Source: Rhododendron vialii (Eukaryota; Streptophyta; Magnoliopsida; Ericales; Ericaceae). From it: 64,000 bases of DNA. Numbering within the stretch: the stretch's first letter is position 1; every line of letters begins with the position of its first letter. Below, piece by piece: positions 1 through 64,000 of the stretch. Both the position numbers and the translations under genes were made by a program. The notes under the pieces were generated by a model. That model worked only from the letters and a program-made list of their open reading frames with translations. It did no database searches and had not been told where the DNA came from. The DNA is taken from contig NC_080558.1 of the NCBI RefSeq assembly GCF_030253575.1, positions 320,001 through 384,000 of the forward strand, given 5' to 3'.

Positions 1-214
1 ACCGACTAATTAATTAATAATACTGTAGCAGTATTTATAAATAGTTTAATTAATGAAATTGACCAGGTTTTGGGGTGTCAGTCAATCTCCACGGCATCGT
101 CTGATCCTCCTTGTTGGTTTCTATCAGCAATTAATTAAAAACAAACACAATGGTCCCAAGTCAAAACTACTTATGAATTCTTTTGTTTGTTCAACGATTC
201 AATCAATGAAATAC

Positions 215-251
<37 letters not shown>

Positions 252-481
252 TGTAGATAGACAGAGGGAGACGTAAGTTTGAAGGAAGATATTTCCATGT
301 GAGTGTGGCCAATACATACAACTATATGATATCCAGCATACAATATGCTAAAAATATGCTCATGTCAATATCCATATTTTCTCTATGGGAAGCTCTAAAA
401 TACGTACACACCATCATTTAAGTCTGTACCACGTACTCCTTAAATCACTTTGAATTTATATACTAATTGGAAAGTCTATAA
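1..481. other. intergenic, no gene seen
   Basis: AT-rich DNA with a (TA)n/(CA)n microsatellite near 216-251. No ORF here resembles a known protein. Confidence 0.6.
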
Positions 482-1003
482 TACGCACTCCTTAAAAGGG
501 TGTACCATATGCATCTATTTTATGGTTCATTCATAACATTTTAGCGTGTTTCGTAACTTTTGTTCTAGAATTCATAACTTTTCAGTAGTACGATTCGTAA
601 CATTTTCATTATGATTCATTACATTTTAGTGTATCTCGTAACTTTTTAACAATATGATTCGTAACATTTTCTCTATAATTTATACTCCCTCCGTCCCTTA
701 TTTTGTGTCCAGTATTTCATTTTGGGCTGTCCCCTAATAACTGTCCATTTTGTAAAGTTAGTGGGTAAAAGTTGGTGCATTGTCTATTTTGTCCCTAAAA
801 GTATATTCCATTTTGAAAAGTAAGTGAGTAAAAGTGTAATGATGGTAGAAAAAGTGGAGGAAAAAGTTGATGTGAAAGGTATAATGATGATGTCTTTTTA
901 ATAAGTTGGAGTTACGAAGCAGGACACTTAAAAAAGGACGAAGGGAGTAACATTTTGGGAATGCATATGATACACACCCAAATAAGGTGTGTGTATTGTA
1001 GTT
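482..1003. mobile_element. foldback/MITE-like element interrupted by a Stowaway MITE
   Basis: The left end (from about 482) and the reverse complement of the right end (to about 1003) share an imperfect inverted repeat of about 30 bp. Both read roughly TACRCACxCCTTA, then GGGTGTxx, then ATATGCAT. The interior left of the nested Stowaway holds about four degenerate units ending in the core TCGTAACATTTT (about 530-672). The superfamily is not identified and no clear target duplication was found, so the outer boundaries are approximate. Confidence 0.45.
685..947. mobile_element. Stowaway-type MITE (Tc1/mariner)
   Basis: A 263-bp element with termini CTCCCTCCGTCC on the left and GGACGAAGGGAG on the right, flanked by TA dinucleotides at 683-684 and 948-949. 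Terminal sequence, TA duplication and size are the Stowaway hallmarks. It has no coding capacity and depends on a mariner-like transposase elsewhere. It sits inside another inverted-repeat element, so it inserted later. A related partial copy lies near 45834-46012. Confidence 0.88.
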
Positions 1004-2240
1004 TTTCCCGTGTATAAAAGGTTCATCCAATATTTCAAGTTTCATTATGAGTTTAGTTAATTAGGATCTTGAATTTGGATTAACCACTTAAACACATTCA
1101 ATTAAGCTAAAATTTTTATGAGGCCATTCTAACATTAATTATTTTATAATTAATGAACACTTTGATTTCTTCGTGCGAGATTCAAAAGAGGGCCCCCACG
1201 TACTATTGTACATTTTCAATACCCAAAGGTTTCGGTACTCATAGTCGGACTCTATATCAAGCTTCCGTATTTTAACTTGTTCACATGATAGAGAGATGAA
1301 TTTTCATGCTGACTTAATCAAAGCTAGTATGACATTATGGTTGCAACAATTGTAACTAGGTGTAACCCATTTGAGAGTTTAAACCTGGGGAATAAATTAA
1401 ACAACGAAACTTTGGGTACTGCTTCCAGAAAAGTATAAGCTTTTTGACCGGCTGTGTGTGTGTGTGTTGAAGAGGAATCATTTTGGTAAGAAATTAATTA
1501 TAAAGATTAATAATTAGGCATGCATGCAATGAATATATACTAGTAGTTAATAGCTAGGCATAGCCTCTAACTGCTTCATGTTACTAATGTTACAAGTTTC
1601 TCAAAAAAGCCTGCAAAGATGCCCCAAGCCTAGCTAGCTAGCTACTATTATACACACCGACAATGGCTAGCTATATATGTATGTATATATTTTCTCGATC
1701 TCTTTTTACTTGCTCTACAATTCTCTTTTCATAGTACAATGAATAATTTTCTACACTACACCAGGGTACGTACGTAAGACATATGGCTCTCTCTAAATTA
1801 AACCCTAGTTAGCTAGCTACATCTAGCTAATTTAACAAAGAGCTAGCTAGCTAGAACTAATTGTATATCGATCGATCTTAATTTGCACTGCAGGTACGTT
1901 ATTCTAATTAATTAGTAATTGTATGTAAATTAATTAATTAAGGTTGGCATCATTCGATCAATTCGTGGGGGGTTTAATTTAATTTGTAGATATACAGATA
2001 GCTAGGGTCTCGGCCGTCTCCCTTAATATCTGGTTAATTGCCATGATTTAGCTAGATTCTACACAACCACCACTTATTCCATCCCACTTTGTTAATTAGT
2101 AATGCTTTAAACAATATCCATCTTCACGTTTTTCCGGGATTTCCATATCCGGCCACTTAATTAATTACTATCATCTTGTTCATTTTTAGATCCGCGATTC
2201 CGCCAACTTATATATACATACATATCTTGCTCACTGCAAA

Positions 2241-2256
2241 TTGTAATGATTTCAAA

Positions 2257-2295
<39 letters not shown>

Positions 2296-2313
2296 GTAAT
2301 GATTTCAAATTAC
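2241..2313. repeat. (CT)n microsatellite between two copies of one 20-mer
   Basis: A CT tract (about 2262-2292) is bracketed by two identical direct copies of a 20-bp sequence at 2241-2260 and 2294-2313. The arrangement suggests slippage or a small tandem duplication later separated by repeat growth. Confidence 0.8.
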
Positions 2314-3977
2314 TATTCTCTCTTCGATCCGGTCAAAAACAGATCATGCACACCAAGACCGGAGAATTCACAAAAAAATTACTTTCTTACGGCCTAACAT
2401 CATAAAATGAACCATGTTTTAATTGTATCTTTATACCTATCTAAAAGATGATCAACCTCAACACCCAACTATTACAAAAATCAATAGCTTAAGAGGAATA
2501 TGTGTTCGATGTTGAATTTGTGAAGGCGATTTTAATTTAAGTGGGTAAATCACGTGGAGTACATATAATCTGGCTTATAGTACTCTTCTTTATTTTCGTA
2601 TCTTTATTAAGCATCTACCCAACAATGCGAATGGGAGTTCGATCAATAGTCCCTGCTACTCGACTATTCCGGATTCACAACACAAAATCCGGCGAATAAT
2701 AAATCAAGTAAAAATATAAAGAAATGACAGGCACATAAACTTTACGTGATTCAACAATTCTGTAACTAGCTTGGTACATGCATTCACTGTTCACACCACT
2801 TTTCACTTTGTATTGAAACGGAAAAAAGTGTACAAATACATCTGTTGCAGCATATATGTGACGTGAATTTATATTTTTAGGGATAACAACATCACTATAA
2901 GGTGATAAAAAAATAAATTTACTAGTACTAATATTTTGCACTACCACTTATTGGCTTTTATGAAATTGTTCATCCTAAATAAAAAAAAATTCGTCACAAG
3001 TTAAGTTATTTCTACTAAACTAGAACATTAAACACATTTTCTTCTACTACTCCAACATATTTTCTACAACTTATAGTTTAATAGAAATAACTCGACGTTT
3101 ATAGACTTGACACTTGGCGGAAACGCCCCTAGCTAATTCAGAATAAAGAAGTGAAGCTAATTTTTATATCTAGACTAGATAGAAAATGAAAGTCAGGGTG
3201 TGGACTCAAACCCTCCGAGTTGACTGTTTCTCTGGATCGAACATTAATAATTTCTAGAAGTTTGAAGCAGCATATGAGAACACTAGCCCCGGTTATTGCG
3301 GTCCATATTAATATATACTCATGACAAAGTCGTGTGGGGGCCAGTGATGGAGTCAGGGCCGCACATGATTAAAAGTCCAAGTCTGTACATCTTTATTTAT
3401 TTATTTCTCCTACTACTACTAATTCATTTTGGCTATATATAGATCGAATTAGGAGAAATTTTTGGGTGTCGGTAAGGTACCACACAGGTGGTATTCCATC
3501 GGTGTTTCGGATAGTCTAAACTTGTTTTGGAAGGTCCGAATCTTAGAGAGAAAAAGAGGAGAGAGAGTGATAGGATGAGGGGAGAGACAGAGAGAGTAAA
3601 TCAATGTCATCTTTGAAAGAGAAAAATAGAAGAATGGTGCAATGAGGGAAGAGAGAGTAAATATATCTAGGCCGTCCAAAGCACATTTGGATTGTCCGGA
3701 TCACCGACACGTACCGTCACGAGGTATCCGCTCGGAACCCAAAAACGTCCCATAGAATTAGAGACCTAGGACTAGAGGGTAATTAGATACATACTCCTAT
3801 ATGCGTTTGTGGAAGACTGGAGTAGTATATACTACTTAGTATATGAAATTAATTAATTAATTAAGAATTTGTAACGTAAACGCGTCAAAGACAGAAGCAG
3901 CCAAAAGCTCCTCTTGTCGAGAACCTCGTCCCACCATAGTAGATGACAAAATCTCTCTCGAGTTGCGTGCACGCTTC

Positions 3978-4040
3978 TCCAAAAAATTTTGAAGTGAATT
4001 TACTCTCTCTCTCTCTCTCCAAAAAATTTTGAAGTGAATT

Positions 4041-4078
<38 letters not shown>
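3978..4078. repeat. tandem duplication with embedded CT microsatellites
   Basis: Two copies of a unit of about 43 bp (CCAAAAAATTTTGAAG core plus a CT tract) lie in tandem from 3978 and 4020. The second copy has the longer CT run. Confidence 0.8.
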
Positions 4079-4082
<4 letters not shown>

Positions 4083-6488
4083 ACAGCACAAGCAAAGCAA
4101 AGCAGCCGTATTCGCGCGCAGCTAGCTAGCTAACTCACTGCATGTAAATTAAAATACATGTACTGGCGTATTATTACTTACTTTCACAATGGTTTTGATC
4201 AATCAGGACTACGTAAAGCACCCTGATTCCAGAATATTCAAATGCTCAGATTTCTTAAAATAATCTTAAGGTATTACTAATTTTATAAAATATTTCAACC
4301 ATTAAAATCGCTTTTAAATGGTTGAGATTGCATGGATTGCTCTCTTGCCTTTCATTGCAACAGTTTTCCCTTCTCCTCCTCTCTATGAGATTCACGAGAC
4401 ATTTCTTGACTTCCTTGTCCAATTTTCATGACTTGATGTTCCTCCTCGTGGGCGGCCGGGAATCTAAGCTGTGGGGATATAAGAGATTTAGTTTCTAAAT
4501 AAGATCATTCACAAACAAAATTATTAGTATATATATGCATATTGACAGAGTCGTCCATAAACCTAGCTATACAGAATGTTGTGGCTGTTTTACTTTTTGA
4601 AACAACCGAAATTAAGTTAGTCTGATGATAACACTATCACACATATTTTAGTCGGTATCACGCATTTGCGTCTAAAAGAAAATAATTCAATACTTTAGGA
4701 GTAATGAAGAATTTACTTAATGTATGTTTATTTACAATCCTAGCTTGGCGGGGCGAAATGAAGAATTGTGATTATTGCAGCCGATTCCAACTAAAATTCA
4801 AAGTAAAGGAGAGACCACAACTAGTATATATTGGGCATCTTATTAATACTATATAAAAGAGTGTCTCAGATCACTAATTAACCTAACCTTTTTATTGACT
4901 GTGCTGCTCTTATATATATTCTAAGGAATCAATTTGCGTACAAGTTTTATTATAGATTTGACATATAAAAGATGTTGGAATGTCAGGTTGGGTGAGGTAA
5001 CATCTAGGCTAATGTTTGACTATTGAAGATGGAGATGGCCGGGGTCAAACCAGTGGTCTGGTCAGTACGTTGTGTGGAGTCGTGACCACTAGTGTATTGA
5101 ACATGGGTTCCACCTGAAAGCTCAGGCTCAGGTATATATAATAATACACCCAAATTCAGATACCATTATTTTTCCTAGATAATACTATTGACTTCAAAAC
5201 CCCTTTTCATTAAAGTAAGGAGTTGTTGTTGTTTCTTTGCAAGTTTCAACTTCCTAAAAAAAGAAAAGAAAAAAGAGTTAGAGGACCGTGATAATAGAAT
5301 ATGCTGGAAGATGGAGTTCTTTAGATAAATTGTACTATGATATAGTCGTTCCTTAGTTTCGAGAGACCTGAAACTTACAAAATGCCTTACCATACGTAGC
5401 CTCTCACAGCCATTGAGTTAAACCGATGCATCTAATTAAGTACAATTATACACGATCGTTAAGTCAATTGTCCTAGCTACTCTAACGTTATTGTTGGTTT
5501 TTTTTTTTTTTTTTTGGAGGTGGGGTATTGTGAACTTTGGGCTATCCGGACCACCTTGGATGTGAACAGGATCCTTTCTGCACCCCTTTTTTCAACTGTC
5601 AACGCGCAATCTTGAAACAATACAAAAGATGGTCTCCCATTCACAAAGAAAAACCCAAGTCAAATAAGTACTATACATGCATATGTATCACCAAGGCAAG
5701 TGCATCCCTCATCCCAAAATTCTCTCTCCTTTTGGTATAGTGGCTGTTTATCTTTTAGTGTGTTTCTGTTTCTTGGTGTGTGTGGCCTGGTTTTTTTTGT
5801 CCTAACTCGAGGAGGGCATCACAAACATTCTCCTCGATGAATTATTTTCATTACTATTAAGGTTTTGAAACCAGAGAAGAATGCCTACCCCTTTTGAGAA
5901 AAAATAAAATAAAATCTTATTTATCATTAAGTTAAGAAAAAGGGGATGGTCGGAAGCACATTCACTCTCTCGATCTTTGCAACTCGATCTCGGCATCACC
6001 GTTTTTTTAAAAGATTGAACATATTTGAACGTGATAGTAAGAGCCCTTAGCTACCCCTACTCGCAGAAGACCCGGAACTGAAAAGTGAACCCTACCAGAA
6101 GGGATGATCCTCCTTTCCAATTCTCCATTTCTATCTCAAAGTTCAACTGATGATTTTGGACACCGTGTGTGTGTCCCTAGCCCGGCAATCAAGAATAAAA
6201 ATATCATCGATCTAACATTTAGTATGCGCTTTTCAAAAGAAACCAATAATGATAATCCTTTGATAACGAGTTACGAGAAAACTAGTGCTCTTCCCACTTC
6301 TTGTGGAACCAGACGCCGAAAAAATAGAAAACCAAATTGATACAGGCCTAAGATTAAATGCAATTGTTAACTCTTAACAGTGAACGTAAACTTCCCTTGT
6401 TCAAAAAGACACTCAAGGGTCCATAATTCCATTGCTGACTAAGCTTAGCAGTACACTAATTCAAAAGATTAAACCTAACAACTCTTTC

Positions 6489-6737
6489 AGGCTCTGTTCA
6501 GTTGCACAAAAAAGACAACAAATGAACAAAAAATTAACTCTCCTGTAACTTTTAGTGGGGACCCATAGTCCCAATTTTTTTTCCACATGGAAAATATATC
6601 CTTCGGAATTCAAGAATTTTAATTTTCATGCAAAATTCATCGTCAACCGAACACACACACAGGAAAATAATCTTCTTTTTTCACTTTTCTTTTCTAAACA
6701 TTACTCACTCAATATTTCCGAAACTTGAACAGAGCCT
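6489..6737. mobile_element. MITE with AGGCTCTGTTCA termini
   Basis: A 249-bp segment begins AGGCTCTGTTCA and ends with its exact reverse complement. A further inner pair (GTTCAGTTG and CAACCGAAC) gives more foldback potential. It is related at the ends to the larger element at 36846-37610. No clear target duplication is seen, so the superfamily is left open. Confidence 0.6.
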
Positions 6738-7579
6738 TAGAGACGGCAAAATCACATCTGAAAGCGATCTTAATTATCAATGAAGTTCTGTCTGCTGTTG
6801 GCCCCATTACAAATCTGGAATGATGATTTCCAGTACACCTACTGGGAAATGCACAAATCAGACAAAACTAACAACGCGTGGAGAACTTTTGGAAAGCAAG
6901 GGAAAGAAAGAGACCGACCGAGAGGAAAATTTTAAGAAAACTGTAGATATTTTCCCTTGCAAGGTTTCGCAAAGGAAAAGAAACGAGATAATTCCTTGTT
7001 CGATTTGAGGAAAATAAGAAAGAGAACAGGACTTCTCAAGTTACCCGAGATGAAAAAGGGATAAGAATGAAACGAAAGTGACAATGTTTTTCTTTCCCTT
7101 ACCAAATCATAACTTACACTAACGGAGGAGGAAAATTGTTTTGTTTTCTCCTTTCTCTCTCTTTCCACAAGTTCCAAACCCACCCTATATTAAGACAACC
7201 AATCTATCCAACAAAACAAGAGGCTGCACAAAAGAAAACAGACATGATCGACCAAAACTGTTGGAGTGAATTTCAAAAATCATCAAGAATCATACTGTTA
7301 CAGCCCAAGCCCAAGAGTTTCATCATGCAACAAAGCTGGTCTGAGTACTACGTCACTTCTCTAAAAAAAACACACGCTCACACTGGGATAAAATCCAGAA
7401 CTAAAGCTCAACTAGAAGAAAACAAATTCACTAATATTACAACAAAAGAAAAGAAAACCAAAAAAAAAGAGGCAATCCTATCTCCTAGAAGAATGGATAA
7501 AAGAAACTAGAACCGAACCACATTTTTCGCTAGCAAAGTTCATTCTGCCACCTCGTACCTTGCTGTAGCGAGTTTTTCC
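6738..7579. other. 3' flank of PFD3, no separate gene
   Basis: A- and GA-rich sequence directly downstream of the PFD3 stop. It probably includes the 3' UTR, but I could not fix a polyadenylation site. Confidence 0.45.
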
Positions 7580-10500
7580 TCAAGAGTCCATGGGACCAGC
7601 AACTTGTCGAGTTCTGCGCTGATGTACATCCCAGTTGTATACACGAGCAATTGTGACCTGAACCATAATAGTTGATTGTAAAGATCCACCACCAAACTCT
7701 CTAATCAAAGTGAGCTTTCATTATTACAGAAGTGAACAAGCTTATGCAACGTGTTGCAAGATCAATTGCTCTGTTGCATCCATGGCCTCATCATGGCGCC
7801 ATAAGCAACTGCATGGCTATTGAATTGTTTCTTAAACTAGTTACCACAAAGAATATAGCATGCTTGTCCATTTGTCAACCATCTTTTCAAGGAGTTAAAC
7901 GACAACTATACCTGTGTAACAGTAACCTGATCTCTCAAGAATTGTAGATCTGCGACAAGAACTTCTAAACTAGCTCTAGCATTTTCCAAATTGCTTTGTA
8001 GAAGAGTAGTAGCCTGCGCCCGAAGTTTCAAGAAGTTGAGTGTCTCAGTGGAAAAGAACTAAGCTAACATCTAAAGATAACAAATCAGGTTACCTCTTCA
8101 CAGGAGTACTCCAGCATGACATTTGCTCCCAGCCATAAACATACTGAATCAGTATCTTCGATGCATGCTCGAGAATAGATACCTTCTGACACTTCAAAAT
8201 CGGCAAACAGTGCCTGTAACAAGAATAAGAAAGTAATAATTTATAAGAAAACAGGTGTGGCTGAAAATCATTGGCCTCAGGATTTTAAACACTGGACCAA
8301 AAGGTAGCAATTTGGATGTTGTTAGTTTCATGAGCATAGGGGACACACTGCAACACTTCCCAACATCCAATATACAATTAACAGCCACCACCATGAGTTT
8401 AAAAACCATGCCCCACACATTCATGCATTCTAAGATCTATGCATTTCACATCTCAAAAATTCATTGATCAAAGATCAATATGGAAAAGCATTAATGAGCA
8501 TCCACGAGGTGTAGATAGGAAAATCTTCATGGGGCACATGAAGAAGATCTTGACCTGGCTGATGTTAGCAGGCACTAAGGAACACTTTAGCTCTTAGAAA
8601 CACATGTTTTCTGCCACAGTTCAAACTACCAGACAAGGCAGATGGAACAACAAAGAAACCCTCCTACTACCACAGCAAGATGAATTCGCCATTGGGGTCG
8701 GAATTATTATTTTCTAGCAATTTCCATCTAATGGTTGTCAAATTCCGATTATATAGCCATGCTAATGTTGGTGGTTGAAGTCATATTTTCTTAGTTTAGG
8801 ATTTGCAAGGATGCATAAGACAACAAGTTTTACAAACCAAGGACGTGAAATTAATGATCCAGTAGCTGCAACATTCTCTTAACCAGATGAAATTCTTTAA
8901 ACGAACCTCACCAGCACCCTTCTTAGCTAGCAAAGTTGCAACTACATCCAAGCACTTCTCGATGTCAGGAATCTTTGCCTAATAACCACAAGAAACAAGA
9001 AGCAATCATCAAACTTCATATAGATGAGTAGAAAAGTAAGCAACTTACACAAACTCCTGACATCTAATCATGTGTCAGAGGTACTTAGAGAATGAAAAAA
9101 GCAAGTCAAGACTGAAACATGTCCAAACAAACATACCACAACTTACTAAGATTTCTAAAAACGCTCAGTTTTGAGGACATTTAGCTAGAAAACAGATTGA
9201 AAGAACCACGGCAACTCATTCTATACATTTGGGGGAAAACAACATGACCTCCAGTTTTTACTTTTTAACTGAACTCCAGTAAAAACTCCTTGTGCAGTAT
9301 ATGCCTATGCCAATCCTCTAAACCAAGCTTGTACCCAGACTTAACATGTCAGAACTATGCAACCAAACACATGTGGTTGGCGAACCAATTTATTGATGTA
9401 CCAGAAATTCTCCCACCAACCCCACCCCTACCGACCCACACACACTGCCGGAACTCTTTACACATCAAAGCAGTGTTGGACTTGAACAACCATAAAAGTG
9501 GTAAACAATTCAACAAAACAGTTTTTGCCCATAAATGTTCACCCATTTGCAATAATGCCTAAATGTGATAAAGACATGCCCATAGTGCATTTCCATTAAA
9601 GATTTTGTTGCAAAGTTTTCTGCATTCTTTCGGTAGATAATTTTGACGAGTGGTATACTCAAGGACACATGCTGTAGTGATCTTAAATTGGTCATACAAA
9701 TAATACAACAGAAGGTTTGAACCCAAATTTTGAAGAATTGGGATGCACGGAACCTTCTTTCCAATCCTAGGTGCAACTTAGGTGTCCGTGTCCATAGATA
9801 ATGACCAAATCACAAATTATTTTCAAATATTCAACAAGAAGTTCAATGCAAGTAATAACCTTTTCATGTTTCTGATGATCAAGCCACTAATACTTAGGAC
9901 TCCTAAATTCAAAAACACACAATATTGCATACAGAAGAGATTCTATTTGAAAGAAACCTGAAGCTCCCTCTGTTGCGCAAGTAGTTTCATCTCTACCAAT
10001 CTGTATTGCTGAAGTCTGGGAAAAGAGAGAGAAAAAAAGAAATGAGCAGGAATGACTTGCTAAAATAATGGGTGCAAATCCTTTTTGAGTGCCAAAATAA
10101 ATGCATCGAATAAGCATCCAAGTTAACACTCCTATATTAAGTTGCAGCCACGCCAAAAGAGCCTTAAACTATTCTCTGGGATTGGCTATAGCACTATCTT
10201 TAAGTCCCTGTTCCTTAATTTTTCGGCCAAGATTTTCCATCACCAAATATACAATTGACGCCAAAAGATCTTCATGTAAACCGTACCAACTCATTCTGAT
10301 ACTGTGAGATCATATAGTCATGCCGTAGTCGGAAGGGTTGCAGGGCTTTCTGGCATTAGTAAGAAATGTGACTCCCTATATTTCACTGTGAGCTTAGTCC
10401 CCCTCGGAATCGGCACAAAGCCAAATCTTTGTGATATCTCCTACTACACGTATGGCACTAGATAAGGTCGTACTCTAGCATTATGGAATCAGATTAACTG

Positions 10501-12860
10501 CAACTAAAGAGTCTTACGCACCCAAGTAGATGCAGAGTCACAATTGTGCCAGAACTTGATTCTATGACAGCACTATTAAATTCATCCACAACTGAACAAC
10601 ACAAATAACTGAATGAGCTAGGTCCAAAAATATATAAAAAGTACGATTAATCACATCATCTGACTCGTCCAGGGATGTCCAAAAACATTGTTGGCCATTT
10701 GGGAGAACTTCTGAACAATTAGGTCAAGTCGTATACCAATACAAAGGAGTGGGTTTCTGGCATTGGAGAGCATATGGTCCCACATATCTTCCTGACCAAA
10801 TCAGTCCCGCGTTTGTTGCGTGAGGTATAAAGGCGGGATTAACTAATAGTCCAGCCATTTGACAAATTTTCCTCTTCATCCAACGGTTAAAAATCCTTCT
10901 TTATCCCACCGAAATCAAACATAGTCACTTTGTTTGGTTCACCATTTTGAGAGTAACTTTTACTCTCGGCACAATTTTTAATAAATTTCTCTCTCTATCT
11001 CTCTCCACTTATTACCACTCAACTCTCAAAACTAACTTTCTAAAACCTCAACCTCACTACATAAAATCCTATCTTTTGTCCCTCAGACCCATATGTCCCC
11101 TCTATCCCCATCCTTAATCCCACATTTTCCAATCCTTCCACAAAGTAATCGGGCAATCAAACTTGCCCTTAAGGACAAAAAGCCTACAAACCTTGGCCGT
11201 GCATTGAAATCTAAGGAATCCAAGTGCATACAAATCTATTTGCCCATTTAGTAGACCACATAAAGGATTATATAATACCACTTGAGGGTGTACTATTTAC
11301 TCCTACCATATGAGATTATTTCCCTCTTCATCCATAGGTCAAAAATGATCCTCCACCCTTAATCCCATTCTTTGTCCCACCCACATCAAACATAGAACAA
11401 CTATACACAATCCATTTTTGGGGACCCACATCTCCCCTCTATCCCCATCCTAACGCCCACCTTTTGTAATCCTTCCACACACAAAAAAAACAAAAAAAGG
11501 GCAATCGAACATGTCCTTGAAGACAAACATGCTGAGAAGCTTAGCAGGGCTTCGAAAATCTAGGAATCCAAGTGCAACGCTAGACATCAAATATAAAGAA
11601 ACCCCTTTTCTGTGAGGAATAATGATAAGAAACCCTTGTGGATGATTTTTAATGTTATTGATGGAGTTTATAGAACTTAGAAAGATAAGATAGACTTATG
11701 GGCTATCAGATAATGGAATCTTAAAACAGCCAGGAACTCAAGACAAGCGATTGAAATGCCTACTTCCACATTCTGGCAAACAAGTTATATGTAGTATAGA
11801 TAGCACTAAAAGATAAAGCAAAGGCTCCGGGCAATAGAATCATAAAGGATCTACCAGAAGTTCACCTCAATGCTGAAAAATAGCATTCTTTCACCCATTT
11901 AGCAGAAAGTGAGTGAATAAGTGTATACATCACATGGACAGCATATCATTTGGGAACTGAAATGGGACCAGCAAGAACCAGTGCTTTGCAAACAGGAACC
12001 ACCACATAAGCTAATCCAAATTTTCAATTCAAAGTTACTACCTTCAACAAAACATTGTACATAATGTTTCAGTTAGATAGATATGGATTTCAATTGAAGG
12101 ATTTTATGTTTAATTTCAACGGATATGTAGAGGTTTAGTTTTAGGTGGTTTGTGAAACTAAATTGAGGGAGATGGATTAGAGGTAAAAAAAAAAAAGTAC
12201 TGTGTTTGTATTCTTGTAGAACTACAATCCTTAGCATGAAAGGAATTCAAATCACTCTCACCAAATAGTTATTTCAAATCCAACTAAAGCTCTCAAAATC
12301 AAAGCAGAAACCCATATTTAAGCTGTTAGATATAAACTCGAGCTAATCCCAATCAACAATAATGTCAAATTACTTCTTTTGAAATCCACATCAACCCACC
12401 CCCAGCCTAAACTTCAAAATCTAGCCCAGCTCATCTAGAAGTTCTGGTTCAAACACTATCTGCAGTAAGATCAGGCGTCTTGAATGGAATCAAACGGAAT
12501 TAGCACAGGCTGCAAATATAGATACATCTACGATCGATACAAACATCCAATAAAACCCAAGTAGACGCTGATCTAGTTTCTCAACTAACGATATAGATTG
12601 TAGTTAATACAGTTACTTTCGATCATACACATATGCAGGCATATTCTTGTCAAGAAATATAGAGCAAGGGATAAGCGTAGAGAGAGAGGGATGAAGGGCG
12701 AAAGGAGAGACCTTTCTTGGAGGAAGGCGAGGGCAGAGTTGACATCAAGACCAAGTTGAGAGAGATAGGTCTGTACATCTTCCACGAAAGCAGCTGCCGG
12801 AATACCCCTTCTCTCTGGAACCCCAGATGATGATGGAGACGACGAAGATGCTGTAGCCAT
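7580..12860 (-). CDS. PFD3: prefoldin subunit 3 (VBP1 homologue)
   Basis: An alpha-type subunit of the hexameric cytosolic co-chaperone prefoldin, which holds nascent tubulin and actin and passes them to the CCT chaperonin. Six exons splice in frame to 192 residues, close to the ~195 of Arabidopsis PFD3: 12712-12860, 9958-10015, 8907-8978, 8094-8213, 7912-8013, 7580-7657. All introns are GT-AG. After a Ser-rich N-terminus comes [17 protein letters not shown], then a first coiled coil (about 45-85), the central beta-hairpin region containing [15 protein letters not shown], and a second coiled coil (about 130-170). It ends after YNWDVHQRR. The chosen start matches the family; an in-frame upstream ATG at 12944 would add a Ser/Leu-rich stretch encoded by a GA microsatellite and is less likely. 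Intron 1 (10016-12711) is 2.7 kb and full of repeats. Confidence 0.95.
10866..11240. repeat. intronic dispersed repeat, copy A
   Basis: Lies in PFD3 intron 1. Motifs CCTCTTCATCCA, ATCAAACATAG, CCCCTCTATCCCCATCC and AGGAATCCAAGTGCA recur in the same order in copy B at about 11322-11572. Copy A also holds an extra segment (about 10930-11060) that matches the repeat at 41548-41674. Confidence 0.6.
10930..11060. mobile_element. short MITE-like insertion inside copy A
   Basis: About 125 bp running from TTTGTTTGGTTC through the shared cores CAATAAATTTCTCTCT-like and ATTACCACTCAACTCTC to AACTTTCTAAAACCT. The same string of motifs occurs at 41548-41674. Copy B of the surrounding repeat lacks it and approximates an empty site. 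Confidence 0.55.
11322..11572. repeat. intronic dispersed repeat, copy B
   Basis: Diverged direct copy of 10866-11240, also in PFD3 intron 1, without the inserted MITE-like segment. Confidence 0.6.
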
Positions 12861-12863
12861 TTT

Positions 12864-12899
<36 letters not shown>

Positions 12900-14302
12900 T
12901 GCTTCTAGAGGTTTTGGCTGGAGTTTAGGGAAGAGGAAGACCAAGCCAGAATCAACAAAATGAGCCTTTCCCTTTCAAAACAATTAGCACGACGTCGTTT
13001 GTTATATCGTTCAAGGCTTAAAGGATCAGCCCAAACTCCAAACCAAGATTATAACAATTCGGCCGAGCTATTTGTAACCACAAATTTTATATATGAAATT
13101 TTTTTAAGTCTAACCCTCAAATTTTATAACAATTTTCTATATGTAACCTAACAAATATTCATGAACTTTCTAAAATATCCTTCCTTATCCAAACCTAATT
13201 TTTCCCCAAATTTTGAACTCCTCCCCGCCACCACGCCACACTTGCTTCTCTTCCTCCATAACCACCACCATGCCACACGTGCAACACCAGTTTTATTCCC
13301 AACCATTCACCACCAAAACATTTCACCAACACAACACCAACACCAACACCAACACCAACACCATAAAAGGTCGACATTCTCTCATATCTGCTCTCGTTTT
13401 CTCTGTAATTCTGCAACCGACCTTCATGCGACCACCAACAATAACCCTTCTTTTGATCCACCACTGCTAGCACGATTCCCTAACAAAAGGTTTGCACCGG
13501 ATCACATCGGACCCACCATCCCCACCTCCTTTTAACACCACCTCTTTTAACAATTTCATTGGATAAATTAGTCCTCGTTCTACTAATGAAATAAGTACTT
13601 ATTTTTGATATATTGTGAGAGAACGATATGCCTTGTAAAATAAAAAATAATTACTTAAAAATTAAAAATCTTAACGAAACGGGGTTATTGGTTAGGTAAA
13701 AACTGACCAAGCCAACGATGCTTTCAAAACTTAAACTAACAAGCCAATACTCCCAAGAGCTTTCACTTTGGTACGTGTTTGCTCTTTACCCCTTTACAGA
13801 CCCTATAGACACTCCCAATGCGTCAACCACACTCCCTATCATATCCTTTCCCATGGAAACATCCACAATCCATTCGGTGTGCTTGATAAAGATCGTCTAT
13901 TTAGATTGTGTTTTTTTAAATTTATAAGTTTAAAAGTTAGTTCGATATTTTTTTATTTTTTGTAATTTTTTATTTAGTTTTTAATTATAATTTTTAGGAT
14001 TAATCGTTCGTCTTGAACGATGTTGAAAAGTATAAATAAAAAATATAAAAATATGGACCGATATTGAAAAAATTCAAATAAGACAACACTTTAGACAAAT
14101 AAGACAGCGATTTGATACTTTTTTTAATCTTTTTTTTATCTTTTACAATTTTTTACTTTTTGAACTGTTTTCGTCCGTATCTAACAAAAAACCGAACAAA
14201 ACACACAAAACTACAAAATATATATACTATATATTTACAAGAATAGAGATTGCTCGTATCCCGCGAAATCAAAGATACGAACTTTGCCAGACCCACTTCA
14301 AG
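12861..14302. other. PFD3 promoter side and intergenic DNA
   Basis: Begins with a GA microsatellite (about 12868-12894) in the PFD3 5' UTR/promoter area. A CACCAA-type microsatellite at about 13324-13362 produces low-complexity His/Gln or Thr/Asn reading frames that are not credible genes. From 13900 to 14230 the DNA is AT-rich and featureless. Confidence 0.5.
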
Positions 14303-14587
14303 ATGCCGGCCCTCCCACCGGAGATCATCACCGACATACTGTCGAGACTACCGGTGAAACCCCTCCTCAAGTTCAGGTGCGTATCTAAACCATGGTGTGC
14401 CTTAATCGACAGCCCTTACTTCATCAAAACTCACCTTAATCGTTCAATACAAACCAAAACCAATGTTAGCCTCGTACTGTTTCACATTCACCCACTCTCG
14501 CAAAAATCACACATATACTCCATGGACTCGGACTCGATCGAGAAAACTGTTGTCCTCGATATCCCGGTCACGTCTTTTGAGCATTAT

Positions 14588-14959
14588 TGACGCAGTGGAA
14601 TTCACGAGAGATTAGTTAGCGTACTAGTCCAAACGAGATAAACAACTCGTTGCAACAAGCAAATCTTGCGCACAAGAAAGAAAGAGAGAATCTCTGAATA
14701 TTATTGATAAAAAGCTTAAAAGTTTTAATAATTGAATAATTTACACCCCTATTTATACTAGTAGGAGTTCTAACAATAAGGTAATTACTTAAAATGGAGA
14801 CCAAGCAAAACAATACTTGAAAACAAAGACTAACAAAATTAAAAAACTAATAGGAATATGCCTAAACAAGTGGCATTAAAAGGAAAATTCCTAAAACGAA
14901 TAATTCCTAGAATAAAGTTTCCATAAAATTGAAATTTCCTAAATTTTTGTCCTACATCA
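14588..14959 (-). repeat. 3' LTR of the gypsy-type relic
   Basis: 372 bp, TG...CA ends, paired with 16236-16607. Confidence 0.85.
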
Positions 14960-15687
14960 GTCTTCTTTTCTTCAAAAGAACTCGACCTCGAGTTCTCGTT
15001 GGAAATCTGTCATCTTCCATGCCAAAGAAACAGATACTTAGAATACTTCAACTCCTTTCTTAACTAGAAATAAAACTTCAAGAAAAAGTGTATTTGCAAA
15101 TATTGTTTCTCAGCATGCCTTAACTTGTTGACAAAATTCACTAGATGAATGTTGGGAACCCAATCAAATTGTTGCACTCCAAGAAAATCTACAACTAGAA
15201 CCTTATGCTGAAGTAGCTAATTCTCTAGACTTTGATTTATTATAGAGTTGGTTGGCACTCCTTTGTCAGAAAATCGGATTTCAGCAATAACCATATTTTC
15301 TTGTAGTATTGTAGTCAACTCCATTGTGGGTGATTCATCAAGCCCAAATGCACAAACCTCCAATGCAATATTTTTTTGTTCCTCCGCAACTGCATCGAAA
15401 ACAATTTCAGTATCCTCTTGCACACAAGCATCGATGTTAATTTCGTTTTGACCTTCAAGTTCAATTTTGACCTCCCACGGCTTCTACAATAATTTGTTCT
15501 GCATGACACTGTTTTGGCTTATATTTTTCCTCCAACAATTGCTCATAATTCATTGGTAAAAATCTCCATCATACATTTTTTAATTCTGTACCATGCATAA
15601 ATTCGACGCTTGCCCAATTGATCTCTTAGAATTGCATATCTAACCACCATCGTAGCGCTGATCCCGTAAACTTCACTAACAATACCT

Positions 15688-16235
15688 TCACATTTGTTCT
15701 GTTGGAATTTTTGCATACTCGAAGGAATCTTCGTTGTTTAGAATCCAATCCAAACGATCTTCAAAAAATTCAAGACCACTAAATTTTGGTAAATTATCAT
15801 AATACCTGAAATTTGGTTGTCGCTTTATCGACTTATAAGCATCATGGTTCTCGAATAGCTCGCCTTCAAATTTATTCCTACTATCGTAATGATAATAAAA
15901 ATATCCTCTGGAGACGTTATGGTGAATAGGTTGGTTACGGGCAAATCTCTCAACGTGGTTCCTATTCTGGTTAAGAGGTTGGCGATGGGCAAATCCCAAC
16001 GCGCGATCCTTCTCAACCCTTTCTGGCCTTTGGCGATTTTGTAGAGTCAACCCCTGCAGCATCTCACGGATCTCAGCGAACTGAGTGTGGGTATCCTGAC
16101 GGATTTCGATCAACTGTGCTTGTTGATCCTCCACCATCCTCCTTAGGTCAGTAAGCCCACGACCAACGTCAATGGGTGTGTCTTCTTCTGTGTTTGGTGC
16201 CATCGAACCAGGCAAAATCTTGCTCTTATACCACT
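15688..16235 (-). pseudogene. gag-like region of the gypsy-type relic (fossil)
   Basis: The reading frame resembles the N-terminal part of plant Ty3/gypsy gag: a coiled-coil-like stretch rich in Gln/Arg followed by the LPKFSG...RLDWI motif typical of this family. It is an incomplete remnant. Confidence 0.65.
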
Positions 16236-16607
16236 TGACGCAACGGAATTCACTCACGAGAGACTAGTTAGCGTACTAGTCCAAACGAGATAAACAACTC
16301 GTCGCAACGAGCAAATCTTGCACACAAGAAAGAAAGAATCTCTGAATATTATTGATAAAAAGCTTAAAAGTTTTAATAATTGAATAACTTACACCCCTAT
16401 TTATACTAGTAGGAGTCCTAAATATAAGGTAATTACTTAAAACGGAGACCAAGCAAAACAATACTTGGAAACAAAGACTAACAAAATTAAAAGACTAATA
16501 GGAATATGCCTAAACAAGTGGCGTTAAAAGGGAAATTCCTAAAACGAATAATTCCTAGAATAAAATTTCTATAAAATTGAAATTTCCTAAATTTTTGTCC
16601 TACATCA
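16236..16607 (-). repeat. 5' LTR of the gypsy-type relic
   Basis: 372 bp, TG...CA ends, paired with 14588-14959. Confidence 0.85.
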
Positions 16608-17450
16608 GTACTTACTTTTGGGGTTCCTGCAATGGCTTGATCTGTCTATCTAACCAAGCAAAAGGCATTTTCTTGTGGAAACCATCAACCAAAAAGCACT
16701 GGAAACCGTCCCCCCATTTTCCAGCAATGTGGTGAATGTTGTTTATGGATTTGGGTACGACTCCGTGACTGATGACTATAAAGTGGTTAGGGTTGTGAAG
16801 CATCACGGTGTTGCGTTTATGGACTCTGAAGTTTGGTTTATAGTTTGAAATCGAATTCGTGGAAGGAAGTTCGCGACTTTCCAGATTACCTTTCTATTGG
16901 ACAGGAACCTGGCTTATTTGCTGGTGGGGCTTTGAATTGGGTTGCTATGAATCAGTTGGGTGGTGAAAAGCCTGATGCAATTGTTTCTTTTGATCTCACG
17001 ATGGAGAGATACTGAATCGTGGCCCAACCCGAGTACAAGGACACCAATTTTCGTTTATTTGCCGAGGTGTTGGAAGGATGCCTTTGTGTACTTTGCTGTT
17101 ATGACAAGGTACGCGTTGATATTTGGGTGATGAAGGAGTATAGAGTGAAGGAATCTTGGAAAAAGTTAATGTCGATTGAGCACTCAAATGATAGAAGGTA
17201 TGCGGATGGTGTGAGGCTGCTAGCATATTCGAAGAGTGGTGGAAAGGTACTCTTCCAATATGATAGTGGTAGATGTAAGTATGACATTAAACGGGGGACG
17301 GTTTAGGAAGCCAGTATTCGTGGCACGCCAGGTTATTTTGAAGCTGATGTGTGCGTGGGTAGCCTTGTTCGACTCGAGGGCAGTGGTGGGAACGGGGAGA
17401 AGAAGCACGCGACACAAGCCAAATCTATGAAAAAGACGAACAAAGAGGTA

Positions 17451-19137
17451 AGCTAACATTATGAAATTGTGCCTTTTTTGCTATAGCTTTTTCTGAATGG
17501 TGCTTAACTTGTTCTTTCTTGCCGTCTTTGTGTTAGATGTAGTGTAATGATTCCTTAATTGACATGATCAATTATGAGATTCGCAGATCAAGTATGCGAT
17601 TTGCAGTGAAAGTGAATTTCATTAGTGTGCGTATTTGGGTTGCATAGAGTCATGTATATTGTTGAAGTCACATATACATAAATACGTTAGGATTTTACTG
17701 TTGCACTCCCCATTTTCTTTTATATTACCTGATCTTCTGTATGCTGGTTTCTGCTTCTCCTAGGGATGATTTCTTGTCAAAGGGGTTCAAGCTGGCGCTG
17801 TAAGAACGGGTAGGAGGACTAAGGTGTTGAGGTGGGTTAACAAATGGCATTTACTATCTTCTTGATAAATGCTCATTGAAGTTTGTTCGTCTTTGATTTG
17901 TCTGAATTTGGCTACTTTGTGCAATGTGTTCATGTATGGATCAACTGTAGTTACATTGACAGAGATACTACTGAATTGTTCAATTGACGTGAATGTCGTG
18001 CATCACGTGAAAGAAAAAGACTAACTTTCCTTCCTATCTTGGCCACTGTCAACTTCTCCTACCAATTAGACCCTTTTTTGTAATTATGGAGGATGGTTAT
18101 GTTTTGAATGTTATCTTATTTACATTGTGAAGTTTGGGTAGCTTATTGTGTGCATCTAATGAGCAAAAATAGCTTATAGAGGCTGAAACAATTCTAATTT
18201 AAAAAAAGGAGGGTGGGTCGAGGTGATTCTGTGACCATGCATATACCTTGCCACTTTTATCTGTTACAAATTGCACAGAATGAGGTTTACTCACACTCAT
18301 TTGACGTCTAACATTTCAAACAATTTTTTTTTTTTTTTACAGGTTTGATGCTGGAGCAATGGGAGAATAGGTGTGTTAGAGACACTGGTCAAAAGATGCA
18401 GAAACCCAAAAGTTGCTTTGATGTGGCAACTTCATTTGTGGGGAAAGTAAGTTTTTAGCGACAAGATTCGTGTTTCTTCTTATGTATTGAGAGCGAAGCT
18501 TTCTGTGATCCCAAACTGTTAGCTCTTTAAATGATGGCATGTTTCCTCAAACGAAAAAAAGATGGCTGCTTGCAGTTGCATCCAGTTCAGTATCTATTAA
18601 GTTGAATCCGAGTTGTATGGTTCAATGTTAAGCAATCGTTATTCTATTGAATGGAAGTTTGAAACAGCATGATGAGATGAAGCAATAGTGACTTCTGTGT
18701 CAGCATTCATTGTCTTTATGCTCTGTTTTTTTTGTTTTTTTAGATCTTTTACTGCTACGGAAAATTCGGTGCAACAAAATCTAAGACGAAAGATAAAGGG
18801 TAGAAGACATATTTTTCGAGTCACTGACTCCCCCTGAATGTTACATGATGGGTCTTGAAGTTGTCGCATTCTAAAGTATATGGATGAACTTGAATTTTGC
18901 ACATTGAAGTGCTGGTTTCTGCTTCTCCTAGGGAACAAACCACTAGGGGTGAAAAAACAGAAGCTGGATAAGTTATCTCCGATGATGCCTCATGGCCTCA
19001 TGGGCACATTCCCGAGCGAGTCTTTGAAAAATTTCAGCGTCAAGGCTAAGAACTAAAGATGGACAATTTTCTAACAGCCCAATGGCGTCCATTTACACAC
19101 CATGTGCGACACCGAACCACGATATGACATTCTGGTG
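17451..19137. other. 3' flank of the F-box pseudogene, no gene seen
   Basis: Moderately AT-rich sequence. A phrase near 17748-17765 (GGTTTCTGCTTCTCCTAGGG) recurs at 18911-18932, and polypyrimidine-AG sites occur, so part may be old transcribed 3' UTR of the F-box gene. No protein is recognised. Confidence 0.4.
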
Positions 19138-19461
19138 TAGGCCTGTCAATGGGCCAGATCCGATCCGGATCCGAAAATTCGAATTCGAAATTTTTTTTAC
19201 TTCAAAAATTTTAGCAAAAAAATAATAGTTTTAAAAAAATATATATATTTTCCGAAAAAAATTTAAAAAATTAAAATAAAAAAACAACTTCTTAAACATT
19301 TTTTTTTTCAAAATAAAAAATTTACTGTTATTTTAAAAAAAAATAAAGTTCGGATTCGGATTGATAACGGATTTAATCCGATCCATATTTGAATTACCAG
19401 ATTCGAATTTTCGGATCGGATTTGGATTTTTTGGTTCGAATCCGGTCCATTGACAAGCCTA
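19138..19461. mobile_element. hAT-type MITE
   Basis: A 324-bp AT-rich element with terminal inverted repeats reading TAGGCCTGTCAATGGGCC on the left and, in reverse complement, TAGGCTTGTCAATGGACC on the right. The ends are followed by GATCCGATCC/GATTCGAACC and AAAATTCGAAT motifs. The flanking octamers TTCTGGTG (19130-19137) and TTTTGGTG (19462-19469) match at 7 of 8 positions, the 8-bp duplication size of hAT elements. It has no coding capacity. Confidence 0.85.
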
Positions 19462-19781
19462 TTTTGGTGCTTTCTTTCCTGGCGCAATATCCCCCAAGCC
19501 AAACTTCAAACGCCCATCCTTTCCATAAATTGGATAAAGCTCTAAGCCATGCCTCGGAGCTCTCATAGGAAAATACACGAACGAATTCTATGTTGTTATC
19601 TTTCAATGCTGACTGGGTGATCAATGCATTCTGGATGAAGTTGCTCCCTTTCCCCCATGTCCATGTGGGACACCGAACCCATATATTCTGATGCTATATA
19701 TTCTGATGCTTCCTTTCCGTACCGTGCAGAAACCCATATGTACAGCAAACAGAAAACCAAGAACGGAATAAATTGAACTCT

Positions 19782-19783
19782 GC

Positions 19784-19855
<72 letters not shown>
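19782..19855. repeat. compound (GT)n(GA)n microsatellite
   Basis: About 10 GT units run directly into about 26 GA units. The derived Ser-Leu or Arg-Glu reading frames are not genes. Confidence 0.95.
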
Positions 19856-19859
<4 letters not shown>

Positions 19860-20023
19860 CATTTTCCTCTTTGATATTTGGCATATTTGGAATGACAAAC
19901 AAACGTCTTTTTGACCCTAATTCCAACTCAAAGTGGCCCGACCCTACTTCAGTCGCCAGCTCTATTGTGAGCAAATATTTGGAATCATACGTCTTGGTTC
20001 AGCAACATCCTTTGGGCCACAAA

Positions 20024-20400
20024 ACAGCTGTTCTTGTTGGCTGGGTTCCTCGATCCACGGGAAAACTTTGTGAAACTTTAATATAGATGGAGCTTTCAAT
20101 CCATCATTGATACAACAGGTACAAGGGGTAGTCTACGCGATCACCATAGCAGATGGCTAGGGGGCTTTCACAGCACCATTATTGCGAGCTCAACCTTGAT
20201 GGCAAAAGTTCTAGCTTTGCGTGATGGACTTCTGTTGGCAATAGCAGAGGGTGTGCGGAAATGGGAGATAGAAACTGATGCTCTAGGAGTTTTCCAGCGC
20301 ATGCAGGATAATCAAATAGCAAATCATTCCCTTGGTAATATTTTACTGGATTGCAGGTCTTATGGAGGAGCTTGAAGCGGTGTCGATCAAGCACATCTAT
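20024..20400 (+). pseudogene. RNase H-like (RVT_3) relic of a plant LINE or derived gene
   Basis: The sequence resembles the reverse-transcriptase-associated RNase H domain common in plant non-LTR elements. It starts with VGWVPRSTGK near 20036-20065, then DHHSRWLGGF (about 20140), ALRDGLLLAIAEGVRKWEIE and TDALGVFQRMQD (to about 20310). The position of the catalytic Glu in the usual AExxAL motif reads Lys (AKVLAL), while the Asp of ETDA is kept. The start of the domain is in another frame and the end runs into stops. It is inactive. Confidence 0.6.
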
Positions 20401-22235
20401 TAGGAAGTGAACCATTGTGTAGATGTATTGACAAATAATACTATATTTAGTGGCGGTTTTAGGAATTTGTAATAGGATGTTCATAAATTACCTTAACTTT
20501 ACTAGTTGGTGTATTGACCAATAGTATATGTACAAAATCTCATATATTAGTATAAATAGTGCGGACAAAAAAACGTAACCTTTATTCTAAAACAATTAAC
20601 TACGAGGCAAAATGAAAACTTAAAAATAAACACTATATTATTATTTAACAAAAATTTAAACTTTTTAAGTTTTCGGCTAACCTTTTCGAAAATATGTTGT
20701 TTGTTTGGATGACATGATGAGATATTCTATTGCAGCTTTAAAGTTGAAAGAGTATCATTCAAGTTAACCGGCTTTTGCAATGTGGTTGAATCTTTTTAAA
20801 GCTAACTAGATAAAAAAATAATAAAGTAGTTATTGTCATGAATGCGAAACTAACATATTAGACAATTGACTATGAACTAACATATTTAGACAATTGACTA
20901 TGGAGATGGGATAGAGAACGCAGATCATAATACTTAAACCACTAGATTCTTTTTTTTTCTCTTTATTTTTTTACTACTATAATTTTTTTCCATTAGGATT
21001 TTGAGTTTTGTTTGAGGTAATGTGTTAAGTATTCAAGTATGAATTATCTGAATTGATGAGCTATAATTGAGTTGTGATTAAGTATTCAATTGGTTGTTGG
21101 GTGTTCAATTATTTTTGAGTTAGATGTTCAAGATGATTAGAATTAGATATTCATTGATATTTGAATTGGGTGTTCAAAACAAGACTAGCTCATAATTTTT
21201 GCATGTATTCTAAGCAAAACAAATAATTTTGGGTGTTCATGTGACTATGGAAGGTTCCATGTACAGCCGCCTCTGGCTGTATCTACCCTTGTATTTCTAT
21301 TTGTATTGTTAATCTTCTTTATGCAGATTTGTTAGGGGTTGTATACCTCGGATTTATAAACGCTATTTAGTTTAATGCAACGTTCATTTAAAAAGAAGAA
21401 GAAGAAAGAGAATGAATGAAGACAAGGAGAAGAGATTATGGCTCAGAATGACAAACGTGTCATTCTCATGTGAAACTAGAGGGAATGTTTAGATTGAGGC
21501 CCATAAATTACGGTATTTTTCTCCTCTAGGCTAAATAACCAGGCTTAGCAAAAATGGTTCAATTTCTATTCACCCAGTCATATTCTACTCCACAGCCAAA
21601 CAACCTCTGAATAATTTTTGCAATCCGCATCAAATAGTATATTTCATCCGTCCCATTTTGTTTACTCACGTTTTCTTTTTGAACCGTTCCATATTATTTG
21701 CAAATTTTACAAAATTAGCAACCACCAAGAGTTAAAGTTTCAATTTTACCCCTTTATCTTGGCCACTGTCAAATTCTTAGTGTAGGACTATGCTTTGGAG
21801 TTTAGACCATCTATTTAAAAGACCGCATCTATGGATCCATAGCTTAGATTAGTTGATTCAGTTAAGAGTTGACGACCATTTTTATAATCAAAATTAAAGG
21901 CAATCATTTCTATTCCTTTCTAAACGTTTCATTTTTTGTTTTGTTAACGTAACTTTGAGATAACAACTTATAAGCAAAAAAGCCTTACAAAAAAAGAAGA
22001 AAAAAACACTTTTAAGCAAAAAGATGTAACAACATTGTCTAGAGCCTCTCAACATATGCATAAAATCTTTCTCATAACAAGCTACGACAAACAGGTTTAT
22101 CAAATTTTATGTAAATTAGCTTTTAAGCTCAAAAAATTCAAGAAAAAATACACCCAACGCCAAATGCATTATTATCTCAAAAGAACAACACGGAACTACT
22201 TTGCATGAACTGTACCTTTACACCTCTCCCTTCTC
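20401..22235. other. intergenic, no gene seen
   Basis: Strongly AT-rich. The stretch ending GCAACGTTCATTTAAAAAG (about 21380) looks like a polyadenylated 3' end, perhaps of the retroelement represented by the RNase H relic upstream. A Stowaway-like fragment (CATCCGTCCCATTTTGT) occurs near 21648. Confidence 0.4.
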
Positions 22236-23470
<1,235 letters not shown>

Positions 23471-23894
23471 TACGTAATGTACACGTGATTAAGGTGGTTT
23501 GCTTAGGGCATCTCTAGTGGGAGCTATTAAGAGTCACTACAACAAATTTGACATTTAATAGCACAAGTTTATAGCGTTTTTTCGGCCATGCTATCGTAAC
23601 CCAAGCTTTTACACTCCAAAACGCTATGGAAAAAAAGTCAAAAAACGCGAACAACTTTTACAGCATGTATTCTCTTCCATAGCGTCTGAGAGAGAGGAAA
23701 AGAAGGCGCTGAAACATTTCACTATCCCGCGCGATACAAGTCAAATCTATCCCCAAATCTTTACCGATTGGGTTTTTCTGGAGTTCTCCTTCTACCAAAT
23801 CAAGTGGGTTCTTCTCCTCGTTGGCAGATTTTTTCAGAACAGGTTCTGTCGCTTTCATCTTCGTCTTCGAGTAGGATAAACAAATGACTCTTGA

Positions 23895-24128
23895 TTTTGT
23901 TTCGTTCTAGGGTTTACCCCGTTTTGTGGCGAAATGAGGATTTTATGATTCATGGGCCTAGAAATAGTCTCTTGATTTCGTATCTAGGGTTTACCCCTTT
24001 TCGTGTTGAAATTCGGATTTTATGATTCATGGGCCTAGAAATCGTCTATTGATTTCGTTTCTAGGGTTCACCCCGTTTTGTGGTGAAATTTGGATTTTAT
24101 GATTCATGAGCCTAGAAATAGTTAAGAG
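23895..24128 (+). repeat. three tandem copies of a ~80-bp unit inside the CACTA element
   Basis: Units share TGATTTCGTxTCTAGGGTT, CACCCCGTTTTGTGGTGAAA-like text and ATTTTATGATTCATGGGCCT. They lie just downstream of a possible untranslated leader at the left end of the element. Confidence 0.85.
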
Positions 24129-25571
24129 TAATTTATAGATTCGGCTGTGTATGAATATCTTGCCCCGTTAGTTTCAGGAATAATCTCTTTTTTGGAGGGA
24201 ATGTTTTAGGGCTAATCTTGATGGTTTAATCTCCTAGTTTCTTCAATCCACATTCCTTACTGTAAAGCAACAGTTGGTTTGTAATGTTATTTCGTCCTTC
24301 ACTCATGTGTTGGAACTTGGAAAATGGATCACCACATGTTCTACTCTTTTGTGATTGGTTTACTTTCCAGTTCCTACTTATGTGTATTCTCCTATCAACG
24401 CTTTGGCTCATAATATCAATTTTCTCCCTTCCTTTGTTTTTCTTTCATCTCTCTTCCCCTCAGAGATGAATACAATGGAGGTTTTGAGATCTTTTAGAAT
24501 GTAGGAGGGTAGATTATTAGTGCCTACCGTATTTTCCTTCTATCTTATGTATTCTGTAGAGGGCTCAGTTCGATTAGTTTGTTTCGGCTTTCATCTATTT
24601 GTTTTTTTCATGCTTCGTTTGGCAAGATTTATAGGTATATTCCTTTAATTTCAATTTCTGTCAACTCCTGTAGAGGGTTCAGTTTGATTAATTCGATCGT
24701 TTTGACTTTGGTGTATCTATATGTTGTTGTTCTTCAAATGCTTGAAATACATTTTCTTGTTATTTTGGCTCAATCTCTTGTTTAGAAACAAGGGTAAACG
24801 CAAAGAAAGAGAATGTTAGGCTTTCTAATGCAACATGTTTTCTCTGTTCCGAAATGAAAAAAGACCTCCGTTATTTTTTATACGAAAACTAATTTGAAGT
24901 TTTGGATATGTTTTGCTACTGGGTCATAAGTCAGTAGATGACTTTGTATGTTTCATTTTTTAGTCAAGTGTTATGATTAGAGATATGAAAATGGTGCTCA
25001 AATCATTTGAATTGTTGGTGGCTTCAAAATAAGTTATCACAAAATTATGATTGCCTAATGAGTTTGTGGACAATACAAATAAAATCCTACGTACAAAACT
25101 GGTAACTTACCCCTTTCATACTTGATTTCGTAGAGAATTGTTAGAGACCTTGGGCAAATCCATAACCATAACAAGGGGCTAATCCATAACCACGGGCCTT
25201 GCCCCTGTCCAGCTCACTAGTTTAAACTTTAAAGTGGAATGATCATTGTCAATCGTCATTTACTTGGTATAGTCACAAGGTTATTGTTTGTGAGCAATGG
25301 TTGGCGGCTTGGCCTCTATGTCGGCAGCCAATACCTCAATTTTTGTTAGATTGAATTGCCCAATTAGTTGGATTATTTATCACATTATAATGACGGAAAC
25401 ATAGGTTGACACAAGTTTGTCAAGATCCTTTTTTTGGATATCATACTTCTGCATAATTATTTGGGTGCTCCATAGTGTTGATTATGGTGGTCTTATCAAA
25501 GTCTTCTCTTTGAAGTCGTATGCATGTTTTGATACGATAACTAGTTTATTCTTTTATCTAATTGGTGCACC

Positions 25572-25625
25572 ATGGCTCCTATTAAGGACGGATTGCATGA
25601 GTTCCGCCGCAAACAAAAATCAACT
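25572..25625 (+). other. possible short exon of unknown origin in the CACTA element
   Basis: An ATG in a good context (CACCATGGC) opens a short basic reading frame, MAPIKDGLHEFRRKQKST, which ends directly at a consensus donor GTAAGTGAGG. I do not recognise the protein. It could be the first exon of an element gene or part of another captured gene. Confidence 0.3.
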
Positions 25626-27259
25626 GTAAGTGAGGACAAACACCAACACCAATGTGTATTAATGTTAATGTACCTTAGTATTTTCTCTTTTCTTTGTTTT
25701 GTAATAAGATTATCCACTTTCCATTTTCTTGCTAAATCTTCATTGGAAGAAAAAAATTCCTTTATCGTGTATGCTTTCGATATAAAATTGATCTATCCGT
25801 GTGCTCTCACCCTTTGTGTATTTCGGCATGCACCCGAAACTCTAGCTCAATCGGTTAATGTGGATGATTAGTGATACCAGACTAGTTGACTAACTCATAG
25901 CCGTACTCATAGCTGCTTTTAGCCGTATTTTAATTTTGGATGTTGCTGTTCTAACTTAAATTTTAGAAGTTGTTGTTGATGGTCTAAGACTCTAAATCAT
26001 GTTTGATTGGTAGTCCATCCTAGTAAACCATGCACACATAGCAGCCAAATGATAATTACACAGCCTTTGCTCGTGTTTTTTCTTCAGTAAACATAACCGC
26101 ATGACAGGGCTATACTATCTAGTTGTTATTATGCAGTCAAATGATGGTTCTGATGTTGTCTCTTACATAATCTAACCCCCATGTCACGCAGGAAGTAATT
26201 GCAAATGTTCCACAAAGCAACCCGAAATGCATAACCGTGGAGTTTGCTTCCTACTCTGTAACTAAAATGTCCTAAAACTGTGACTTTCGATAGCGTTTTC
26301 TGACTTTGCTTTTTTCTATGCTTGATTAAGATGATTACATTTACTATGCTTGGAGCCTGGTAATTAAATAGTCAAAAGAGTATTGGTTCGGTTGGTCCTA
26401 CTCCAAATTATGTTTGATTGGTAGTCCACTTGCATCTGAGTGAATCTTGCTTTTAGGTTTCTAATTATGTGCATTATATTCTCTTAAGTTGTAGAATATA
26501 AATGCCGGAATAGAAATTTTGTGGTGAATTCTCTAGACAATGAAAAGTTGTTACTAAAATGTCCTAAAACTATGACTTTCGATATTGTTTTCTGGCTTTG
26601 CTATTTCCTATGCTTGGTTAAGATGATTACACATATTATGCTTGGGGCCTAGTAAATAGTCACTCCTCAAAAGAGTATTGGTTCAATTGGCCAACTCTTT
26701 TGATGTAATTGGTTGTCATGGCTATTGTGGAGGCAAAGGAATTCGTTTCAGTTGGACATAGACTATGATAAGTAAGGTGTTACCTGCCTGATTCACTTCT
26801 GTAGAGAACTAGATGCTATTATATTATAATGAAATGATATGTCTATTTATTTAGAATATTTAGCCTGAGAGTGGATTAGTGCTTATATTAGTTCCCTTGG
26901 GGCCTATGGTCTCTAGTCTTGATTAGTCCCAGGTATCATGGAGTAAGGCCTTTAGGGTCTCAAACTGGGGCAACAACTCGTGAGGGCTATGACTGCGTTC
27001 TTTCACGATATGATGCATGCCCCCATTGAAAAATGGGAGGTTTACGTTGAAGTCCAAGACGAAGATTCTTTTCCTCCCTTCTGTTAAATTGTCTGCATAA
27101 AGCCCACCATACTTGCTACACAGCCTATGGTCTATGGTGTTGTATAGGGTTTCTGCTACTATACATTTGATCCCTTTTCTTTCTGATTATGGTGATTTAT
27201 TTTGGTTTCTGAGCAGCATCTTATGCCATTAGTGCTATATTTATATATTCATGTTGCAG

Positions 27260-27809
27260 TTGAAATGCGAGAGATGTGGAGAGGTGACCCAGAAAGATAC
27301 GTGTGTTAGTTTGAACGAAACAGTTGCTCTGCCTAGGAGTACCACTAATCTTGTTCAGAACATGACTTTCTCTCTCTCTCTGTGCGTGTGTTACAATTGT
27401 GTACTGACTTCTCAGTTTTCTTTCTGAATGTTGTTCTTATTGTGAGAAGCATGAAAGTAGACCCATTTGCTGAATGTGGTGATGTGTAGTTCTGTCCCCT
27501 CCTGCCTCCTGCCATCTCCCTTTCTACATTGGAGATCCTTACGACTTACATCTACTATTGTACTTCATTGTTTGTGGTTTACGTGTGAAATTATTATGGT
27601 CCTATCTTGAATGATATCTTTTTTCTTTTGTTTTGCTTCAGTGTAAGTTCTGTGGGAGAGAGGGCACTGTGTTGATGGTCATTGGCCGTGGCCGTCCACT
27701 GACCCACGCACTAAGTCAATCAGGACAGTATGCGCCCCTAATGTTGTTTGACTGTAGGGGATATGAGCACGTGGAATTTGCATTTGGCAGTGGTTGGAAA
27801 GTGGAATCT
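27260..27809 (+). pseudogene. captured exons of a CXXC zinc-binding protein (DUF866/CZIB, UPF0587 family)
   Basis: Exon a (27260-27360, after TTGCAG) encodes LKCERCGEVTQKDTCVSLNE and then TVALPRSTTNLVQ. Exon b (27642-27809, acceptor CTTCAG, donor GTAAGTG) encodes CKFCGREGTVLMVIGRGRPL, then SQSGQYAPLMLFDCRGYEHV and FAFGSGWKVES. Together they give the two zinc-binding CxxC pairs and the central FDCRGxE motif of this eukaryotic family, a small protein of about 160 residues whose role is poorly known. The N-terminal exon and the last exon (usually containing the YDEKG segment) were not found. The donor after exon a is not GT and two residues after ALP are missing relative to the family. Frames are otherwise open, so capture is fairly recent, but the copy is incomplete. 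It lies wholly within the CACTA transposon. Confidence 0.85.
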
Positions 27810-29160
27810 GTAAGTGTCTGATTGCTTTAAATCTCACTCCTTGTTGGACAGGAATGTTATTAAGTTACAATTTACCTCTTGAAGGAAAAAAAAGTAGTTA
27901 AAGTTTAGCTTTATGCTGTTAAGATGCATAGCCCTTTGCCTTCAAACCTAGCATCTATCAGATTAAAAGAATTCTGCTCTTTACGTTGAATTGTGTATTT
28001 CATTAGTTATAGTTGGAATCATCTAATGAGTAGTTTTTGGAGTTGGGAAAAGTACTAAGTCAAATTTATTCAACTCATACTTGTTGTGGTGTGCTGATAT
28101 TGCAATCCCGAACTATGAATTACATGCAGGAAGTGAATTTGATATTGAGTGCTGAAAAATAGTATTTTTGTTTAGATAAAGAGTTGTAACATGATATTTT
28201 TGTTGCTTAATAGTTAATATACCATAGTTGCTGAAATGTGCTGACTGCTGAAATTGTAAAGAGAGAGCTAGAACTATAGACTAAGTCTTGGAGTTTGACG
28301 TTAAATGCTGAAAATGGGTTAGTTCGCTGGATATCGAGATGAACTACTAAAATGGAATGTTTTAGAGCATTCAATGTTAGTTACTGGCTACATATTTGTC
28401 GAATAGTACTATTATCTTAACCACCATGGTCCATGTTGTCATTAACCAACAAAACCGCCCCAAAAAGGAAGATGAAATCCCAAAGCCTAATAGTGCAATT
28501 GTTTTTTACACTATATACTGTAATGTGTTCATTGTTGAGATTAGTCTTCTTTGTGGGGCAGTGGGCCTCACCTCTTATCAAGTAAGTCTCTCAGCCGATA
28601 TTAGGGACCAAGAAGATTTTTTGAGCCTCCCACTGAAATTACTTTCAGCCATTGATGTACAAACAGTGCTCTTCCCCTCTCTTTCACCTCATATGGTGTA
28701 AAGGTAGCAAAAACAACCTCCGAGTAATTGTGTCAGCAAAAGTCGAAAGAGTTTGAGATAGCAATGGTGAATAAGTAGAAACTAGGTTAGTTTACATCCA
28801 TGTATCTGCCCACAATAGTTTTTTTAGAATGACATTTTGACTACCCATAATCTTGTTTGCTGCCTCTCTGATCTTATAGGTCTTTTTAGAGATACCAACT
28901 CCATTTTTTGCTGCTGCAATAATACCAAAACAGATGGGTGAAAAACTCTACTAGCCATCAATCATGCATGAACCAATTTACTTTCCACTCCACAAGTCCA
29001 TATGGTTTATGCTAGAATGTACTTAGTTTATGTGAACACCATCTGAGATCTTCTTAGAAAAGGATTGAACTTACCTTTTGCCGAAGATGGAGACATTGGT
29101 TGGAATTTAATTGAAGCTTTTGCTCTACTGGCTAACTCCTTTTTTGTATCAAGACATGTA

Positions 29161-29340
29161 CAGTACAACAAATTCTACATTTTATAGAATCTAGGTACAG
29201 TGTTCTTTTGAAAACGCTATCTATTGTGGTCCATCTATAGCATTTTTTTACGGAAAAGCAATAAATTATAGTACAGGAACAAAGCTTTGCACTTTGATAG
29301 CGTTTGCTGGACTTTGTCATAACGTTCAAAAGCGCGACCT
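29161..29340 (+). repeat. internal CACTA-like terminus
   Basis: CAGTACAACAAATTCTACAT followed by TTTATAG resembles both outer ends of the element, and subterminal-type motifs (AAAACGCTATC, GATAGCGTTTG, TCAAAAGCGCG) follow. It suggests a nested or composite element of the same family. Confidence 0.6.
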
Positions 29341-31584
29341 GAAAAAATTAGAAAAATTCACGCTCGCTCTCAAAGCTGGGCCCCACAATTTTCATGGGTT
29401 TTTTTTAATTCCCCAAGGTGCTTTCTCAGACCTAATAGAGGATAGAGGAGCTTTTCTCTCTACAATCTAGCCAGAGGAAGCTTTCCCCTTTGTTTCTCGA
29501 TATGTTTCCGTAGAGACTAGAGAGTTTGGTCCTCTCGTTTCTTCCGTTGATTCTACGGTTGGACTCTCAAACGTCCTTCATCATCTTGTTTTTCTTGTTG
29601 ATTGTTGCAAAATGGTTTTGGATTTTCAGACTCTTAATCTTCTTATTTCTCGTTGATTTTCTGCAACATGGTTTTGAATTTTCAGATAGATCTGGCGATT
29701 TGGAGTCTCTGATGATGAAATCGACTTATCCAGATCCAGCTATTAGCGATCTGCGCCACTTGGTGGTTTTTTTTTACAGGTCTGTTCCTCAACCACTCTG
29801 TTGTGCCCCACTCGGTTGCTCCGATTATAAGACCGCGATGCCACTAACGTGCTTCTTCAACGAAGAATTATCTTGTTGGATTCGTAGGTACGTCTCTCTC
29901 TCTCTCTCTCTCCTCTCTCTCTCCCTCATGGCTCAATCTTTGCAGCCCTTTTTCACTAAATAGCTTGTTTCCGATTTAATTGCGTGATTAATTGTAATTC
30001 TCGATTTTGATTAATTTATAGCATCTCTTGGATGAGTGGTTTAATCGAGATTCCTATTGATGTTGGAGTATTGTTCTACCTAAATATTATCGCTTTTTTC
30101 TTAGTTTTGTCACAAGAGTAAGTGCTAATTCTTCATTGAAAGAAACTGTTATACCTGTAGTTGAAATGCAACTGAGGGTCCTTGTGAAATCTAGATCTAA
30201 ACATTGATGATATTGACTAGAGAAAAAATTTAGCAGATGCTTGAAATGTTTGGTGAAATGAGTTATAACTTATAATCCTTTTAACTTTTTTTGAAAAACA
30301 AAAGAGGAAGAGATGGGTATGGGTATGGGACCAATTGGCACTTGAATCCTTCCTTTTTCACGTAATAAGAAACCTTTTCACATATCAATTTGGTGAACCA
30401 GCTTAGATCTCTTCCTATATATGTTTTGAAGCACCAACGGCCTTTTTAGACTGGGGTTTAGCCCCTTAACAGATGATCGTATGGTATCAGTATAACTAGA
30501 AGAAGGCATATAGCTTGTTTGATTTTTAAAATTCACATATTTGCTGCAGAAAGAACAAGAGCCCTGCACTCCCGTAGATTGAGTACTAATTGGACTGATT
30601 ATAGGTATCAAACATAGATTACACGAATTTGGATCAGTTTGCATTTGATTGATGCATTATGCCCGGTACCCTTTACCGGAGCGGAGTTTCTTATCCTGGA
30701 CTCTCAAGGATTGAGTAGTTTGGTATATATGGTTTGCCAATTGTTATCCTTCATTTTGCTAAGATATTTGTGATGAAGTTGGATTCTTTAAGTTGGATGC
30801 ACTCTTTTTTTCTTAATGATCTTGGTCTAATGGCTATCATTAGCTATGTGATGATTCTAACTTGTTCCCCACCTTCCCACTATTTGCTTATGTTTTAGCT
30901 AAAAGTTTAAGCTATTGCTGTTAATTTATGGTAATCACTTGGTGATAGGTATATGGTAAATATTCCACTAATTTAAATTAGATTAAATTGCTATAATGAC
31001 CTAATTGGCACACCTATTATACTCCATTTAGAAGCAGGCTCGGACACTCTCTAACTATGGTGGAAGAGGAGCATTCTACAGAGCTAGGCTGCTGCATTCT
31101 ACCTTGAATGAGTTCATGAGAATCCAATAATGCTGCTTTGATTGAGGAAGACAAGTGATTAAGCATCATAATTCATAAAGTATGTGAGTTAAACAATTCA
31201 TAAAGTATGTGAGTTAGACAAGTGGAAAGTCTTTTTGTTGATATTTAGTGACAAGGCTTGTACTCCATTTTTGGGATACATAGATATTTTGGAAGGCCTT
31301 TTTGTTGATATTTGGTAACAAGGCTTGTACTAGATAGAAATGTTGGAAGGACATTTAGTATATTGAATTTCTTTTGTAATGGTAATCGCTTTGATGTTTG
31401 GAGACATTTTGTTGGTTTTGTATGGAATATTGTGAAATATATTACCAAGGATGTCATTGGAGCCGCCATCTTCTTTTTTCGAGCAGGTTGTATAAAGTTA
31501 TGAAACCTGCTAGAAACTACTTGGAATTTGAAATGCTGTAAAAAATTAACAATGGACAACGGGGCGAAAATTTATGGTGAATAA

Positions 31585-31980
31585 TAGAAAACCTTGAATT
31601 TACAACGTTCCTTGAATGTTGTGGAAACTTTTCAATTTATAGCGTTCCTCAAATGCTGTGGGAAATTTTCAATTTATAGCGTTTTTAAATTGTTATAAAA
31701 ATTTTACAATCTATAGCATTTTAAAAATGCTATAGAAATTTTACTATCTATAGCGTTTTTAAAATGCTGTAGAAAGTCAATCATACCATAGCGTTTTAAA
31801 AACGCTGTAGAAAGTCTGCCATATTATAGCGTTTTAAAAACGCTATCTAAAGTCTACCATATTATAGCGTTTTAAAAACGCTGTCTAAGGTCCAAGACTT
31901 TTAACAACATCGGCTAATACAGCGTTTGCAAAAACGCTGTCTATATCATTTAACAGCGTTTTTCAAACGCTATAAAATGT
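31585..31980. repeat. CACTA subterminal palindromic repeat array
   Basis: About a dozen units of the form (T)ATAGCGTTTTxAAAACGCTG(T) in both orientations, spaced roughly 35-45 bp. Such arrays are the binding sites of the element-encoded DNA-binding protein (TNPA) in En/Spm. Many units are self-complementary (GCGTTTTAAAAACGC). Confidence 0.85.
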
Positions 31981-31996
31981 AAATTTTCTTGTAGTG

Positions 31997-32152
31997 AGTG
32001 CGTTAGTGCAAGAAATTATCAGCTTTAATTTTTGCAGTTAACTAAAGATGTGTAGAAAATACCTTCTAGTGGGTTTGGTTAAGCAATACTAACTGTTCGA
32101 ATCAGTTAGTTGTTGCTAGAAGCAATACTAACTGTAACCACACCTCTAGTGA

Positions 32153-32187
<35 letters not shown>

Positions 32188-35100
32188 GAGAGGGAAAAAA
32201 GAGCCTGCTGTGTTAGGCAAAGTGAGGAGAGAGAAACAACTGGTTTGGGGGAGAGAGAGGAGAGAGAAAGAGTTTTTCATACTTTTTATATTACACTACC
32301 ACTCATCTTAATTAATTACACCACTACAACACACATTCACTTTTTAAATTTACACATTATTAACAAACAATAAATAGGACCCACTTTATACACTTTATGT
32401 CATATAACACACAATTTTTAATCAAACCCTAAAGATGCTCTTATATGGTTAATCATTTGACAATTTGAATTTTCTCAAACCAGTCCAATCCGAGAGCGAT
32501 AGAGCGTACGTGTTGTAAAAGTGATAACCACATAATTACCTGAAAATCTTCTTCTGTAAGCCTTAATTAGTGACATTTGTTCTTTCAGATACATGAAGAG
32601 AGTTTAGTGAGGCCGGGCTTAAAAAAGGTTTGTGGGGGCACTCAACTGCTAATTAATTAACCAAACTGATGCAACCCCTTTAGCAAACACCCCCACTTTG
32701 CCGAACCCACTTTATTACTTCTCCGTCGACTGTGTGATGATGGGATATATATATATATATATTAATGGCCGGCCTGGATTATTACTTCGATCATGTCATT
32801 CATTATTTGGGATTGTGATAATTAAGCTCCAATTGTTACTTATAATCAGTTGATTTTGATTCCGGCCTTATCAACCCCTAATTGCTCTTTGGGTATAATT
32901 CAATTATGATGATTAAACTCATCATATATGTAGTACTCATGTTGTCAAATTAATTAAGGAGTATATTGGCCGGCTAGGCAACTACTGATCAATTTCTGGG
33001 ATTTCCGGCGACCGTTAGCTTCATTTTTAAAACTCATTGGATGCCAGTGTGGAATTAATGCATCCATTATATGAATAATATTTTTTCAATCAAAGAAATA
33101 TTTCAACAATTCCCATGTTTGTAGATATATCTCCCAAAAAAAAAAAAAAAAAAAAACCTTATTACTATCATTATGCTCCATGAAAACGAACGTTCCAAAG
33201 AAAAATTCAGATGATCATTCTATCCTTTTAAATTTCAGTTGAGTAGTTTATTTCTAAAAGCATTAATTAATTAATTGACTCTTTGTGAAGCAAACTTATG
33301 TGATTGCTTTTTCTTGTCTCTCTCCTAATTGGTTTACGTAATTTCGAAGCTTTGGTTTTAAAGCATGTTACAGTGTGCGACAATAGTAAAGGTGGCCATA
33401 TTTATTCGAATGATTAAAACTTGTCCTCTAATTCAAACTAGTTAGCACAAAGGCGCTATCATGACAATCGAATAATGTATGTTTCTCCCGAGGATAATAT
33501 TTTAATTTGATGGGAAGCCCGGCCTATTGAATACACGTAAACTTATAAGTAGCCTCAATAGTTTGAAATAAGTACCGCCATTTTTCTTAATCTGCGACAC
33601 TTATTGGTACTATTTTCATGCACATCCATACAAAAAAAGAAAGAAAAAAAAAAGAAATAGAGGAAATGGTCAGATATCATTTACTAGTACCTAGTCAGAT
33701 CAAATTTTGTTTTAAGAGAAAAAGACAAGTAGTATTATTTAAAATTATACATCTGGTTTTTCTATTAAATTTGTGGCTTTAATTAATTATCGGTTGCATG
33801 GGTTGCATGTCTATTTCCATGTTTAAATGTACATGTGCACATGGAACAAAGCGGACCCCACTGCTGACTTTTTGAAGCTAACCTCTTGCATGTGGTCCTT
33901 AACTTTACTGGATCATCAAGCAAAGCTTCTCGATCTGGCCGGTTAATTCTTTTCCCAAAACAAAACAATTAACATTTCCTACTGATCATCACCTTTCAAG
34001 TGGATCTGCATGCCTCGGGTACTGGCTCGTGGTAAACAAGGAAAGCTCACACGTATATGTATGGAGTATCATATCATATCATATCATAAGGCCGGCATAA
34101 AAGATCTGCTAGCTAGCTGCGAGCGATCGATAGTGATAGTTAACCACTTAGAAATAAGATCACCATTATCCGGTATTATATCCGATATTGATTACTACGT
34201 GATCGATCATCTTTGCAACGAAAAAAATCGAAAGTCACATAATGGGGATCTCGAATATCTTGCGGACTAAACAAGGCACGGTACGACATGACATGCGCAT
34301 GTCAACAACGGACTAGGCAACACAAGAGGTGAGATGTGCACGTCAATATATAACAAGGCAAGGAATGACTTGAACTGCTTGTTACCGAGCTAGGCATGAC
34401 ACCACATCTCAATTATGAACCAAAAATGTAAAAAAAGTGATCGAATCACTATGTTGTACAAACACAGTAGCTAGATTTGCATGTCGATCCTTCGTTATTT
34501 GTGACTGAATTAAACTGGAGATATAAAATCAGAATGGGAACAATAAGCCACGTGATATATGGCCCACTTGTTGATCATTCTAGCCGAGGTTCTATTCCTA
34601 CAACGTTGGTCAATCGGCCAAAATATCGGAACTACGGAGGAATCTACCTCCCTCATCGTTGGATTCACCTCTTCAAAGACTGAAGAGCTAAAACTGTCAC
34701 TCTCACTGTTTTTTCTTTTATTTTCAGTGACTTTTTTCTGTTTCTTTGTCAAGATAGAAGTGCAAGTATGGTACTACAAAATGACCTTTACTAGGAACTC
34801 ACACCGCAATTTGTAAGGAATCTCACTGCATCTAGAACTGAAGCTAAAGTAGCACTGGATACGAAAACTCGAACATGCATGTGCCTTGTCCAACCAAGTC
34901 CAAATCTCCTTGATCCGCTAGAGAAACCCCTCATTTCAGTGATTGTTTTACATGGCTGGAAGTGGCAATTTAATGCAGGAATGCCACCGACAGAAAACAT
35001 AGCGGAAAGAAAAGGGACTCGGTACGAGTTGATTACTCCCTCCGTTCATGAAGTTAGTTTCGTACAAAATTACGTGCGATTTTCAAGTTTAAAAAGTACT

Positions 35101-35630
35101 TACCGAAATAATTTTTTATGCAATTAATATTGATCTTCTTTGATAAATCTCGATGCAAAAAAAATTAAAAAATTATTTCAATAAATACATTATTATTATT
35201 ATTATTAAATTTAAAAATTACACATAATTTCATATGGGACCGATACTCCATCTACTTGCACGCTCAATATTTTGCAAAAAAAAAAGCGTACACTCACATG
35301 AATCACATAAATAAATTAGATTAAAAAATTTAATAAAGAATTGCTTATCTGTGGTGCTGTACTGGCTATGACCATGTCATCAAATTCGTTGGGTCCCCGA
35401 TAGACCCTACTTTGAACTTATCAAATTCATTAATTAAGCCTCAGCGTGCAGATCATTGACAGGGAAATGAGATCAATAGAATCTCTCCCAACTCCCAAGC
35501 AAAATGTGATGAACCACATAATTATACGCACGTATCGGATAAAATTTGTCTTTCTCGTATCTTTTTTTTAATAATAGAATGTTCTAGCCAGCCTACGCTC
35601 ACCTCATTACGATAGCAAAAAAGTGACCTT
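31997..35630. other. 3.6-kb intergenic, no gene recognised
   Basis: Holds a GA microsatellite (32157-32184), an A tract (33137-33156) and ATCAT microsatellite (34066-34088). A degenerate Stowaway-like left end (ACTCCCTCCGTTCATG) is seen at about 35035 without a matching right end. No ORF resembles a known protein. Confidence 0.5.
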
Positions 35631-35851
35631 CAGTACAAGAAAAAGTATATTTGCTGACGATAAACAAAATTTTCGTTAGCAAAAGTTACTGTAGGGTGAC
35701 AAAAACATGCTATAGGTGACGAAAAAATAACTTTCAGAGACAACTTATAGTAACTTTTGGTGACGAAAATTTTGTTGTTTTGACATATATTGTAAAAATT
35801 AAATTTCGTCACTATTTTTTTTGGTCAACGCATACATTTTTTCTTGTAGTG
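35631..35851. mobile_element. CACTA-derived MITE
   Basis: A 221-bp element starting CAGTACAAGAAAAAGTAT and ending ATTTTTTCTTGTAGTG (reverse complement CACTACAAGAAAAAAT). It is flanked by the triplet CTT on both sides (35628-35630 and 35852-35854). The interior has several GGTGACGAAAA/TTTTCGTCAC-type repeats, a different subterminal motif from the large CACTA element, so it belongs to another family. Confidence 0.85.
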
Positions 35852-36845
35852 CTTTGCGGATCCTAGATAGCCCATACATTTTTCTTTATAACCAAGTGTT
35901 CCGATCAATTTACGAAAATCTCATGACTAAACATCACACATGCCCAAAGATGGTCCAGACATCAGTAGCCTACTCCCCGATGAAGTAGTGCCTAGCTAGC
36001 TACCTAGTAACCCTATCCTCCTCATCTCATGATCATCTTCAACCCACAACGGCCAGAAAAAAACAAGTGTTGATAATGATGGCAAATAGCGTGCGAAGCA
36101 AGAATACAGTAATGAAACAGTAAATCCAAGGCAGTGAAATGAATTTGACGGTTCGAAAGATCTTCTCTGTCTGGCTTTTATTATTATGGTGCAATGAATT
36201 TGATAGGTACAATGGTCGCTGGATCCCACTTCATTAACAACATCATCCATCCCCAAAGCAAGGGAATCACGCTTTTACCCCCATACTGTTCATTTACCCC
36301 AGCCGTTCAAATTCGATAATGGGGAAATTTGGGCCCTTGGGTAGTTCAAGTTCAGTGAACAGACAAAAAGAGAGAAGCAGCAAGTTTAAACCATGAGATT
36401 TGGATGAGATTTGAAACTTAACCGCATTCAAACAACGTTTCTTACCAAGCTTTGAATACCGTACGTATCGTTTCTCACCAAGCTCTGAATACTGAACGTA
36501 TCGTTTCTGTTAGTGGCATGGTAAGTACTAGTATTGGCGTGATACTAGGTAGGATTTCTCCCTAAAATGGCACATATCGAAACAGTATTGACAATCTTGA
36601 GTCTAAACTACTAAAAGCATCTCTAGTCCTCAAAACCAAAAATTTAAGTCTTTGACACAACTTTATCATGTTAAAACCTTTACTACCAAACAACTTCTTG
36701 GACTCCTAGTGTGGTAAGGGCAATTGGAGATGAACTGTATGCCTTTTGTTCTTTTAGTCAAATGCTGGAGATTCAATATATACTTGGATTAAAAAAATTA
36801 CTCCTATTTTCTGCTATAATTATCGGATCAAAGACTTAATTCTCT

Positions 36846-37610
36846 GGCCTCGTTCAGTTGTCAGGAAAGTACAGGAAAGGATGGGAAAATCAACTTTTCC
36901 ATAACTTTTGTATTGTTTAGTTGCCAGGAAAGTAGTGAGAAACATATTCTTAAGTTTTCCTGCAAGATTTATTTTCTTGCAAAAGTGATCCGGCCAAAAG
37001 TATAGGATTTTGCAGGAAAATTTTCTCCATTGTGGGGCTAAAATAATTGGCGGGTAAGAAAAAAAGCAAATGACGCCAATACCAAAAAAATACGAATTAA
37101 ATTCTTAGAAAAGCACTTTGAGATTTACATGAGTAACAACAATTTTGACTACTGTGGTACTTTCTGAGATAATTGTTGTGGAAAAAAATTAGTAATTGAT
37201 TTTTTTGTATTTATTTATCTTATCATTAGTCTTCAGTTTTGTTTTGTACTTACTAATCATCAATTTATCAATGAGTTTTTGTATCGGCAACTAATCAAGC
37301 ATAGTTGTTTAAAATTTATTTATTTAGTTATCATCTACTTATTTTTTAAGCTTCATATTAAGGCTTTGTATTAGATATTTTTTTGGTATGTGTTAGTTCT
37401 CAAAGTTACTTTAAGCCATAGAAAATAAAGAAGTTTCTCATAAGTGTCTTTTCCCGACAAATGAACTACTAAACTTGAGTTTTCCTGCAAAAAAATTTTG
37501 TCAAATGAACACTCACAGAAAAATAGATTTCTTTTTCCTTTACTTCACTTTACTTGACTTTTCATAAGAATAACTTTTTTGTACAATATTCCTGACAACT
37601 GAACGGAGCC
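36846..37610. mobile_element. 765-bp MITE with GTTCAGTTGTCAGG termini
   Basis: The left end GGCCTCGTTCAGTTGTCAGG and the reverse complement of the right end GGCTCCGTTCAGTTGTCAGG match at 18 of 20 positions. An inner repeat (GTTTAGTTGCCAGGAAAG) near the left end and ACTTTTCATAAGAATAACTT-type sequence on the right follow. No target duplication could be defined. Its ends share GTTCAGTTG with the element at 6489-6737. Confidence 0.7.
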
Positions 37611-38361
37611 TAGACATTTGTTAGTCAAGGTAACATAAAAGCAGAGATTATTAAGAATAGAGATAAAAGCAGAGAAGATTGGGATATGATTTGTATGTCA
37701 CCCACATTTCCCTCCCTGTGGTGTAATCTCCCATGAACGAATTTAGGGATGGCGATTTCCTCAATCATGTCTCCACCTCTGACCTCATGCCGTGAACTGA
37801 GAAGAAAATAGCGTGGGATGGTGGTATTACTCCCTGCTCCAATTTAACCTGATCCGACTCCTATCCGACTCCTATTAAAGTAATTAAGATTTTTGAATTT
37901 ATATATTTTTGTAGATTTCACATATTTAAACATTATAAGAGTAAAATACTCCACCAAATAAGAAACTAGTATTTAAGTTCTTTGTTTTTATCTTTTAAAC
38001 TGTCATGATACATTATAATATTTTATTTTTTTCAAAATCCTATCAAGAATAAAATTAGTACAAATTACAAGGCCGATGGGGAGCCATTATTTCCCGGCCC
38101 ACCATTTCTTCAATTTCTCCCGCTACGACTCTGCCCGATATGGAACAGGATGGAAATGAGAGACAATAAATCTGATCCGTCTCATTGTCATCCCTAATTG
38201 CAAAACACACACACACACACAAATGATCTAAAGGAATTGTATTAACAGAGAAATATTCCCAAGAAACAGAGACGAGAGGAGGGGAAACATAATAGTAAAA
38301 CGAAAACAAATGTAAAAAACAAAAAGAAGATAATTCAGAGAATAGGAGCGCCACGATGCAA
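37611..38361. other. 3' flank of the HLH gene
   Basis: AT-rich; it probably contains the 3' UTR of the minus-strand HLH gene. A (CA)n microsatellite lies at 38205-38221. No ORF is credible. Confidence 0.45.
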
Positions 38362-38970
38362 TCAACTGGAGCCGCTAGAGCAGGAGCCGGAGATCGACAG
38401 CAGCTCAGCTAGTGCACTCATGGCTCTAACCTGCATCTCAAGAGCAGCGATATAATCCGTCGCCTCTTCTAGAATCACTGGTAACGGCTCTTTCTTGCAA
38501 CCGGGAACCAACCGGCCAAGAACTCTAGCCTTTCTCTGCACAGCCGGTAGATTCTTACATCTCAATCGCAAGACACTCACTCTCGGCTTCTTCGACCGGC
38601 TCACCGCCGTTGCCGCCACTCTCTGCCTCCTGTTGTTCTTCATGAACTTGAGCTTTAGCCTGTTGGTCAATATGGCGCGGCTCCACCTGGTCCGTCCCTT
38701 GGCCGTCACGGCTAAGACTCTATCAGCGGCTTCACGCACTGCTCGGCCCCGCGCCCGGCGCGGGGCCGGGCTTGGGCGTACTTGACGGAGAGCGTGGAGG
38801 AGTTTGGAAGAGTACGCTGCTTGTTGCGAATCGGATTTCCACTGCGTCGTGGCGCCGTTTGGATTCTGAGATTGGTCTCTACTCGTGGATTGCAGTGCTT
38901 TCTTCTTTTTCCTCGAGGTTGCTCTGTTTGAGTTAGTTATAGGATTCGAGATCACAGTTGACGCCATCAA
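38362..38970 (-). CDS. atypical HLH transcription regulator (AIF / bHLH147-148-149 type)
   Basis: A single-exon gene of 202 residues. After a Ser/Asn/Gln-rich N-terminus with a KKKK cluster (20-24), the conserved block [15 protein letters not shown] (51-65) and [20 protein letters not shown] (78-97) identify the AIF/IBH1-related group. A Lys/Arg-rich region (99-130) precedes the helix-loop-helix (about 139-184: [18 protein letters not shown], loop, [20 protein letters not shown]). The basic region lacks the Glu and His needed for E-box recognition, so the protein is expected to act as a non-DNA-binding partner. Family members negatively regulate brassinosteroid responses and cell elongation by dimerising with other bHLH proteins. 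The second Met (residue 2) could equally be the start. Confidence 0.92.
38744..38768. repeat. perfect GC hairpin inside the HLH coding sequence
   Basis: Arms CGGCCCCGCGCC and GGCGCGGGGCCG (12 bp each, no mismatch) are separated by one base. It encodes part of the Pro/Ala/Arg segment around residues 68-76. Confidence 0.9.
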
Positions 38971-40451
38971 TTTACTCGTTTCGGATAGAATCTGAGCGGA
39001 TCACGTACATAGGCCTATGTATATCTCATCATCAGAGATGACAAGTACAAGTATGTATTCTTTTTTTCTCGGCTAGTACCTGTGGATTAAAGCCAAGTGA
39101 AAAGATGTTTTGGATCCGAAGAGAGATTCAAACACAAGAATTGGTAGCGGATCAAAAAAAAAAAAAAAACAAGAATTGGTACTCCTTTTTTTTATTTATT
39201 AGAAGGACGAATTAACTGCTGCCCCCTTTGCATTGAGGAGTTTGATATATGAGAAGAAAAGGAAAAGATTAGAATTTCTTGTCAAATCACTCATTTGGAT
39301 TGATCAAATAGGGTGAGAAAAGATTAAACATGATATTATTCTTTGATTGAGTACTCCCTTTCTCACCGTTTTGGTGAGATTAGGTGGGAAAGAGAACAGC
39401 TTCGCTTCTTTATCCCAACATTCCTCACAATGGAAAGGAGCCATAACGTAATTGAGAAGATCAACAACAACAATCTCATAGGGGTGAGGAAACTAGACGC
39501 TAAAATTCTGAATTTTTTTAACGCCACTAGTTTTCGGATCGAAATAGAGTAAGATCGAGTTAATAAAGGAGCTAGTAAAAAGGAATGATGGCGCCATACC
39601 ATAAAATAGAGGAGATCGTTACGTTACGTTACCTCTCGGAGGAAAAAGAAGAATATATCTTTTGAAACTCAGCTTGAGGCGATTCAAGGTAGGTTACATG
39701 TAGTTGCCATCGATCGTACGTTCTTAGATGATTCAAGGAAAGGAAACTAAACTAAACTAGAAGAGAAGGGAATTGGTTGGGTGTGGAAAGAGAAGAGAAG
39801 AGAAGAAGGCTGGGCTGGGGAGACAGAGGGGAAGAGGCTGAGGCAGAGTAGTTATTGAGAGAGAGGCTTTAAGGAAGGAGAAAGGGAATCACAAGAAAGC
39901 ACGCGTGGCTAGCTAGCTGCTTAAATAACATCAGTACGACACAGTATACACACAGGGCCAGGCCAGGCCAGGCCAGGCCACAGAAAAATACACCGACCCG
40001 TTTATTGCAGTGCTTTGTCTTTGCTCCATTTGCCTTTGTGGGGTTTGGCCCCCCCCCACCCCCCCAGCTGGCCCGACCTCATGTGCCCAGTCTCACCCGT
40101 AGGGCCCCATGATACAGCCAAAGAAACTTGGCTCCACTAGGTAAATTTTGAAGACAAAAAACGAAAAAAACTTTGGTGAAGTTTTGTTTTTTCACACACA
40201 AATATACTCTTCGGCTCAATGGTAAAAAGTCACCCATTACTTCTCATTGACAAGCAAGCGAGGGATTATTTGGGGGATGGATTAAGCTCCTAATTTTAAG
40301 CACAATGTTGAAGTCATCCAATTAAGCATCCTTTTTGGAAATTTATATTTGCCGACATGAAATCTGAACCGTTGGATTGCCCAACGAATAGCTCCGACGA
40401 TGCTATGCACTAGCCGCATAACACGCCCCCCGGATACTCAGAGGATTGGAA
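38971..40451. other. upstream region of the HLH gene and intergenic DNA
   Basis: Includes GA-rich stretches (about 39770-39890) that could be a leader, a GGCCA pentamer repeat at about 39957-39980 and a C tract at about 40050-40065. No other gene is recognised. Confidence 0.45.
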
Positions 40452-40657
40452 GATGCTGCCAAGCGGGAGTGCTTGGCAACGTTGCCAAGCGACCGATCCG
40501 GCCATTCATATCTGAATGGATAGCTCGGATCTAATCGAAACGCATAAAAATTTGAACCATCTATTACTCAAATTAAGATCTGAGCCGTCGATTGCCGAAA
40601 TGAAGGACCGGATTGACTGCTAGGCACTGCTGCCAAGCACCCCCACTTGACAGCATC
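40452..40657. mobile_element. 206-bp MITE with GATGCTGCCAAGC termini
   Basis: Left end GATGCTGCCAAGCGGGAGTG then CTTGGCA; reverse complement of the right end GATGCTGTCAAGTGGGGGTG then CTTGGCA. About 24 of 27 positions agree. Several inner GGATCxGAxC and TTGCCAAGC repeats add secondary structure. Target duplication not resolved; superfamily open. Confidence 0.75.
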
Positions 40658-42962
40658 CTCGGGTTGATTAATCTCGTGCTTGTTTTCGTGTCTTCAAAGA
40701 AGCTTCAACACCAGCATTTACGTTTTACAGCAGAGAATAAAAAGAGTTCCTTTTGGGTAAAGCCTGCAATTTAGCCTTGACAAGGAAAAATAAACCCAAT
40801 AGAAGGAAAACAAAAGTGATGACATGGATAAACTAAATTGGCTAATTGTGAAGGTGTTGGCACCCACTAATCTTTTGCTTTTGGGATCCCACACAAAAAG
40901 TGAACATTCCCAAAAGAAGGGATAAACAAAGGAAATGCATGTGGTTGTTTTATCTGGCACTCCTGTCTTTAGCCTTATTCTATTTCGAATTATTTGCAAA
41001 AGGGTTCTGGAATTATCTTCCCTTCAGGTATTTGACAGTTAGGCTCCCTATTCCAACTATGGTCCCATCCTTTCCCCAGAAAAGGCGTTCATAGAAATTT
41101 TTCTTCAACATTCACCTACGAATCATCAAAGGACAATTCATCTTCTTATTATTGGTTAATCCGACTCGCATGATACAAGTACTAAAGCTCAACAGAGAAG
41201 TGGGGTTTAAGGGGATTTCCACTCTCCATGGTTGAGATGATCTCGGGGATTTTTTTAATGGCATGCTTTTATCAACATAAGCTTTTCGCGGGCCAGCTAT
41301 AAAGAGATTGGTATTTGTCTAGAGGTGATTGGTTTAGAGGAAAAGGAAATAATACTAATTTGGGAATCGACAGCTAGGGGAAGATTGATTAAAAATTGCC
41401 TGAATGTATTTATGGTTTGTTGAGCCTATATATGTCATATTTTAAGCAATCATGAACCCAATCCACATTCTCCCCAAAATCACGGTACCATTTGGATACA
41501 ATAAAATATTCGTAAATTGCAGTAAGAAAACTTAAAGAACTTTCATTCCGCTTGGTTCCCAACTTTGGAAGTAACTTTCAACTCTCGGCAGAGTTTTCAA
41601 TAAATTTCTCTCTACTCATTACCACTCAACTCTCAAAAATAACTTTCTAAAACTTAAACCAAACAAAGCCTTTGTAGATAACCAAAGATAACAATAAGGC
41701 ATTATGATGTGCCAGGGCGCGCAGTTGCCTCCCTATCATGAGACACCATTAAACAGTGATAAGCACATACAGATTCTTAATATGGTAGTGAATGGTGTCA
41801 TCAAACTATCTTCTCTTAATTACACACTAAACGTGTCCAAGCCGTAGTTCAATAATCATGGCAGTCCACACAAATGAGGTCGATTTACTGTATTTGCTCA
41901 GAAGCAGGTCAATTAATCACATTCGGAAATAGTTTAAAACATGGGCTTTGTAGCATAAAAATTAACATCTTTTACTTCATAATAATTTATTTTTCAGATT
42001 GGAAACTATATTTGCCTTGTCAACAACTAACGTTTCCACTGTGAGCTAAGCGAATGTATTTTTGGAGGTTTTAAAGGTTGCCAACAAAGGTGAAGGGCTG
42101 CAGATCCAGGATTTCCACTCCAATGGCATCTTACGGACACAAGGAACTTCTATAGTATTCCCATTCATCTAGCTAGTTCAAAGAAGGCTTTAGTAAGCAT
42201 TGGTCAAACCAGTTTGACAACTTAAGCCAAAGAAGGGCGTTGGAACAAATTTGAACAGGAATGGTTTGCAAGCAAAATAGAACTCTGTACCAGCTGAATC
42301 AGTCTAGGCCTACGGCTTTGTTGCAAAAATAAATGAGGTTAAGTGCAGTCAGCTTGCTCCAAAATGAACTCCACACAAGGACATTCAATGTATGTTTTTT
42401 GTAACTTTGGTACAGATAGTTGTTTGTAAAGCAAAAACCCGTAAGTGTCATTTACTAAGTGCCCCAGGGACATAACAAGCAACTTTAGAGCATCATATTC
42501 ATTCTTCTAGTAAAAATCAGTCATATGTAACTTTATGATATTCTTCCACTTAGCACACTAATTTGTTATCAAGGGAAAATCAAGCCAAATCACTGAGATT
42601 GCCTAAAGGATTAAAGAAAGAATCATGTAACATTCGATTAATTCCGGGTGCATTAATCCTAGAGTGTACCTAAAGATCTCTATCTGCACACATATATGCT
42701 TGCATTGTTGTGCAAATATCTGTAAATCAGTTTAAAAACAAGAGTTTAAACAAAATTAGGTAAACCAAACTCGTTCAGGAAAAAGAAAATTTGAAGCACT
42801 TCAGAGTCTCGAGTAATATGAAAGCGCGCATAGATGATTTAGGTATATGTCTGAAGACTCTGAACAAAGTTAGTATGTGCTTTCTCCCATTTATAAATTA
42901 ATAACATGAGGATTAGAGGCAGATTTGCCCCAAGGTCCTAAATGCGAAAGAGAGCTGCTAAT
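40658..42962. other. intergenic, no gene recognised
   Basis: AT-rich; contains the MITE-like repeat at 41548-41674 and otherwise no supported feature. Confidence 0.45.
41548..41674. mobile_element. short MITE-like repeat, second copy of the PFD3-intron insertion
   Basis: Shares ACTCTCGGCA, CAATAAATTTCTCTCT, CATTACCACTCAACTCTC and AACTTTCTAAAAC in order with 10930-11060. It starts CGCTTGGTTC and ends AACCAAACAAAGCC, a partial inverted terminal pair. Confidence 0.6.
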
Positions 42963-43238
42963 GGTACAGCAAAGGCTGTACAGCAGCCGTGTACACATGG
43001 TTTTTGCGCTCATCTCGGATCCCGCAAAGATGATCGGAGCAGCTCATGGCTAAATTCTGAAGCAAAGTTGGATGATTCGTAAACGCTTTTACCGATATCG
43101 GATTGAAATGATTTTTTATAGGAACCGTAAACAATATGTTTTGAATAAAATGAGCGGCTCCGATCATCTTTGCGGGACCCGAGACAGACGCAAAAACCAT
43201 ATGTACACGGCTACTGTTCAGCTTTAATTTGCTGTACC
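42963..43238. mobile_element. 276-bp MITE with long (~85 bp) terminal inverted repeats
   Basis: The left arm (42963-43047 or so) and the right arm (to 43238) share GGTACAGCAAA, GCCGTGTACAxATGGTTTTT, CCCGCAAAGATGATCGGAGC and GCTCAT. The arms cover well over half of the element, so it can fold into one large hairpin. Target duplication not resolved; long arms suggest a Mutator-like or foldback family. Confidence 0.8.
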
Positions 43239-44537
43239 TCAATCTTTACTGAATGGGAAAATCATTTCTTTAGAGGAACTTGAAAGGAAGCTCCAATTAG
43301 AATAATTTTCTAGCAGAAACCTAACTCACTTGCAACCTATATTATTTTCTAGATTTGGTGTACGACATTGACATGCAACCATTGCTTAGAGTTTTTGGAT
43401 TTCAGCAAGTCATGATCTCTAAGTAGTAAGTACTCTCTTTCTCCAGTTTGGATTTTGAGATGTTGGTGCATGCTTAGCATACATCAATTTATATATTATC
43501 AGTCCGAATAAAGTTATCGATAAGCACGTAATAAATCAACAGATGTATGGCCCGTTACTTACCTGAACCTTCTATAACCACTTCCAAATTTACAACAATG
43601 CGGTTCAATGATCCATTGATATCCTTACTCTTTTTCCCCAGTAACTTCCATTGGACGGCCTGTCATTTTCTTAATGTGCTTTCATTATACGTATTGGATT
43701 ACAAGGGTACAGCTTTGCCACGATAGTTTAACTATTACAGTATATTATAACCTGTTTGTTAGCTGGTATTTATATTGTAAACAATGTTTCTTTACAAGTT
43801 TACCGGCCGTAGTTTAAGTTTTATGATCTATCATGTCATCAAGATCAACTGATCTCCTTTCATAAAGATTTCTCAAACTGCTTTGGTGGTTGACGTACTC
43901 ATGCATGGTTCAAAGAGAACCATGTCACTCTTATCCCTGAGAGGAAGTATTAATTACTTTCATACAGTAGTATTTGAAAAGGGAAACTAGCCAACAAATG
44001 AGGTATATTGTGATGTTGCCATCACAAGTGGACACCCACCAAGTACTGGTTGGTGCAACTGAAGGTGGGAAAAGACTGGGCCACCAATTTGTGTGCATCC
44101 ATCCTAGTCACAAGCTCTACGGCTCAAGAAAAACGTGAAGTTCTATTAAGTACTGTACAAGTCAAGCTCTGGAAATTCACCAGTACATCTTCATCCTTGA
44201 AAATGAAACCATCCTACTGCATTCCATACACCATATAAAAATGATTACGTACTAGTTTCCACAGCATTTGGGGAAGGAAAGCAAGTTTTTAGAATGTATG
44301 CTCTTGGCATTATGAACAAGTAGTCATTACTCCAAATTTGCCCTTGTGTAATTAGGAACTTTAATTCGTAATTACTGAATTGTTTTGTTTTGATTGCATA
44401 GTAAGGCAATCCATCTTCTGTATTGAAAGATTATGATAGATCATGAACGATAGTACTCAATCATGTGCAACTACAGACATGTTGGAGAAGATAAAGATCT
44501 GAAAATCCAAAAGATTAGGCATATATAGGTAGGTAGT

Positions 44538-44610
<73 letters not shown>

Positions 44611-45833
44611 AAGCTAAAAAGTTACATTATTATGGTACAGCCGTACAGGCCGGCTAGTTATCTTTCCTGAAAGGACAGTATAAAGAGTAAATCAGCAGTT
44701 CCAACTCGGCAACTGCTCAAAATTCAAGCTTCTAAACACATATATTGTTAGGAAATCTAATTCGTTCAATTCCTGCTTGACCTTGGAGATAGTTCTACAG
44801 TCCTACTCCCTATGATACCTATCCCGCCTTGCTGTGCATATTGACTTTAGCATAAGCACATAACTTTTTCAGATTAAAATTTCTACAATCCACGGGTAAT
44901 GGGCTTAAATGCTAGGGATGACTGAAAATAAGCGGTTGACGAATTCGTTGTGGGCGCTTGAATTCATCACTTTCAGCCTCTGTTGCATACCCGTGTAAGC
45001 TAACTGACTGACTTTTTGTTATCAATCAAACATCCGCTCAAGCTCTTCTAGTTCTCAGAAGAAAAAACCAAAGCAACCAGCACATCATATGCTGTGTGTT
45101 TCAGTGTTTCCACTATGAAGTTAGCAAGATATATAATCAGCATGTGCTTAAAGGTTAGGACTTAGGAGGATGAGTCACTAGACAAAACGTACGAAAGGGG
45201 CCCAAAGTTTAAACTTGAGTTAACTTGCAAGTGATATCTGATGTAGCAATGTGAGGGAGACGAAAGGGAAACAAGAAGGCATGCTTGACACGGATATTTG
45301 ATACTTTGAGCAAGGGGGGAGTCTAGCTGATGCCTGTTGAAGGTACGTAGTTTTGGCATTCATAAGTGTTTCTTCAGCTCACTATAAACCAAAATCTAGG
45401 AATCGACCATTCTTAAACAATCCTTAGTGGGTCGTATCTAGGAAAGTAATGGGACAAAGAGTGAATTTATCATCTGCACATATAGTACATGTAATTTAAC
45501 TTTCAATGAGCACCATAGCATATCAGTGTTTTTCAGTAAGAAATGCAATATGAACAACTATCAATTGCTTGCCTTGATCATCATTGTCAAGCATCGGAAC
45601 AGATAGTTAAAAACCAAACAGCAAGGAAAAAGTGCAAATGCAGGGAATGTGAGAGAATGTCTTTTGCTTCATGTATTTGTATTGATTGGTCCGACCACAG
45701 TTGTAAAAACCTACGATACATGATATGTATCCTACGATTTGTATCGTCTCCTTCAGAGAACGATACGTATCCCACACTATATCCTTTTTGTATATATAGA
45801 AATCCTACGATACGTTGGTACATTTTTCATTTT
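43239..45833. other. intergenic, no gene recognised
   Basis: AT-rich. It holds the long AG microsatellite (44539-44608) and a cluster of CTACGATAC/GATACGTATC short repeats at about 45710-45815 that may be the remains of another MITE. Confidence 0.45.
44539..44608. repeat. (AG)35 microsatellite
   Basis: Uninterrupted AG dinucleotide run of 70 bp. Confidence 0.97.
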
Positions 45834-46014
45834 GTCACTAAAAGTAGATTCCGTTTTGAAAAGTTAGTGAGTAAAGGTGTAATGATGATGTCTCTATAGA
45901 GGATAAGTAGGGAAATTGAAGGTAAAAATTGACGTGAAATGTGTAGTGATGATGTTTTCTTAATAAGTTAGAGTTATGAAGCAGGACACTTAAAAATGGA
46001 CAAAGGGAATACCA
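45834..46014. mobile_element. 5'-truncated Stowaway MITE copy
   Basis: Matches 790-950 of the Stowaway element closely (GTCACTAAAAGTAGATTCCG versus GTCCCTAAAAGTATATTCCA; GAAGCAGGACACTTAAAAA), ending GGACAAAGGGAATA. The left end of the element is missing. Confidence 0.75.
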
Positions 46015-46072
46015 TTTTCCATATTAAAAATATTATCACATAGACGGCTACTACTTGCCTACTAAACGATAA

Positions 46073-47930
46073 ATTTTTTTTTTCACGAAAGACTGGATGA
46101 TTTTATTAAGAGAAAGAGTGGTCTAAGGACCGAACATCATCACGGGCAAGACTAGCGAGATGTTGGGAGATAGAATCCCACCCCCCCACCCAACACTTCA
46201 GTCTAACACCTAATAGGGAACGCTTAACCAATGAATGAGCTACTCTATTACAAAAACGCTTAACATGAATAAAAGAACAAGATGAAAATAAAGAAAAAAG
46301 TTCTACACAATCAGCAAGAATAGAGTTACAATCTGAGAGAGACTTTCCATCTTGAATCAAAGCCTGAACTACCTGCACCGAGTCACCTTCAACAACAATT
46401 TCAGAAGATCCTCTATTAGCCGCAGTGACAAGGGCTTCACAAAATCCCAAAGCCTCAGTAGAACGTGGCGATAAGAAACCAGCAAAAGGAATCAAAATAG
46501 ACCCCAAAATTTCACCAAAATGGTTCCTTGCTACAATACCCACACCAGAAATGCTATTCTTCTTATTAACTGCACCATCAACATTAAGTTTAATAACATT
46601 AGGTGGAGAGGGAAGCCAGGACAATGGGTGGGGGGGAGTGGAGAGTCTAGGGAGGGAATAGACCGTTTCGGTAGCTGCCTTGAACTCCTCATATAGGGTG
46701 ATCGCTTTTTCAACTGTAGCAGAGCAAGTTTCGAACTTTTTATCAAAGTACACAGTGTTCCTACCCTTCCATAACATCCAGCACAAAGTGGCTAAATAGC
46801 ATGGAGATCTTTTACGCCACTAGAATCACGAACCGATTGGACCACACTAGTCCACCATTCAGTAAATGAGAGAGAATCCAAGGAGGGTGAGACTGCATTA
46901 GCAAAGGGGGAATTTTCCCACACCTCCTTCGATGATTTGCACTGAAAAATGAGATGATCGATAGTTTCAAATGTAGAATTACACCTTGGACAGTAAGGAG
47001 AAACATCAATCTTCTTCTTGAAAAAATTAAATAACACCACAAGAGCGTTGTGAGAGCATCGCCATAAAAATATTTTAATCTTGTTGGGAACTCGTAAGGA
47101 CTAGATTAGTCTCAAAATACCAACCTTTAAAGAGCCTGAACTGGATTCTCCTCTCTCTCTCTAGAGTTATGCGGAATATTGCTGGATCTCGTCAAGCGAT
47201 ATGTCGATTTGACTAAAAATAAACCATTATCTGTATAATGTCATACCCTTTTATTCAGAGCACCTCGGGAGCTAATTGGAATAGAAAGAATAGCTTCCAC
47301 ATCAATATCAGAAATAAAGTCTTGATTAAAGGGATATTCCAAGAGTGAGTTACCTTATCAATAAGATCAGAGACCGAGTGACACAGTGATAGAGAGAATC
47401 CACTGGCGGGGGGAGACTAAGCACACGGAAGTTAAGTGAACAGGGAAGCCAAGAATCACGCCAAATACTAATAGCTTTATCATCACCAACGCACCATCTC
47501 CACCCTTTTTGCAACACTGTTTGACCCACACAAATACTCCTCCAAGCCCAGGAGGCTGACTTTGGGCAGGAGGCCTCCCAAAAAGAGGAATTATGAAAGT
47601 ATTTCCCTTTAAATAAACATTGCAACAGAGAACTGGGGCCATTAACCAAATGCCATCCTTGCTTAACAAGAAAAGCTAAATTGAAATAATGAAAATCACG
47701 AAAGCCAAGCCCTCCTTGCAATTTACTATCACAAAGCTTATTCCAATTGACCCTATTGATTTTGTTCTCACCTTCTTTTGAGCCCCACCAAAAGTTCCAA
47801 ATCACAATGCATAAGTCCTTGCATACTCGCTTTGGCAATAGAAAGCATTGCATGATAAAATTGGGCATCGTACGTAATAGCAACAGATTTAAGCATGGTC
47901 TCTTTCCCAAGATCCATATAATTTTGTAAA
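46073..47930 (-). mobile_element. 5'-truncated L1-type LINE
   Basis: Three protein-domain stretches on the minus strand follow the order of a plant L1 ORF2 C-terminus. First, 47910-47350: the region after the reverse transcriptase (WNFWWGSKEG, GGLGFRDFHYFNLAFLVKQG, WRWCVGDDKAISIWRDSWLP). Second, 47085-46792: the zinc-binding reverse-transcriptase domain (VPNKIKIFLWRCSHNALVV, CPRCNSTFETIDHLIFQC). Third, 46786-46106: RNase H. A T tract at about 46072-46083 marks the poly(A) tail on the plus strand. The polymerase core and endonuclease are absent, so the copy is truncated at its 5' end near 47930. Between about 47090 and 47345 no frame is recognisable. Inactive. Confidence 0.88.
46106..46786 (-). 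pseudogene. LINE RNase H domain (RVT_3)
   Basis: An open stretch of 226 residues with NVDGA (first Asp), STEALGFCEAL (Glu), VEGDSVQVV (second Asp) and CNRVAHSLVKRSL, the conserved positions of plant LINE RNase H. It is the C-terminal part of the LINE polyprotein, not a separate gene, though its length and intact motifs show the insertion is not very old. Confidence 0.85.
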
Positions 47931-48962
47931 ATTTATTCCTAAAATTTAAAAATTAAAACAATTTATATTAGGCATTTCAACACTCTTAATACTACATTTA
48001 TACTTATTTGAGATACGAATATATATGTTGCACAATCCACATGTTGGTGTATATATGTATGTATGATGTATTGAATTGTATAAATCAAAACCATTTTCAC
48101 ATAAAATTATTGCATATGTTTCGATAAACTTATGGAACTTAGCATTTCCAAACAAAAAATGGAACCAATGGTATAAAAAAAGAAGAAGAGATTTTGGCAC
48201 TCCATTTTTTATGATGGCACTCCAAAATTTGTATTTTTGTGTAAAAATTACATATAACAAGACACACTAAAAGACAAATTTTAAAGTGCTATCGTAAAAA
48301 ATTAAAGTGCCAAAATCATTTAAAAAAAAAAAAACCCTCCGATATATATGCCACCGAACCCTGACCTGGAGGCAGGGGAAGCTCTTCTATTCTACCATAG
48401 TCAACTGCTTTTCCAATAACACAATCGAAGTTAGGGATCCGGATGGCAGAAGGGCCTCCCAATTCGCTAACACTTTCACATTTTGCCACCCCATTTACAA
48501 GCTTTACAAGAATCTCTCATCTCATATCATATTTATAAAAGAGAGAAATGACAGTAAACAAAAGTGGCCAAAAAATTACTACTAGTAATAAGGATCTTGA
48601 ATTGGAGCCGGTCCATTCAAAGACATCCCACGATCTTCCAGCTAGGGGTGAGTCATCAAAAATTCAAGAAGTACATGAGCTAATTAATTTCCAGCAAAGG
48701 TTTTATCCAATGTCGCCAACAATCATTTGAATAATTACTGCTCCTACCTGGCAGGAAAAATTTAGACCAAAAACAACCTTTGGCAACTGTGCATTTCTTC
48801 GATCACCTTATGCCCTCCTCAAATAAATTTAATAAAATTGCACATAAATTAATCCGAATATTCAATTATCAAACAAAACAAACAAAAGGAACCAAAACCA
48901 ACGCCCCAAGACCTCATTTTCCGTCATCATTCATGCCGTGCTCATTCATCATATACTAACAA
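47931..48962. other. 3' flank of the CP1-like gene, no other gene
   Basis: AT-rich; the part nearest 48962 should hold the 3' UTR of the EF-hand gene. Confidence 0.45.
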
Positions 48963-49412
48963 TCAGACGGCCAAAATCTTGAGAAGACCGTCAAAAGTCA
49001 CGCCTTGGGTTTCATCACCACCGCCCAATTTGATCATCGCGTTGATATCCTCATCGCTAGCATCATGAAACCCAGCCCATTTCAGGTAGCTCTTGAGATC
49101 CTCATGCCCGACCCGGCCATCTCCATCTCTGTCCATAACCCGGAACGCCGCCTCCATCGCACCGTTACTCCTCAATTCCAAAACCCCCTCGAATTCGTCG
49201 TACTCCACGTACCCGTTCTCGTTCGAATCCGCCGCCGTCATCATCTCCCCAATCACGTCCTCCGATGCTCCCCCTCCGCCGCCGTAAACCTTCCGGAGAT
49301 CATCGCGGCTTATCTTGCCGTCGTGATCCACGTCAAGTACGTCGAACGCCGACCGCAAGTCGGACCGGGATTCGGCGATCTCGGGGCGGAGAGCGGTCCC
49401 GGTTGGACACAT
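48963..49412 (-). CDS. EF-hand calcium-binding protein, AtCP1-like
   Basis: An intronless gene for a 149-residue acidic protein. Canonical EF-hand loops are seen at 28-39 (DVDHDGKISRDD) and 94-105 (DRDGDGRVGHED). A third loop at 62-73 (DSNENGYVEYDE) also keeps the liganding positions. The fourth is degenerate (around GGGDETQGVTFDG). The N-terminal MCPTG and C-terminal MIKLGGGDETQGVTFDGLLK resemble Arabidopsis CP1 (about 160 residues, reported as salt-inducible) more than calmodulin, where the linker and ends differ. It is expected to be a soluble calcium sensor that relays signals to unknown partners. Codon third positions are GC-rich, unlike the flanks, as for many intronless plant CML genes. 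Confidence 0.9.
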   Translation of the reverse strand: MCPTGTALRPEIAESRSDLRSAFDVLDVDHDGKISRDDLRKVYGGGGGASEDVIGEMMTAADSNENGYVEYDEFEGVLELRSNGAMEAAFRVMDRDGDGRVGHEDLKSYLKWAGFHDASDEDINAMIKLGGGDETQGVTFDGLLKILAV

Positions 49413-49543
49413 TTTGTGGGGGTTTTTTTTTCTTCCCGAAAAGGTCGTAAGGTGCTTGTATACTGGCTCCGAAACAAGGGTTGAGAGCGGTGATATATGA
49501 AAGGTGTATGTAATGGATGGTGTGAATGTGAGGTGGGTGGAGG

Positions 49544-49552
49544 CTATATATA
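49544..49552 (-). promoter_or_regulatory. probable TATA box of the CP1-like gene
   Basis: CTATATATA on the plus strand (TATATATAG on the gene strand) lies about 135 bp upstream of the ATG, which leaves room for a leader of about 100 bp. Confidence 0.55.
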
Positions 49553-49560
49553 GATAGAGC

Positions 49561-51590
49561 CAGAGGTTGAACCTCCAGCGTTTATGGGTCCACCTGGGGA
49601 AGACGGTATCAAATCAAATGACTTTGTGCTCCACGTTGGTAGGAATCGGCGGGTGGGTCGTAAGGGGTGACGTAAAATTACTCGTTGTGAAGGAAAATGT
49701 CAAGCTAGCGTATTGTAATGAAGTTTATTCATGTTGCTCATGCCATATTTTATCCTGCAATTTTTTGATACATATACTTCGGCCCGTTCTCTTCGATTTA
49801 ACTTAAATTTAAGATTTTTATTTTTATTTAAATTTTTTTTTGCATTTGTTAGATTTGTGCCAAATTTTTTTAGGTTATTGATTCGTTTCGATGGGAGGAA
49901 TTGAAAAAATAATTTTTTTTTTTACTTTTACCTAAATATTTTGAAGAAATAATCATTTTTAGCAACGGAAAAAAAAAATATTTTTGCAAATACTACCGGT
50001 TAAAAAAAACAGAAAACAACGATACAAACAAAATGAAACAAAAAAGAAAATCCGCCTGGTAGGCATCATATGCATCTATGTATTTGATTGGGTTCGAACC
50101 TCATTAAATAAATACAACTAATAATGCTGCCTTTCATCGAAAAAAGCCATATTGGTACCTCATTCCGCATGCTCAATATAGCATTCAACACAATATTGGA
50201 TGCAAATTAATAAATCCCACACGCTTATTGGTGTACTTTTGTATGTGAAGTACATGCATGATCGATCACCTATTATTCGACTGTACAGTACAGACCAGCT
50301 ACCAAACACACATATTTATTTCTTGTGATTCTCCTCCATTAACTTGCATGTGCCCGGCCACAATGGGTTCAGATACTAGCTTGCTAGCTAGTGTCCAAAG
50401 AGCATCATTTTTTGGTTCCAAGCATCCGAAGGGAATCATTACGTAGGAGACAAAGGTCCTTAATTGGCATTGTTTACCAATACTCAATAGAATACAAAAT
50501 GGTTGTTGATTTTGTCACTTCTTTTTTTGCTAACGTCACTCTCATGTAAGTGTGTTTTTGGTGCAAAAATAAATTTGCAGGGGAGTAACGTTAACAAAAA
50601 AAGAGAGTGGCAAAATCATTTCCTTACAAAATTTGATATTATTGCGATAATGGCTAGTTAGCTATTAGTTCGTTAATTAAAAGATGCCCTACTGTAATTC
50701 ATTGCATGCCTAAGTTTTGTGAAACTCATACCAAACCGTTATGAAATTCCGTTATGTAATTCCGTCGTAATTAACATTATAAAGGTCATCTCAATGCAGA
50801 AGACTTTCAATTATAGCTTAAAAGTGGTGGTACAGGTATGGACTTGATGGCCACTAATTTTGAATAAACAAATTGATTTACGCTTGCCATGACGTTGGAG
50901 AATTCTACCATGACGCATTGGAGATAAACAGATCTTGATATCACAATTGTGTCCTAATCAAGTACATTTGCAATTGTGGATCAAAAAAAAAAAGTACATT
51001 TGCAATTTAACTACTTGTTTGGAACTTAGAGAAAAGAAAGAAAAAAAGGAAAAGAAAATTTTGAAGAAAGTGTGGAGAAAAATTTTACAGTTCTGAATTC
51101 TTTGTTTTTTTTTTTTATAAATTTTCTTTCCTATTTCCTCTCTAATAAAACAAGGGAAATTATTTTCTTTACTGTAGTTAATCCTTTGTTTTGTACAATA
51201 TATGTTGGAGGCTAAAAAATGTGTACACATAGAAATTAGCATTTTGTTGAAGGAGCAAAACACTTTATTTTATTTTATTTGCTAAGTAAAAAGGTTGAGA
51301 GAAGAAGGCCACAGTTACAACTCTCCTCTAGAACGAGAGGGACTTGCAACCACCATAATATATTGAAGGAGCAAAACTATTTGAGCACCAAAGTATATAT
51401 TCCCCATTTGATAAAAAAAGAAGAAGATAATTAGAGGCCGGTCCTCCTTTCTAGCCTCGGTATGATCCCAACCTTGAAATATTTTTCTGAAGCTGGAGGG
51501 CTCGGGTATGTTGGGTGATGGACGTTTTTGCCCTTTTTCGGGTTTACTATATATAGGCTTGTTTTCAAAAGAATATTGACGGAGAGAGAA
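49561..51590. other. intergenic, no gene recognised
   Basis: AT-rich with several homopolymer T or A runs (for example 49910-49925 and 51105-51117). Nothing coding is supported. Confidence 0.5.
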
Positions 51591-51720
51591 GACAGATAGA
51601 GAGAGAGAGAGAGTGCGCGATCGCGATCGCGATCGTGAGAGCGATCTCGAGAGAGAGAGAGAGAGAGAGAGAGATCGCGATAGAGAGAGCGATTGATGTC
51701 TAGCTTGAGCGATTGATGTT
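51590..51720. repeat. GA microsatellites around a GCGATC tandem
   Basis: GA runs at about 51596-51614 and 51645-51674 bracket an alternating GCGATCGCGATCGCGATC tract (about 51615-51634), which is self-complementary in each 6-bp unit. Confidence 0.85.
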
Positions 51721-51964
51721 CGATTGAGAGGAGGAATTGCGTTGGATTGAGATTCAATCGATCTGTTGAGGTATTTTTGAGTATGTTGTTAGATTTGATT
51801 AGTTATTCAGTTGATGTACTTTTCATTTAGCAGTGATATATATTGCTTTGTGATTCGTTGTAGCTTTGTGGTGCGTGAGGAGATACAGGTTGATGGAGTC
51901 GAGCAGATGAGGTATTTAATATCGTTTTTGTTGGTAAATTTGTTTATTTCAGTGTTTATGTGAT

Positions 51965-52760
51965 TGTTTTGATATATGAGAACTGTTTTTAGATCTATGA
52001 GAACTGGTTTCTGAATTACGAGAGCTAGTGTCTAAACTATGAGAACTATTTTTTGAACTATGAGAACTAGTTTTCGAACTATGAGAACTGTTTTCTGAAC
52101 AATGTTTCAGTAGAAAAATACACAGTTCTCATAGACAGATGTCATGTATAATACACAATTCTCATAGAAAAATACACAGTTCTCATAGAAAAATACAATG
52201 TTCCAGTAGAAAATACACAATTCTTATAGACAAATCTCATGTATAATACACAATTCTCATAGAAAAATACATTGTTCTGATAAACAGTTCTCGCAGAAAA
52301 TACACAGTTCTCATGGATAAGTATGATGACGTGTAACTTTTTAAAAATGTATTCTTTCGGAACAGAATACACAGTTCAAATCTTGTAAGTCTTCTTGTGT
52401 CCCGTTAAATATATGAACAAAAGTTAGATAGAGTGTTTACGTTGTCTCATCATAGGTATAGTACACAGTTCTCATAGAAAAATAAACAGTTCTCATAGAC
52501 AGATGTCATGTATAATACACAATTCTCATAGAAAAAACTCAAAAATGAAAAACCTAAAGCGAAACCATCGAAAGTGCTCATTATCCTGACCTCTTCGCCG
52601 CCGGATAAGTGGCTAGTCTCCTCCTTGAAGGAGCTGATCGAGAACAGTTCACATAGAACCCTACACACAATTCACATAACTCGAAAACACATACTTCACA
52701 TAGACGCAACACGTTTTTGAGAGTTAGGGTTCTCATATACATATTTTACAGTTCGCATAA
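51965..52760. repeat. short-repeat array (ATGAGAACTG / CAGTTCTCAT) that reverses polarity
   Basis: Six units of the form ctATGAGAACTgxTTT lie on the plus strand at about 51975-52095. After a junction near 52100, about eight units of the reverse form ACAcAGTTCTCATAGAaAAAT follow to about 52320, and three more at 52460-52535. Looser relatives (CAGTTCACATAG) continue to about 52760. A longer phrase, CATAGACAGATGTCATGTAT, occurs twice (about 52128 and 52496), showing higher-order duplication. No protein is recognised. Confidence 0.8.
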
Positions 52761-52827
52761 ACTTTCGATATTCTTTAATGTACATACCTTTCTTTGCCAT
52801 ATTGAAATGTTGTTGCCTGATCGATTG

Positions 52828-52830
<3 letters not shown>

Positions 52831-52868
<38 letters not shown>
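52831..52868. repeat. (GA)n microsatellite
   Basis: About 19 GA units at the right margin of the AGAACTG-array region. Confidence 0.9.
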
Positions 52869-52871
<3 letters not shown>

Positions 52872-53454
52872 GTTGAGCAGAAGAGTTAGGGTTCTGTAGC
52901 GGTAGAGTTAGGGTGGTTCTGTAGTGGTTGGGGAGAGAGAAGGTTTTGTTGAGCCGTATGGAGAGGATTCAGGAACGTGACTCGCGAGGTGTATTTTTGA
53001 CCCGCGAGAGGATCCGAAATGCTTGTTTTGACCCGCGAGGGGTATTTTTGTCCACAATGTAGCGCCGGGACTAAGGGGGGTATAGAATATTTTGTGCTGG
53101 ACTGAATTAGGTCCGAGCCTAATTTTTTGGGCTGGCCTAAAAATCCCCCCCAAAAAAAAAGTATATTCCCCCATCCACGTCGAATTATCACCATGGCCCA
53201 TAGGGTTTCAGGCTCAGGCCCATATGTAATTGTCTTGGACACCGAGGAATACCGATATTGGGCCATTAAGGCCTCATTCAAGCCTGGTTGTTCAAAGTTC
53301 GATAGCCCACTGGTCATTTCGTAATTACAATGAGATGATGAAGCTGCCTTCGGTAATTCTGGTACATTAGATCGAACCCTAATTCCCAATTTCACAGTAC
53401 TTAACCCAAGCTGCTACCTCGCCTTTCTTCATGCCCTTCACATGAGCGCTCGCT

Positions 53455-53476
53455 CGCTCGCTCTCTCTCTCATATG

Positions 53477-53520
<44 letters not shown>
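53455..53520. repeat. CT-rich microsatellite with GCTC start
   Basis: GCTC tetramers pass into CT runs, with two ATATGTA inserts. Could be a transcribed leader, but no gene follows convincingly. Confidence 0.8.
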
Positions 53521-53524
<4 letters not shown>

Positions 53525-55800
53525 GTATCTATGTACAAATTTATTTTCCGATTGATAAATTGCCTATTGATGGAAACCTTTCGTTGGATTTAGTGGGAAG
53601 GTTTTCTGTCATCTGTTTGCATATGCATATAGATAGGCACAGATTTAGTGCAGGGGAGTTGAGTCACTTCGTCTTAAATCTTTCCAGGCGCAGTGAATAA
53701 TCTCCGGCCAAATCTTTTTTTTTCCACAATTTTTTTTTCTTTCTGGTCGCACGCCAATTTCGAAAATTGTAACTATTTTGTGTTTCATGAATAGACTGTT
53801 GAGCAAATTCATTTATGTCGTCGCAAATTATCTTCTTTACTGAGTTTGAGAATAGGGGGGTTCCTATGATGGCATGATATCTTTGAGACCTGATTGTCTA
53901 ACCTTGATGACAAATCAAGCAATTTTCTACTGAGGACTCCGTTAACATTTGCGTATTATTTCCCCCTTTTCTTGTTTAGGTAGTGATTCAGTTCTTTGTT
54001 AATCTCCGCTGAATATGTTGAGCAAGATTTGATGTGGAATCCAGAAAGAATTGAAATGATGAAATGTGCACTGGGCTCTGAGTAGTTGTACTCCAACTAC
54101 TTTTTGATGGATAACTCCGCTGCCTAGAAAGCTATTTCTGATCTCCCTTTCTCTCTGATTTTCGGCTGGAATCAGGAATTGATGGATGCAATGATATGTT
54201 CGTTTGCCAAGAATTTCTTTAGAAATTTCATGCTGGAAATGTGTTAGATTCAAAGCATATGCACCCTAATTGAGATGAACGATGATACCTTTTTTAGGGG
54301 GAGCTATATATGTTTCACGATATGATGAAGACATGAAATTGAACGAATTGAGATGGTTTTATGTTGGATCATGTAATAGTTAAATCTTGACAAGAAATCT
54401 CACAACTAGCTTTTGCTACTCTAGCGAAATCAACTCGAGAGCAATCAATTCCAGATCCAATGTTTGGGACGCTAGTCCTATATACCAAACATGATTGCAT
54501 GCTTTCGTATAACATAAGAACAAAACTCGCAGATGAAATTCAAAGACCTTGTCGAACCCCAGTGCTAGGTTTGAGATATGTCAACTTGATTCTAGTTAGC
54601 TCATGTGACAATAATTCATACAAGCGTTGTTGTGGTTTCGGTGGAATATGTGACAAATATAAACGGAGAAAAGAATAGTCAGCTAAAAGAAACTATATAT
54701 AGTTCCTTCCCAATTGACTGACTTACTTTGTATTACAGCTGCAGAATTTTGGCTTGAATCCGTACTTTGGTTTCAATTATATTGCCCAAATTTTGGCCTG
54801 AATTCATACTTCGGAATGCTGCATATTCCTCTTCTTCCGCTGAGTGCTCGGGGGATAGAAAGCGGGGTTGGCAGCAAGCGTGATGCTTCCAATTGCATTG
54901 CCCAATACCTCAAAGTACTTTTTCATACACGCTTTGGGCCATAAGATTTGAATACACAATTTGAACTCAATGGCGGCGATATTTGTTTGATTCCAATTGA
55001 TGCTGATTTGAGTGACCATGCTTGTGACGGTTTGGAACCCTTAGGAATCCACCGTATTGGTCAAGTTTTCGTATCGCTCCAATCGCTGTTACTAACCAGT
55101 GAACCCTATTTCACTTAGAGATATCGAGAACTTGCTCCAATGGAAATTAAAATGGAGAAACAGAGTATTCAAGGGAATACAACACGGGAGGAACAAAGTA
55201 TATATATATATATAATCAGCTGAAAGGATATCGAGAGCCCCGCTCCAACACCCGAAGAACAAAGTATTCGAAAGAATACAACAAGAGAGCATTCTTGGCA
55301 TCACTTTCGACACTGCTACTGGTGGTTTCTCAACGGCCAAAAAAAATGGAGGGTTTTATTGAAGCCTATTTTTGTGAACGTGCCAAAACCATATTAGATG
55401 GCGTGGATGGCATACAGAGATGGTCTTCTCTGTATTGATTGATATGGAGAGAAGGATTTATGGTCTTCAGATGTAATTGAAGTATTTAAGAACTTCGAGA
55501 TTTACTTTGATGAGCTCTATCCAAGATTCGTGGAGGCCTTTGCTAAGAGTGGAGAAGCCGTAGAAGAACAAAATGAAGAAAGAAATTCAGTTGAAGGATT
55601 GAAGAGGCTCAAAAGATAAAGACAGGAAGTGATGACTCCTGATCATTACATTGAATCCATAACCTATTCCCCTTCTGTTGAAGGAATTCAGTTACAATTC
55701 CTTGGCTGATGTTGCACATTTTTGTACTTCTGACAAAGATTTAGGAGATGGAGATAGTTTGATCTACTTTTACTACGATGCAAATGCAACTACCTGTTAT
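53521..55800. other. intergenic or decayed gene remnants
   Basis: Less AT-rich than its surroundings, with short unrecognised open stretches. One on the plus strand at about 54460-54678 has LVLYTKHDCMLSYNIRTKLA, weakly like an F-box-associated repeat. Another at about 55460-55618 is acidic and Glu-rich (FKNFEIYFDELYPRFVEAFA). A pair of similar phrases (CGAGAACTTGCTCCAAT and CGAGAGCCCCGCTCCAAC; AACAAAGTATxxxxAAxGAATACAACA) at about 55125-55300 shows a local duplication. I can support no gene call. Confidence 0.3.
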
Positions 55801-55808
55801 TCAACAAG

Positions 55809-55809
<1 letters not shown>

Positions 55810-55847
<38 letters not shown>
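55810..55847. repeat. (AG)n microsatellite
   Basis: About 18 AG units downstream of the GDSL gene. Confidence 0.9.
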
Positions 55848-55848
<1 letters not shown>

Positions 55849-56047
55849 AAAGAATGACAGCAGGAGTCCCCCCGCAATTTTCAGAAAAAAAACTGTGACC
55901 CATAATAAGGTTTTGCAATTTGTGAAGCCTAATTCAAATAAATCATCCTCTGTAACAACATAATAAATGAAAGGAGCACGACGTGACCGTTTCCATTTGA
56001 AGTTTAACTTCACCATCTCCTGAACCAATCTCATTATGTTTCACAGT

Positions 56048-58159
56048 TCAAGATTTCATAAGGTGGCGGATATTCACCGGTGAAATATCATCAGAATCAC
56101 CATCCATCAATCGCTTTGCTATAATCACATTAGTGGCATCCGTTGGATGGTAAGGGTCCCAAAAAACGTACTTCGATCTGTCAGGACAAACTTTAGACTT
56201 TGGACCACACGGTATCAGACCCCCAAATTTACCAGCAACGGCACAACATGCTGAATTCTCAATCTCAAAACCTGTGACACAAAATGAGCAGTAATTGATC
56301 AAGAAAATTTAAGCAACTAAGATATAAACATCTGATATCTGCATTAAACGTACCATAGGATTTGTAATTTTGCACAATATCATCTACAATGCGGTAAACA
56401 TCTGCGTAAATAAACGTTGCACCCTTGAGATTTGCACTGAGTTCTGCCACGAGGTCTTTCAATGGGGCGTTGAACATCTGAGCTAGTTCATTTGGGAAAG
56501 CAACACAATTCTCTCCTGCGGATGGATTTATCTCTCTTTGGTATGGAATGCACCCGATCGGCCCAACATTTACCACAATGATCTTTCTAGCTCCCATATT
56601 GTAGAGTCTCTGAGGAATGTTACGAAATCGTTATGGAGTGTTTATTAACAAACTAGATTTTCTCTGACAATCTTCTTTTAGGTTGTTTTTGGAACTGAGG
56701 GAAAAGAATACGTAAATGATTCTTGTTCTTTAGATGGGATCATACAATGAAATAAAATCTCTTATTCTTTTTCCGCTCGCCTGCACAAATCCAAGACCTA
56801 ATACAGCCTCACGGTCTCACCCCTGTTTGATTCACGGATAAGATTACATGGGATAAGCTACCCTGGTAAACATATCCCAAAGAGGATAATTTTTGTCTTT
56901 TGAAAACTAGCATCCGGTGTATGTTGCCTCCACCGGGACAAAATAATCCTAATTACTACACATGCAAGATAAAATGATCACTTGAGATTGCTTATCCTCG
57001 TATCCTGGACCACTTGCACTATCAAACGTAGAATTATTATGACAGATTGTTTGTCCAATCCTGCTATTTTATCTGCGAAACAAACACTTATGTAGTGGCA
57101 AGCGTGGAATACCGTTAGTTGTAATCTAAATCTTGAGATCAAGGCATCCACAAACGTCTGTGGAGAAATCAACTTTTGCTCAACCGTTGAGAGAACGGGT
57201 ACTAGGTAGTTGTTGATGAAATCATTTGAGCCCATTGTTATCGAGTAGAGAGCCCTATTGAACAGCTTCATCGCTGCTGGAGAACCTATGCTTGAGATAA
57301 TGTCTTGTCTGGTGTTTGCAAAGTTATCCATCTGTGCGTCCAAGTTGATCCTACCACCCTGTGGAGTCGATATGCACGTTAGTGCCTGTCAAATCTATTT
57401 GTGTATATGTACTTAACATGTAGTAGCTTGCAAGAATATGCACTTGATTTCACATGACTTCAATGACATAGATATGCTTGTGATCTTCAAATTCTTTTTT
57501 CAAAATTGAGACCAAGTTTATTATATATCCAAAAAGCAATCAGATCCAACATTTGTTTTTGGAGATGCACAAATATATTTTAAAAACAAAACTTATATTA
57601 AATAGAGATCAAGGAAACTCACAAAGATCTTTCCAGTATGATTTAGAATTCCACCTCCACCGGAAGCATAACTGACACCTTGCAGAACCACAGGTCCAGT
57701 GGTAGTTGGATCTAAGTATGGAGGAGTAAAATCTTTTAATCCAATTTCTTGACCTGGCAATAGGAAAAAAAGAACAAAGAACAAATAAAAGATTATTAGT
57801 ATTGTTATCAGAATCAAAATTTCTGAATCAGCTTCTACTTTCAAAATGCCAAAGCAAATAGGAGTAGCACAACAGTTTAACAAAATAGGAGTAACACAAA
57901 GCAAAAACTTGCCTACAATGTCGACTATAGTTCTTCCATTCGTGTATCGCCCTGTTGGCTTTCCAAAATCAATTCCATTAGGAATGAAGTTAGCTTTTGA
58001 GAGAGAAACAATGTAGTTGTTGTTTCCCACCTCAACCAAAGAATCTCCAAAAACAAAATTAGCTGGAACATTATCCGCCAAGCATAGCCCAGGCAAGGCC
58101 AAGACTGTCAAAAGTTGAAATGCAATCCCAACAGTTGGCATACCCAATAGAATACCCAT
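56048..58159 (-). CDS. GDSL esterase/lipase (At4g16230-like group)
   Basis: A secreted serine hydrolase of the SGNH family acting on ester or lipid substrates in the cell wall or apoplast. Five exons join in frame to 367 residues: 57913-58159, 57623-57753, 57113-57358, 56354-56609, 56048-56271. A hydrophobic signal peptide spans about residues 8-28 (VGIAFQLLTVLALPGLCLA). Block I is NFVFGDSLVEVGNNNY with nucleophile Ser40. Block II lies around GVSYASGGGGIL. Block III is GSND at 169-172, and the block V pair is Asp332/His335 in FWDPYHPT. All catalytic positions are present. Intron 1 needs a GC donor (GTAG/GCAAGT); the other three are GT-AG. A possible TATA-like element lies near 58277. The ATG at 58159 is the first in frame. 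Confidence 0.93.
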
Positions 58160-60326
58160 TTCAGTGAAAACAAAAGAGAGCAACAATATGTGCAAACACA
58201 CTCCAGGAAAAGTGATTGTAAGAAAGGGAGCAGGCTGTATTTTACATTGTTCTGTGTCCTAAATTGTACTCGCAAATGAAAATATAAAATCAAGAGGAGA
58301 ACAATGAACCCAACCGAAACAAATATTAGAAAACTTGCTTTCCTCGATACTTATGCCTTAATATACTTTCACCACCGGTGTGAATCACTCGAACCACATA
58401 TCAAACATATGGACTGCAGGTGAGGAAACTAGGCAAAAACAACACACACCAAAAGCATTATGAGCACTATCTTGTTATGGGTAATGCAAAAAACATGGAG
58501 TACGGATACAAAAACGAAAAAGAAACCAATGGAAGACACAGTTTGTATAAAATGTGATAAAAACTTACTCTTTTATAGAGCAGCTTCTGTAAAAATACAG
58601 CATGGGTGATGAAAGACTCACATTAAATGCCCTGCAAAATCAGCAACAAATCCGTGAGAAGAAAATCCATTTGGGATGGTAATTAATAATTGTGACTAGG
58701 CCCGGAAGAGGGGAGAAAACCAGACCCATATCAGAAATTTACGGAAAACTTTGCAGCTGACTCTGGAGTTTGTGAATTTGCTGAAAACATTGTAGTATAT
58801 TTTTGTAGGAAGAAGTAAATGTTTCACCTGCCAACGAACCTAACTACCCATCAAATTTTCAATCCAATCAATAGGCCTTTGTGTTTTCCATTTTTTTGGG
58901 CTGAAGATCCAATGGGACTTGACAACCTGTGCAAATTCAATGCAGTCAGTAGAACTCGCCAACTGGGCCAAGAACAACCAAAATCATAGGTATGGGCAAA
59001 GTAAAGGGTGGTATGGGCAAAGAGTATTACTATTAAGTCCTTCAAATTATAAGGGTAGTCCCATGCTCAAGATTTGGTTTTTAGTTGGGTTTTTTGATCG
59101 TGCTGGTCTCTTAATTACCACGTACTCTACTAAAAGAGCACGTCCTATATAGTGGGATTTATGGGCTGAAATAGATCCCAGACACAATTGTATGGTGGTC
59201 CATGAGAGGTATGTTTCTGCTTTCCAAATCTGTTTTTGGTTTTCCCTCTAAATCAATGGTGACTTATGATAAATCTCCTCTCTTTTTTTTTTTTTTTTGG
59301 AAGAAAATAGTACTAAAGGCATAACAGAAGATTCTTACCACTCAAAAAAAAACGAAAAAGTATGGTAATGACTGCCCTTAGAGCCGCGGATAATATCTAG
59401 AAAGTGCATTTATATATGTGAAAAAGTGTATAAAAATCTATAAATGTGTAGCGATTTTAAGTGAATGTCTAATGTTATAGATATCATTTGAAAATTTTCC
59501 ACCAATCTTAGAGTCCAGATTTTTGAAGTAGCGCACAATCTTATATACTGCATGACTAAATTGACGGGTTTTGTTTGAATTATGAATTCAAGGAGGAACT
59601 CGTACAGGTAAGTTAGAAGGGAAAGGTATGTAAGTTTGATAACCATCTCGCGCTTAGTTCTTTTTCTCTAACAATGATTCAAACAAAGTCACAGTCCTAT
59701 ATCAAAACACTATCTAAGAAAGTAAGGCCAGTATTTCCTTCAGGATTAATTGAGATGAGAATAGGAATTACATTCCTGGGATAAATTGAAACCCAGTTGG
59801 CCGTGTGACTCCTAGGAGTTTGTGTTTTGGTTTTAGTACTGGAGTTTACTCACCTGTGATGTGAGGGTATCTTGTCTTCAATAAGTAGAAAGAAGCTGAA
59901 ACTTTGAAAGCAATCCACACCCCATTTATTATAGCCATCTCTTGTTGATTACGACTCATTGAAGAATCGAAGAATTGGAATTTGAAAACGAATCAATGTT
60001 ACTGTTTGTACTTTGTAGTACTGTTTTAATTCCACCCCAAATATACTGTTTGTAAACCATTTTTTCATGTAACAAGATCTACAAGAGATGAAAATATAGC
60101 TGATAAACAAACCAAACTAGAAACTACTCAAGTTCGAGCTAGTGTTCGCTTGTTAAAAACTGATATCATAGTTCTCTCTTATTGATTATGATTCATTGAG
60201 AAAGGGCAGAATCAGAGTTTGGAAATGGAATGATGTAACAGTTTGTATTATTTTTATTTCACTCCACACCAAAATTCCGTTTGTACACACCACGTCAACA
60301 CATAAACAACGAGAAAACACCACTAC
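58160..60326. other. intergenic between GDSL and peroxidase genes
   Basis: AT-rich, with a T tract near 59283-59300. A duplicated phrase about ATTGATTATGATTCATTGA (59945-59965 and 60181-60200, with similar text after it) marks a local duplication of about 240 bp spacing. No gene is supported. Confidence 0.45.
60254..60259 (-). terminator. candidate polyadenylation signal of the peroxidase gene
   Basis: AATAAA on the minus strand, about 70 bp after the peroxidase stop codon. Confidence 0.4.
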
Positions 60327-62252
60327 TCAGCTTATCTCATTACAAACTTCTCTAATAACACCTTGATTCCCAGTAAGAACACCAGAAGAAGACAGCTTAA
60401 CAAATGCAGAAGAGAAAGCCTGAAAGAACCCATCCCGATCGGACGCGAACCATTGGACAAACGGAGCCGTTCGCGGATCCAGCGGCATCTCTGCATCGAC
60501 CCTCAGCACTCCACGGCCTCTCATGGCATTGTCATAGTATTGGTTGTCAAAAATGAGTGTAGTTGGGTCGTTGAATACAAAGCTAGTGTTTGGTGTCAAT
60601 GAGCCCAGTGGGCAGCCCGATCTTATTATCAGGTCCAGACCAGGTTCCGCAGCAGATTTGGGCTTTCCTGTTTCTGGGCTCTGGAGACGGCTTAGGATAC
60701 TTTCACAGTGACTGATTCCTAGTGTGTGGCTACCTGCATGCAAAAGGCAAAAGGGTAACGTATCAAGGTCACAAATCACCTGTTTGTCAATGACTTGTCA
60801 TTCAATGGTCCGAGACCACAAAACACAACTACGCAAATTTCGACCTAAACACTGATGTTGGTCACATGAGAAAAAGGTAGTATCTCCAGATTTCACTTTA
60901 ATGAATCGAAAATCAACAAAAGTGAGTTGTGTCCGACTCAATTAAATAGTTTTAGGTTGGACAAGACATGGCACTAATGTGCAAAAGAAAGTTTTTATGA
61001 TATTGCTTGTGAAAAAAATGTATGCAAGAGGATTTCATGCCACATATATACCCAAAATGGCCACAGATTCTTCAATGGTCATCCCATGCTTGGCAAAAAC
61101 CTGAAGCATTCCATCAACTCCGATATTTCCAGGAGGAAGCAAGGCATCAGCAAGTTTATAGCTTGGAGGGGAAATGGAATCCCTTCTTCCCAATGGAACA
61201 ATTACCAGGGGTCCTCCGGAAATCACTATCGCCTCCCGAGCAGCCAAAATGATAATGTCAGCACAGGAAACTTGCTGGGGACACGCCTCCTCCACCATTG
61301 ATTTTATTATGCCAATTGACTCCCTCTCTCGGACTCCAAAATTCTTGGATGAAGCCATCTCGGATTGCGTGGCTTGGTCATTTGGGTCAAGTAGGATAGA
61401 TGAATCACAGCCCTGCGGTCAAAAAAAGATATTTCAAACTTATGTTTGTATCATTGGCAATTTGGGCGCTAGCCCTGTTTGGCTTTGTTTTATTTATTTA
61501 TTTTGATTATAGCAAAATGTAAACAATAGAAGTTTGAAAAACATGCACGTTTTCATTTTTGCCCTTCACTGTTTTTCATGCATTTTGGAAAATGAAACAG
61601 AATTTTTTTTGAAAACCATGACAAACAGGTGTTTTGAAAAGCAGAAGACAGAGAAAGTTTGGCTCCCAAGGTGAAGCTTAAGGCCATAATGCAGCTATGT
61701 GGTTCACTTCACTAAAATGAAGATTAGCATGAAAAGATTAATCTTCAGTTTAGACGTTTGGTTTGGTAAAAGTTGATGTATTGTAGCCGAGGAAAAAAGA
61801 AGAAGTTGACGTACATTGTAAATGGAATCATCATTCATCAATTTAAGAAAAATGACCATTCTATGCTGATGAAATGGCCATTCCATTTTTCCCAAAATCA
61901 TTCCAAACCGAACACTACTTAGTTACTTTTGACATATATGCAAATGGGACATCCGTACATAGGTTTTCATTTTTACATGATAACCTGAGGCTAGCTGAGG
62001 ATGACTTGGTTTGACACAGAGAGAGAGAGAGACCTGAACTTGGCAGTCATGGAACATCAGCCTTAACAGACCAGCAGGGGAAGTTGGATCAGAGAGAGTC
62101 ATGGACTGAACTCCATCGCTAACGATGTCCTCAACTTGAGGGCATGTTCTCTCATAGAAACCATAACTAAGTTTCCCTCCTTCAACCTCGACCCAAAATG
62201 AAACCACAAATATCACTCCACATATTGTATTTCTCAAGCCCATATTTCTCAT
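60327..62252 (-). CDS. class III peroxidase, peroxidase 29-like
   Basis: A secreted haem peroxidase of the plant type, oxidising phenolics with hydrogen peroxide in the wall or vacuole. Three exons join to 328 residues: 62034-62252, 61052-61412, 60327-60733. A signal peptide covers about 1-25. The mature part starts near KLSYGFYERTCPQVE. The distal catalytic site is GLLRLMFHDCQVQGCDSS with Arg64 and His68. VSCADIIILAAREA follows, and the proximal haem ligand is His196 in GSHTLGISHC. The C-terminal part contains FDNQYYDNAMRGRGVL, and conserved Cys residues are present. Introns 1 and 3 of the classical four-exon gene are in their usual places (after HDCxVQ and in the LGSHT codon), but intron 2 is missing, giving one 361-bp middle exon. 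The wording of several motifs is closest to peroxidase 29 from memory. Confidence 0.93.
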
Positions 62253-62294
62253 GAGTAAACTTTTTGCAAGTTTGTAACTTCACAACATGGAGCG

Positions 62295-62305
62295 TTTAAA
62301 TATAG
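62295..62305 (-). promoter_or_regulatory. probable TATA box of the peroxidase gene
   Basis: CTATATTTAAA on the gene strand, about 45 bp upstream of the ATG. The leader would be short. Confidence 0.45.
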
Positions 62306-64000
62306 ACAAGAACAAACTTAGGGCTGTTTGGAGGTCCGATTTTCATTAAAGACTAGAAGATACTATTGTCCTGTTATACTATGTGAGCTTACTAGTTCAT
62401 AATGTTACAGTATGTTAAAGATTGTTGACATGACATTTCGTGAAGGATAAGGATAAGGATAGGCATAGGCAGAGAAAGCTGGAATATGGCTTTCTAAAAT
62501 TAGGATTCTCTTCCTTAATGTGTTGTTTGGAATCATGTGAAGCTAATCTATGTAAGCATGTGAGATTTTGTTGGGGGCTTAGTAGTGCACCTCAGTACAG
62601 CTTTACAAGCAAAAACTACCAAGACTAGTTTTCTCATGATAGGAGAAGCGCAATTAAGAGACTAAAAATATGGTGACCATGTTTTAGATATTACGTGAAG
62701 TGTTACCACTGCAAAGGTCCCATAACAAGCTGAGGAGAAAGAAAATTTGAGGAAAAAGATATATGCATATATATGATGATCCCGCTTACACTAAAGTCTA
62801 TCTTCACAATACGTTTAGGAATCATTAATTTTTTTTAGTTATAGTATTTGTATGCCTTTCCTCTGAGAAACTCTATGGTACTGTAGTTTGGACCCAAAAA
62901 CTATCCTACCCTTCTAGGTCCCTAATGCTACTTGTGCCTTTTCATCAATGTCACAGTTGGGTTATATGCTAAACTGCTTTTAAATCATGCGAAAAACATT
63001 AATATCAATATCGTTTGATTGATTTGAAAGTTGGTTACTTATCAAGAAAGAATCGTTCCGAAGGTGTTTTAACCATGCTAAAGCCATTACCTCATTTTTA
63101 TGATTGGAAAGTAGGTCGTGTATTAATTTACGGGAAGAATTGTATTTTCCCAAAATATAGACACATTATTACAGAAGCACTGTCCCAATGTCTTGTCAAA
63201 TGACTGCAGAGGAGATCGAGGCATTTGTGTCTGAAATCTGGGCTGCACAACTGGGACTTCAGCACATGGTTTTATGTACGATTTGTCAAAGTACAACGTC
63301 CAGTGAAATCAATGCTGCCATGGACCCAATCAAGATGTAAGCCAGAGGTTCAGTTAAGCTCTCAACAGTGTAGGTGCAACTGGCCCCCTCAATGTATGTC
63401 TTGGCTTCCAAGACCAGAAGCAACAGAGTACGAGAAACAACTACTCCTCTAATTTATTGTATTATGTAGATTGAAGATCCAGCCACAATCTTCTTTATTA
63501 ACAGTATCATCGGTGTAAAATTAAGCTGCGTGTTGCAAACCTATGCGGAAAACACACCATCATGTAGCATCTACCTAGTGATGTCAAATGAGCTGATGCG
63601 GTGGATTGTTCCAGTTTAGTTTGAGAAATGAAAGAGTTTGAAAAAAACATGATTAAGCTTGGCTTTATTTACATGACAACCCAATCTTGAAAGAACTTTT
63701 ATCGAGCCAAAACGAGCTCATAATTGAATAGTTTGGTTCATTTATCAATCCTACATCTATCTCTTCCTACTTTTCTTCTTTTGAATATCAATGTCTTATC
63801 ACTGGATGCCAACTGCAATACTCCCAACTTTCCTTAGACATGTAAGTTGTTAAACTTCAACATTAAAATCTCCCTATGATTGCTTCTGAATTCCAACCCC
63901 ACCTCATTAAACTGATCAATTTCTCGCATTAGTTTTAGATTGTAGTCTTCCTTACCAGCAGAATTTGTGCAGAAATCAAAGGCTGTAGCCAGACAACAAC
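62306..64000. other. upstream and terminal intergenic sequence, no gene recognised
   Basis: AT-rich. A stretch at about 63185-63450 has higher GC and short open frames on both strands, but none resembles a known protein. It could be a non-coding transcript or a decayed exon. Confidence 0.4.

Follow-up and report, generated by a model that had tools for sequence, protein, structure and literature searches.

A mosaic Pack-CACTA-type element in Rhododendron vialii carrying two exons of a DUF866/CZIB gene

Introduction

Pack-TYPE and Pack-CACTA elements, in the parts of Gisby and Catoni (2022, PMC8903248) drawn on here, are non-autonomous, have inverted ends and carry coding DNA captured from one locus or, in some cases, from more; the definition given there does not demand multiplication of the captured DNA. 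Tgm-Express1 of soybean, in the portion of its description cited (PMC1947982), is a 5.7 kb CACTA element in intron 2 of F3H, with five fragments of unrelated host genes that include introns and whose exons are spliced into transcripts. Maize Ds2 elements have internal sequence replaced by filler DNA from elsewhere, and one of them carries a gene fragment with its intron (sections of PMC3260210). In the relevant passages on Chenopodium CACTA elements (PMC8978399), host gene pieces lie upstream of the transposase gene, and the Rubin and Levy mechanism is invoked. Both neighbour fusion and faulty break repair have been proposed for gene pick-up by cut-and-paste transposons in what is cited here of PMC8903248, PMC8978399 and PMC3260210.

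The window, a 64,000-nucleotide stretch of R. vialii DNA, contains an insertion that is a Pack-CACTA, an already known kind of element, and a well-preserved example of the known shuffling of gene pieces by transposons. For one capture, the parent gene, more than one further source, the junctions and the empty site can all be made out, which makes it a testable case. Filler DNA and a captured fragment with a retained intron are shared with Ds2, whereas Ds2 belongs to the hAT superfamily and the window element is a CACTA transposon. Target duplications of the hAT superfamily are 8 bp long. Compared with Tgm-Express1 as described in the portion cited (PMC1947982), the window element has one recognisable coding gene plus scraps and sits in a repeat; in contrast to the Chenopodium elements of the passages cited (PMC8978399), no transposase domain was found in it. 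Literature searches found nothing for DUF866 with transposition, only an unrelated tick paper for eS17 with CACTA, and nothing useful for Rhododendron with CACTA.

Results

Borders and target site

Comparison of flanks, ends and empty site showed that 23535-31996 is a single CACTA insertion of 8.46 kb. Like other members of the CACTA/En/Spm superfamily it has CACTA...TAGTG termini in inverted orientation, at 23535 and 31996. The outer 5' terminal inverted repeat (23535-23562, plus strand; inverted repeat I10) pairs with the 3' end at 24 of 28 bases, a level reached by 8 of 2,000,000 random 28-mer pairs from the window, simple repeats included. The element is flanked by AGT at 23532-23534 and at 31997-31999, and a search with the joined flanks found a paralogue of the target at C8:343307-343654 that is uninterrupted and has one AGT. 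This paralogue settles the borders and identifies AGT as the 3-bp target-site duplication usual for the superfamily; the ends, inverted repeats and identical AGT flanks claimed in an earlier note were correct. Subterminal motifs number 16 in 774 bp at the right end and 2 in 266 bp at the left end, the latter compared with 209 background stretches that average 0.06 and reach 2 at most. The target is a repeat. The insertion's own locus is on C2.

Two apparent CACTA units

The left part, unit A (23535-26689, plus strand), is mostly CACTA-derived and has no Pfam match. Its segment 26007-26689 is 90% identical to C5:17085297-17086002, and 25426-25638 and 25665-25880 have relatives of 76-88% identity in the neighbourhood of further 3' end copies. 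Unit C (28016-29160, plus strand) is CACTA interior: 28016-28819 is wholly or mostly 87-91% identical to nine other genomic places, and 28281-29160 is 96% identical to C4:37529915-37530794. The genome comparison delimits a right part, unit B (29161-31996, plus strand), which opens with an inner CACTA 5' end (29161-29188, plus strand). There CAGTA replaces CACTA, 23 of 28 bases pair with the 3' end, and three subterminal motifs follow in 265 bp. The C4 relative of unit C continues past this junction without the inner 5' end, and the bases preceding that end are GTA, as opposed to AGT/AGT at the outer flanks. At the right, the 3' end with its subterminal AGCGTTTT/AAAACGCT repeats (31223-31996, plus strand) is 92-97% identical to nine other copies. 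None of the five candidates scored, out of five, was a close relative of the unit B 5' end, that search matching, apart from the window itself, only at 29645-29800 with 75-82% identity.

Because a second 5' end begins at 29161, two related CACTA units seem to have been fused into one; this inner end is a correction to the earlier note. The earlier note would have given up its reading had the two ends belonged to unrelated copies; that case is touched here but does not arise, as the two ends appear to derive from separate insertions whose CACTA elements are related.

The captured CZIB segment and its parent

Between units A and C lies an 879-bp genomic copy (27137-28015, plus strand; source on the C7 minus strand) of the intron 1 tail, exon 2, intron 2, exon 3 and the intron 3 head of a DUF866/CZIB gene. 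The parent, which the earlier note had proposed to look for, was found on C7; it has four phase-0 exons, all open. Exon 2 (27260-27361, plus strand; LKCERCGE...LVQN) matches PF05907 with E 6.7e-4 and 20.0 bits, under the 22.9-bit cut-off, and exon 3 (27642-27809, plus strand; CKFCGRE...WKVES) matches with E 2.4e-10. The exons reported earlier at 27260-27360 and 27642-27809 thus correspond to the second and third of the parent's four exons, and the first and last exons are indeed missing; the copied stretch is larger than was supposed, reaching into introns 1 and 3. Genome-wide, PF05907 gave three matches, with six of six candidates scored, and these belong only to the C7 gene and the window copy; no third CZIB locus was found among the best candidates. 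Since introns are retained, an origin from mRNA is ruled out, and capture of exons 2-3 by a CACTA element at the DNA level, as proposed earlier, is supported by the sequence.

Copy and parent differ at 36 positions in 877 bp (K2P 0.042) and in the amino acid at 6 of 90 codons, 6 of the 10 changed codons being amino acid changes. The event called recent in the earlier note therefore means about 4% divergence; the open frames and both CxxC pairs are kept. Exon 3 retains its acceptor AG and its donor GT. Exon 2 retains the acceptor AG, but its GT donor is destroyed (parent AAG|GTGACT, window AACATGACT), so that splicing from its own donor is no longer possible. Intron 2 is 195 bp shorter than the parent's; this difference and the destroyed donor correct the earlier description. 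Because the 195-bp stretch of the parent matches nowhere else in the genome, it was more likely lost from the copy than gained by the parent through a transposon in intron 2, although a unique insertion would still fit. The copy lacks profile positions 1-28 and 119-155 and so the complete PF05907 domain; it is a fragment and no gene.

The right junction of the CZIB block is exact and without overlap, the parent's ..GTTG being followed by GAATC.. of the CACTA copies (three of three copies aligned). To the left are three short patches, for each of which the genome search gave a single further location. A 44-bp patch (26687-26730, plus strand) is 95% identical to C2:44796275-44796318 (minus strand; E 7e-11) and has TTG in common with the CACTA part; an 83-bp patch (26784-26866, plus strand) is identical to C9:29385739-29385821 at 79 of 83 bases (E 4.6e-29); and a 55-bp patch (27070-27124, plus strand) is identical to C4:1261080-1261134 at 53 of 55 (E 7.2e-17). 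In total 8 of their 182 bp differ from these sources, compared with the 36 of 877 in the CZIB copy; at 95-96% identity the patches are about as diverged as that copy. The host insert, read from these matches, is a patchwork of the C7 CZIB copy and short pieces from C2, C9 and C4. About 268 of the 447 bp in 26690-27136 had no source among the genome search matches; the patches are short, and what they match could be degenerate repeats. A weak DUF4283 match (18.1 bits, cut-off 27.2) overlaps the C4 source of the 55-bp patch. A psaA/psaB-like scrap lies near that source (23.2 bits, cut-off 23.3); an organelle origin of the patch was considered and dropped, as the patch overlaps the end of the DUF4283 match on the other strand.

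Relatives of the element

A six-frame Pfam scan of 23535-31996, with E up to 0.1, found no transposase domain; PF05907 was the sole match. The element is thus non-autonomous, and host coding DNA with a parent in the genome lies between its ends, as in Pack-CACTA elements. By position, Transposase_21 lies between matching ends at five loci, without a stop at C9:31810175, C7:32856367 and C8:20099148 and with one stop each inside the match at C11:34097979 and C10:23347127. A complete relative at C11:4457667-4466119 is flanked by TGT on both sides. In a scan of four relative stretches for host genes, covering three frames of one strand in each, the C11 stretch contained a fragment of ribosomal eS17, and those on C6, C5 and C4 had no Pfam match. 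As the eS17 fragment occurs at five places of the window element's CACTA group, gene capture by this group (CZIB, eS17) seems to be recurrent. The search for other copies of the element, also proposed earlier, found the CZIB insert in no further CACTA copy among the best candidates, and thus no multiplication of the captured DNA by transposition, which is not a defining trait of Pack-CACTA. Because only best candidates are scored in the genome searches, these absences stand for lower bounds.

Discussion

We hold with good confidence that, taken as a whole, the element is a non-autonomous mosaic of the Pack-CACTA type, with a patchwork copied during repair and a 3' end from a related CACTA copy. 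A break within a CACTA element, such as excision can leave, would have been repaired by synthesis that copied pieces of several chromosomes, CZIB among them. Such synthesis would be abortive gap repair with template switching, and the Rubin and Levy mechanism is reportedly abortive gap repair. The 3' end would later have come from a related CACTA copy located within the element or next to it. Since the inner 5' end is altered to CAGTA and the outer one is regular, the outer pair presumably acts as one element, with transposase supplied in trans by the large relatives. Capture could also have taken place after insertion, at the present site; no second composite copy having been found, mobility of the composite after capture is a proposal.

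Pieces from C2, C9 and C4 of similar divergence lie beside CZIB, and this patchwork speaks for template-switching repair rather than for simple fusion of adjacent insertions. For neighbour fusion, in which CACTA copies in CZIB introns 1 and 3 would have been mobilised together with the exons between them (the Catoni model), speak the two CACTA 5' ends, the CACTA-derived DNA to the left and right of CZIB, and the inner CAGTA, which fits the "mutation" branch of the model, where altered inner ends are foreseen (PMC8903248, section 9). Yet the DNA between the CACTA parts comes from C2, C9, C4 and C7 and not from a contiguous host locus, 1,145 bp of CACTA interior separates CZIB from the inner end, and no CACTA match at E 1e-5 was found in the 30 kb around the C7 parent, where excision could have removed one. 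A patchwork of short pieces, which neighbour fusion alone does not explain, the 8.46 kb length and the failure to find a second copy with the CZIB insert are differences from the Pack-CACTA elements of PMC8903248. As a source of the captured exons neighbour fusion is unlikely, though the Catoni model may account for the fusion of A and B. That fusion has another possible, if tentative, explanation: B was nested in A, and recombination between similar 3' ends deleted the DNA between them. Such a deletion would leave the 5' end and the target duplication of A, joined to a 3' end of hybrid origin. DNA continuous in the C4 relative is interrupted by B, and the outer flanks agree while GTA precedes the inner 5' end; against nesting, no trace of the 3' end that A itself would have had was seen among the end-like motifs in the window, and gene capture is left unexplained. 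It is very improbable that unrelated CACTA ends were paired by eye around an ordinary segmental duplication. There are indeed two 5' ends between the borders, and different insertions seem to have contributed the outer 5' and 3' ends, but CZIB sits between CACTA-derived parts, AGT flanks the insertion left and right, and the C8 paralogue, which is uninterrupted and has a single AGT, led us to reject accidental pairing.

Within the repair reading, it is a slightly less than even chance that the C2, C9, C4 and C7 pieces were all copied in one template-switching event and that a second insertion gave the new 3' end. If so, one could read from the window element that Pack-CACTA elements receive their genes through gap repair and not through neighbour fusion, and its lineage would be one in which an exon of ribosomal eS17 was likewise captured and multiplied.

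Most likely the CZIB fragment has no CZIB function and is decaying as a passenger. That its exons work, in a chimeric transcript or through small RNAs acting on the CZIB gene, would be improbable on the sequence. Both CxxC pairs and the open frames are kept, 356 of 859 21-mers (siRNA length) match the parent block exactly, and Tgm-Express1 exons are spliced into host transcripts in the portion cited of PMC1947982. On the other hand, exon 2 has lost its donor, most changed codons (6 of 10) alter the amino acid, among 81 inverted repeats the 25 longest have no arm in 27137-28015, and a host gene spanning the insertion is a supposition. For CZIB itself the capture has few consequences, the parent's four exons being open.

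Borders and relatives of the element

The window lies at C2:320001-384000 of the genome searched, an assembly of 13 contigs that amounts to 532.6 Mb. The candidate CACTA element (23535-31996) begins with CACTACAACAAA and ends with TTTTCTTGTAGTG, and AGT adjoins it on both sides. At its outer 5' and 3' ends 24 of 28 bases are paired, a value reached by 8 of 2,000,000 random 28-mer pairs from the window. When both flanks, fused with a single AGT, were searched across the genome, C8:343307-343654 was found to span the flank join uninterrupted, with one AGT, at about 85% identity; the C8 copy, which starts at 343307, aligns with 23503-23534 and 31997-32426 as two pieces at 84%. The target is thus itself a repeat, and 23535-31996 is a single insertion with a 3-bp duplication. 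The CACTA ends and identical AGT flanks proposed in the earlier note are thus upheld by terminal pairing and the C8 copy.

No Pfam family other than PF05907 (DUF866/CZIB) was found within 23535-31996 in six frames at E up to 0.1. The 3' end (31223-31996) has at least nine other copies at 92-97% identity among the best 40 of 128 candidates scored, and 28019-28819, whole or from 28054, matches at least nine places at 87-91% among the best 40 of 297. The left 601 bp are matched elsewhere piecewise only, the extreme end over at most 65 bp (best 40 of 50 candidates scored), and 26007-26689 is 90% identical to C5:17085297-17086002. A complete relative, C11:4457667-4466119, is flanked by TGT on both sides and has its 3' end in common with the element. 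By position, Transposase_21 lies between matching ends in large relatives on C9, C7, C8, C11 and C10, the C11 and C10 matches having an internal stop; such relatives could in principle supply transposase.

The CZIB copy and its parent gene

A genome search with the DNA of 27200-27900 gave one other locus, C7:20110335-20111232 (minus strand), matched in two pieces at 96% and 93% (2 of 2 candidates scored). When PF05907 was run against the genome in six frames, it gave three matches, exons 3 and 4 on C7 and exon 3 in the window (6 of 6 candidates scored); the short exon 2 was missed by this search and is visible at both loci by tblastn and alignment. The C7 gene, on the minus strand, has four exons with phase 0 joins: its ATG is at 20115528, exons 2 and 3 start at 20111172 and 20110585, and exon 4 ends ...SNLRSVFNVVK*. 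The captured segment, 27137-28015, runs from the tail of intron 1 to the head of intron 3 and has exons 2 and 3, with intron 2 between them, inside. The earlier note had proposed that two adjacent exons were captured with intron DNA and without the first and last exons; both points hold against the four-exon C7 parent, and parts of introns 1 and 3 are included. Its account of the splice structure stands in part: intron 2 is present and the GT after exon 3 is kept, but the copy has lost the exon 2 donor and 195 bp of the intron are absent. The missing 195 bp correspond to C7:20110701-20110896, for which no further genome match was found.

Over an alignment of 27137-28018, which counts in three bases beyond the junction, copy and parent differ at 36 of 877 sites (25 transitions; K2P 0.042), with 4/102 differences in exon 2, 6/168 in exon 3 and 17/280 in intron 2. 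Ten codons are changed, too small a number for a test; four changes are silent and six replace an amino acid. At one replaced residue the window has H and the parent P, and human CZIB agrees with the parent; at its neighbour the window has V and the parent M, and human CZIB sides with the window, so the substitutions are not all in the copy. At plant substitution rates of between 5e-9 and 1.5e-8 per site per year, this single divergence value would place the split roughly 1.4-4.2 million years ago. Given the unusable donor of exon 2, the missing terminal exons and the six nonsynonymous changes among ten codons, we found no reason to think that the copy is functional. Copy and parent block have 356 of 859 21-mers identical (27/82 in exon 2, 58/148 in exon 3), which would in principle allow pairing between the parent transcript and any small RNAs made from the copy.

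A patchwork between two CACTA parts

The left CACTA part ends at 26689, and pieces from other loci fill the stretch up to 28016. These are 26687-26730 from C2:44796275 (95%, E 7e-11), 26784-26866 from C9:29385739 (79/83 identical), 27070-27124 from C4:1261080 (53/55 identical) and the CZIB block, 27137-28015, from C7. At the first join TTG is common to both sources, and at the right CZIB join the sources have zero overlap: parent identity stops at 28016, the exact start of window identity in three aligned CACTA copies, taken from the nine places that match 28019-28819. Pooled, the three short patches differ at 8/182 positions (4.4%); the corresponding value of the CZIB block is 4.1%. The like divergence and close packing fit, without proving, a single repair event in which several template switches would have copied the C2, C9, C4 and C7 pieces. 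For about 268 of the 447 bp in 26690-27136, the genome search gave no source (4 of 4 candidates scored). A tandem-insertion model for Pack-CACTA is described in a 2026 review (PMC13317346). Neighbouring insertions within the CZIB gene gain no support from the C7 parent, since no CACTA match at E 1e-5 was found in the 30 kb around it.

A second 5' end, reading CAGTACAACAAATTCTACATTTTATAG, lies at 29161, with 23 of 28 bases paired with the 3' end. Behind it are three subterminal motifs in 265 bp, and at the outer left end two; 209 background stretches of the window gave a mean of 0.06 and a maximum of 2. The stretch 28281-29163 has a 96% identical counterpart at C4:37529915-37530797 that continues without the inner end, so that a CACTA copy, B (29161-31996), seems from this comparison to have been inserted into an older CACTA interior. 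The three bases preceding 29161 are GTA, not AGT, so the outer duplication was not produced by B on its own; the outer 5' end belongs with B's 3' end. Further support for two related units comes from 30032-30216 (in B) and 25665-25880 (in the left part, A), which match the same relatives. B may have been mobilised anew with the outer 5' end, along the lines of the fusion model in which the inner end is mutated (section 9 of PMC8903248), or it may have been nested and then have recombined in place with the old 3' end. Elsewhere in the window, 35631-35851 (221 bp), with ends CAGTACAAGAAAA and TTTTCTTGTAGTG and CTT flanks, is probably a small non-autonomous CACTA insertion; its left end is likewise CAGTA.

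Probable recurrent capture in the CACTA group: an eS17 fragment

In the first 6.3 kb of the C11 relative, searched in three frames, an eS17 fragment was found within C11:4457974-4458102 (PF00833 positions 24-65, E 4.6e-11); no host families were seen in three other relatives, three frames each. A genome search for eS17 gave six matches, one gene and five fragments (7 of 7 candidates scored). The gene, at C3:8834831, covers profile positions 1-118. The fragments, in C11 and at C3:4231288, C13:33953264, C3:2694061 and C2:14866861, all start at profile position 24, end at 65-67, have no stop codons within the match and lie, by coordinates, 2.0-3.3 kb upstream of a stretch like 28054-28819. Four of them, aligned over about 190 bp, are 95-97% identical to one another and have in common a short frame that in C11 starts MKLEDPSVADLEDIYQAP. 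Relatives of this CACTA group carry an eS17 piece in five places, and capture by the group seems recurrent; among these relatives, borders and target duplication were established for C11 only.

Known systems and other features of the window

The element has the end and target-duplication features of the CACTA superfamily and fits the Pack-TYPE definition given in PMC8903248. It resembles soybean Tgm-Express1, in which five gene fragments, unrelated to one another, keep introns (PMC1947982). A parallel in the hAT superfamily is offered by Ds elements that contain filler and part of a gene with its intron (PMC3260210). The kind of element is already known; what is added is a readable patchwork, an empty site and an identified parent. 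The window also holds, on the minus strand, what is probably a LINE remnant (46106-47952), with RVT_3 at 46106-46819 and an RT-like frame seen by eye, without a Pfam match, at 47350-47952. Ordinary plant gene parts detected by Pfam are F-box (14036-14590, plus strand), EF-hand (48963-49613, minus) and peroxidase (60327-60797, minus).
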